From NCBI GenBank assembly GCA_017965425.1, contig JAGCPY010000008.1, positions 1-40,927 on the forward strand: DNA of 40,927 nucleotides. Direction: 5' to 3'. Positions 1 through 40,927 of this stretch are shown one piece after another (positions within the stretch are counted from its first letter, which is position 1; every line of letters starts with the position of its first letter). The DNA is from Bacteroidaceae bacterium. Lineage in GTDB: Bacteria > Bacteroidota > Bacteroidia > Bacteroidales > Bacteroidaceae. The notes beneath the pieces are model-generated. The model was given only the letters and a program-made list of their open reading frames with translations. It had not been told where the DNA came from and did not search any database. The position numbers and the translations under genes were made by a program.

Positions 1-257
1 CCACTGAGCACAGAGATGACGTTTTGTCCAAGACTGTCGATGCAGACGACGGCGGGGTCGGTGTGCTTGTCCTCGATGAAGGGGGCAATGGTACGGACGC
101 AGATGCCCATCGCTCCGATGAAGACGAAAGCATCATGCTGTTTCCATTCCTTGCCGACGTCTGTACGTTGGATTTCCTCGGCTTTCAATTGCTTTTTCAG
201 TATGGCGGCAATCTCGTTTCCAGCCTCACTAATTGTTATAATAGCTATCTTCTGCAT
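1..257 (-). CDS. cbiG: Cobalt-precorrin-5A hydrolase CbiG, N-terminal part (cut by window edge)
   Basis: Reading leftward from an ATG at 257, the frame stays open to the window edge and gives about 85 residues beginning MQKIAIITISEAGNEIA, followed by a stretch with FIGAMGICVRTIAPFIEDK and DPAVVCIDSLGQNVISVLSG. This matches the CbiG N-terminal region, where a GxMG(I/A)xVR motif and a DPAVVxxDxxG motif are typical. CbiG opens the delta-lactone of cobalt-precorrin-5A and releases acetaldehyde, a step specific to the anaerobic cobalamin route. The start overlaps the last 13 bases of the upstream cbiE-cbiT fusion gene, so translation is probably coupled. In some Bacteroidales cbiG is fused to another cobalamin gene such as cobM/cbiF; the rest lies outside the window, so this cannot be judged here. 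Confidence 0.85.
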   Translation of the reverse strand, partial: MQKIAIITISEAGNEIAAILKKQLKAEEIQRTDVGKEWKQHDAFVFIGAMGICVRTIAPFIEDKHTDPAVVCIDSLGQNVISVLS

Positions 258-1471
258 CTTAATATCGTTATCGGATGATGATCGTTGAGTTGTATGCTTG
301 TCGGCGGGTCTTGTCGGAGTCCTAACTCACGGCAGGCATCGTCCCAGAGTTGGTGGCTGTCTCGTGTTACCTTAGGTGCCACGACGCTGTTCATCACAAT
401 AATGCCGTCTGGGGCAAGGACAGTGAGGACCTTTTGCATGATTTCTTTCAATTGCCCGCCATGGCCGCCGATGAAGACGGCATCGGGGGAGGTAGAGGGA
501 GAGGAAGCGGCAACGTTGCTGCATAGAGAACAGAAATCGCCAATATGGAGTTCGATGCCCGGGGCACCATGACAGCGGCAGTTCTCTTGGATGATGGCTT
601 CGCACTCAGGACGAATCTCGAAGGCTTCGATGTGTAGGCGGGGAAAGAGAAGACGGGCTTCAATGCTGACCGAACCTGTGCAAGCCCCAATATCCCAAAA
701 CACGCGTCGATGAGAGAGGTCGAGGGCTTGAAGGGTAAGCAGGCGTATAGGCATCTTTGTGATCATCTTCTCACGACCGTCGAGACGCGCAAAAGAGGAG
801 TCGGGCAAACCGAAATGAGGAGGAACGTTTATAGTGGAGGGCTGACGGTTGAGAATGATGCAATTCGGCATTGCAAACTCGCGTTTGGAAGCCTCTTCAA
901 GGGAGAGTGTGGTGACACGTTCGAGGTCGGGATTGCCTAGATGCTCACCAACGTACATATCATAATCGTAGTAGCCGTAGTCGAGCATTCGTCGGGCGAT
1001 AGTCGCCGGCGTATGTTCTCTGTCCGTGAGGATGCCCATTTTCTCTGCCTGCTCAATGAGGGCTCTGTCAAACTCTGGCCAAGGACGACCTGTGAGCGAA
1101 ACCACGCGCATGTCGTGATAAGGCATCACAAGGCGGTGGGCCAAAAGCTGCAAGGAGTTAAATGCCGGAAATAGGACGACTTCAGCACCTGGTATCATGC
1201 GCCGGATGGTATTGGCGAAACCGAAGAAGAGAGGGTCGCCTGAAGCAAAGACAATAATAGATTCGGGATTGACACTTTGATACCGCTCGAAGACAGCTTT
1301 CAAAGGCACGGTAATGTCTATCCACTCAGCTCCATCTGGCAACAGGGAAGCGACGATCTCGTGGTGGCGCTTGCCGCCAGAGAAGACCTTTCCCTGCTTG
1401 ATGACCTTCAGCACGTCGGGAGGGAAGAAGGGCTGTGGGCTGTCTGTGATGCCAATGACAATGAATTTCAT
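245..1471 (-). CDS. cbiET: Precorrin-6Y C5,15-methyltransferase (decarboxylating), CbiE-CbiT fusion
   Basis: A 408-residue fusion of two corrin-ring enzymes. Residues 1 to about 205 form a CbiE-type tetrapyrrole methylase with the SGDP segment in ASGDPLFFG (76-84), which methylates C5. Residues about 220-408 form a CbiT-type class I SAM methyltransferase with the binding loop DIGACTGSVSIEA (260-272), which methylates C15 and decarboxylates the C12 acetate. The same fusion is called CobL in aerobic producers, but the CbiK and CbiG neighbours point to the anaerobic pathway. The start codon overlaps the stop of the cbiH-cbiC gene in an ATGA (1468-1471), and its own end overlaps cbiG by 13 bases, so this is a tightly coupled operon. 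Both catalytic signatures look intact. Confidence 0.93.
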   Translation of the reverse strand: MKFIVIGITDSPQPFFPPDVLKVIKQGKVFSGGKRHHEIVASLLPDGAEWIDITVPLKAVFERYQSVNPESIIVFASGDPLFFGFANTIRRMIPGAEVVLFPAFNSLQLLAHRLVMPYHDMRVVSLTGRPWPEFDRALIEQAEKMGILTDREHTPATIARRMLDYGYYDYDMYVGEHLGNPDLERVTTLSLEEASKREFAMPNCIILNRQPSTINVPPHFGLPDSSFARLDGREKMITKMPIRLLTLQALDLSHRRVFWDIGACTGSVSIEARLLFPRLHIEAFEIRPECEAIIQENCRCHGAPGIELHIGDFCSLCSNVAASSPSTSPDAVFIGGHGGQLKEIMQKVLTVLAPDGIIVMNSVVAPKVTRDSHQLWDDACRELGLRQDPPTSIQLNDHHPITILRCRR

Positions 1472-2892
1472 AGGTCACGACCAGGTTTCAGTTGTTCGGC
1501 ATCATCAAAGGTGAGGATAGCGTTGCAAAGTGTGGCAGCAAGGTTGGAACCTCCCTTGCGTCCTTCGACAATGATTTTGGGAATCTCACGGAAAGGCTTG
1601 ACCATGTGCTTGGATTCGCAGACATGCACAAAACCAACGGGGGCAGCAATGATGCCGGCGGGATGAGCCTTCCCTTTACGTATGAGGTCGCAAAGTTCCA
1701 TGAGGGCTGTGGGCGCATTGCCAAAGGCAAAGAGAGCATCCGGGTGTTCTTCAACTGCCAAACGGATGCCAGCCTGAGTGCGGGTTATCCCGAGAGACAT
1801 AGCCATCTCGGCCACACGCGGGTCGGCAAGATAACATTTTGCCTCGATGCCAAGGCGTTCGAGGGCACCTTTCCGAATGCCGCTCGTTACCATCGTCACG
1901 TCTGTGACAATAGTCTTCAGCGTGCCATCCTCCACTTTACTGTATAATGTTTCTACAGCATTGGAATCGGTATAAAGAAGGCGTGCCATCTCGAAGTCGG
2001 CGGTGGTATGGATGGCATGAAGGAGTACCCAAAGGTGGCCGAGGGGATAGGACGCAGACATCGTGACGTCCTGCCCCTGGCCAAGTTCGCCTAAGATGGT
2101 GCGGAAACTCTGCATCATGATTTGCTGACCAGGCTTGGCTTCGCTTTCAGATTCTTCGCGGTAATAGCCCCGAGGGGTGATGAAGTGGCCGTCGGCGATG
2201 TAGCTTTGGGAGTTGCCAATTAGGAGCACGCAGAACATATCCACCTGTTCGGGGTCTAGCGCAGAAAGGGTGGTAAGCGTAACTTCCTGTTCTGGGCGAC
2301 CTGCCTGACGGACAATGCCCACAGGCGTATCTGCACGTCGCCCCTCTTGCAAGAACAACTCACGAAGACGATAGAGCTGCCAATAACGCCCGTGTGAACG
2401 AGGATTGTAGATTGCTGTCACGAAATCGCCTTGCGCTGCAGCACGGATGCGCTTCTCAATGAGTGCCCAGGGTGTCATCAGGTCAGAAAGCGAGATCAAG
2501 CAGAGATCGTGACCGATGGGAGCACCAAGCAACGAGGCCGCTTTCTGGAAAGCACTAATGCCTGGGAGGGTGACGATTTCAAGGTCACAGCCCTGTTCAT
2601 GTTTCATTTCATAGATGAGCGGTGCCATTCCATAGATTCCAGCATCGCCCGAAGAAATCACGACGACCGTCTTGTCCTCTTTAGCCAACAGGAATGCCTG
2701 TTCTGCACGTTCGCGCTCGCGTTTCATTCCAGTGTCAACACACACACAGCCTGGGTGCAGGTATGGCTCGACAAACTGAAAGTAATATTTATAGCCAACA
2801 ACGACATCAGCTTCACGCAAGGCGTTCGCTACTGCCGGTGTCATGTCTTCTGGGTTTCCAGGCCCAAGTCCTGCTATGATGATTTTCTTCAT
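1468..2892 (-). CDS. cbiHC: Precorrin-3B C17-methyltransferase / precorrin-8X methylmutase fusion (CbiH-CbiC)
   Basis: A 474-residue bifunctional protein. Residues 1 to about 240 are a CbiH/CobJ methylase: GLGPGNPEDMTPA near the N terminus, SSGDAGIYGM at 80-89 and a VTAIYNPRS segment. CbiH contracts the ring while methylating C17. Residues about 255-474 are a CbiC/CobH methylmutase that moves the C11 methyl to C12: HAIHTTADFE (292-301) carries the likely catalytic histidine region, followed by VTDVTMVTSGIRK and GFVHVCESK. Each half matches its single-domain family in length, so this is a complete fusion. The gene lies 44 bases downstream of a TonB receptor gene and shares an ATGA with cbiET. 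A short inverted repeat (2899-2915) sits just upstream of the start; I do not assign it a role. Confidence 0.93.
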   Translation of the reverse strand: MKKIIIAGLGPGNPEDMTPAVANALREADVVVGYKYYFQFVEPYLHPGCVCVDTGMKRERERAEQAFLLAKEDKTVVVISSGDAGIYGMAPLIYEMKHEQGCDLEIVTLPGISAFQKAASLLGAPIGHDLCLISLSDLMTPWALIEKRIRAAAQGDFVTAIYNPRSHGRYWQLYRLRELFLQEGRRADTPVGIVRQAGRPEQEVTLTTLSALDPEQVDMFCVLLIGNSQSYIADGHFITPRGYYREESESEAKPGQQIMMQSFRTILGELGQGQDVTMSASYPLGHLWVLLHAIHTTADFEMARLLYTDSNAVETLYSKVEDGTLKTIVTDVTMVTSGIRKGALERLGIEAKCYLADPRVAEMAMSLGITRTQAGIRLAVEEHPDALFAFGNAPTALMELCDLIRKGKAHPAGIIAAPVGFVHVCESKHMVKPFREIPKIIVEGRKGGSNLAATLCNAILTFDDAEQLKPGRDL

Positions 2893-2936
2893 AAAGAGAT
2901 CAACTAAAGGTTGATTTCACGTGGATGTCTGCCTCA

Positions 2937-5048
2937 TCAATAGGACATTCTCAGACTCGCGATGAAAGAGCGTCCAGGGTTGATGGTAGAATAGTTGGAG
3001 TTCCAAGGCGAGGTGTCACGTTGATTGAAGATGTTCTCGATACCTAAACCCGGTTCAAGGGTGAACTGTCTGAGTTTTACCGTATGACGAGTTGTGACAT
3101 CCCATTGACTGATGGCATCGGCATAACCGTATGTGCTGCTGTAACGTTCTCCCTGAATATGGCCGTTCAGCGTTACATTCAGGTGATAGTTCTTCCATGT
3201 TTTGTCCCATGCAGCAAGGACAGTACCCACATGGCGCACACTTTTATCCACAGGTGAAGTGGTGACCACATATTGTTGTGTTTTGCTATCCAATGTCTGT
3301 GTCTCGGCTTCCGAATCGGTAAAGGTGTAACCACCCCCAAGGGTGAATCCGAACGGCAACAGCAATTTGACAGACGTGCTGATGCCTCGCAAAGTGGCAC
3401 GGTCAATGTTGTCGCGCTGGCGAATTGTCTTCCATCCATCCGCTTGTAAAGCAGTGAGATTGGCATCGGCATCGATTTCTTCTTGCGTCATTGTCCGATA
3501 ATTGATCATATCGCGAATCTTGTTCATGAAACCCGTGACGCTGAGACTGATCCATGTGTTGCTGTATTCGGCATTGACATTGAAGAAATGGTTCTTCTCT
3601 GGTTTCAAGTCGGTGTTATAGAGCGTGTAACGCGCAGTCGTCTTGGCTTGGTCGGTGGCATAGAGTTGCGAAAGAGAAGGCGTACGGTAGCCTCCAGCAT
3701 AGCTGGCACGCAGGCGGAATCCTCCGATATGGTAGAAGAGGCCAGCATTGGGCGTGAAAGCAGCGCCAAAGTGGTCATTCTGTGTATAGCGTGCACCTAC
3801 AACGGCTTCCAAGCCCTTGACAATCTTCAACTCATCCTGAGCGAAAAGGTTATAGGTATTCGTGGTTTCGAAATCAATATTGTCGCTTTCGCTGTTAAGA
3901 CTTTCCTGTACGAACTCTGCACCAGCTGAAAGCTTATTCCAGTCGGCAAGGCGGAAAATGCCACGCAAGGTCTCATTCACGTAGTGGGTACGTTTGCGTG
4001 TCTCGTCGTAAGCTTCCTTTTCATCTGTTTGCCAATAGGAATAATCCGAAGAGTTGTTGTCGCTATATACATCTAAATAGACGTGAGTGCGAGCGTTTGG
4101 CGACCAACGTGCTCCGCCGCCATAGGTGTAGGAAGTGTGGTGGAGATCGTATGTATAAGCCTGCTTCGACGTGTAGGTATAGGTGGTTTTGCCGGTTTCT
4201 TTGTCCTGCGTTTTCTTTGGATTAGTGAAATAAGTTGCACTCTGCGGACGATCTGTAAGATAATCGTAATACGATCCTTTCACGTAAACCGACCATTGGT
4301 CATTGAAGCGCCATTCCAGTTTCTCACTAATATTGTTGCTGTGGAAACCTGCGGACATGGGGCGACCTGTGAGCTTCAACACCTTATCATCTCCCTCTTC
4401 AAACTCCTGATAGTGGTTCACCTGCCAGTTGTCTGCCTGATGATGGGTGAAGGATGTCCGGCTGGAAAATTTGCCTGCATTGACATCCACATTGATGTCT
4501 TCGTCCAAGCGGCCATGATTGAGGAGGCGTGTATTGGAGGAAGCTGTCACGGGTTCGCGGCTGTCATCGGTGATGATATTGATGACACCTGCAAGTGCAT
4601 CGCTGCCATAAAGGGCTGAAGCGGCACCGCTGAAAATCTCAATACGCTTGACGTTGTCCATGCTCAAACGGTTCCAACGGTCATCGCCACTCACGCGTTT
4701 GCCATTCTCAAGGATGACGATATAGTCGTCGCTGACGCCATTGAAATTAACAAACGTTCCCATGCCGTTGGTATGGGTGGTGATATGAGTCGTCAGTCGT
4801 GACAAAGCTTCCTGCAAAGAAGTTGCTTGTATGTCTTTCAGCTCTTTACCTGTTATGACCTTCACAGCAACAGGTGAGTCATCGGCACGATGGTAAGTAC
4901 CTGTTCCAGTAATGACAACAGGATTCATTTCATGGACTTTATCCCTGAATGTTGTGTCTTGCTTTTGCGTATTGAATTGCGCAAAAGCGGTGCTCCCGAC
5001 AAACAGGAGCACCGCCATGAGGCAGATAGTATTTATGGTGTATTTCAT
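2937..5048 (-). CDS. TonB-dependent outer-membrane receptor, BtuB-like (second copy)
   Basis: A 703-residue outer-membrane protein with a signal peptide ending near AFAQ (about residue 24). A plug domain follows with VVITGTGTYHRADDSPVAVKVITG, LQEALSRL and the conserved RIEIFSGAASALYGSDALAGVINII. The remainder is a predicted 22-strand barrel ending in the aromatic SLRMSY, as expected for recognition by the barrel assembly machinery. There is no carboxypeptidase-like N-terminal extension, so it belongs to the BtuB/FepA type and not to the SusC type. The gene follows the CbiK lipoprotein gene by 9 bases and precedes cbiHC by 44. Location within a riboswitch-led cobalamin operon suggests uptake of a corrinoid, corrin precursor or cobalt complex, but the substrate is inferred from context only. 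Confidence 0.88.
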   Translation of the reverse strand: MKYTINTICLMAVLLFVGSTAFAQFNTQKQDTTFRDKVHEMNPVVITGTGTYHRADDSPVAVKVITGKELKDIQATSLQEALSRLTTHITTHTNGMGTFVNFNGVSDDYIVILENGKRVSGDDRWNRLSMDNVKRIEIFSGAASALYGSDALAGVINIITDDSREPVTASSNTRLLNHGRLDEDINVDVNAGKFSSRTSFTHHQADNWQVNHYQEFEEGDDKVLKLTGRPMSAGFHSNNISEKLEWRFNDQWSVYVKGSYYDYLTDRPQSATYFTNPKKTQDKETGKTTYTYTSKQAYTYDLHHTSYTYGGGARWSPNARTHVYLDVYSDNNSSDYSYWQTDEKEAYDETRKRTHYVNETLRGIFRLADWNKLSAGAEFVQESLNSESDNIDFETTNTYNLFAQDELKIVKGLEAVVGARYTQNDHFGAAFTPNAGLFYHIGGFRLRASYAGGYRTPSLSQLYATDQAKTTARYTLYNTDLKPEKNHFFNVNAEYSNTWISLSVTGFMNKIRDMINYRTMTQEEIDADANLTALQADGWKTIRQRDNIDRATLRGISTSVKLLLPFGFTLGGGYTFTDSEAETQTLDSKTQQYVVTTSPVDKSVRHVGTVLAAWDKTWKNYHLNVTLNGHIQGERYSSTYGYADAISQWDVTTRHTVKLRQFTLEPGLGIENIFNQRDTSPWNSNYSTINPGRSFIASLRMSY

Positions 5049-5057
5049 GGATTCTTT

Positions 5058-6242
5058 TTATTCTTCTTCAGGCTCTGTGGTCGGAGTTGAAAGCGCCTCC
5101 TCAGTGCCCAGCTTCTGGATGGCCTCTTCGGTGTGCTTCATCCAGAGCTTGCGGACAGCGCTACGCTCTGCCAGGCCTGGAATGTAGCCTTTCTCTTGAA
5201 TCTCAGCGGTGTTCTTCCAGCAGGGTTCCTTGAAGTTCTTCTCGTAGGCTGCCGTCTTAATGCCTGCAGCATTGAACATAGAGAACCAGCTCTCTTCGTC
5301 CTCGTCGTCGGCCATGTCGTTGTGAGCATGATCACCTGAGATGGACATGAGCACGAAGAGTTGTGCCTTCGCAGCAGGATTTGCCTCGTAATTGACAGGC
5401 ACTTCCACTGTACCGACCTCATAAGTAAACGAACGACCCTTGATGTTCTCGAGGACATCATCAACCAGAGTCTGATCCATGTCAACAGTGCCGACATAGT
5501 AGTTCTTGCTCTTGTCGCGCAACGCCTGCTCCAGCTGCACATAACGGATGTTACCGCCATAGTAGTCGTATCCTTCTGGGTTGCCATGACCCATGAATGC
5601 CACGATACCTTCGGCAAGCGCAGACTTCACGTCGCTTTCCTCATGCAGCACGTCAGCCAATTCCTGAGCATCCTCTTCTTCAGCCATGAGAGGAGTTCCG
5701 ATAACAACGTTTCGGTCGAGGCTCTTCATATATTCCTTGGTGAAACGCTGGCCACGGTTGTTCATGAAGTTCTTGACGAACAAATCGCGTACATTGCGGT
5801 ACTCCTCACCAGGGATGACTTGCAGGGATTGTACGACAATCTGCTTGTAGCCAGCCAGACCAATGGCATTGAGCCAATGTTCAGGATCGTAGTAAGTTAC
5901 GGATGCGCCGTTCTCACCATCCTTGCCATCTCCGTAAGCATTATTGATGCAGATGGCCGAAGAGAAGCCCAAGTAGATGTCCCACTTGTTGCCGAACTTG
6001 GCTTTGTAGTCAGCCTTTACCTTCTCGAAGGTATCGAAAGCCTGCTCCCAAGTAGAGCCGAAAGCCACGATGAGGATGGCTCCGTCCTTCGTCTTGTTTT
6101 TCTTCACATACTCGGTCACTTCCTGCTGGAACTTGGTCTCGTTGTAGGATGTGGTCGTTTCCTCATCGTCCTTACATGAAGACATGTTCAGACTCATTGC
6201 GATAGCCACAGCGGCCATCATCAGATACTTAATCTTCTTCAT
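5058..6242 (-). CDS. cbiK: Sirohydrochlorin cobaltochelatase CbiK, lipoprotein form
   Basis: A 394-residue chelatase that inserts Co2+ into sirohydrochlorin or a related tetrapyrrole, the entry step of anaerobic cobalamin synthesis. Class II chelatase features are GAILIVAFGSTWEQAFDTF at 54-72, FMGHGNPEGYDYYGG around 216-230 and SGDHAHNDMADDEDEESW around 302-319; His219 and His305/His307 are the likely metal ligands. Unlike cytoplasmic CbiK it begins with a lipoprotein signal, with the lipobox cysteine at 23 (MSSC). The next residues, KDDEE, resemble the acidic export signal of surface lipoproteins in Bacteroidetes. It is about 130 residues longer than enteric CbiK and has a Glu-rich tail. It lies between two TonB receptors and its start lies inside the end of the upstream one. 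A related lipoprotein in Porphyromonas (IhtB) has been linked to haem uptake, so a role with haem or another porphyrin is possible. Confidence 0.87.
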   Translation of the reverse strand: MKKIKYLMMAAVAIAMSLNMSSCKDDEETTTSYNETKFQQEVTEYVKKNKTKDGAILIVAFGSTWEQAFDTFEKVKADYKAKFGNKWDIYLGFSSAICINNAYGDGKDGENGASVTYYDPEHWLNAIGLAGYKQIVVQSLQVIPGEEYRNVRDLFVKNFMNNRGQRFTKEYMKSLDRNVVIGTPLMAEEEDAQELADVLHEESDVKSALAEGIVAFMGHGNPEGYDYYGGNIRYVQLEQALRDKSKNYYVGTVDMDQTLVDDVLENIKGRSFTYEVGTVEVPVNYEANPAAKAQLFVLMSISGDHAHNDMADDEDEESWFSMFNAAGIKTAAYEKNFKEPCWKNTAEIQEKGYIPGLAERSAVRKLWMKHTEEAIQKLGTEEALSTPTTEPEEE

Positions 6243-8400
6243 TGTTTTGTTGTTTAAAGTTAGACTTGTAGTTATTAGTAAGTTTCTTGCCTTGATTGAA
6301 CCTCACCGTGAGTGAGGCATAGACGGTACGTCCCGGCGACGTGGTGCCCAAATGCAATCCGTGTGGCGTGCGATCGACGTAGTCGAAGATGTTGTCGATG
6401 CCAGCTTCAAGCTTGAAAAGGAATGAGCGAAGCGGAAAAGAGTAATTGCCAGTCAGTCGCCACAGTTGATAACCTTTCCCGTCGCCGTTCAGCTGATAAT
6501 ATCGCTTAGATGACAAACGCCCAAAGAGCCCGACGCCCACAGACGAGTCTTCTTTTTTCCCGTTCTCTTCCAACCTTTTACTGCTTATCGCATGATTCCA
6601 TGTGGCAGACCATGTGGCTTTGTGGTGAGCCATACCATCGATGGTCACTTGTTGCAACTCGTCTTTCTCTGAGTCGTAAAGCTTGGCATCAGTATCAAGA
6701 TAGCTGTAAGCTGCGTTGACGGCAAATTCTTTATTGATGCGGTAGCGCAAGGCTACGTCCACGCCCCATGTCTTAGCCGATTCCAAGTTATGATACTGAC
6801 GTGTTTTCAATGGCTGATATTGTGCATAGAGATCGCCTGGAACGGCGCTGACAGGAATGGTCACGAGTGCAATCATCTTGTCAACCTTATTATAATAGCC
6901 CGTCACAGAAGCTGTCAATCCTCCCCACGTGTATTCGGGTCCAAAAGAGAAGTAGTTGCTCACTTGCGGATGCAGTTCGGTGTTGCCTAAATAGAGGTAT
7001 GTTCCATTCATGTCACGGACGTAGCGGTAATACAGTTCCTTCGGAGTCGGACTCTTGAATCCCTGACTCCATGTAGCCCGCAAGCGCAAGTCGCTCACCT
7101 TAATCATGGCAGAGAACTTGGGCGTCAGGTAGAAGCCAAACTGCTCATTGCGGTTCAGACGCAAACCGCCTGTCAGGTTCAGCCAAGGAATTAAGCTCCA
7201 TTCGTCCTGCACATAGAGTGCTTCGGTGTTGTCTGTCGCCTGTCCACCTTCCACACGATGGGGGGCACGAAGCCAGTCATAGCGATACTCGAAGCCTGCG
7301 CTCAGTCTGTTCTCGAAAGGCAAGGCGAACACACCTTTCAAGTGAGCCATCACACGACGTTGGTCGCTCTGCAACTGCGCTTGTCCAGGATAGTAAGGGA
7401 CGTAATGCGACGGGTATCCATCTACTACGCCTTCGGTCAATGTGAAAGCCGTATAATCATAATAATAGGCATGGCGGTTCCAATCGATGTCAAGTGTGAC
7501 ATAGTCGTCGGTGTTCACTCTCCATCGTCCGCCCACAGCCGCCGAGGCATTATTGTAGCGCAGGTCATAGAACTTCTTATCCACACCCTTGTGTTCGCCC
7601 GACGGACGGTAGATGCGTTTGCGATAAATACTACCGTCGGCATAGAGTTCCAATCCCTTTACAGGTTCGTAGGTCAGACGTTCTGAGAGCTGCCAGTTCG
7701 TGTGTGCATTCACGGTCTTGTTCCTGGAATCTGTGATCAGATATTCTGTCTGCCTTGGATCTTCCGTGGCCGTATTCTGCCATCCGTCGGAGTGCTGAAG
7801 CTGGAAGTTCGTATAGCTCTTCACCTTCCCGAGGGCAAAGCTAACCCCGTTGTGCTGGCGAAGGTCATTATAGCAACCATAGCGCGTGGTGTTCTCCACC
7901 ATCAAAGCCTCGTTGTGTTTCCGAGTGATGATATTGATGACCCCTGCAATGGCGTCGCTGCCGTAGAGTGCGCTCGACGCTCCCTTGACAATCTCGATAC
8001 GCTCGATGTTGTGCGGGTCAATCAGGCTGAGTTCATTCTCTCCGCCTACGTCGCCATGAAGACGCTTGCCATCCACCAACACGAGGATGTAGGAATTACC
8101 AAGCCCATTCAGCTGCATCTGTGCCCCCATGTCGCCTTCATTGAAGTCAAACGAGGCCGTCAATCCAGAAAGAATGTCCTCCAGGCTTCGCCCTCCGTAT
8201 TGCTCCAGCTCGCGTCGCGTGATGACTTCTGTCTGCACGGGCGCATCCTTCAGCAGATGCTGGGTGCCAGTTCCGGTGACGACAACCTCCTCCAGGCGGT
8301 TTGTCCGTAAGGAGTCTTGTGCCGTAATCGGGGAAGCCGGGCATAAGAACACCACAGCTGCCACCCCTGTGCAATGGGCCACGTTAAGGGTTAATTTCAT
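6229..8400 (-). CDS. btuB: TonB-dependent vitamin B12 receptor, BtuB-like (first gene after riboswitch)
   Basis: An outer-membrane receptor of 723 residues if it starts at the ATG at 8400, which gives a normal signal peptide (MKLTLNVAHCTGVAAVVFL...ITAQ). The frame also extends upstream to 8454, but that would add 18 charged residues before the signal. Plug motifs are LEEVVVTGTGTQHLLKDAPV and RIEIVKGASSALYGSDAIAG, followed by a barrel. It is the first gene downstream of a cobalamin riboswitch, so repression by B12 is expected, as for btuB elsewhere. The usual terminal aromatic (SLTVRF) is followed by 22 further polar residues that run past the start of cbiK by 14 bases. This tail is unusual for an outer-membrane barrel and may reflect a lost stop codon. 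Confidence 0.9.
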   Translation of the reverse strand: MKLTLNVAHCTGVAAVVFLCPASPITAQDSLRTNRLEEVVVTGTGTQHLLKDAPVQTEVITRRELEQYGGRSLEDILSGLTASFDFNEGDMGAQMQLNGLGNSYILVLVDGKRLHGDVGGENELSLIDPHNIERIEIVKGASSALYGSDAIAGVINIITRKHNEALMVENTTRYGCYNDLRQHNGVSFALGKVKSYTNFQLQHSDGWQNTATEDPRQTEYLITDSRNKTVNAHTNWQLSERLTYEPVKGLELYADGSIYRKRIYRPSGEHKGVDKKFYDLRYNNASAAVGGRWRVNTDDYVTLDIDWNRHAYYYDYTAFTLTEGVVDGYPSHYVPYYPGQAQLQSDQRRVMAHLKGVFALPFENRLSAGFEYRYDWLRAPHRVEGGQATDNTEALYVQDEWSLIPWLNLTGGLRLNRNEQFGFYLTPKFSAMIKVSDLRLRATWSQGFKSPTPKELYYRYVRDMNGTYLYLGNTELHPQVSNYFSFGPEYTWGGLTASVTGYYNKVDKMIALVTIPVSAVPGDLYAQYQPLKTRQYHNLESAKTWGVDVALRYRINKEFAVNAAYSYLDTDAKLYDSEKDELQQVTIDGMAHHKATWSATWNHAISSKRLEENGKKEDSSVGVGLFGRLSSKRYYQLNGDGKGYQLWRLTGNYSFPLRSFLFKLEAGIDNIFDYVDRTPHGLHLGTTSPGRTVYASLTVRFNQGKKLTNNYKSNFKQQNNEED

Positions 8401-8461
8401 GTTGAAGTCCACGCGTCTGTTCCTGGACGCCTTCTTTAAACGTAAAACGGTCAACGTTAAA

Positions 8462-8668
8462 CGACCACTCGGCAGGTCTTCTGGCTTTCCCCATCTGCTC
8501 TACCTTCCCAGCCTTGTCAACATGTTTTCTTGTCAACGCGTCAACTACAGCCAGTGGCGTTATACGAACAGACTTTGAAGGGGATTACAGCTGCAGGTAC
8601 AGCCCCGGATTCTCACCGGATTCCCTTGCATCGATCGACATTCCATCGAACGATTGCCTTGTTTCGGC
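8462..8668 (-). promoter_or_regulatory. Cobalamin riboswitch upstream of btuB-cbiK operon
   Basis: Read on the minus strand, this leader shows the hallmark segments of the AdoCbl-type riboswitch in order: AAGGGAATCCGGTGAGAATC, then GGGGCTGTACCTGCAGCTGTA, then the B12 box containing GCCACTGGCTG (about 8549-8559), then GGGAAGG and finally CAGAAGACCTGCCGA (8468-8483). Between the aptamer and the ATG at 8400 are two possible expression-platform hairpins: a TTTAACGT...ACGTTTAAA pairing and GCGTC...GACGC close to the start. The latter suggests translational control. It should repress the leftward receptor/chelatase/corrin-ring operon when cobalamin is abundant. Confidence 0.96.
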
Positions 8669-8670
8669 TG

Positions 8671-8678
8671 CAAAGGTA
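8671..8678 (-). promoter_or_regulatory. Promoter -7 box of the riboswitch-led operon
   Basis: On the minus strand TACCTTTG followed by CAGCC matches the Bacteroidetes -7 consensus TAnnTTTG and lies immediately before the riboswitch aptamer. The -33 region is T-rich but has no clear TTTG, so this is a partial match. Confidence 0.6.
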
Positions 8679-8814
8679 AGTAAAAAATAAAGAATAGAGA
8701 AAAGAGAAGAAAGGAAAAAATGCAAGAATAGTCAAAAAAAGTTCTTTTTCCTCCAAAAAACACTTTTTCGCTTGTTTTTCTCAACTTCTCTTTTCTCTTT
8801 TCTCTTAAAATCCG

Positions 8815-8822
8815 TACCTTTG
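8815..8822 (+). promoter_or_regulatory. Promoter -7 box of the cobB-cobC operon
   Basis: TACCTTTG matches the Bacteroidetes -7 box. It ends 6 bases before the ATG of cobB (8829). Since these promoters usually start transcripts several bases downstream, the mRNA may begin at or very near the start codon. No good -33 TTTG is visible in the T-rich upstream stretch. Confidence 0.6.
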
Positions 8823-8828
8823 CGCCCG

Positions 8829-10106
8829 ATGAAATCAGCATTCCTCATAGCGGCTCCCATGAGTGGTTCGGGCAAGACAACCGTTGCACGCGGTTTGATG
8901 GCCCTGTTCGTGAAAGAAGGTCTTCGTGTGCAGCCCTTCAAATGCGGGCCAGACTATATCGACACAAAGTTCCATGAGGCCGTTTGTGGACGACCCAGCG
9001 TCAACCTCGACACGTTCATGGCTTCCGAGGCTCATGTCCTTGAGCTATTTGAGCGTTACACATCCGATGCCGATGTGGCTGTGGTTGAGGGCATGATGGG
9101 CCTGTTTGACGGCTACGACCACGACCGTGGCTCCTGTGCAGAGATTGCACGCATATTGAATCTGCCCGTGGTTCTTGTGGTGGATGCACGCTCGGCAGCT
9201 TACTCTATGGCTGCATTGCTGAAAGGCTTCATCGACTTTCGGACAGACCTGCGCTTCGCAAGCGTTATATATAATAAGGTGGGAAGTGAACGCCATGCGG
9301 CGATGCTGCAAGAGGTGGCCGCCGACGTGGGCATACCTTGCTTCGGTTGCATCCCCAAGCAGACAGCGTTGGAAACAGGCTCGCGCTATCTGGGGCTTGA
9401 CTTCTCGGAGAAGACCGGCAGCGACCACTTGGTAAGACTGCTGGCAGAGCGCATCCACTGGCAGACACTGCTGGAGAAGACGAATATACGTGAACGCCGA
9501 CACGTATATACGAACATGCAAACTCGTATATACAAAAACACTGACACGGATAGACGTGTTTTCGTGGCTCGCAATGCAGAATCGTTTTCTTTCCTTTATC
9601 AAGAGACACTCGACCGCCTTCGCACTTGGGCAGACATCATGTTCTTTGACCCAGAGGACACCGAGAACGTCTTCGACAAGGCTTCTCTGATTTATCTTCC
9701 CGGCGGCTATCCTGAAAAGCATCTTGAAGCCTTGGTGCGTGCCGAATCAACACGGCGTGCCATCAAGGCATTTGCAGAGGACGGAGGGCGCATCGTTGCT
9801 GAATGCGGAGGGATGATGTATCTGTGCCGAAGCATCCTCACCGACGATGGCGAGTACCCGATGTGCGGCGTCCTCCCCTACTCCATCACAGCCCGCAAGG
9901 CCGACCGTCGCCTCTCACTCGGCTATCGCCGTTTCGTGCTCGACGGAAAAGAATACCGTGGACACGAGTTCCATTACACCCAGTTCCAAGGACAGCGACC
10001 AGAATCGGCTGCACAAGTTTACAATGCCAAGGGCGAACCTGTTGATACGCCCGTGCTGAGCTATAAGAATGTCTTGGCATCCTACACCCATCTGTACAAC
10101 ATCTAA
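8829..10106 (+). CDS. cobB: Cobyrinate a,c-diamide synthase (CobB/CbiA)
   Basis: A 425-residue ATP- and glutamine-dependent amidase that amidates the a and c side chains of cob(II)yrinate. The N-terminal synthetase domain starts with the P-loop MSGSGKTT (11-18) and CGPDYIDTKFHE; VVEGMMGLFDG is a family motif. The C-terminal glutaminase domain has LPGGYPEKHLEAL and the nucleophile Cys326 in AECGGMMYLC. I chose the ATG at 8829 because it puts the P-loop at the usual position; the frame is open back to 8772, but that would precede the promoter box. Between the two domains, residues about 217-245 (HVYTNMQTRIYKNTDTDRR) are encoded by an AT-rich palindromic stretch unlike the flanking code. It opens an eight-gene operon. 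Confidence 0.93.
   Translation: MKSAFLIAAPMSGSGKTTVARGLMALFVKEGLRVQPFKCGPDYIDTKFHEAVCGRPSVNLDTFMASEAHVLELFERYTSDADVAVVEGMMGLFDGYDHDRGSCAEIARILNLPVVLVVDARSAAYSMAALLKGFIDFRTDLRFASVIYNKVGSERHAAMLQEVAADVGIPCFGCIPKQTALETGSRYLGLDFSEKTGSDHLVRLLAERIHWQTLLEKTNIRERRHVYTNMQTRIYKNTDTDRRVFVARNAESFSFLYQETLDRLRTWADIMFFDPEDTENVFDKASLIYLPGGYPEKHLEALVRAESTRRAIKAFAEDGGRIVAECGGMMYLCRSILTDDGEYPMCGVLPYSITARKADRRLSLGYRRFVLDGKEYRGHEFHYTQFQGQRPESAAQVYNAKGEPVDTPVLSYKNVLASYTHLYNI
9504..9562 (+). repeat. Nested inverted repeats inside cobB
   Basis: GTATATACGA (9504-9513) and TCGTATATAC (9524-9533) are perfect 10-bp inverted arms with a 10-base loop. They are followed by AAAACAC (9535-9541) and GTGTTTT (9556-9562), a second 7-bp pair. 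The stretch stays in frame and falls in the linker between the synthetase and glutaminase domains. Its composition differs from the surrounding GC-richer code. Confidence 0.75.
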
Positions 10107-10121
10107 AACGCATCTCGTCTA

Positions 10122-11585
10122 TTGTCAAATCGCACATTACTTCATCCCATCATGCTTGCCGGCACTGGCAGCGATGTCGGAAAGAGCATCATTGCAACCG
10201 CTTTTTGCCGCATCTTCCGGCAAGACGGCTTTCATCCTGCGCCTTTCAAGGCACAGAACATGGCCCTGAACAGCTATGCCACAACCGAAGGGCTGGAGAT
10301 TGGACGTGCACAAGCGGTACAGGCAGAGGCTGCCGGCATCCCGTGCCATACGGACATGAATCCACTGCTGCTGAAGCCCAACTCTGACCATACCTCTCAA
10401 GTAGTGCTGAACGGCAAGCCGATTGGCAACCGCGATGCATACGATTTCTGGAAGAGAAACTCCTCCACTTCTGGAAAGGCTGGGAAGGAGCTGGACTTTC
10501 GTGCCGAGGTGTGTGCGGCGTTTGACCGTCTGGCAGCAAAATACAATCCTGTCGTGATGGAAGGAGCTGGCAGCATCTCTGAACTCAACCTCCGTGACAT
10601 AGACCTCGTGAATCTTCCGATGGCCAAACATGCTGGAGCCGACGTCATTCTCGTGGGCGACATCGACCGTGGCGGTGTCTTTGCTTCCGTATATGGCAGC
10701 ATCGCTTTGCAGACACCGGAAGACCGTGCACGCATCAAAGGAATCATCATCAACAAATTCCGTGGCGACCTGCGGCTCTTTGACGACGGACGACGGATGC
10801 TTGAAGAAATCTGTGGCGTGCCGGTCCTCGGAGTCGTGCCTTATTATAACGACATCCACATCGAGGAAGAAGACAGCGTCAGCCTCGAACAGAAGCGGCA
10901 ACAGCTGGCTGAAGGCAAAGTGAACGTGGCCGTCCTGCTTCTACGCCATATCAGCAACTTCACCGACTTCGATACGCTTGAGCGCGACCCGCGCGTCAAC
11001 CTCTTTTACACCAATAACACCAACGACCTTCAGCGGGCAGACATCATCATCCTGCCTGGCACGAAAGCCACTCTCGACGATCTCTTGGACTTGCGCCGCA
11101 ACGGTTGTGCACAGGCCATTGTCCGTGCACATAAAGAAGGGCGTACTATCGTAGGCATCTGCGGCGGCTATCAGATGTTGGGACAGCGTGTCGAAGACCC
11201 CGACGGCATCGAAGGGGGCATCACCTGCTTGCCAGGACTTGGGCTCCTGCCCATCCACACGACCATGACTGCCACGAAGACCACGCAACAAGTCACCTTC
11301 CTGTTCAATGGACGCGAATGCCAAGGCTATGAGATTCATCAAGGTGTCAGCAATACCAACGAAGCCATTCTACAGTCAGACCATTGCATCGGCACCTACA
11401 TCCACGGCTTCCTCGACAATACGCCTGTCATCGAACACCTGCTGGCTCCGTTCGCAGATCGTTTCGAGGCCGACGCCAAGCCTTTCGACTACATCGCCTT
11501 CAAAGAAGAACAATATGACCTCCTCGCCGACCATGTACGCAGTCACATCAACATGAAGCAGTTATATGATATTCTGAAATCCTGA
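10122..11585 (+). CDS. cobQ: Adenosylcobyric acid synthase CobQ (CbiP)
   Basis: A 487-residue glutamine amidotransferase that amidates the b, d, e and g side chains of the corrin ring. It shows the family N terminus HPIMLAGTGSDVGKS, then FKAQNMALNSYAT, VMEGAGSISELNL, VGDIDRGGVFAS and INKFRGD. The glutaminase nucleophile is Cys347 in VGICGGYQMLG, with the histidine region GTYIHGF near the end. The start is placed at a TTG (10122). The only other close start is the ATG at 10152, which would remove the SNRTLLHP segment normally present before IMxxGT. No in-frame ATG lies between the cobB stop (10106), which is in the same frame, and this TTG. The gene is the second of the cob operon, 15 bases after cobB. 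Confidence 0.94.
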   Translation: MSNRTLLHPIMLAGTGSDVGKSIIATAFCRIFRQDGFHPAPFKAQNMALNSYATTEGLEIGRAQAVQAEAAGIPCHTDMNPLLLKPNSDHTSQVVLNGKPIGNRDAYDFWKRNSSTSGKAGKELDFRAEVCAAFDRLAAKYNPVVMEGAGSISELNLRDIDLVNLPMAKHAGADVILVGDIDRGGVFASVYGSIALQTPEDRARIKGIIINKFRGDLRLFDDGRRMLEEICGVPVLGVVPYYNDIHIEEEDSVSLEQKRQQLAEGKVNVAVLLLRHISNFTDFDTLERDPRVNLFYTNNTNDLQRADIIILPGTKATLDDLLDLRRNGCAQAIVRAHKEGRTIVGICGGYQMLGQRVEDPDGIEGGITCLPGLGLLPIHTTMTATKTTQQVTFLFNGRECQGYEIHQGVSNTNEAILQSDHCIGTYIHGFLDNTPVIEHLLAPFADRFEADAKPFDYIAFKEEQYDLLADHVRSHINMKQLYDILKS

Positions 11586-11598
11586 AAGTGCTCAATCC

Positions 11599-12597
11599 AT
11601 GCTCCACGGCCACGGCGACGATATTCATGCTTATCCAGACATCCGAATCAACTTCAGTTCGAATGTCTATAACCACTTTGACCATCGCAACCTCTATGCG
11701 CATCTGGCAAAGCATCTGCCTCTGGTAACACACTACCCCGAACCCACTTCCACCCGCCTCGAATTTGCACTGGCCGAGAAGCTTCACATCGACGCTTCGC
11801 AGGTCATGGTCACCAACGGAGCCACGGAAGCCATCTATATCATTGCTGAATGGGGTCGGCATCTGTCCAGAGCCGTCATCCCACCCCCGACGTTCAGCGA
11901 GTATGCCGATGCTTGCAGACGTGCAGGGCTTTCAGTGGGAACGGAAGGAGAGGCATCCATGATTTGGCTTTGCAATCCAAACAATCCCACCGGCACTGTC
12001 TATGACCACGACCCACTCGTTGCCAACATTCAGACTCATCCGTCCACGCTCTTTGTCATAGATGCCAGCTATGCCCCTTTCACCCGTGAGCCGCTTGTCA
12101 GTACGACCGAGGCTGCATCATGGGCCAATGTCGTCATGCTCCATTCCATGACAAAGCGCTTTGGCGTGCCTGGCTTGCGCATCGGTTTTATCACCGCCCA
12201 CGCAGAGGTCATTCGTCAACTGCGCAAACTACAGATGCCTTGGAGCGTTAATAGCTTGGCACAAGAGGCCGCCTGCTATCTTTTGGAACACGAAGCCGAC
12301 TATGTTCTGCCTTTGGATGAACTGATAGCCGAACGAAAACGTGTCGCTGCTGCGCTCACAGACAAAGGGCTCATCGACGTACATCCGTCCCACACCCACA
12401 TCCTCCTTTGCCGTCTTCAGCAAGGCACAAGTTCCGAACTCAAGGAATATCTGGCTCGCGAACATGGCATCCTCATCCGAAATGCCTCTAACTTCCAAGG
12501 CCTGACAGCCCAACATTTTCGTATCGCCGTCCAGACGCCAGCGGAAAACGATGTCCTCATCAATGCCATCCGTCAGTTCCTGACAACGTATGAATGA
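11599..12597 (+). CDS. cobD: L-threonine-O-3-phosphate decarboxylase CobD
   Basis: A 332-residue PLP enzyme of aminotransferase fold I that makes (R)-1-aminopropan-2-ol O-phosphate, the linker of the cobalamin nucleotide loop. Family signs are an HGGD-like start (HGHGDDIHAY), INFSSNVYN, VTNGATEAIY, LCNPNNPTGT and the PLP lysine Lys186 in SMTKRFGVPGLRIG. CobD resembles histidinol-phosphate aminotransferase (HisC), but its place between cobQ and cbiB settles the role. It begins 13 bases after cobQ, and the product is used by CbiB, the next gene. Length is normal for the family (about 330-360 residues). It is sometimes named CobC in aerobic-pathway nomenclature. Confidence 0.92.
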   Translation: MLHGHGDDIHAYPDIRINFSSNVYNHFDHRNLYAHLAKHLPLVTHYPEPTSTRLEFALAEKLHIDASQVMVTNGATEAIYIIAEWGRHLSRAVIPPPTFSEYADACRRAGLSVGTEGEASMIWLCNPNNPTGTVYDHDPLVANIQTHPSTLFVIDASYAPFTREPLVSTTEAASWANVVMLHSMTKRFGVPGLRIGFITAHAEVIRQLRKLQMPWSVNSLAQEAACYLLEHEADYVLPLDELIAERKRVAAALTDKGLIDVHPSHTHILLCRLQQGTSSELKEYLAREHGILIRNASNFQGLTAQHFRIAVQTPAENDVLINAIRQFLTTYE

Positions 12598-12607
12598 AAA
12601 ACGATAA

Positions 12608-13540
12608 ATGATGACGCTCGAATTGTTGATACCTCTATTGATTGGTTGGACGCTCGACCTGCTTCTCGGCGACCCTCAATGGCTGCCCCACCCCGTCGTG
12701 TGGTTCGGAAAGATGATTGCCTTGGGCGAGCACAGGCTCAACCGTGGTGCACATCGCCAGTTGAAAGGAGCGTTTCTGGCCATATTCCTCATCGCCCTCG
12801 TCTTTGCCGCTACATGGTTCCTGCGCCAACTCTGTCGCTCCAGCGTCTATTTCATCATTCCCCTCGATGCCATCCTTATCTTCTATTGTCTGGCCGGCAC
12901 GACCCTCGTCCGTGAAGTCCGTGAAGTATTCCGTGCCGTGGATCGTTCCGTCGAAGAAGGACGAAAACAGGTGGCTCGCATCGTGGGACGAGACACGTCT
13001 GCACTCTCTGCTCAGGAAATCCGTACGGCAGCCCTTGAGACGCTGTCCGAGAACCTCAGCGACGGGGTGGTCGCTCCTCTCTTCTGGTTAGCCGTGGGGG
13101 GGGTACCAGCCATGATGGCTTATAAGATGGTGAACACACTCGACTCCATGATCGGCTATCGGACAGAACGTTATCGCGAATTCGGCTGCTGGGCTGCCCG
13201 CATCGATGACGTGGCCAACTACCTGCCCGCACGCCTGACGGCTCTGTTGATGATCCTGCCCTCGCTTTGTGCTGGGCGTTTCTCGCTCTTCACCTTCGTG
13301 TGGAAGAATGCACGTCGTCATGCCAGCCCGAACAGCGGTTATCCCGAAGCGGCATTGGCTGGCATCCTCGATTGTCGGTTCGGAGGACCACACACCTATT
13401 TCGGGGAAGTGATCGACAAGCCGTTCATTGGCGAGAACGAACGCACATTGAACCTCGCAGATATGCAGAAGGCTATCCGAGTCAACCGCTCGACCGAGAC
13501 TATGGCCATCATGATATTGATCCTCATCTATTGCCTATGA
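12608..13540 (+). CDS. cbiB: Adenosylcobinamide-phosphate synthase CbiB
   Basis: A 310-residue polytopic inner-membrane protein joining adenosylcobyric acid to aminopropanol phosphate. Characteristic motifs are LLGDPQWLPHPVVWFGKMI near the N terminus, TLSENLSDGVVAPLFW, KMVNTLDSMIGY and GCWAARIDDVANYLPARL; hydrophobic helices lie at about 45-65, 75-95 and 205-225. The second codon is also ATG, so the start may be 12611. It follows cobD by 10 bases and its TGA overlaps the ATG of cobU (13537-13540), so translation of the two is coupled. The same enzyme is called CobD in aerobic producers, a common naming trap. Confidence 0.93.
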   Translation: MMTLELLIPLLIGWTLDLLLGDPQWLPHPVVWFGKMIALGEHRLNRGAHRQLKGAFLAIFLIALVFAATWFLRQLCRSSVYFIIPLDAILIFYCLAGTTLVREVREVFRAVDRSVEEGRKQVARIVGRDTSALSAQEIRTAALETLSENLSDGVVAPLFWLAVGGVPAMMAYKMVNTLDSMIGYRTERYREFGCWAARIDDVANYLPARLTALLMILPSLCAGRFSLFTFVWKNARRHASPNSGYPEAALAGILDCRFGGPHTYFGEVIDKPFIGENERTLNLADMQKAIRVNRSTETMAIMILILIYCL

Positions 13541-14049
13541 AGAAAGTCATTCTTATCACTGGCGGCGCACGCTCAGGCAAAAGCCAATATGCCGAACGTC
13601 TGGCACTGTCATTGAGTCAAAACCCAGTTTACGTGGCCACCGCCCATGTCTGGGACGACGAGTTCCGCGAACGGGTGCAGATGCACCAAAGACGACGCGG
13701 GCCGGAATGGACAAACATCGAAGAAGAGAAATTCCTGAGCCGCCACGACCTCACGGGACGTGTGGTCCTCGTTGACTGCATCACCCTCTGGTGTACCAAC
13801 TTTTTCTTTGAACACCAAGAGGTTGGGCCTGCCTTGGATTTGTTGAAGGCAGAGTTTGACCGCCTGACGGCTCAGGATGCCACATTCATTTTCGTGACCA
13901 ACGAAATCGGTATGGGAGGAGTTAGCGAGAATGCCGTGCAGCGGCAGTTCACAGATTTGCAAGGCTGGATGAACCAATATGTGGCCGACAAGGCTGACGA
14001 GGTGGTGCTGATGGTAAGCGGCATCGCCGTAAAGATTAAAGGAAACTGA
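13537..14049 (+). CDS. cobU: Adenosylcobinamide kinase / adenosylcobinamide-phosphate guanylyltransferase CobU
   Basis: A 170-residue bifunctional enzyme that phosphorylates adenosylcobinamide and then transfers GMP to give adenosylcobinamide-GDP. It has the P-loop GGARSGKS (9-16), YVATAHVWDDEFRERV and the guanylylated histidine candidate His50 in MHQRRRGPEW. It also has LVDCITLW and the VTNEIGMGGVSEN segment typical of CobU/CobP. The start at 13537 uses the ATGA overlap with cbiB; the frame is open further upstream inside cbiB, but the P-loop position fixes this start. It ends 2 bases before cobT. Length is close to the enteric enzyme (about 180). Confidence 0.94.
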   Translation: MKKVILITGGARSGKSQYAERLALSLSQNPVYVATAHVWDDEFRERVQMHQRRRGPEWTNIEEEKFLSRHDLTGRVVLVDCITLWCTNFFFEHQEVGPALDLLKAEFDRLTAQDATFIFVTNEIGMGGVSENAVQRQFTDLQGWMNQYVADKADEVVLMVSGIAVKIKGN

Positions 14050-14051
14050 GT

Positions 14052-15113
14052 ATGAGAACTTTTCATATTGAACAACTGGACGAGACGATGCGTCCCGCCA
14101 TACAGGACAAGATCGACAACTTGAACAAACCCAAGGGAGCTCTGGGACGATTGGAATCGCTGGCCATGCAGGTCTGTCTGATACAGCACACGCTGACGCC
14201 CTCGCTGGCTCATCCCTGCCACTTGTTGCTCGGCGGTGACCACGGCATTGAACGTGAGGGGGTCAGCGTGTCGCCCCGCGAAGTCACGTGGCAACAGATG
14301 ATCAACTTCACACGCGGTGGCGGCGGCGTGAACATGCTGTGTCGTCAACACGGCTTCAAGCTGCGCATCGTCGATGTCGGCGTGGATTACAACCTCTCTG
14401 AAGTGCCAGGTGTCATCGACCGCAAGATTGCGCGTGGCACATGCAACTTCCTCCATGAACCGGCGATGACGGAAGCGCAGTTCGACCAAAGCATTGAGGT
14501 GGGTGCCGCCTTGGTGGACGAATGTATCGCCGAAGGCTGTCAGGTGCTCTGCATCGGAGAAATGGGCATCGCCAACACCTCGCCGTCAAGCATCTGGATG
14601 AGCTTGTTCTGTGACATTCCTTTGGATGAGTGCATCGGTGCCGGTGCCGGCCTCAACCTCCCTGGCATCCGGCACAAACGTGATATTCTTTCACAATCCG
14701 TCCAACGCTTCAACCACTTCTGCTCCCCGTGTCGGGAAGAAGCAGAGAAAGACCTTCTTGCCATCCGCTATTTCGGCGGTTTCGAAATGACGACAGCCAT
14801 TGGTGCCATGCTGCGTGCAGCCGAACAGCACCTCGTCGTCCTGATAGACGGGTTCATCATGACGGCCTGTGCCCTGGCAGCCTGCCGCCTCTTCCCTTCG
14901 GCAAAAGACTATATGGTCTTCGGACATTGTGGCGACGAGAGCGGACATCGCCGTATGCTCGACAGCCTTCATGCCGAACCGCTTCTGTACCTCGGGATGC
15001 GTCTGGGCGAGGGCACGGGTGCCCTCTGTGCGTTCCCCATCCTCGACACAGCCGTCCGAATGGTAAACGAAATGAACAACTTCGACAATGCACATATTAC
15101 GAAATACTTTTGA
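14052..15113 (+). CDS. cobT: Nicotinate-nucleotide--dimethylbenzimidazole phosphoribosyltransferase CobT
   Basis: A 353-residue enzyme that activates the lower-ligand base by transferring ribose phosphate from nicotinate mononucleotide, giving alpha-ribazole phosphate. Family motifs seen are KIDNLNKPKGALGRLE, GGDHGIEREGVS, FTRGGGGVNMLC, GEMGIANTSPSS, DGFIMTACALAA and the catalytic glutamate Glu320 in RLGEGTGALCAF. No genes for making a lower-ligand base (bluB or bza type) are visible in the window, so the base may be scavenged or made elsewhere. The gene begins two bases after cobU, and its last 26 bases overlap the start of cobS. Confidence 0.95.
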   Translation: MRTFHIEQLDETMRPAIQDKIDNLNKPKGALGRLESLAMQVCLIQHTLTPSLAHPCHLLLGGDHGIEREGVSVSPREVTWQQMINFTRGGGGVNMLCRQHGFKLRIVDVGVDYNLSEVPGVIDRKIARGTCNFLHEPAMTEAQFDQSIEVGAALVDECIAEGCQVLCIGEMGIANTSPSSIWMSLFCDIPLDECIGAGAGLNLPGIRHKRDILSQSVQRFNHFCSPCREEAEKDLLAIRYFGGFEMTTAIGAMLRAAEQHLVVLIDGFIMTACALAACRLFPSAKDYMVFGHCGDESGHRRMLDSLHAEPLLYLGMRLGEGTGALCAFPILDTAVRMVNEMNNFDNAHITKYF

Positions 15114-15867
15114 CCGCTTCTGGGCTGCCCTCATCTTCTTCACCCGCCTGCCTTTCTGGCGGTTGCACGAACCACCCCAAGAGGCATATCGGGCCGTTGT
15201 GGAGTTCTGGCCTTTGGCCGGCTGGGTGAGTGCAGGCGTGATGGCAGGCGTACTCTATGGCTCGTCACTTGTATTCGGTTATGAGATAGCCGTCGTCCTT
15301 GCCATCACGAGCCGCCTGATGCTCACGGGCGCCCTGCACGAAGACGGGCTGGCCGACTTCTTCGATGGTTTCGGAGGAGGCAGAGACCGTCAGCGCATCC
15401 TCGACATCATGAAGGACTCGCGCATTGGCACTTTTGGCGTCCTGGCCTTGGTGCTCTACCTGCTGATGCTGTGGACTGCCCTCTGCTCCATGCAGCCGGC
15501 AGATGCCGCCCTCACCATCCTTGCCGCCGACCCATTTGCCAAGATGCTGAGTGCTGTTGTCATACAGACGATGCCCTATGCCCGCACTGCCGAAACGGCA
15601 AAGAACAAGACCGTCTATCGCAAGTTCTCTATACCTGCCGGCATGGGTCTTCTCATGCAAGGACTGTTACCTTTGGCGTTTTATGTCTGGAAGATGCAGG
15701 GACGTATTGAATGGAGTCTGTTCATCATCCTCCCCTGCCTGACGATGGGCGTCCTTTATTTCTATGTCTGGCGGAAGTTACGTGGCTACACAGGCGACTG
15801 CTGTGGTGCCATTTTCCTGCTCACCGAACTCACGGCTTATCTTGTCGCATCCTATTACCTTGCCTGA
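15088..15867 (+). CDS. cobS: Adenosylcobinamide-GDP ribazoletransferase CobS
   Basis: A 259-residue inner-membrane enzyme that joins adenosylcobinamide-GDP to alpha-ribazole (phosphate), the last assembly step. It begins with the family pattern FWAALIFFTRLPF and has the signature LTGALHEDGLADFFDGFGGG with metal-binding acidic residues, then RILDIMKDSRIGTFGV. At least four further hydrophobic helices follow. Length is typical (about 250). The ATG at 15088 lies inside the end of cobT (26-base overlap), which suggests translational coupling and keeps the natural N terminus. CobS and CbiB are the two membrane proteins of this pathway, and both are in this operon. Confidence 0.94.
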   Translation: MHILRNTFDRFWAALIFFTRLPFWRLHEPPQEAYRAVVEFWPLAGWVSAGVMAGVLYGSSLVFGYEIAVVLAITSRLMLTGALHEDGLADFFDGFGGGRDRQRILDIMKDSRIGTFGVLALVLYLLMLWTALCSMQPADAALTILAADPFAKMLSAVVIQTMPYARTAETAKNKTVYRKFSIPAGMGLLMQGLLPLAFYVWKMQGRIEWSLFIILPCLTMGVLYFYVWRKLRGYTGDCCGAIFLLTELTAYLVASYYLA

Positions 15868-15869
15868 AC

Positions 15870-16415
15870 ATGAAAGTGGTTTTCATCAGACACACCCGCG
15901 TTGATGTTCCTCCGGGCACCTGCTACGGACAAAGCGATGTGGCTCTGGCCGAAAGCTTTGAACAAGAAGCCGCAGAAGTGAGTCGGAAGCTACGTCCTTT
16001 CTCCCCCTTCACCCAGGTCTATACCTCCCCGCTCACACGAGCTCGGAAACTGGCCACCTTCTGCGGCTATCCAGACGCCCAGCCCGATGACCGTCTGATG
16101 GAGATGAACATGGGAGAATGGGAGATGCAACGCTATGACGACATCCGCGACCCAGCCCTGCAAGCTTGGTATGAAGACTACCTCCATCTGCCAGCCACCG
16201 GCGGTGAGTCTTTTCCACAACTCCGTGCGCGAGTGGCCGCTTTCCTGGATGAGCTGCGGGCGGCACCTGAAACGAGTTCTTTCGCGGTCTTCACCCACGG
16301 CGGCGTTCTCGTTGCTGCAGCCCTCTATGCCCGTCTCTATCCAGAGGCAGAAGCCTTCCGACAGCAGCCGTCATACGGCGGCATTCTCGACATTGACATC
16401 CCGGCTCTCGCGTGA
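15870..16415 (+). CDS. cobC: Alpha-ribazole phosphatase CobC (histidine phosphatase family)
   Basis: A 181-residue phosphoglycerate-mutase-like phosphatase that removes the 5' phosphate from alpha-ribazole phosphate or from cobalamin phosphate. The catalytic RHT motif is at residues 7-9 (FIRHTRV), then YTSPLTRARKLA, a MNMGEWEM segment with the acid residue, and the second histidine in FTHGGVL. The ATG at 15870 is 2 bases after the cobS stop; the frame is open upstream in cobS, but RHT near the N terminus sets this start. It is the last gene of the rightward cobalamin operon. The general fold also includes other phosphatases, but the context makes CobC the natural call. Confidence 0.88.
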   Translation: MKVVFIRHTRVDVPPGTCYGQSDVALAESFEQEAAEVSRKLRPFSPFTQVYTSPLTRARKLATFCGYPDAQPDDRLMEMNMGEWEMQRYDDIRDPALQAWYEDYLHLPATGGESFPQLRARVAAFLDELRAAPETSSFAVFTHGGVLVAAALYARLYPEAEAFRQQPSYGGILDIDIPALA

Positions 16416-16560
16416 AAACAGCTTTCGCCCAAGAACTTCCCCTCTTCTTTACTATTGTAACTGCAACAAGCGCTTGAGGCTTCGCTGATAGGCTTTGTTA
16501 TCTCTTTGTGCGACAGGGCTTTTCGGCGTGGGCGACAACCCACACTCTTGATTTGCCAAG
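16416..16560. other. Non-coding 3' flank of the cobalamin operon
   Basis: No ORF. A small hairpin GTGGG-CGACAA-CCCAC lies near 16530-16545 but lacks a real T-tract, so I do not call a terminator. The repeat block starts directly after it. Confidence 0.5.
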
Positions 16561-16788
16561 AAATCCCTCAATCCCTCACCTTTTTAGATAATAGGCTGAA
16601 AGAGAAAACCTTGCTGGTGAGGGATTGGTGAGGAATAGGTGAGGGATGGTGAGGGATTAGGAATGCACGCCATTTTCGGCCTTTCTAACTCAATTCCTCA
16701 CCATCCCTCACCTATCCCTCACCAAAGTCTCACCCGTAAACGGCTGAATAACAAACCAGTGTAGCAAAAGGTGAGGGATTGAGGGATT
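16561..16788. repeat. Head-to-head pair of CCCTCA/GGTGAGGG repeat units, site 1
   Basis: The left unit, 16561-16658, starts AAATCCCTCAATCCCTCACC, has a variable core containing AGATAATAGGCTGAAAGAG, then four tandem GGTGAGG(G/A)AT-type blocks. The right unit, 16692-16788, is the same layout on the other strand with a different core. A 33-base spacer separates them. Each unit can fold on itself and the pair can fold on each other. The right end is followed by AAAAAGACATG, which also follows the right unit at site 2. It lies between the convergent cobC and manC genes. Confidence 0.9.
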
Positions 16789-16845
16789 GATGACCAAAAA
16801 GACATGTATAACGTGTGCAGAAAGTCGCGACTCAATGAACTGCAC

Positions 16846-16940
16846 GGAAGGTAAAGACGTTCCGACCAGAAGGTAAAGACCTTCCGTCCGGAAGGTGTAC
16901 ACCTGTTTCAAGAAGATGTGAACGACCTTCCGGACGGAAG
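16846..16940. repeat. Cluster of GAAGGT-N4-ACCTTC dyads, site 1
   Basis: Several imperfect to perfect palindromes in tandem: GGAAGGTAAAGACGTTCC (16846-), GAAGGTAAAGACCTTC (about 16869-16884), GGAAGGTGTACACCTG, and GAAGATGTGAACGACCTTCC ending in CGGACGGAAG. They share a 6-bp arm and a 4-base spacer. The cluster lies directly beside the GGTGAGGG repeat pair and just 3' of manC. Confidence 0.8.
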
Positions 16941-16971
16941 CAATCAAAACTTGCAAGAGAAGAGCAGAAGA

Positions 16972-18027
16972 TTATTCTTTTGAGAACTGCTGAATGCGCT
17001 GTTCGTCGCTCTGGCGGCAGATAAGCAGCATATTATCTTTCTCTACAACAATATAACCTTCAAGCCCCTGAATGATGACACGACGCTCCTCGGTTGTATG
17101 AACCATGCAATCGCGGCAGTCATAAAGGCTAATCTGCGAACCGATGCAGGCATTACCGTGAGCATCTTTTGGCGTATTGTCGTGAAGCGAACCCCATGTG
17201 CCGAGATCGCTCCATCCGAAATCTGCAGGGAAGACAAAGATTTCCTCTGCCTTTTCCATGACAGCATAGTCGATGCTGATGCTTTCACATTTGGGGAACT
17301 GTTCATCGATGGCCGCCTGTTCCTGTGCTGTGCCATATACGGGAAGCAGGTCCTCGAAGATACGCGAAATCTGCGGAGCATAGATGCGCAGGGCGTTGAC
17401 AATGGTTGACACGCGGAAGATGAAAAGGCCGCTGTTCCAGAAGAAATTGTTTCGACGGATGTAGCGTTCTGCCGTCTCGCGGTCGGGCTTTTCCTTGAAG
17501 GAATCAACGCGGAAGATCTCGCGGTTGCGGGCACTGGCCACACTCAAGTCGGCCTGAATATATCCGTAGCCGGTCTCGGGACGAGTGGGCTTCATGCCAA
17601 GGGTGACAATGCTGTCGGTCTCTGCCGTAAAGCGCAGGGCAGAACTGACGACCCGACGGAACTCCTCCGGCTTGAGGACGATATGGTCGGACGGGGTCAC
17701 GACGATGTTTGCCTTCGGATCCTCTGCCTTGATGCGCCAACTGACATAAGCGATGCACGGGGCCGTGTTGCGCCTGCAAGGTTCCAGCAAGACGTGTGAG
17801 ACAGGAACATCGGGCAACTGTTCGCATACCTGTTGGGCGTAATTGGCATTGGTGACAACCCAGACATTCTCGGGCGGGCAAATGTCGCCGAAGCGGTCAA
17901 GCGTCAATTGAAGCAACGTCCGTCCACAACCCAAAACGTCAATGAACTGCTTGGGACGCTCGACGGTGCTCATTGGCCAGAAACGGCTGCCGATGCCACC
18001 TGCCATGATGACTAAATGCGTACTCAT
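16972..18027 (-). CDS. manC: Mannose-1-phosphate guanylyltransferase
   Basis: A 351-residue nucleotidyltransferase making GDP-mannose from GTP and mannose 1-phosphate. It has the N-terminal activation motif AGGIGSRFWPMS followed by RPKQF, then LEPCRRNTAP, VTPSDHIV, the ETGYGYIQ segment, FKEKPD and FFWNSGLFIF, and DYAVMEKA. Length fits the monofunctional enzyme; the phosphomannose isomerase domain of the longer bifunctional type (about 470 residues) is absent. It lies 31 bases downstream of an M6 peptidase gene on the same strand and may be read from the same transcript. GDP-mannose feeds mannose, fucose and rhamnose-type sugars in surface glycans. The 3' end abuts the dyad repeat cluster. Confidence 0.93.
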   Translation of the reverse strand: MSTHLVIMAGGIGSRFWPMSTVERPKQFIDVLGCGRTLLQLTLDRFGDICPPENVWVVTNANYAQQVCEQLPDVPVSHVLLEPCRRNTAPCIAYVSWRIKAEDPKANIVVTPSDHIVLKPEEFRRVVSSALRFTAETDSIVTLGMKPTRPETGYGYIQADLSVASARNREIFRVDSFKEKPDRETAERYIRRNNFFWNSGLFIFRVSTIVNALRIYAPQISRIFEDLLPVYGTAQEQAAIDEQFPKCESISIDYAVMEKAEEIFVFPADFGWSDLGTWGSLHDNTPKDAHGNACIGSQISLYDCRDCMVHTTEERRVIIQGLEGYIVVEKDNMLLICRQSDEQRIQQFSKE

Positions 18028-18058
18028 TGTTGAAAGATTTAGGGCGTTAAAGTATCAC

Positions 18059-20698
18059 TTACTGAATCAGCGTCTTCTTGCCGCCGACAATGTAGATGCC
18101 GGACTTCAGGCTTGAACGGCGAGTCGGCAGGTCAGACAACCGGCGTCCACTGAGGTCATAGACGACGGGAGACTGCTTCGAGGCATTCGCAAACTCAAAG
18201 ATTCCCGTGCCATCGTCTGGCAAAGTGACCTTGACAGCCTTGCTCCATTCAGATGTATTGCCATTGGCATCGACGGCCTGCACCTGGCAGAGATAGGTCA
18301 TACCCGGCATGAGCTCCGTGAAAGTATAAGTGGTGGCTGTGATACCTGAAAGGAACGTTCCTTCTGCTTCTGCACGACGCATAACCATTGCCTTTTTGAG
18401 CGGTGCCACTTGCTTTGCACGGCTGACACGACGAGGCGACCACCAGTAGTCGTCATCATCTTCATCATCCCATCCGTTCTCATCTTCATCATCTAAAAGT
18501 GACGCGATATCTTCTTCCGAGAAGTTTCCGTCGAAACCTAAGAAGGTGTCAATCCAGATACGTTTAGTGGGACGGATGCTGATGGCATAGGTCGAAGGAA
18601 CATTGGAGAAATGCAACACGTCTAAATCTGGATAGATGAAGTAGTAGCCATCGTCGGTGATTTGTCCTGCGGTAATCGTCTGCTTCTGCAGCTCATTACC
18701 CGCTTCATCCAAAAGAACGACATCCACGCTGCTGTTATCGTACTTATAAACGTCCTGATCCAACAGCGTTTTGTAATTGAACCAGTCGAGAAGGCCCAAA
18801 CATAAAGTAAGCTCACCCGACTCGCCTTGCAACAAGGGGGTTGTCAACTGACCAGCAGCCTTGGAAGAACCTAACTTGGCACCGCACAAACCTTCATAAA
18901 CTTTGGAACCAGTCCAACCTTCATCATAGGTATAATCGTCCAGATTGTCGGAAATATCTTTTGAACCATCAGCTGTTTCGTCTTGGTCAACAAAGAAACT
19001 CTCAAAGTCTTCATATATAATGATTGACTCCATTATCTCAGACGGGTCTGCACCTCCTTCACCTTCTGTCAGCATCACGTTATAGCTTTCAGCTCCTTCC
19101 ACAGCACCCCAGCTGATGGTGAAACCATCGGCGGTGATGTCGGTTGGTGCATCCAATTCAGGAACAGCCAGAGGCGTGAGGACATCTGTCGAGAAGTCGA
19201 AGCTGATGACACCATCTGCTTCAACAATATTGGTAATGGGCTTGTGCATCAACTTCTGTCCGTCGGTATTGGCGCGATAGAGCGTGGCGGCTGGTTTGGA
19301 GTCATCGGTGAGCGCGGTATTCTTCTTTCGGCCAGGCCAGAGGTCTCCTTCCAAATCGGCCGCAGAATCGTAGGAAAGCTTATTATCAGCGGGAATAATG
19401 GTCATACGCTGACGGTTGGAAGTATTATTGATGGTATTGTTATTCCAGGCATTTGCGTCGTAGTCAACATGTGTAATCATCATCCCGTGGCCAAAAGCCT
19501 CTTTGTCCCAACCCGTCAGCTGGTGGTTGGCCAAGAGATAGTACTCGTTCCTGTTGGCATTGTTATAAATTATATACGCTTCGGGATTGTCTTCGATATT
19601 CTTCAAGGCGCAGACGTGACAGGCTTCGTTAAGTTCTACAGGTTCAAGCCAACCGCAGAACCAACGTTCATAAGCGGTATATCCAGCCGGAACAAAGCCA
19701 TCACCACCATAGCATCCTGAATCCATAACGCTCCAGAAACACATACCGAAATTCTCCTGCTCATTGGTGTCATAGAAGTCGGGCAGGCCAAGACAATGAC
19801 TATATTCATGACACATCGTGCCGATGCCGTCAAGAGTTGTGCCGCTTGTGCCATAGAGTTCAGAGCCGCAGGCGTATGTGTCAATTCTTACGCCATCAAG
19901 GGTGAGCGGTGCTCCAGTACTCTCGGTGAGATTCCATTGATGGGGCCAGACAGTGTTTTCGCCTGCCTTGTCCCCTTCTGGGAAGGATGCCTCGCCATAA
20001 CCTGCGTAGGTGATATAGATGTTCTCCACCTCGCCGTCACCATCCCAGTCATAGTCGGCAAAGTTCACCTGACTATCTACCAGCTTGCAGGCCTCTACGA
20101 CCATCTGTTCAGGAGCTTTATCGTTGCCGTTCTTGTCATTGCCACCGTAATAGCTCATCTTCTGTGATACGGTAACTGGCCCCACAATATCAAAATTGAT
20201 ATCGAAATGCCCATAGCTCTGTGCCCGGAAGTACTCGCGGACACTTCCATAGTTCTTTCCGTAAGGATTGTTCAACCCGTTGAGCATCTGGTCGAAAACA
20301 GATTGCGAATTATCGCCGTTCACCATCTTCTTATCAGTGAAGTTGACGAGGATAAGAAGTCCCTTCTTTGTATTCGTAACTTCTCCAGCACGGCGCGGTG
20401 CCAGATGACGGCGTGTGCGTTCGGCCAGCTTCTGACGGTGCTTGTTGCGTTTGGTCAGAGCCTCTGCCCATAGAGCATGGACATCGCGCGTATCTACGCT
20501 CCATGTGCCATCTTCGTTCTTGCAGACAGGCACGCCATCCAAGGTTGTATGGAAGTGGAAAGTCTCGTCGCCACGAAGCTGGATAACCTTTTCAGTACCA
20601 TCGCTCATGCGAACCGTTGTTGTAACACGTCGGGCAGGCACAGCCATCATCTGGGTTGCAAGACCTATACAAAAGAGAAATGTAAAAAGCTTTTTCAT
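18059..20698 (-). CDS. Secreted M6-family metallopeptidase with split FN3 domain and C-terminal sorting-type tail
   Basis: An 879-residue exported protein with a signal peptide (MKKLFTFLFCIGLATQMMA). The M6 catalytic domain has the zinc motif HEYSHCLGLPDFYD around residues 296-309 and a downstream MDSGCYGG, typical of the immune-inhibitor-A-like group. A fibronectin type III domain appears to start at about 515 (DGFTISWGAVEGAESYNV) and to finish only at about 790-830 (YTFTELMPGMTYLCQVQAVD). The intervening 230 residues look like a nested beta-sandwich (IIYEDFESF, GAKLGSSKAAGQLTTPLL) with a strongly acidic run DDEDENGWDDEDDDD. The tail YDLSGRRL...SGIYIVGGKKTLIQ resembles short type IX secretion C-terminal signals. 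It likely degrades extracellular protein; the substrate is unknown. Confidence 0.87.
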   Translation of the reverse strand: MKKLFTFLFCIGLATQMMAVPARRVTTTVRMSDGTEKVIQLRGDETFHFHTTLDGVPVCKNEDGTWSVDTRDVHALWAEALTKRNKHRQKLAERTRRHLAPRRAGEVTNTKKGLLILVNFTDKKMVNGDNSQSVFDQMLNGLNNPYGKNYGSVREYFRAQSYGHFDINFDIVGPVTVSQKMSYYGGNDKNGNDKAPEQMVVEACKLVDSQVNFADYDWDGDGEVENIYITYAGYGEASFPEGDKAGENTVWPHQWNLTESTGAPLTLDGVRIDTYACGSELYGTSGTTLDGIGTMCHEYSHCLGLPDFYDTNEQENFGMCFWSVMDSGCYGGDGFVPAGYTAYERWFCGWLEPVELNEACHVCALKNIEDNPEAYIIYNNANRNEYYLLANHQLTGWDKEAFGHGMMITHVDYDANAWNNNTINNTSNRQRMTIIPADNKLSYDSAADLEGDLWPGRKKNTALTDDSKPAATLYRANTDGQKLMHKPITNIVEADGVISFDFSTDVLTPLAVPELDAPTDITADGFTISWGAVEGAESYNVMLTEGEGGADPSEIMESIIIYEDFESFFVDQDETADGSKDISDNLDDYTYDEGWTGSKVYEGLCGAKLGSSKAAGQLTTPLLQGESGELTLCLGLLDWFNYKTLLDQDVYKYDNSSVDVVLLDEAGNELQKQTITAGQITDDGYYFIYPDLDVLHFSNVPSTYAISIRPTKRIWIDTFLGFDGNFSEEDIASLLDDEDENGWDDEDDDDYWWSPRRVSRAKQVAPLKKAMVMRRAEAEGTFLSGITATTYTFTELMPGMTYLCQVQAVDANGNTSEWSKAVKVTLPDDGTGIFEFANASKQSPVVYDLSGRRLSDLPTRRSSLKSGIYIVGGKKTLIQ

Positions 20699-20714
20699 GC
20701 TAATAAAGCGTTTA

Positions 20715-20730
20715 AGTAGTAGTAGTAGTA
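20715..20730. repeat. AGT trinucleotide microsatellite between the M6 genes
   Basis: Five tandem AGT copies in the 49-base gap between the two M6 peptidase genes, 16 bases upstream of the ATG at 20698 on the minus strand. Changes in copy number would alter the spacing of the untranslated leader, not a reading frame. Confidence 0.9.
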
Positions 20731-20747
20731 TTGTTTAGTTCAAATTA

Positions 20748-22577
20748 TCAAGGAATCAACAGCTTACGACCGCCATAGATATAAAGGCCTGGCTTTAGCA
20801 TCTCACGGGAAGCCTTCTTCGTTCTATCCTGACGGGCAACGCGTCTGCCACTAAGGTCATAGACATTTTCATCTTCACGTAAAACAGCGGATTGCTGATC
20901 CTGAAGCTGCGCAAGGCCAACGGTGACAGGATTTTCCAGATAGCTGAGAGTGACCGTTCCATCCTCCTGTTGACGGATATTGAAGATGTCTTTATGCATA
21001 AAGCCGGAAGCCGAGTAAACAGTAGCGGCTGGCACGGAATGAACAGTCAGCGAATCGTTGCAGACAAGAGTGTCGCCTGAGGCTGCATCTACCTTGACGA
21101 AAGGATAGAGATTTCCGCTCCAAGTCTCACGAAGATGTGCACCGTCCCGCGTATCGGGATTTGAAGTTCCGAAGTACATGTTGTTGGCCGCGATGATGGT
21201 CATTCGTTGATGATTTTTATTCGTATTGACTGAATTGCCATTCCAAATGCTTTGAGAGAAATCGACATGAGTCACTTGCATTCCTCGGCCCAAACGACCA
21301 AGGACAGAATCCCATCCTTCGGGCTGTCTATTCTCGATGATATAGTATTCGTCGGCATTTTCCTCATTGATAATTTTGTAGCCTTTGCCGCCAAGTTCTG
21401 TGGGCAGCAAAGTCAACGTCCCCTTTTGATCCAAGACTTCCAACTTACGCCAGCCCATAAAATCGCGTTCATAAGTTGTATAGGAAACAGGGGTGTAGCC
21501 ATTGTTGGCATAACAGCCGTAATCCATCAACGACCATACATCCATGCCGAAGCCCGTTCCCTTGGTATCATAGAAATCGGGCAATCCGAGCGCATGTCCT
21601 AATTCGTGGCACATGATGCCAATGCCATCAGGGGTTGAATAATCGATGGTATCTATGCGAATGGAGTCCTGACCGTTAGCAGCAGGAATGTCGAGCGTAT
21701 CGCGTTCATAACGGCGAGCTTTACGCATCTCGTTACAGCAGGCGCTGGTAGAGAACTGAATATTATTGATGGTGACACTGCCTTGACTTTCTTTCGGCCA
21801 AATGGTGGAAGCGTCACCTCCGTTTGCCTCTCCACGCCCCGCAAAGATGAAGAAAATCATATCCACCTGCGGTTTGGTCTCAGTGCTCTTCCCACGATTA
21901 TCAAATCGTCTCCAATCAATATCATATTGAGCCGTGACTTTTTTGATGGCATCATTGCGGAACTGGCCGTAGCGAGTGTCCTTGTTGTCGCCACTGTTAG
22001 TGCCATAATACTCTTCAGGCTGATCGAGCGTAACAGGACCTAAGATGACAAATTCCGGAAGAAAGAGACTGTCACTCTGTTGAGCAAAATAATCACGTAT
22101 TGAGCCGTAACTACCATGCCCCTTATAAAGCTGACCGTCACGTGTTCCATTGCAATAAAGATCATAATAATTCCTCAGTCCCTCATCCGTATCAGCAACG
22201 GAGAAAACCGAATCCGCAAAATTCACCAGTACAACAGGAACTTTTGGAGAACCGATGGAGGGCAGAGGAGCCGAAGTTTGAGAACCGATGCGACGGGGAG
22301 CGAGTCTGGCGGAACCATCCTCTTCTTCCTCCGCACGAGCACGTTCGTCCACAAATCTGCGGCTGGTCTTGATGAAACGCTTAGAATCTGACAAAGAAGG
22401 AATGACCACGAAGCCATCGTCGCTTAGGAAACAACTGAAATACTCGTCACCCACAAGGGTTACGGTAATCTGCGATCCGTCAGTCAGAAGCACTTGTTGA
22501 CGAAGACGCTGAGAAGGAACGGCGAGGATGGCTGTGCAAAAAACGGCACTCAGAAAAAGAAATGACAATCGCTTCAT
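20748..22577 (-). CDS. Secreted M6-family metallopeptidase with C-terminal sorting-type tail
   Basis: A protein of about 609 residues with a signal peptide (MKRLSFLFLSAVFCTAILA). The catalytic domain carries CHELGHALGLPDFYD around 320-335, with the glutamate and third ligand in the M6 pattern, then SLMDYGCYANNG. The C terminus YDLSGRRV...KPGLYIYGGRKLLIP matches that of the downstream M6 protein, implying the same secretion route. It is shorter than its neighbour because it lacks the FN3/nested region. Start candidates are the ATGs at 22577 and 22583; a TTG at 22592 is less likely. A TATATTTG box at 22603-22610 (minus) lies just upstream. The two paralogues are probably co-transcribed, with manC downstream. 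Confidence 0.87.
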   Translation of the reverse strand: MKRLSFLFLSAVFCTAILAVPSQRLRQQVLLTDGSQITVTLVGDEYFSCFLSDDGFVVIPSLSDSKRFIKTSRRFVDERARAEEEEDGSARLAPRRIGSQTSAPLPSIGSPKVPVVLVNFADSVFSVADTDEGLRNYYDLYCNGTRDGQLYKGHGSYGSIRDYFAQQSDSLFLPEFVILGPVTLDQPEEYYGTNSGDNKDTRYGQFRNDAIKKVTAQYDIDWRRFDNRGKSTETKPQVDMIFFIFAGRGEANGGDASTIWPKESQGSVTINNIQFSTSACCNEMRKARRYERDTLDIPAANGQDSIRIDTIDYSTPDGIGIMCHELGHALGLPDFYDTKGTGFGMDVWSLMDYGCYANNGYTPVSYTTYERDFMGWRKLEVLDQKGTLTLLPTELGGKGYKIINEENADEYYIIENRQPEGWDSVLGRLGRGMQVTHVDFSQSIWNGNSVNTNKNHQRMTIIAANNMYFGTSNPDTRDGAHLRETWSGNLYPFVKVDAASGDTLVCNDSLTVHSVPAATVYSASGFMHKDIFNIRQQEDGTVTLSYLENPVTVGLAQLQDQQSAVLREDENVYDLSGRRVARQDRTKKASREMLKPGLYIYGGRKLLIP

Positions 22578-22602
22578 AAACATGATTTTCAATGTGTATC
22601 TT

Positions 22603-22610
22603 CAAATATA
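22603..22610 (-). promoter_or_regulatory. Promoter -7 box for the M6 peptidase genes
   Basis: TATATTTG on the minus strand matches TAnnTTTG and lies about 25 bases before the first M6 gene. A TTTG occurs upstream, but at 15 bases, shorter than the usual 19-21, so support is partial. Confidence 0.5.
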
Positions 22611-22714
22611 ATACCTAAAAGCGTGCAAATTTAGAGAATTTCTGCCTACATAACAAAGAAATCATATAAAAAAACACGATTCGCCATTCTTGCCACCCCT
22701 TTTCTTTAGAAAAG

Positions 22715-22746
22715 TTTGCAGGTTTACGCTAAAATAGATAGTTTTG
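22715..22746 (+). promoter_or_regulatory. Promoter of ispE
   Basis: TTTG (22715-22718), a 20-base spacer and TAGTTTTG (22739-22746) match the Bacteroidetes -33/-7 promoter exactly. A start site near 22753 would give a leader of about 30 bases. Confidence 0.75.
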
Positions 22747-22782
22747 GGCCGAATTTGAACATATAACGAACGCTTAAGAGCC

Positions 22783-23592
22783 ATGATTGTCTATCCGAAC
22801 GCTAAAATCAATTTAGGTCTTAACATCATCGCACGTCGCCCTGATGGTTACCACGATATCGAAACCATCTTCTACCCGATCCCATTGCAAGATGCATTGG
22901 AAGTGGAAGAGGCTCCTCGCCTGAGCTTTCGCCTGGCTGGCACACAGCTTGATTGTTCTGCCGGTGACAATCTGGTGATTCGTGTATTACAAATGTTGGA
23001 AGCCGACTTCACGATTCCCGAGTTGGATATTTTCCTGTACAAACACATCCCCTCAGGTGCTGGTCTTGGTGGGGGCAGCAGCGACGCGGCTTTTATGATG
23101 CGTTTGCTCAACGATAAATTCAAGTTAGGCCTAACAGACGAACAGATGGAAGAACGGCTTTCTACACTTGGAGCTGATTGCCCGTTCTTCGTTCGCAATC
23201 GCCCTGTCTTCGCCACTGGTATCGGCAACGAATTCAGCCCCATCGAACTGGATCTCAGTGGATGGACGTTGCTTTTGGTGAAGCCAGACATTCATGTTTC
23301 GACACGCGATGCATACGCTTCCGTTCAACCGTCGAAACCAGCTCTCTCACTGAAAGAGATTGTCCGTCGTCCGATAGAAGAATGGAAGGAGTTGATGGTC
23401 AATGATTTTGAAGTCAGCGTCTTCCCTCGTTATCCTGAAATTGCCGCCATCAAGGACTTATTACTCGACCAAGGAGCTGTTTATGCGGCCATGTCAGGCA
23501 GTGGCTCTGCCGTCTATGGCCTATTCCGCACACCATTAGAACATCCTGACGAAACCTTTGCAGGATGTTTTGTCCGCCAGCGTCAGTTGTAG
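22783..23592 (+). CDS. ispE: 4-diphosphocytidyl-2-C-methyl-D-erythritol kinase IspE
   Basis: A 269-residue GHMP kinase of the methylerythritol phosphate route to isoprenoids. It phosphorylates the 2-hydroxyl of CDP-methylerythritol in the cytoplasm. Residues seen are the catalytic Lys8 in [23 protein letters not shown], the glycine-rich ATP loop [15 protein letters not shown] (89-103), the catalytic Asp132 in LGADCPFF, and the C-terminal [12 protein letters not shown]. Length is about 10 residues short of the enteric enzyme, within the normal range. It has its own promoter, diverges from the M6 genes and converges on the small membrane protein gene, with 34 bases between the two stops and no obvious terminator. 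Confidence 0.95.
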
Positions 23593-23626
23593 CCAACCAA
23601 TCTTCTTCGAATAAGCAATTCCGAGG

Positions 23627-23950
23627 TCAATGACCGAGGTCAGACGAGGACATTGTCTGTGCAGTGTCCGGTTCCACCCATTGTTCAATGACAGGCACAA
23701 GCTTTGTGGCAGGTGAACTGTCGGCAAGCCTGGCTTGCGGCAGCATGGCCTGAAGGAAGAAACCGAGAACCATGAGGGCAGCAACTGAAAGGATGTTGGA
23801 GATGACGGGAGCAAGGCGGAGACGACGTTGCTGGCGGCGACGCTGTTCCCAGGATTGCATGAGGCTACGTAGCTGAGCCTGCTTGGTCAGTTCATTGGCA
23901 ATCAGTTCATCAAGGGCATCAGGATGCGAGTTGGTAAATTCCTGTTTCAT
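23627..23950 (-). CDS. Small single-pass membrane protein, candidate anti-sigma factor
   Basis: A 107-residue protein. Residues 1-47 are charged and Arg/Gln-rich (LMQSWEQRRRQQRRLRL) and likely cytoplasmic. A single hydrophobic helix lies at about 50-69 (ISNILSVAALMVLGFFLQAM), and about 38 residues would follow on the periplasmic side. It begins 13 bases after the stop of an ECF sigma gene, the usual place for an anti-sigma factor. I do not see a zinc-binding anti-sigma motif (HxxxCxxC), and there is no recognised enzyme domain. The function is inferred from gene order and topology only; it may equally be a regulatory partner of another kind. Confidence 0.65.
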   Translation of the reverse strand: MKQEFTNSHPDALDELIANELTKQAQLRSLMQSWEQRRRQQRRLRLAPVISNILSVAALMVLGFFLQAMLPQARLADSSPATKLVPVIEQWVEPDTAQTMSSSDLGH

Positions 23951-23963
23951 GTCTTTTTCCTTT

Positions 23964-24593
23964 TTATATGTGCAATCCCATTTGAATGAACTTACTCTTG
24001 ACCGTTTCGCGCAAGCGTTGCATACATTTGTACTTGCTTGTCTTGAGCCCGACTTTGCTGGAGTTTTCTGGACGAAGCTGGAGAATCTCGTCGAGAGAAC
24101 GTTGTTCGTAGTAGAACATCGTGAGGATTTGGCGGCAACGATCGCTCATGGCAAGCACGGCATCCGATACAATCCGCTCGCGCATTTCTGCCTCATTCTC
24201 CGTCCCGACAGGTTGTGTGTCATAGCGGCCACGGTCGAAGACTTCGATTTCGTCAGTCAGCAAGAGGTCTTGTCCGCGACGCAACTGTTCCCAGTGCTTG
24301 CGCTTGGCTATGGCCATGAGGAAGGTGAAGAGCGAACTGGTCATGGGGCGTGGCTCACCTTCAGTCCACCGACAAACGACTTCGTCAACGACTTCGATGC
24401 GATGCGTCTCGATTTCACGCCAAAGATGAATCAAGGCTTCCTGAAAGATGTCGCCCGCGAGAGCTTCTGACACGAACAAGGCTCCTGCATGCTGCATGAA
24501 GTAAGATCTGCAGTCATGGTAGAACCGTTCGAGACGTTTGGTGTCGTGGGCAGCCACGGCTTCGACCATCTCTCTGTCTGTCCAATTATTCAT
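23964..24593 (-). CDS. ECF-type RNA polymerase sigma factor
   Basis: A 209-residue sigma-70 family protein with the two-domain layout of extracytoplasmic function sigma factors. The region 2 part includes AGDIFQEALIHLWREIE and the following FTFLMAIAKRKHWEQLRR (near 85-105). Region 4 runs from AVLAMSDRCRQILTMFYYEQRSLDEIL to a helix-turn-helix with VGLKTSKYKCMQRLRE. Region 4 is slightly divergent: LRPENSSKVGLKTSK sits where canonical proteins have MGISEGTVKSR. It is downstream of prsW (57-base gap) and upstream of a small membrane protein gene, all on one strand. This suggests a membrane-controlled regulon, but the target promoters are unknown. Confidence 0.87.
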   Translation of the reverse strand: MNNWTDREMVEAVAAHDTKRLERFYHDCRSYFMQHAGALFVSEALAGDIFQEALIHLWREIETHRIEVVDEVVCRWTEGEPRPMTSSLFTFLMAIAKRKHWEQLRRGQDLLLTDEIEVFDRGRYDTQPVGTENEAEMRERIVSDAVLAMSDRCRQILTMFYYEQRSLDEILQLRPENSSKVGLKTSKYKCMQRLRETVKSKFIQMGLHI

Positions 24594-24650
24594 GGGGTTG
24601 CTAACGTGTTGACGCCTTTATATGAAAAGAAAAAGGAAAAAGTGACCCAT

Positions 24651-25376
24651 TCATCCAAAATTTCTGTACTTGTCGGCCTCGATGAGTTCGCCTATATGGC
24701 GTGTACAGAGCTTACGCAACTCATTACAGAAAGCCAACAGGGCGACCGTGAACAAGAGTTGCATCCCAGGCGTAACCTCGGTGGTCATGGCGATGGAATC
24801 ATAGATTCCATGGGCGATAACAGGAGCTGCAATAACGAGCAGTCGGTTACGTTTGCTGTCATGACCGAAGTGGACAAGGCTGTAATAGTAACCCATGAGA
24901 ACAGCAAAGAAGAAATGACCTGGAACAGAAAGCAAACCACGAGCGACAGCGGTCGTGAGCCAAGAGTCACCAGCAGCAAAGAGATACTGAACGTTCTCGA
25001 AAGCGGCGAAACCCAACCCGATACAGACGGCGTAAACGACACCATCGAGGTGTTCGTCAAAAAATGGATTATGACGCAGCAATAACCAAAGGAACAAAAG
25101 CTTGGAGAGTTCCTCGGGTATGGCAGCAACAAAGAAGGAATGCCACGTGGCCTCAATGGCGTTTTCGTAATTGCCGGAAGCAATGCCCAGCAAGAGTATC
25201 GGCATCGAGAATGCCAGTGAGCCAACGGCAGAAAAGATTCCGAAGACAAAACCTTTAATAAGTTGCGAGGCGGGTTCTGGGTTTTTCTTGTCGCGCCAGA
25301 GCACAAAAAGCATCATCACCACAACGGGTAATAAGGCAGCGGCAAGAAGGAGTGTGACAGTTGCGTCCATCATCAT
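24651..25376 (-). CDS. prsW: PrsW-family intramembrane metalloprotease
   Basis: A 241-residue polytopic membrane protein with seven or so hydrophobic helices. The PrsW motifs are in order: PEELSKLLFL (Glu88-Glu89), FAAFENVQYL (Glu127), VPGHFFFAVLMGYY (His154) and IAHGIYDSIAM (His189), the presumed zinc-binding and catalytic residues. In Bacillus subtilis PrsW makes the first cut in anti-sigma RsiW. Here the gene precedes an ECF sigma gene and a single-pass membrane protein on the same strand, which suggests a similar signalling role, though this is inference. Three consecutive Met codons leave the start ambiguous by 6 bases. A TACCTTTG box (minus, 25458-25465) lies about 80 bases upstream. 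Confidence 0.9.
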   Translation of the reverse strand: MMMDATVTLLLAAALLPVVVMMLFVLWRDKKNPEPASQLIKGFVFGIFSAVGSLAFSMPILLLGIASGNYENAIEATWHSFFVAAIPEELSKLLFLWLLLRHNPFFDEHLDGVVYAVCIGLGFAAFENVQYLFAAGDSWLTTAVARGLLSVPGHFFFAVLMGYYYSLVHFGHDSKRNRLLVIAAPVIAHGIYDSIAMTTEVTPGMQLLFTVALLAFCNELRKLCTRHIGELIEADKYRNFG

Positions 25377-25457
25377 TCAACCAAGAATACACAAAATGCG
25401 GTTCAAAGTAAACAAAAAAAGATGAAGTGTGCAAATTTTGTGGCAGAAAGTTGTATG

Positions 25458-25465
25458 CAAAGGTA
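25458..25465 (-). promoter_or_regulatory. Promoter -7 box upstream of prsW
   Basis: TACCTTTG on the minus strand, followed by C, matches the Bacteroidetes -7 box. A T-rich TTTTCTGG lies about 20 bases upstream in place of a clean TTTG. Confidence 0.55.
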
Positions 25466-25491
25466 AAGATTGCATTTTATTTGCCAGAAAA

Positions 25492-25523
25492 TTTGGACGG
25501 GAACGCCGATGGTCTTACCTTTG
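25492..25523 (+). promoter_or_regulatory. Consensus promoter with no downstream ORF
   Basis: TTTG (25492-25495), 20 bases, TACCTTTG (25516-25523). This is a full match to the Bacteroidetes promoter. It points rightward into a region with no plausible rightward gene before 26100, which supports a non-coding transcript. Confidence 0.75.
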
Positions 25524-25529
25524 CGACAT

Positions 25530-25765
25530 CAAAAGTGATCTTTGACACGCCAAAGAAGCGATATAAGCCGCACTGATTAGATCGGGAGACTCATCAATAA
25601 TAACAGAAAACCGAGAACGTTTCACATACCAATGGCGGGCTGCGCCCTTTTCAAAGGGTAACCTCTTCACAGAGGCCGGCAGATTACAAAGGGTGTGGGC
25701 ACTCAAATCATATATGCTCGGAGTTCTCATCACATCATCAGTGCGGCTTCCTTTGTATCTTTACC
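25530..25765 (+). ncRNA. Candidate structured non-coding RNA (6S-like size and closed shape; family not identified)
   Basis: The stretch follows a full consensus promoter and holds no convincing ORF. AAGCCGCACTGAT (25565-25577) and ATCAGTGCGGCTT (25737-25749) are perfect 13-bp complementary arms enclosing 159 bases. Outside them AAAGA (25552-25556) pairs with TCTTT (25758-25762) across a symmetric 8x8 loop. Inside are GAGACTC/GAGTTCTC, or alternatively CCGAG/CTCGG, plus three small hairpins in a row: GGGC-TGC-GCCC, CCCTT-TTCA-AAGGG and CCTCT-TCAC-AGAGG. The total length of about 200-230 nt and end-to-end pairing recall 6S RNA or the Bacteroidales-1 type. tmRNA, RNase P and SRP RNA signature sequences are absent. 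No clear T-tract terminator is seen, so the 3' end is approximate. Confidence 0.55.
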
Positions 25766-25782
25766 CCAGAGAGAGCAGCTGC

Positions 25783-25983
25783 CTACAGTTTCGACGAGAG
25801 CAAGCTGGCAAATACCTCTTTCATACGGCCGTGTTCGTCGGCAGACAGTGCAGGCAGATGAAGGTTCATCCATTGGTCGAAAGCTTCGAGGGCTTTCATT
25901 CTGGCAATGGCCTTTCCAGCTTTCAACCCGCTGGCGTAAGGGGTATGGGGCAAGAGAGCCTTGTTGAAATTTCCGTCGCTCAT
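25783..25983 (-). CDS. Small conserved-looking hypothetical protein
   Basis: A 66-residue cytoplasmic protein (MSDGNFNKALLPHTPY...) with no membrane segment or known domain. It is basic near Lys/Arg in ASGLKAGKAIARMKALEAF and predicted helical thereafter. I recognise this style of short protein from Bacteroidales genomes but cannot name a function. The frame is open upstream to 26121, but that would run through a promoter box; the ATG at 25983 lies about 40 bases after a TACCTTTG box on the minus strand (26021-26028). It converges on the candidate RNA to its left and diverges from the hypothetical gene to its right. Confidence 0.65.
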   Translation of the reverse strand: MSDGNFNKALLPHTPYASGLKAGKAIARMKALEAFDQWMNLHLPALSADEHGRMKEVFASLLSSKL

Positions 25984-26020
25984 ATCGGTGTGTAGATAAG
26001 TTTTTTCCTGTTTTCGGGCA

Positions 26021-26028
26021 CAAAGGTA
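26021..26028 (-). promoter_or_regulatory. Promoter -7 box for the 66-residue protein gene
   Basis: TACCTTTG on the minus strand, 12 bases from the opposing plus-strand box at 26041-26048, giving a compact pair of divergent promoters. Confidence 0.55.
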
Positions 26029-26040
26029 TGCTTTTTTCCG

Positions 26041-26048
26041 TATCTTTG
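26041..26048 (+). promoter_or_regulatory. Promoter -7 box for the gene at 26100
   Basis: TATCTTTG followed by CACCCG. It matches TAnnTTTG and the extended TTTGCrCC pattern seen at other promoters here. No clean -33 box. Confidence 0.55.
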
Positions 26049-26099
26049 CACCCGATTGCTTCAGAAACTTACAAATTACGGCTGAAAATCGAGGCAGAC

Positions 26100-26807
26100 A
26101 TGGACCAACATTATCACCCAATCATCTTTCAACGCCTGCGACAAATTTTCGAGGCGAAGGACTGGACTTCGCTAATACCTTATTTAAACAGCCTCTCCAA
26201 CGCCCATTTCCGCACGGCAGGCTATCTGATAGGAGAACGACTGCTGCCGACAGCTGTGTCTGACGATTTCTGGACGGTTGCCTTATTGCTCATCCAATGG
26301 CAACCCAAGGCATTCACGGTGACTTTGGCCAAAGCAGCTACTCCCCGCCTTCAACAAGGTTCGTTGTCGATTGACGAAGAAGGCTTCCTGCGCCTGGCCA
26401 CTTTTCTCAAGGAGAACCAGCGCACGATCGATCAGCAGAAAATCCTGATGCTGTGGTTGCCGGCCATCCGTCAGCCAGCCACGATGGAACGTCTTTTCGA
26501 TCTCTTCTGCATCGACAATCCCCGCCAAAAGGCCGAATTTCTCCTGCGCACAGACGGGTTAGTGGCCGGCTTCGTACTTCTGCGCACGATGCTTTTCGAG
26601 GAACACGACCGCGTGTGGCTGGCTTCCGTCTGCCGGCAACTCATGAAGCGAAGCGACAGCCAGTCCTTCAACCTCGCCAGCATCTTCAGGACCTATTTTG
26701 ACTTGCAGGAAGTACGTGGCACCTTCTCGCTCAGCATCCAACCCTACGAAATGGCTCGTCTGGACACCGATTTCGAAGTCTTCTGCCGCGTGGCGACAAA
26801 GGTGTAA
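26100..26807 (+). CDS. Hypothetical protein, helical, function unknown
   Basis: A 235-residue protein starting MDQHYHPIIFQRLRQIFEAKDW. I chose the ATG at 26100, preceded by GAGGCAGAC, because the longer frame from 26028 would begin ahead of the promoter box at 26041. Sequence character is alpha-helical and repetitive in hydrophobic spacing, with paired-helix segments such as SLIPYLNSLSNAHFRTAGYL, FWTVALLLIQWQPKAF and FLRLATFLKENQRTID. It lacks signal peptide, membrane helices and catalytic motifs I can name. It might be a scaffold or HEAT-like helical protein, but that is a guess. It stands alone between a divergent small gene and the deoxynucleoside kinase pair, which has its own promoter. 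Confidence 0.75.
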   Translation: MDQHYHPIIFQRLRQIFEAKDWTSLIPYLNSLSNAHFRTAGYLIGERLLPTAVSDDFWTVALLLIQWQPKAFTVTLAKAATPRLQQGSLSIDEEGFLRLATFLKENQRTIDQQKILMLWLPAIRQPATMERLFDLFCIDNPRQKAEFLLRTDGLVAGFVLLRTMLFEEHDRVWLASVCRQLMKRSDSQSFNLASIFRTYFDLQEVRGTFSLSIQPYEMARLDTDFEVFCRVATKV

Positions 26808-26884
26808 ATCTCTTCTCATCTAAAAAAGTTTCCCTGTTGGCTGTGTTTTTTCCGCCTTTTCCGTTGTTTATAATGTTTTTTGTG

Positions 26885-26892
26885 TAACTTTG
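26885..26892 (+). promoter_or_regulatory. Promoter -7 box of the deoxynucleoside kinase pair
   Basis: TAACTTTG followed by CGGC, 28 bases before the ATG at 26921. The upstream stretch is T-rich, without a strict TTTG at the right distance. Confidence 0.55.
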
Positions 26893-26920
26893 CGGCAGAA
26901 AATCACTTTACCCTACCCCT

Positions 26921-27544
26921 ATGCACATTGCCATCGCCGGAAATATCGGCTCGGGGAAGACGACACTTACCAACATGCTTGCCCAGCACTATGGCTGGAC
27001 ACCGCGCTTTGAACCCGTTGACGTCAACCCCTATCTCGAAGACTACTACAAGGACATACCGCGTTGGTCGTTCAACCTCGAAATCTACTTCCTCAAGCAA
27101 CGGTTCAAAGACTTGTTGGAGCTGGAACATGCCACCGAGACCATCATTCAAGACCGCAGCATCTACGAAGGAGTTTACGTTTTCACGGCCAACAACCATG
27201 CCTCCGGCAACCTCTCCGACCGCGACTTCCAGACCTACATGGAACTCTTCGAACAGATGACCGAAATCGTGCGCTATCCCGACCTGATGATCTACCTTCG
27301 TGCCAGCGTGCCTCACCTCGTCCAGAACATCCAGAAGCGGGGGCGCGACTATGAACAGAGTATGCCCATCGACTATCTCCGCAACCTCAACCTCCTCTAC
27401 GAAGAATTCATCTATCAGAAATATCGTGGACGCGTGCTCACCATTGACGTCGATCAGCTCGACTTCCAGCACCGCCCCGAAGACTTCGCGGGCATCATCG
27501 ACAAGATCGATGCCAACCTTTTCGGACTCTTCAGCCCTCTTTAA
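26921..27544 (+). CDS. Deoxynucleoside kinase (first of tandem pair)
   Basis: A 207-residue kinase that phosphorylates deoxynucleosides for the salvage of DNA precursors. The P-loop is GNIGSGKT (7-14); the substrate-side motif PRWSFNLEIYFLKQRF follows at 47-62; DRSIYE (78-83) holds the catalytic-region DRS; and KRGRDYEQ forms the lid with its arginines. This is the pattern of the dAK/dGK/dCK family. Length is typical. The next gene is a close paralogue 24 bases downstream, so the pair probably arose by duplication and may split substrates (for example dA and dG), as in the Lactobacillus heterodimeric enzymes. Specificity cannot be read from sequence alone. Confidence 0.9.
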   Translation: MHIAIAGNIGSGKTTLTNMLAQHYGWTPRFEPVDVNPYLEDYYKDIPRWSFNLEIYFLKQRFKDLLELEHATETIIQDRSIYEGVYVFTANNHASGNLSDRDFQTYMELFEQMTEIVRYPDLMIYLRASVPHLVQNIQKRGRDYEQSMPIDYLRNLNLLYEEFIYQKYRGRVLTIDVDQLDFQHRPEDFAGIIDKIDANLFGLFSPL

Positions 27545-27568
27545 TTTTGAATTTTAATCCTTTACCCC

Positions 27569-28198
27569 ATGCATATCGCCATCGCAGGAAACATCGGCTC
27601 AGGCAAGACCACCCTCACCAAGATGCTTGCCCACCACTACGGCTGGAAGCCCAACTTCGAGTCCGTCGAGTTCAATCCTTATCTGGACGACTTCTACCAC
27701 GACATGAGCCGCTGGTCGTTCAACCTTCAGGTCTATTTCCTCAACAAGCGTTTCAAGGATGTCGTGGAGATCTCGAAGTCAAACGAAACCATCATCCAGG
27801 ACCGAACCATCTTCGAGGACGCACGCATCTTTGCGCCCAACCTCCACGACCAAGGCTACATGAGCGACCGCGACTTCGACAACTACAGCGACCTTTTCGA
27901 CCTGATGATGTCGCTCGTGAAGTTACCGGATCTTATGATCTACATCCGGAGCACCATCCCCACCCTCATCAGCCAAATCCAAAAACGTGGACGCGAGTAT
28001 GAACAGACCATCCGCATCGACTACCTCCAGGGCCTTGGCGAACGATATGAGGCATGGATCAAGAACTACACCGGGAACCTCATCATCGTCGATGGCGACA
28101 CCTGCAAGTTCGAGAGCAACCCCGAAGACTTCCGCACCATCACCGACATGATTGACGCCCGACTCTACGGACTCTTCAGCCAGCAACGAGACAGCTGA
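27569..28198 (+). CDS. Deoxynucleoside kinase (second of tandem pair)
   Basis: A 209-residue paralogue of the preceding kinase, with an identical P-loop context (MHIAIAGNIGSGKTTLTKML), SRWSFNLQVYFLNKRF, DRTIFEDA in place of DRSIYEGV, and KRGREYEQ. The DRS-to-DRT change and the differences in the region after it could alter base choice. It is co-transcribed with the first copy (24-base gap) and is the last gene before the second repeat site. The two proteins share most core motifs but clearly differ over long stretches, so the duplication is old and both copies appear intact. Confidence 0.9.
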   Translation: MHIAIAGNIGSGKTTLTKMLAHHYGWKPNFESVEFNPYLDDFYHDMSRWSFNLQVYFLNKRFKDVVEISKSNETIIQDRTIFEDARIFAPNLHDQGYMSDRDFDNYSDLFDLMMSLVKLPDLMIYIRSTIPTLISQIQKRGREYEQTIRIDYLQGLGERYEAWIKNYTGNLIIVDGDTCKFESNPEDFRTITDMIDARLYGLFSQQRDS

Positions 28199-28277
28199 CC
28201 ATTCCTGCAAGAATGCGACTGCCCACAGCAGTTTCTTTGACTGTCAGAAGGTAAGGTTGGAGTGGCAGATGCAAATG

Positions 28278-28338
28278 GAAGGTGTACATATTCCGCATTG
28301 AAGATGTACACCTTCATCGTCGAAGGTACACACCTTCC
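28278..28338. repeat. Cluster of GAAGGT-N4-ACCTTC dyads, site 2
   Basis: GGAAGGTGTACATATTCC (28278-), GAAGATGTACACCTTC (about 28300-28315) and GAAGGTACACACCTTC (28322-28337) repeat the same 6-bp arm and 4-base spacer architecture as site 1. A further half-site GAAGGT lies at about 28247. The cluster precedes the GGTGAGGG pair; at site 1 it follows it. Confidence 0.8.
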
Positions 28339-28393
28339 ACCTCCATGAATCACCACTTTCCTCCTCCTACTATGGGTTTTCCTCAAAAAAGTC

Positions 28394-28484
28394 TCAATCC
28401 CTCACCTCTGGCGTTAAGTGATTGTATATTTGCCTGTTAGAGGTGAGGGTTTGGTGAGGAATAGGTGAGGGATGGTGAGGGATT
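28394..28484. repeat. GGTGAGGG repeat unit, site 2 left arm
   Basis: It starts TCAATCCCTCACC, has a core unlike those of the other units, and ends with the tandem block GGTGAGGGTTTGGTGAGGAATAGG then GATGGTGAGGGATT. The outermost AAATCCC of the site 1 unit is missing here. Its partner lies 200 bases to the right in the opposite orientation. Confidence 0.9.
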
Positions 28485-28644
28485 GAGCATAACTCATTGA
28501 ATCTCAAAACAAAAGTTATTGATGTCTGGTAAAAACGGCCATTCTTCCAAACCCCCTTAAGGCGGAATCAACGAAAAAACCTATGGAGACGGGCATGATG
28601 AGGTTCCGACTATAAGTTTACTGGACACCAATGAAATAAAGAAA

Positions 28645-28684
28645 AGCATTGACCTCTAAACAAAGGCCAATGCTGATTTTTCTA
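28645..28684 (+). terminator. Intrinsic terminator-like hairpin between the site 2 arms
   Basis: AGCATTG (28645-28651) pairs with CAATGCT (28668-28674), with CCT/AGG extending the stem after a mismatch, followed by GATTTTTCT. It would stop rightward transcription from the kinase pair, though it lies 450 bases after the last stop codon. Confidence 0.65.
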
Positions 28685-28685
28685 T

Positions 28686-28782
28686 AATTCCTCACCTTCC
28701 CTCACCAATCCCTCACCAATCCCTCACCCGCAAGTCGCTTGTTTTCAATAGAATAAGCCAAAAGGTGAGGGATTGAGGGATT
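28686..28782. repeat. GGTGAGGG repeat unit, site 2 right arm
   Basis: It starts AATTCCTCACCTTCCCTCACC, has four tandem copies of the (reverse) block, a variable core and ends AAAAGGTGAGGGATTGAGGGATT. It is followed by CGCCGAAAAAGACATG, similar to the sequence after the right arm of site 1. It sits directly 3' of the patB-like gene. Confidence 0.9.
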
Positions 28783-28814
28783 TTCGCCGAAAAAGACATG
28801 GAAAGAGGTCTTTG

Positions 28815-29990
28815 TCAAAGCAGACCTTCAATAAGTCTGTTTGCTGCCTCGTCGAGTCGGGCATGCTGAGTTGCAAGGTTCACGCGGAGGAATCCAGTGG
28901 TTCCGTAGAGGTCGCCAGGGTTGACCCAAAGACGTTGCTCTTGAAGAAGGTTCTGGGCAAGTGATTGAGTGTCTGCGGAAAAGGAACTGACATCGAGCCA
29001 TGCGAGGTAGGTGCCTTCGAGGTGAGCGATGGGCATCTGGGGAAAGGCCGTCTTCATGGCCTGGCGGAAACGGTGGTAGCCATCGTAGATGTAGGCAATG
29101 AGCTGGCGCAGCCATTCCTCTCCCTCCGTCGTGTAAGCAGCTTGGAGAGCGAGGAAACTGAAGACATTGACATCGCAAACCTCGTTGTCATTGATGGCAC
29201 GGTCGATGCGGCGGCGGAAATCTTCGTCTGGGCAGACGATATAGGAGATTTGCAATCCAGCAGTATTGAAGGCTTTGTTTGGTGCATTGGCAACAACCCA
29301 CTGACATCCAACTTCTTGGGCGATGGGTGCAAAGGGCAGGAAAGGACGCCCAAGGCCTGGGTGGACGAACTCGCAATGGATTTCGTCTACGAGCACAATG
29401 ACATTGTGCTGACGGCAAAGGTGGGCAATGCGGCTGAGTTCGTCGGCTGTCCACACACGGCCAGACGGGTTGTGAGGATTACAGAGCAAGAACAAATGTG
29501 GCCGTTCGAGGATGATGATGCGTTCCAAAGCTTCAAAGTCAATCGTGCAACGTTCATCGGTCGGCGACCAGGTGAGAGGGAAGTTGACCAAGCGGCAGCG
29601 GTTATTGCGAATGCTGGAAAAGAAACAGTTGTAGGCAGGGGTGAAGGTGAGCACGCCGTCGTCAGGTTGGCAAAGCGCCTTGATGATGGCAGAAATGGCT
29701 GGCACCACGCCACTGGTGTACTGGATCCACTCGCGGCGGATGTCCCAGCCGTGGCGATGGCGGTTCCACCAGATAATGCGCTCATAAAACGTCTCAGGGA
29801 CAAGTGTATAGCCAAAGACGCCATGTTCCACACGACGTCGCAAAGCCTCAACGATGCAGGGAGCGGTCTCGAAATCCATGTCAGCGACCCACAAGGGCAG
29901 TACGTCTTCCTCAGCCTCGTCCCACTTGGCGCAGTTGGTGCCACGACGGTGGACGGGCTTGTCAAAAAGAGAAGATAAGGAATCTACCAT
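28815..29990 (-). CDS. PLP-dependent C-S lyase / aminotransferase, MalY/PatB type
   Basis: A fold I PLP enzyme of about 391 residues, probably cleaving cystathionine or other cysteine conjugates. Signs are HRRGTNCAKWD, PLWVADMDF, the YTLVPETFYE segment, CNPHNPSGRVW, VDEIHCEF and the PLP lysine in ANAPNKAFNTAGLQ. The start chosen (ATG 29990) puts RRGTN at the normal distance from the N terminus and is preceded by AAGAGGGGGTG. The frame is open to an ATG at 30041, which would add 17 residues (MKISSQLRPAPSPQEGV). It is the last gene of an operon with a DUF3737 protein and a MATE exporter. Exact substrate is not deducible; MalY-type regulatory function is also known in the family. Confidence 0.87.
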   Translation of the reverse strand: MVDSLSSLFDKPVHRRGTNCAKWDEAEEDVLPLWVADMDFETAPCIVEALRRRVEHGVFGYTLVPETFYERIIWWNRHRHGWDIRREWIQYTSGVVPAISAIIKALCQPDDGVLTFTPAYNCFFSSIRNNRCRLVNFPLTWSPTDERCTIDFEALERIIILERPHLFLLCNPHNPSGRVWTADELSRIAHLCRQHNVIVLVDEIHCEFVHPGLGRPFLPFAPIAQEVGCQWVVANAPNKAFNTAGLQISYIVCPDEDFRRRIDRAINDNEVCDVNVFSFLALQAAYTTEGEEWLRQLIAYIYDGYHRFRQAMKTAFPQMPIAHLEGTYLAWLDVSSFSADTQSLAQNLLQEQRLWVNPGDLYGTTGFLRVNLATQHARLDEAANRLIEGLL

Positions 29991-30059
29991 CACCCCCTCT
30001 TGGGGTGAAGGAGCAGGACGTAATTGGCTGGAGATTTTCATGGAGATGAGAGTGCTTGG

Positions 30060-30905
30060 TTATCTTTCCAGTATTTGACAATTGGCTGGCTGTTTGATAT
30101 GCTCGTCGATGGTGATGTGCCCGATAGCATCGGCCACGATGCGTCCGCTGATTGGGTTCTTCACCTCTGTAATGCTCCCTTGAATCGTTGCGTCAATGTC
30201 CTTGCTATCCTCGAACGCACGGTCAGAAGCCGGGTCGAACGTACAATCTTCGAGCACGAGACCATCGACATAGCAAAGCGGCTGTTCGCCACCAATATGA
30301 CAGCGGACAAGGCGAAGGTTCTTGCTATGCCAACCCAGATATTCGCCATCAAGGAACGAATCGTAGATGGTCACGTTCTCGGTTTCCCAAAAAGCATCCT
30401 TGGTCACGATGTGGGCATTGCGGACAACAACGTTCTTCACATATTGGAAGACATATTTGGAATCGCTCTCCAAGCCGTCAACATCCACGTTTTCGCAGAA
30501 CATGAAAGGATAGGTGCCTTCATGAAGGCGGACATTGCGGACACGCAAGCCGTTCACGCGCCAAAATGTCTCGTCGGCATCGTTCAGTTGCACGTTTTCC
30601 AAGGTCAAGCCTTTCATCTCGCGAAAGAACTTGGGAGCGTCGATGATGCAGTCACACATGGTCATGTCGTTGCTATACCAGATGGCCGAGCGGGAACCGA
30701 CCTCGAAGAAACAGTTGGTGATGAGGGAACCATCTACGTGCCAAAGTGGATACTTGCCGATGAAGCGGCAATGGTCGGCCTCGATGCGCTGACAACACTT
30801 AATGCCGCTCTCGCCTTCGGTGATGGTGACGTTCTCCAGTCGCGTGTCGTGGATGGCAAACAACGGTCGTTCGCCGCCGAATGATTTGTCTTTAATGAGG
30901 TTCAT
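30060..30905 (-). CDS. DUF3737 family beta-helix protein
   Basis: A 281-residue protein that matches my memory of the DUF3737 family: KDKSFGGERPLFAIHDTRLENVTITEGESGIK at the N terminus and repeated short strands of the kind CRFIGKYPLWHVDG, NCFFEVGSRSAIWYSND and FWRVNGLRVRNVRLHEG. The regular spacing of roughly 20-22 residues per repeat suggests a right-handed parallel beta-helix. There is no signal peptide, so it is probably cytoplasmic. Its function is unknown in the family. Its ATG overlaps the stop of the MATE gene (ATGA at 30902-30905), and it is followed by the PatB-like gene 70 bases on (18 if that gene starts at 30041). Confidence 0.82.
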   Translation of the reverse strand: MNLIKDKSFGGERPLFAIHDTRLENVTITEGESGIKCCQRIEADHCRFIGKYPLWHVDGSLITNCFFEVGSRSAIWYSNDMTMCDCIIDAPKFFREMKGLTLENVQLNDADETFWRVNGLRVRNVRLHEGTYPFMFCENVDVDGLESDSKYVFQYVKNVVVRNAHIVTKDAFWETENVTIYDSFLDGEYLGWHSKNLRLVRCHIGGEQPLCYVDGLVLEDCTFDPASDRAFEDSKDIDATIQGSITEVKNPISGRIVADAIGHITIDEHIKQPANCQILER

Positions 30906-32341
30906 GTGTTTGTTTGGGATTGGGAAATAACAGGTGATAGAGGTTTATGAGTTTTGTAGAATAAACGTGCGAGAAAGATGGCTCCACGGAAGGTCAGTTC
31001 AATGGCCATGCCCAGCCATACACCGTGCAGCCCATAGCGAGGAGCCAACAACGCGGCCAGCGTCACACGGACAGCCCACATCGAGAAGAGGTTCATCAAA
31101 GCGGGCTTCTTTGTATCGCCAACACCGATAAAACAGCTCATGGCCACGATGCTGGCCGCAAAGCCAGGTTCTGCCCACGCTTCGATACGCAAGCATTCCG
31201 TTCCCAGCTGCCGGACAGCTTCGTCGGGTGTCAGCGAAGCCATCATCAGCGGTGCGGCCACAAACATGACAATACCCATGAGAGTCATCACGGCCATGCC
31301 CAAGAGCGTGGTCATCCATGCAAAACGAGCCGTCAGCCGTTGACGCCCCGCTCCTTTGCTCTGCCCCACCAGCGTCGTGGCGGCCTCTCCGATGCCATAG
31401 CCGGGCATATAGCAAAGGCTTTCTGCTGTGATGCCCAGCGTATTGGCCGCGATGGCCACGGCGCCCAGCGGTGCCACGATGACGGTTGTCACGATTTGTG
31501 CGATGTTCATCAGCACACGCTGCAAGAAAATTGGCCCTGCGATGTCTGTCGCTTTCTTCAAAGTGGCTTTCTGAGGACGGAAAGAGCCCGACTCGTCCAT
31601 CAACTTCAATTCCGGAGAACGGCACACAGCATACCACAACAGATAAGCTGCCACAACGCCCTCTGCCAGCAAGGTTCCGACGGCAGCTCCTGGCACACCC
31701 CACCCCACTCCGGGAATGGTCAGCATGAAACCGCCCACGGCCACCGTTCGCGTCGGGAAGATCATCAGGAAATTGAAACCGACATCCAACACACACATGA
31801 CCACATTGGCCAGTGAAGGCACTTTGATGTTGCCTGCACACCTCAACATGGCAGCCGTCAGGAAATTCGTCATCGCCAACGGAGCACCCAACACGAATAT
31901 GAGGAAATAGAGAGAGGCATCGGAAGCTATGTCTGTGCCGCCGCCCAACCAAAAAGGCAATCGGCCAGACACAGCTACGCCTACGGCCATCGTCAACAGA
32001 GCCAGTACCATCGAAGCGGCCATCGACTGTCGGAAGACATCGCGAGCACCACGCAAGTCATTCGCACCGACCAAGTGGGCAACCTGGACAGAGAAACCCG
32101 TAGCAATGCAAGAGATGATGCTCCAGAACAGCCACAAGGACGTAGCCACCAAGCCAATGCTGGCTGTGGCACGAGCACCCAAGCTGCCCACCATCGCATC
32201 GTCTATATAATACATGAGGACGCTGGACACTTGAGCCAGAATGGCAGGCAAAGCCAACAAGACCGTCAGCTGCAACTGCTCGGCGGTTGACAGCTTCCCA
32301 TGTTGACGGATACGCAAGAGTAATTCGTCTTTCTTACCCAT
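30902..32341 (-). CDS. MATE family multidrug/organic cation efflux transporter
   Basis: A 479-residue inner-membrane antiporter with about 12 hydrophobic helices. Family features include LALPAILAQVSSVLMYYIDDAMVGSLGA at the start of the N-lobe, SVQVAHLVGANDLRGAR, the corresponding C-lobe LQRVLMNIAQIVTTVIVAPLGAVAIAANTLG, and GYGIGEAATTLVGQSKGAGR. MATE proteins export cationic or other small compounds with Na+ or H+. It has its own full consensus promoter and leads an operon with a DUF3737 protein and a C-S lyase, so the substrate might be a thiol-derived compound, but this is speculative. Confidence 0.92.
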   Translation of the reverse strand: MGKKDELLLRIRQHGKLSTAEQLQLTVLLALPAILAQVSSVLMYYIDDAMVGSLGARATASIGLVATSLWLFWSIISCIATGFSVQVAHLVGANDLRGARDVFRQSMAASMVLALLTMAVGVAVSGRLPFWLGGGTDIASDASLYFLIFVLGAPLAMTNFLTAAMLRCAGNIKVPSLANVVMCVLDVGFNFLMIFPTRTVAVGGFMLTIPGVGWGVPGAAVGTLLAEGVVAAYLLWYAVCRSPELKLMDESGSFRPQKATLKKATDIAGPIFLQRVLMNIAQIVTTVIVAPLGAVAIAANTLGITAESLCYMPGYGIGEAATTLVGQSKGAGRQRLTARFAWMTTLLGMAVMTLMGIVMFVAAPLMMASLTPDEAVRQLGTECLRIEAWAEPGFAASIVAMSCFIGVGDTKKPALMNLFSMWAVRVTLAALLAPRYGLHGVWLGMAIELTFRGAIFLARLFYKTHKPLSPVISQSQTNT

Positions 32342-32385
32342 TATCGGTTCGGACTGCGTTTGACTGCTTTCATCGTTTGCGACCG

Positions 32386-32417
32386 CAAAAGTACTACAAC
32401 ATTACGACACCTGCAAA
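32386..32417 (-). promoter_or_regulatory. Promoter of the MATE operon
   Basis: On the minus strand TTTG (32417-32414), 20 bases and TACTTTTG (32393-32386), a full match to the Bacteroidetes promoter. The predicted start is about 40 bases before the MATE ATG at 32341. Confidence 0.75.
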
Positions 32418-32505
32418 TTTCAAGCCGTTTACGATATTCTTTTTTACTTATTTCCTGCATCGGCAACGTCAACCGACAAGGGTGATGAGGGGAGATGGGA
32501 AGTTG

Positions 32506-34359
32506 TTATGCGTATTCAGACAATTCGAGCCAACGCATTTCCTTTTCGTCAAGTTCCTCTTGCAAAAGGGGAAGACGTTTGCTCTTCTCAGTGAGTTCCG
32601 TCACGGAGAGCGTGCCGCTGCAAAGAGCTGTTTCGAGAGCTTGTTTCTCGGCTTCGAGCGCAGCAATGTCTGCTTCGAGGCTTTCCAGTTCACGTCGCTC
32701 CTTGAAAGTCAAACGGCGACCCGATTCACTTTTAACAGCTCTTCCCCCTGTCTTCCCTTGTTGAGAGGAAACTGTGTCTTGACCAGAGCTGTTATTCTTT
32801 TTCCTTGAAAGGTTCTGCTCTTTCTCTGTAACGGAAGACTGAAGCTGATTCTTCTCCCATTCCCTGAACTGTGTATAGTTTCCAGGGAAGTCTTTGACGT
32901 TGCCATCGCCACTAAAGACGAGAAGATGATCAACGACCTTGTCCATGAAATAGCGGTCATGACTGACAACGATGACGCAACCGCGGAACTGACGGAGGTA
33001 GTCCTCGAGGATGTTCAGGGTGACGATGTCAAGGTCATTGGTTGGTTCGTCGAGGATGAGGAAGTTGGGGTTCTGCATGAGGACAGTGCAGAGGTGAAGC
33101 CGTCGGCGTTCACCACCAGAGAGCTTGCGGATATAGTTCTGCTGCTGAAGGGGCGAAAAGAGGAAGTGTTGGAGGAACTGCATGGCAGTGAGATGACGAC
33201 CTCCGCCAAGGTCAACGTATTCGGCCACGCGGCGCACGGCATCTATGACACGCATGTCGTAGTCAAACGACATTCCTTCTTGAGAGTAATAGCCGAAACG
33301 GACGGTCTCGCCGATGACGAAACGTCCGCTATCAGGCTTCTCCAAGCCGAGCAGCAACTTGATGAACGTGGACTTGCCCGTACCGTTGGCTCCGACAATG
33401 CCCATTTTCTCATAGCGCGAGAAATTGTAGTAGAAGTCGCGCAAGATGACCTTCTCCATGCTGGCTGGATTGTCGGGGTTTGCGGGGAAAGACTTGCTGA
33501 CGTATTGAGCCTCGAATATCTTGCTGCCAATGTAAGTGCTGTTGACCTGAAGCGAGACGGTATCTTCCGTGATACGTTGTTTGGCTTTTCGCTCCAGGTC
33601 ATAGAAAGCTTCTTCACGATAACGAGCCTTGTGGCCACGTGCCTGTGGCATCCGCCTCATCCATTCAAGCTCTGTCCTATAAATATTATTCGCGCGCGCG
33701 ACTTCGGCATTTTGTACGTCTATACGTTCCTGCCGCTTCTCAAGATAATACGCATAGTTGCCACGATAGGTGTAGAGGCTCTGGTTGTCGAGTTCGAGAA
33801 TGAGTGAACAGACACGGTCAAGGAAATATCGGTCGTGGGTCACCATGAGCAAGGTCAGGCTGGAACGAGAGAGATAGTTTTCCAACCATTCTATCATCTG
33901 AAGATCGAGGTGGTTGGTAGGTTCGTCGAGAATGAGCATATCGGGTTCCATGCACAGAACGTTTGCCAGTGCGACACGCTTCAATTGCCCGCCAGAGAGG
34001 TGACTGATCGGCTGATCATGGTCGGTGATGCGAAGCTTGGTCAGGTACTCCTGAATACGTCGCGGCTCTTCGCGACATTGCCAAAGGCAGGCTTCCATTA
34101 CCGTCATATCAGTTGGGTACGATGGATTTTGTTCAAGATAAGCAACCTTGAGGTCGCGACGGTAAATGATGGAACCATCCTGCGGCTGCTCCTTACCCGC
34201 CAAGAGATTCAGGAGTGTTGACTTGCCCGTTCCATTCTTGGCAATGAGGCCAACATGCTGCCCCTCGGCAATACCGAAACTGATGTCGTGGAAGAGAGTT
34301 TTGTCGCCGACAGCGAAAGTGAGGTGATCGACTTGTAGATAGGGGTTGACTGCTGCCAT
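32506..34359 (-). CDS. ABC-F ATPase, Uup-like
   Basis: A 617-residue soluble protein with two ABC cassettes and no membrane domain. Cassette 1 has Walker A AKNGTGKSTLL at 40-50, signature LSGGQLKRVALA and LILDEPTNHLD. Cassette 2 has GANGTGKSTFIKLLLG, LSGGERRRLHL and LILDEPTNDLD. The C-terminal 80 residues (ERRELESLEADIAALEAEKQ) form a coiled coil, the mark of the Uup subgroup, which acts on the ribosome or on DNA. The ATG at 34359 is preferred; the frame runs to 34419, but the upstream part overlaps the promoter box. It is divergent from rho, with 214 bases between starts. Confidence 0.92.
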   Translation of the reverse strand: MAAVNPYLQVDHLTFAVGDKTLFHDISFGIAEGQHVGLIAKNGTGKSTLLNLLAGKEQPQDGSIIYRRDLKVAYLEQNPSYPTDMTVMEACLWQCREEPRRIQEYLTKLRITDHDQPISHLSGGQLKRVALANVLCMEPDMLILDEPTNHLDLQMIEWLENYLSRSSLTLLMVTHDRYFLDRVCSLILELDNQSLYTYRGNYAYYLEKRQERIDVQNAEVARANNIYRTELEWMRRMPQARGHKARYREEAFYDLERKAKQRITEDTVSLQVNSTYIGSKIFEAQYVSKSFPANPDNPASMEKVILRDFYYNFSRYEKMGIVGANGTGKSTFIKLLLGLEKPDSGRFVIGETVRFGYYSQEGMSFDYDMRVIDAVRRVAEYVDLGGGRHLTAMQFLQHFLFSPLQQQNYIRKLSGGERRRLHLCTVLMQNPNFLILDEPTNDLDIVTLNILEDYLRQFRGCVIVVSHDRYFMDKVVDHLLVFSGDGNVKDFPGNYTQFREWEKNQLQSSVTEKEQNLSRKKNNSSGQDTVSSQQGKTGGRAVKSESGRRLTFKERRELESLEADIAALEAEKQALETALCSGTLSVTELTEKSKRLPLLQEELDEKEMRWLELSEYA

Positions 34360-34376
34360 ATCATCAAAATTTGGTG

Positions 34377-34384
34377 CAAAAGTA
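34377..34384 (-). promoter_or_regulatory. Promoter -7 box of the ABC-F gene
   Basis: TACTTTTG followed by CACC on the minus strand, 17 bases before the ATG at 34359, so the leader would be very short. T-rich upstream without a strict TTTG at the right spacing. Confidence 0.55.
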
Positions 34385-34404
34385 AAGAAAAAACTGGAAA
34401 AAGG

Positions 34405-34435
34405 TTTGCAGATTGACAAGAAAAGCGTACCTTTG
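34405..34435 (+). promoter_or_regulatory. Promoter of rho
   Basis: TTTG (34405-34408), 19 bases, TACCTTTG (34428-34435), a full consensus match. The start site near 34442 gives a leader of about 130 bases before the rho ATG. Confidence 0.78.
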
Positions 34436-34445
34436 CACCGAATTT

Positions 34446-34475
34446 ATGAAAGGTTCACTTCCAAGAAGGATGTAA
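34446..34475 (+). CDS. Possible 9-codon upstream ORF in the rho leader
   Basis: ATG to TAA encoding MKGSLPRRM, beginning only about 4 bases after the predicted transcription start. It precedes two terminator-like hairpins. Real translation is unproven; it may be a chance ORF. Confidence 0.35.
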   Translation: MKGSLPRRM

Positions 34476-34524
34476 ACCGTTCTTAGTTTCCAAACTTTTT
34501 TTACTGATTGATATGATTTCTCTT

Positions 34525-34546
34525 AAGGTAGAAAGCTACCTTTTTT
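34525..34546 (+). terminator. Terminator-like hairpin in the rho leader
   Basis: AAGGTAG (34525-34531), loop AAAG, CTACCTT (34536-34542), then a run of T: a compact intrinsic-terminator shape, 28 bases before the rho ATG. A weaker one (AGTT-TCCA-AACT then seven T) lies at 34485-34502. Both would stop transcripts before the gene, hinting at attenuation. Confidence 0.7.
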
Positions 34547-34573
34547 AAATCTTGATGTTTATTCCTAACGACT

Positions 34574-36496
34574 ATGCACACAAAAAGTGAATTGGAAAGC
34601 CTGGATATACAGGCTTTGACCGACATTGCCAAATCGCTGAATATTCCTGTTAAATCCAGTACCGAGAAACTCGACCTCATCTATAGTATTATTGGTGCCG
34701 AGAGCGAACAGGCCGTCACTTCAAGTTCATCTGCAACCTCAGCTCCCAAGAAGCGCGGTCGAAAATCAAAGGCCGAGAAAGCTGCTACGGAAGCAACTCA
34801 AAAAGCTGAGGAAGAAGCTACCAAAAAGAAAGAGGAAGAACCTGTTGCCGAGACCGTTCCTCCTACTGCACCAGTTCCTGAAACTCCTGCTCCGAAGAAG
34901 CGTGGCCGCAAGTCAAAGGCTGAAAAAGCGGCATTGGAAGCTGCTGCAAAGGCTGCCGAGTTGCAGCTTTTCGGACAAGAGGAAGCTAAGACTTCTCCCA
35001 CCGATGAACCTCAAGCTGAGACCGTGACTGTGGCTGACGAGGTTCCCGCAGCAGAAAAGACGGAAACGAAAACTGAAACTCCCCTTGACACTCCAGAAGA
35101 TGCTGAAGAGACACAGGCACAGCCGTCTTCAACAGAACCAACATCCGAGGAAATCGATCGATTCTTCGAAGCTAACGAGCCAGACTTTATCATCATCCAA
35201 TCAATACCAGAAGATGAAGAGAACATAGACATCATGCCCAATGCCCGATTCCAACAGGAAACTGGCAATGAGCCTGTGCCTCCTTACCTTCAGAACCTTA
35301 CAAGCATCTCTGCCACGCCTTACAATAACGCACAAGCTCTCAAGACACAGCCAGAAGCAGCTCTTCAACCCTATGACTTCGGGGATCTGGTGATGACAGA
35401 AGGCGTGCTCGAGACTACACCAGACGGATGGGGATTCTTACGTTCGTCCGACTACAACTATCTGCCCAGCCCCGACGACGTTTATGTCAGCCAGCAACAG
35501 ATTAAGCAATATGGTTTGAAGACGGGCGACGTGGTCGAAGGATACGTGCGTCCACCGCGTGAAGGCGAAAAGTATTTCCCACTGACCAATATCAAGCAAG
35601 TCAACGGTGTGGATCCTGCACGCATCCGTGACCGTCAATCGTTCGAGCACCTGACCCCCCTCTTCCCCGACGAGAAGTTCAAACTCTGCCGTGGCTACAA
35701 CGACCCCACAAGTGTCCGCGTTGTCGATCTATTCTCGCCCATTGGCAAGGGACAGCGTGCGCTCATCGTGGCACAGCCGAAGACGGGTAAGACAATTCTC
35801 ATGAAAGATATAGCCAACGCCATTGCAGCCAACCATCCAGAAGCTTACCTGATGATGCTGCTCATCGACGAACGACCGGAGGAGGTCACCGATATGGCTC
35901 GAACCGTCAATGCCGAAGTCATCGCCTCTACCTTCGATGAACCAGCAGAGCGCCACGTGAAGATTGCCGGCATCGTGCTTGAAAAAGCCAAACGCATGGT
36001 CGAGTGCGGACACGACGTGGTCATCTTCCTCGATAGCATTACACGTCTGGCGCGCGCCTACAACACCGTCGCCCCTGCCAGTGGCAAGATTCTCTCCGGC
36101 GGCGTTGACGCTCAAGCCTTGCACAAGCCCAAACGCTTCTTCGGCGCTGCACGCAATATCGAAGGCGGTGGTTCACTCACGATTATTGCCACCGCCCTCA
36201 TTGACACAGGTTCCAAGATGGACGAAGTCATCTTCGAGGAGTTCAAAGGAACTGGAAACATGGAACTGCAGCTTGACCGCGTATTGTCGAACAAGCGCAT
36301 CTTCCCTGCTGTGAACATCATCGCCAGCAGCACTCGACGCGACGACCTCCTGCACGACAAGACCACACTCGACCGCATGTGGATTCTGCGCAAGTACCTT
36401 TCAGACATGACTCCGCTCGAAGCCATGACCGAACTCAAGAAGCGTCTCGAAGACACCAAGACAAACGAGGAATTCCTTATCTCGATGAATTCCTAA
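34574..36496 (+). CDS. rho: Transcription termination factor Rho with disordered insert
   Basis: A 640-residue RNA-dependent ATPase that ends transcription of untranslated RNA. Residues 1-45 are the Rho N-terminal helical domain ([14 protein letters not shown]). Residues about 46-245 are a low-complexity Ala/Glu/Lys/Pro insert with two copies of [13 protein letters not shown] (59-71 and 108-120). The OSD RNA-binding domain follows ([20 protein letters not shown]), then the ATPase with the P-loop QPKTGKT around 400, [25 protein letters not shown] and the Q-/R-loop region. It is about 220 residues longer than enteric Rho (419). Such an insert is known in Bacteroides Rho, where it promotes condensate formation. 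The leader contains possible attenuation signals. Confidence 0.97.
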
Positions 36497-36504
36497 ACAG
36501 CATC

Positions 36505-37131
36505 CTATAAAGAAAGGCGACGTTCAACCTCTTCACGCCAATCTCCGTTTTTCTCGACCAACATCGTCTGAATGCCTAACTCTTCGGCAACAGCGATGTT
36601 GGTCGGACTGTCATCCAGGAAAAGAGTCTCATCAGGAAGAATACCTGCATCGGCGAGCATGTGTTGGAAGATACCCTGATCGGGTTTCATGATTCCCACT
36701 TCATAGGAAGTATAGCACTTTTCCAAGTAGGAACTCAAGGGCCGACCGCTTTGGCAGAACTGCGGACTCTCTGCCCACGATTGCACAAAAGGATTGGTGT
36801 TGGAAAGCAAAAATGTACGATAACCTCGCGAACGCAAAGCATCGATATAGTCAAGCTTTCGCTCATCAACAGGTGCGCCGACATAACCGAGCCATGCGCC
36901 GAGCACTTCTTCCTGAGTGAGCGTACGGTGACAGAGTTGCTGAAGTTGTGTGATGAATTCTGCGGACGAGATACGTCCCGCCTCCAGGTCTTCAAAGAAT
37001 CCTCGCTGATGGAAACGGTCGAGTCGTTGTTCGGCATCGGAAAGTCCTATGCGACGAAACGAAGCCACGGCCCCTTCCCAAGAAAGGTCGAAAATGACGC
37101 CGCCAAAGTCAAAAGCTATGTTCTTGATCAT
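36505..37131 (-). CDS. HAD-superfamily hydrolase, YihX/glucose-1-phosphatase type
   Basis: A 208-residue phosphatase of HAD subfamily IA. Motif I is AFDFGGVIF with the nucleophile Asp8 (the second Asp of DxD is replaced by Gly, as in the YihX-like group). Motif II is FLLSNTNP, motif III includes the lysine of VGIMKPDQGIF, and motif IV is FLDDSPTNI. The ATG at 37131 places motif I at the normal position; the longer frame to 37176 adds 15 residues over the promoter box. It converges on rho, with only 8 bases between the stops and no terminator visible. Small sugar phosphates are the usual substrates, but the natural one is unknown. Confidence 0.87.
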   Translation of the reverse strand: MIKNIAFDFGGVIFDLSWEGAVASFRRIGLSDAEQRLDRFHQRGFFEDLEAGRISSAEFITQLQQLCHRTLTQEEVLGAWLGYVGAPVDERKLDYIDALRSRGYRTFLLSNTNPFVQSWAESPQFCQSGRPLSSYLEKCYTSYEVGIMKPDQGIFQHMLADAGILPDETLFLDDSPTNIAVAEELGIQTMLVEKNGDWREEVERRLSL

Positions 37132-37173
37132 AACAAATGTGTAACAAATGAGATTCGTGGATGAAATGTGGGT

Positions 37174-37181
37174 CAAAAGTA
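37174..37181 (-). promoter_or_regulatory. Promoter -7 box of the HAD gene
   Basis: TACTTTTG on the minus strand, about 43 bases before the ATG at 37131. No clean -33 box. Confidence 0.5.
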
Positions 37182-37253
37182 CAACTTTTTACCGAGTCAC
37201 AGGTTAAAAAGAGACGAAAAAGCATCTTCCCACATAAAAAAACAGACAGAAAG

Positions 37254-37284
37254 TTGGTGGTTTCAGCAAAAAGCTCTACCTTTG
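37254..37284 (+). promoter_or_regulatory. Promoter of tRNA-Thr
   Basis: TTGG (37254-37257), 19 bases, TACCTTTG (37277-37284). Near-consensus, ending 23 bases before the mature tRNA. Confidence 0.6.
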
Positions 37285-37307
37285 CGCTCGGTTTTAAAAA
37301 TACGCCC

Positions 37308-37380
<73 letters not shown>

Positions 37381-37400
37381 CCTCAGAAAAGAAGAAAGAC

Positions 37401-37434
37401 CGCAGATGCTTACCATGAGTGTCTGCGTTTTTGT
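37401..37434 (+). terminator. Intrinsic terminator after tRNA-Thr
   Basis: CGCAGA (37401-37406) pairs with TCTGCG (37422-37427), a 15-base loop, followed by TTTTTGTT, with an A-rich stretch before the stem. It ends directly before the mltG start at 37436. Confidence 0.75.
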
Positions 37435-37435
37435 T

Positions 37436-38464
37436 ATGACTAAGACAACGAAACATGTCCTGATTGCCATCGCGGTATTCCTCGGACTCGGCATCCTCAC
37501 CACTCTTTGGGCGGTTCATGAGATACTGAGCCCTAACTTCCACCCCGACCAGAAAGCCTATATATATATCCGACCGGAGACCAACGAAGCTGCGATCCTT
37601 GACCAACTCCGCACCAACGGAAGAGCCCGTTCTTTGGTGGGATGGAAACTGTTGCGGATGATCGTAGGTTGCACGCCTCGCACTGGACGTTATGCCATAG
37701 AGCCCGATGACGCCACCTTGACTGTACTTCGCCGACTACGCAACGGACAGCAGGAACCTGTTCAGCTCACTCTGCCGTCAATCAGGCGGTTGCACCGTCT
37801 GGCTGGTTTGCTCTCACAGAAACTGATGCTGGATTCTGCCACAGTGGCCGATGCCTTTTCCGACAGTTGCTTTGCGGCTCAATGGGGCTACACCTGCTCT
37901 ACCCTACCCGCCCTGTTTATCCCCAACACATACGAGATTTACTGGAACACACCATTGGAAACCTTCATGCAACGGATGCAGCGCGAGAACAAACGGTTTT
38001 GGGAATCTGAAGGTCGGGACGCAGCCGCCAAAGCATTGGGCTTGAGCCGTGAAGAGGTTATCACGCTGGCCAGCATCGTGGACGAAGAAACGGCCTACAC
38101 ACCCGAGAAGCCACGCATCGCCGGCGTCTATCTGAACCGGCTGAAACAGCAGATGCCCCTCCAGGCAGATCCCACGGTGAAGTTCGCTACCGGCAACGAC
38201 ACCTTGCGCCGCATCTTGGGGCATCATCTGCGCCTTCAAAGTCCTTATAACACCTATATAAATAAAGGTCTGCCTCCGGGCCCCATCCGCATACCCTCGG
38301 TGGCTGGCATCGATGCCGTCCTGCGCGCAGAACGGCACGACTTTCTCTATTTCTGTGCCAAGGAGGACTTTAGCGGCAGCCACAACTTCGCCCGCAACTT
38401 TGCCGAACACAAACAGAATGCCCGACGCTATCAACGGGCGCTAAACACAAGAGGAATCAAATAA
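37436..38464 (+). CDS. mltG: Endolytic murein transglycosylase MltG
   Basis: A 342-residue membrane-anchored YceG-like protein that cuts nascent glycan strands and sets their length. An N-terminal signal-anchor helix is at about residues 6-27 (HVLIAIAVFLGLGILTTLW), a LysM-like segment follows, and then the catalytic domain with LASIVDEETAYTPEK, where the glutamate before the threonine corresponds to E. coli Glu218. It also has QADPTVKFA, SPYNTYINKGLPPGPI and HNFARNFAEHKQNARRYQ. The ATG at 37436 gives family length; earlier starts would run through the tRNA and its terminator. It begins 55 bases after the tRNA, with no promoter of its own visible, and is followed by glnN after 11 bases. Confidence 0.92.
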   Translation: MTKTTKHVLIAIAVFLGLGILTTLWAVHEILSPNFHPDQKAYIYIRPETNEAAILDQLRTNGRARSLVGWKLLRMIVGCTPRTGRYAIEPDDATLTVLRRLRNGQQEPVQLTLPSIRRLHRLAGLLSQKLMLDSATVADAFSDSCFAAQWGYTCSTLPALFIPNTYEIYWNTPLETFMQRMQRENKRFWESEGRDAAAKALGLSREEVITLASIVDEETAYTPEKPRIAGVYLNRLKQQMPLQADPTVKFATGNDTLRRILGHHLRLQSPYNTYINKGLPPGPIRIPSVAGIDAVLRAERHDFLYFCAKEDFSGSHNFARNFAEHKQNARRYQRALNTRGIK

Positions 38465-38475
38465 TATCCAATACA

Positions 38476-40665
38476 ATGTCTGCAACACTTAGATTTACCG
38501 TCGTCAGCGAAGCGTTCAAAAAACGGCCCATAGAGGTACCTGCACCCGCCGAACGCCCGTCTGAGTTCTTTGCCAAGTACGTCTTCAACAGGGAGAAGAT
38601 GCACAAGTATCTTCCCGCAGATGTCTTTCACAAGATGATGGACGTCATGGACGGCAACGCCACGTTGGACCTTGCCACTGCCGACACCGTGGCAGAGAGT
38701 ATGAAACGATGGGCCATGAGCCTGGGCGTCACCCACATCACCCATTGGTTCCAGCCTCTCACCGAAGGAACGGCTGAGAAACACGACGGCTTCGTGGAGC
38801 ACGATGGCAAGGGCGGCATGGTCGAAGAGTTTACCGGCAAACAGCTTGTGCAGCAGGAACCCGATGCCAGCTCCTTCCCCAGCGGCGGCATCCGTTCAAC
38901 CTTTGAAGCTCGCGGCTATTCGGCATGGGATCCTGCCTCGCCCGTCTTCGTCATCGGCGACACGCTGATGATTCCGACCGTCTTCATTGCCTACACGGGC
39001 GAAGCTCTTGACTACAAGGCTCCGCTCAAGAAAGCCTTGCACGCCGTGGACAAAGCAGCCACCGAGGTGGCACAACTCTTCTACCCGGATGTTCGAAAAG
39101 TCATCTCCAACCTGGGTTGGGAACAAGAATACTTCCTCGTCGATGAGAGTCTCTATGTCGCACGCCCCGATCTGCTCATGACAGGACGCACGCTCATGGG
39201 GCACGATTCGGCCAAGAACCAGCAGATGGACGACCACTACTTTGGCAGCATACCCGAACGTGTTGCCGCCTTCATGCGCGACTTGGAAATCCAGGCCCTG
39301 GAGCTGGGCATCCCTTGTAAGACGCGGCACAACGAGGTGGCACCCAACCAGTTCGAGCTTGCACCTATCTTCGAAGAGACGAACCTCGCCGTGGATCACA
39401 ACATGCTCATGATGATGCTCATGCGCAAGGTGGCTCGCAAACACGGCTTCCGCTGCCTGCTCCACGAGAAGCCTTTCGCCGGTGTCAACGGCAGCGGCAA
39501 GCACAACAACTGGAGCCTCTCCACCGACACGGGCATCCTCCTCCACGGCCCTGGCAAGACACAGCTCGACAACCTTCGCTTCATCACCTTTATCGTGGAG
39601 ACGCTGATGGCAGTCTGGAAGCATAACGGATTGCTGAAAGCCAGCATCGTCAGTGCCACCAACGCCCACCGGCTCGGAGCCAACGAGGCACCGCCAGCCA
39701 TCATCTCGTCGTTCCTCGGAAAGCAGTTGAGCGATGTCCTGGAGCACCTCGAACAAACCACTGACGACGAAATAGCCCTTGCCGGCAAGCATGAGATGCA
39801 CCTCGACATCCCGCAAATTCCAGAACTGCTCATCGACAACACCGACCGCAACCGCACATCGCCCTTCGCCTTCACGGGCAACCGCTTCGAGTTCCGAGCC
39901 GTTGGCAGCGAAGCCAACTGTGCCAGCGCCATGATTGCACTGAATGCCGCCGTGGCCGAAGCCTTGATGGACTTCAAAGTACGTGTGGATGCGCTCATGG
40001 CGGCAGGAATGGAGAAGACAAAGGCTATCCTGAAAGTCGTTCGCGAAGACATCCGCACCTGCAAACCCATCCACTTCGACGGCAACGGCTATTCCGAGGA
40101 ATGGAAACAGGAAGCAGCTCGTCGCGGTTTGGACACGGAAGGCTCCTGTCCTCTGGTCATCGACCGCTACCTGGACGAAACAAGCATCCAGATGTTCCGC
40201 AAGACGCACGTCTTCGAGCGTGCCGAGTTGGAAGCACGCAACGAAATCAAGTGGGAGACCTACACGAAAAAAATCCAGATTGAAGCCCGCATCTTCGGCG
40301 ACCTTTGCCTGAACCACATCATCCCCGTGGCCACGCGCTACCAAAGTGCACTCATCGACAACGTACACAAGACGAGCCAGATCTTCCCTAAAGACGTGGC
40401 CGACAGCCTCTCGAACAAGAACATCAACCTCATCCAGCAGATTGCAGGTCACACCACATTCATCACTGAGAACGTGGCCAAACTGATTGAGGCGCGCAAA
40501 GTGGCCAACCGCATCGAGAGCGAGCGCGAAAAGGCCATCGCCTATCACGACACGGTGGCTCCTCTCATAGAGGCCATCCGCTACCATGTTGATAAACTGG
40601 AACTCATCGTCGATGACGAGATTTGGCCGCTTCCCAAGTACCGCGAAATGCTGTTCATCCGCTGA
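38476..40665 (+). CDS. glnN: Glutamine synthetase type III (GlnN)
   Basis: A 729-residue enzyme that condenses glutamate and ammonia using ATP. The length, and not the 440-470 residues of type I, identifies type III, which is common in Bacteroidetes and forms double-ring dodecamers. Motifs include THWFQPLTEGTAEKHDGF, GGIRSTFEARGY, NLGWEQEYFLVD (metal-binding glutamates), RHNEVAPNQFELAP, VNGSGKHNNWSLS and NRTSPFAFTGNRFEFR. It may be co-transcribed with mltG (11-base gap). A strong terminator follows directly. No nitrogen-regulator binding site can be assigned from sequence. Confidence 0.97.
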   Translation: MSATLRFTVVSEAFKKRPIEVPAPAERPSEFFAKYVFNREKMHKYLPADVFHKMMDVMDGNATLDLATADTVAESMKRWAMSLGVTHITHWFQPLTEGTAEKHDGFVEHDGKGGMVEEFTGKQLVQQEPDASSFPSGGIRSTFEARGYSAWDPASPVFVIGDTLMIPTVFIAYTGEALDYKAPLKKALHAVDKAATEVAQLFYPDVRKVISNLGWEQEYFLVDESLYVARPDLLMTGRTLMGHDSAKNQQMDDHYFGSIPERVAAFMRDLEIQALELGIPCKTRHNEVAPNQFELAPIFEETNLAVDHNMLMMMLMRKVARKHGFRCLLHEKPFAGVNGSGKHNNWSLSTDTGILLHGPGKTQLDNLRFITFIVETLMAVWKHNGLLKASIVSATNAHRLGANEAPPAIISSFLGKQLSDVLEHLEQTTDDEIALAGKHEMHLDIPQIPELLIDNTDRNRTSPFAFTGNRFEFRAVGSEANCASAMIALNAAVAEALMDFKVRVDALMAAGMEKTKAILKVVREDIRTCKPIHFDGNGYSEEWKQEAARRGLDTEGSCPLVIDRYLDETSIQMFRKTHVFERAELEARNEIKWETYTKKIQIEARIFGDLCLNHIIPVATRYQSALIDNVHKTSQIFPKDVADSLSNKNINLIQQIAGHTTFITENVAKLIEARKVANRIESEREKAIAYHDTVAPLIEAIRYHVDKLELIVDDEIWPLPKYREMLFIR

Positions 40666-40670
40666 ATTGA

Positions 40671-40702
40671 GCATCCACCGCCCTATGGTGGATGCGCCTT
40701 TT
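40671..40702 (+). terminator. Intrinsic terminator of glnN
   Basis: GCATCCACC (40671-40679), 7-base loop, GGTGGATGC (40687-40695), then GCCTTTTG. A perfect 9-bp stem 5 bases after the glnN stop; the T-run is short. Confidence 0.8.
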
Positions 40703-40776
40703 GTGGAGCGTAAAAGCCTCATTTTCACCATCATTAACGTTAGATTAGCTTTCCGCTTCCCTGTGTTTTTCCATAT

Positions 40777-40927
40777 AAATCCCTCAATCCCTCACCTCTT
40801 GAGATAATAAGCTGGAAGAGAGTAGGTTGCAGGTGAGGGATTGGTGAGGAATAGGTGAGGGATGGTGAGGGATTCTAATTTTCTGCAATTTCTGACCTCC
40901 CTGCGAGAAAACCCTCACCATCCCTCA
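40777..40927. repeat. GGTGAGGG repeat pair, site 3 (right arm cut by window edge)
   Basis: The left unit, 40777-40874, is 98 bp and nearly identical to the site 1 left unit: AAATCCCTCAATCCCTCACC, core AGATAATAAGCTGGAAGAG, then GGTGAGGGATTGGTGAGGAA and two more blocks. After a spacer of about 33 bases the inverted partner begins (AAACCCTCACCATCCCTCA, about 40909 to the edge). No GAAGGT dyads are visible, but they could lie beyond the edge. It is 3' of glnN. Confidence 0.9.

Follow-up and report, generated by a model that had tools for sequence, protein, structure and literature searches.

The segment from 25566 to 25754 of the window (the whole stretch of DNA analyzed here, 40,927 nucleotides long) is very probably the gene for 6S RNA in its Bacteroidales version, carried by an uncultured Prevotellaceae-type bacterium. 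It encodes a Bacteroidales-1 RNA, which has its own promoter, is widely conserved, and is closed by a helix established through covariation. A 6S function is presumed from the family and from Bacteroides thetaiotaomicron, and polymerase binding and the making of product RNAs would come with it. The RNA family was already known; our additions are the closing helix and a boxA-like element in the leader.

Family assignment, transcript, and distribution

An Rfam covariance scan matched RF01693 (Bacteroidales-1) to positions 25566 to 25754 of the plus strand, over model positions 1 to 179 of 179 and with 135.2 bits (E 1.3e-22) against a gathering score of 60 bits. The initial annotation, made from the sequence alone, had pointed to a small RNA recalling 6S RNA or Bacteroidales-1 and had suggested a covariance search, which settled on the latter family. 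RF01693 was the single match in a permissive scan of 25440 to 25800 (up to E 1), and the 6S RNA model RF00013 had none in that segment at the same threshold. In a covariance-model search of the organism's own genome, we found one copy of RF01693 and no match to RF00013. Among 14 control genomes, RF00013 matched in five (E. coli, B. subtilis, Caulobacter, Synechococcus, and Lactococcus), and RF01693 matched in Bacteroides ihuae only, which had no RF00013 match. Since the match spans the whole model and greatly exceeds the gathering score, and since Rfam describes the family as "6S-Bacteroidales RNA suggested," we presume a 6S role for it. In B. thetaiotaomicron, RNA-seq is reported to have detected 6S RNA along with product RNAs of two classes (PMC7366714).

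The RNA was found in 38 of 61 relatives, namely, in 33 of 37 from the genus and in 5 of 24 from other families of the order (one of them below the cutoff). Genus-wide, 123 of 139 genomes had it, including all 18 that were at least 90% complete. A sample of the family gave matches in 275 of 301 genomes and in 30 of 30 genera (163 of 169 when only good-quality genomes were counted). It occurs as a stand-alone intergenic unit with its own promoter and no fused plus-strand gene. A pattern for the window-type RNA retrieved 27 named contigs, titled Prevotellaceae, Bacteroidaceae, or Bacteroidales bacteria; all 27 RNAs were already within our set, so the retrieval supplied names and is no independent test. 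Rumen or omasum was named for 8 of the 27, which suggests a similar habitat for the window's organism. A search for similar DNA on plasmids gave one weak match, in a single Phocaeicola record, which covered 47% of the query at 73.4% identity.

For comparative work, 126 places in the 123 genomes of the genus were reduced to 110 loci (the 16 left out were mostly the weakest), and 4 loci from other families of the order brought the set to 114 homologous loci. Removal of 40 loci that were >95% alike left an alignment of 74 sequences. We also assembled 70 loci from 22 other genera of the family, a nonrandom choice of the best-scoring or hand-picked ones among the matches listed, in which the RNA start is mis-set in at least one locus (L282).

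Directly upstream of the RNA, the promoter named in the initial annotation was present as described (Table 1). In 112 of the 114 homologous loci, a TAnnTTTG motif lay upstream of the RNA at a distance of no more than 150 nt, and such a motif preceded the RNA in 66 of the 70 loci from other genera. This housekeeping promoter would start a plus-strand transcript of about 225 nt; judged by the promoter position, transcription would begin near 25527 to 25530, leaving a leader of roughly 36 nt. At the other end, the 8 bases past the 3' arm of the closing helix contained at least five T's in 85 of 114 loci, compared with 9.4% of 8-mers further downstream. No ordinary intrinsic terminator hairpin was found in 25440 to 25850, and the closing helix together with the T tract may act as the transcription end. 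With these data, the promoter and leader of Bacteroidales-1 RNA are mapped in over a hundred genomes.

Table 1. Features of the RNA gene, in window coordinates
Feature	Position	Strand	Remarks
Promoter	25492..25523	+	TTTG (-33 type) 25492-25495, spacer 20, TACCTTTG (-7 type) 25516-25523; read directly
5' leader of transcript	25530..25565	+	Predicted from promoter and RNA positions
boxA-like element	25537..25547	+	GATCTTTGACA, between promoter and RNA
Bacteroidales-1 (6S-type) RNA	25566..25754	+	Full RF01693 match
Closing helix, 5' arm	25566..25577	+	Compensatory change at 12/12 pairs
Central helix, 5' strand	25586..25592	+	GAGACTC; 98.0% of cells paired, nearly invariant
Branched core	25613..25704	+	Rfam consensus; compensatory changes in longer helices
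Branched-core stem	25619-25630 with 25691-25700	+	Rfam consensus
Branched-core inner stem	25640-25643 with 25679-25682	+	Rfam consensus
Two small core hairpins	near 25645-25658 and 25662-25675	+	Rfam consensus
Central helix, 3' strand	25721..25728	+	GAGTTCTC
Closing helix, 3' arm	25737..25748	+	Compensatory change at 12/12 pairs
T-rich tail	25747..25762	+	Right after closing helix; possible terminator with the helix

Covariation of the closing helix and the RNA fold

The segment folded better than its own shuffles (z about -2.9, with 1 of 200 shuffles equally good), in agreement with its description as strongly structured. The 13-bp perfect arms that had drawn attention to it (25565 to 25577 and 25737 to 25749) are present and were rightly called unlikely by chance: among 300 dinucleotide shuffles of 25490 to 25765, none contained a perfect inverted repeat of 13 and a single one contained a repeat of 12. 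A check of the arms for compensatory changes had also been proposed. In the 74 distinct sequences, the 12-bp closing helix had changes on both sides at all 12 pairs, and 96.6% of cells were paired. Compensatory cells numbered 119, whereas shuffles averaged 31.3 (none of 500 was as high) and slid versions of the helix had 7 to 15. The shuffle control leaves relatedness in; the slid control removes it but favors a structure that comes from one member. Both ends of the RNA are unpaired in the consensus printed for RF01693. The Rfam structure of an RNA that is very widespread in gut and rumen thus lacks its closing helix, for which covariation evidence is given here.

Over the whole structure model, 24 of 37 pairs had changes on both sides. 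The central helix hardly varies, and covariation therefore offers no confirmation of it. A linked change is in line with the helix, as a G in one strand was accompanied by an extra C in its partner in 23 of 24 such sequences, but this may reflect a single event. In the branched core, compensatory changes affected 9 of 12 pairs in one of the two longer helices and 3 of 4 in the other, and the two small hairpins were variable or missing in relatives. The better reading of the three consecutive hairpins of the initial annotation is a branched core stem that covaries and encloses two small hairpins. An outer 5-bp helix across a symmetric 8x8 loop, also proposed there, can be drawn in the window but is not conserved: all five of its pairs formed in only 1 of 114 loci, a count consistent with the window itself being that locus. 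We also tried an alternative pairing of CCGAG with CTCGG, which was paired in 89.2% of cells and was rejected, having no both-side changes and nothing above shuffles.

Taken as a whole, the RNA has a long rod with a closing helix (from covariation) and a central unpaired region (internal loops from the consensus fold). It would fold into a rod in which the 12-bp closing helix leads to two internal loops separated by a short helix and then to a branched apex. On the model of 6S RNA, such a molecule would imitate an opened promoter and occupy the RNA polymerase-housekeeping sigma holoenzyme, and polymerase would then copy a short product RNA from it, leading to release. The start of the product RNA could not be located from the sequence.

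Could this be a conserved, structured small RNA of Bacteroidales that does not regulate polymerase, such as a base-pairing small RNA or a protein sponge? The branched apex would fit such a role, as would the strongly conserved single-stranded blocks (for example, CTCAAATC and GGATTACAAAGG), and the function of the motif was left open when it was listed as an RNA in 2010 (table in PMC2864571). We nevertheless consider it unlikely. A 6S RNA with product RNAs is reported in B. thetaiotaomicron (PMC7366714), presumably from the RF01693 locus, and the B. ihuae genome has RF01693 but no RF00013 match; moreover, the covarying closing helix, the internal loops, and the near-universal presence suit 6S RNA. 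Far less probable still is that the segment matters as a protein-coding frame on the minus strand (25515 to 25733) or as the cis-regulatory leader of a downstream plus-strand gene. A 72-codon minus-strand frame does exist, and mechanical plus-strand frames overlap the 3' part of the RNA, but the minus-strand frame was open in the same register in just 3 of the 33 members of the boxA clade described below, which largely refutes the protein; its conservation had been named in the initial annotation among the results that would refute an RNA gene. Some other members of that clade have a long frame in another register, of up to 73 codons. Three overlapping or adjacent frames (25515 to 25733 itself not among them) had no Pfam match, the pattern of changes is that of paired RNA, and the next conserved frame downstream (25783 to 25983) lies on the opposite strand, which speaks against a cis-regulatory leader.

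A boxA-like block in the leader of one clade

The leader contains a short block resembling boxA (Table 1), a feature that the initial annotation had not picked up. Its strict pattern was found in the leaders of 28 of the 114 homologous loci and in 1 of the 70 loci from other genera, where leaders were mostly short; we therefore regard the block as a clade trait. In rRNA leaders of the genus, the block lay downstream of the promoter in 26 of 30 loci (30 loci out of 46 places in 36 genomes), a count that becomes 27 if a match lying ahead of the promoter in the organism's own genome is included. The own rRNA leader was among the four without the block and had the variant GATCCTTGAAA instead. That leader was taken from a truncated-looking 16S gene near a contig end, found by a pattern for the 16S start; a 16S model search of the genome had given no match. 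We take the block of the rRNA leaders to be boxA from its likeness to the boxA sequences of E. coli and B. subtilis. The 6S leader block shares its sequence with this rRNA-leader element of the same organisms, which speaks for its membership in boxA.

A weight matrix built from the 26 rRNA instances reached 8 bits or more for 30 of 112 6S leaders, with 10.2 bits for that of the window. In a tree of the RNA body, all 30 matrix-positive leaders fell within one clade of 33 (SH-aLRT, 98). The other three members scored 6.6, 6.5, and 3.1, the last with an intact TCTTTGACA, and a relaxed core of the block was found in 33 of 33 members, whose leaders otherwise differed. The block is thus a derived trait of one clade, which the 6S leaders share with rRNA leaders. 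As controls, we used 28 genomes chosen for having the block in the 6S leader: none of 27 RNase P RNA loci (from 26 of these genomes) and none of 20 tmRNA loci above the cutoff had it within 150 nt upstream. Within the window's own genome, the related pattern TYCTTTGACA occurred at 23 places, against 18 for the reversed control, which is no clear enrichment.

We think it somewhat probable, from the sequence comparisons, that the element is a working rRNA-type boxA on the 6S gene. A smaller but appreciable chance goes to its being something else, be it a coincidental match, a further promoter element of the TTTG kind, or the target of a different factor. The block does hold TTTG, which is also found in promoter elements of the phylum, and 33 copies in a clade of relatives are not 33 independent events, as the distribution on the tree needs at least 4 changes and could be explained by as few. 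A chance match, however, fits poorly with the shuffled leaders, which in 200 shuffles averaged 0.57 matches and never exceeded 3, against the 30 observed, and with the retention of positions that the search pattern does not force: the G two before the core and the A after it were each kept in 31 of 33 members, whereas the columns flanking the block were mostly under 0.6 bits. The distance from block to RNA, 18 to 64 nt across the clade, is ill suited to a -33 element, and the recurrence of the same block after the promoter in most rRNA leaders also argues for boxA.

As a boxA, the element would be exposed first by the nascent transcript, as in rRNA, and its likeliest use would be the loading of NusB-S10 onto the elongating polymerase. 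NusB-S10 might then shield the untranslated 6S transcript from Rho or couple its synthesis and folding to the machinery used for rRNA. We tentatively propose, as a possibility close to evenly balanced, that in a clade of mostly rumen Prevotellaceae the 6S gene acquired a longer leader with a boxA of the rRNA type, such that 6S RNA is made by a Nus-modified, rRNA-style elongation complex and its supply is coupled to rRNA transcription capacity. If the boxA works, 6S RNA, a global transcription brake, would be linked to the machinery that makes rRNA, and boxA would extend to a short regulatory RNA. We found no relevant report of a boxA on a 6S RNA gene in the open-licence literature, which is weak evidence that the arrangement is unpublished.

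A different conserved 6S leader was seen in another group within the genus, in which a short inverted repeat (GTCTTACAG...TTAAGAC in L016) replaces the boxA-like block (L016, L019, L022, L023, L069, L070, L081, and L096).

Genomic surroundings and relation to known RNAs

Upstream of the RNA, on the minus strand (23964 to 25376), lie a gene for a PrsW-family protease (above the cutoff in Pfam and below it for the NCBIfam PrsW model) and an ECF-sigma-like gene, whose matches to ECF sigma factors were below the cutoff. An intramembrane protease of the PrsW family, an ECF-sigma-like gene, and the 6S gene thus stand side by side, so that polymerase regulators adjoin. Downstream, a 66-codon minus-strand frame (25783 to 25983) had no Pfam or NCBIfam match when searched as part of the frame 25783 to 26121; similar frames in related loci make it a putative small conserved protein. 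Across the 53 related loci with flanks (L002 to L054), PrsW was near 12 of 16 loci of the boxA clade and 0 of 37 others, and the sigma-like gene occurred in 10 and the small frame in 12 of the 53, all within that clade; the flanks were at most 1,500 bases, which makes gene absences soft.

Elsewhere in the window, a cobalamin riboswitch (RF00174, 76.2 bits; 8454 to 8676, minus strand) precedes genes for a TonB-dependent receptor (6229 to 8454) and a CbiK cobalt chelatase (5058 to 6242), with a CobB/CobQ-like gene close by (8772 to 10106). Peptidase M6 catalytic domains (immune inhibitor A type) occur in two adjacent minus-strand genes (18059 to 20698 and 20748 to 22592), and two deoxynucleoside kinase genes are in tandem on the plus strand (26921 to 27544 and 27569 to 28198). 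The plus strand also has a gene with Rho RNA-binding and ATPase domains (34574 to 36496), of interest since boxA acts against Rho, and a tRNA-Thr (CGT) gene (37308 to 37382).

The window RNA agrees with Bacteroidales-1 in its full-length match, strand, size, conserved blocks, and core stem. It differs in the closing helix, which covaries here and is missing from the consensus printed by Rfam, and in the boxA-like leader, which lies outside the model. By taxon and family, it is the presumed homologue of the 6S RNA of B. thetaiotaomicron (PMC7366714). With the 6S RNA of E. coli and B. subtilis (RF00013), it would share the closing helix, the internal loops, and the wide occurrence, whereas neither the segment nor the organism's genome matches RF00013. 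The 6S RNA of E. coli is a single rod, and the window RNA differs from it in the branched apical part. Finally, the leader block resembles the boxA found in rRNA leaders and in the suhB leader of E. coli (PMC5725501) as a short TCTTTGA-type block early in the transcript. The boxA survey in that paper deals with E. coli and its relatives and, by its own statement, leaves out noncoding RNAs; unlike the boxA elements of rRNA and suhB leaders treated there, the block described here stands on a 6S RNA gene.
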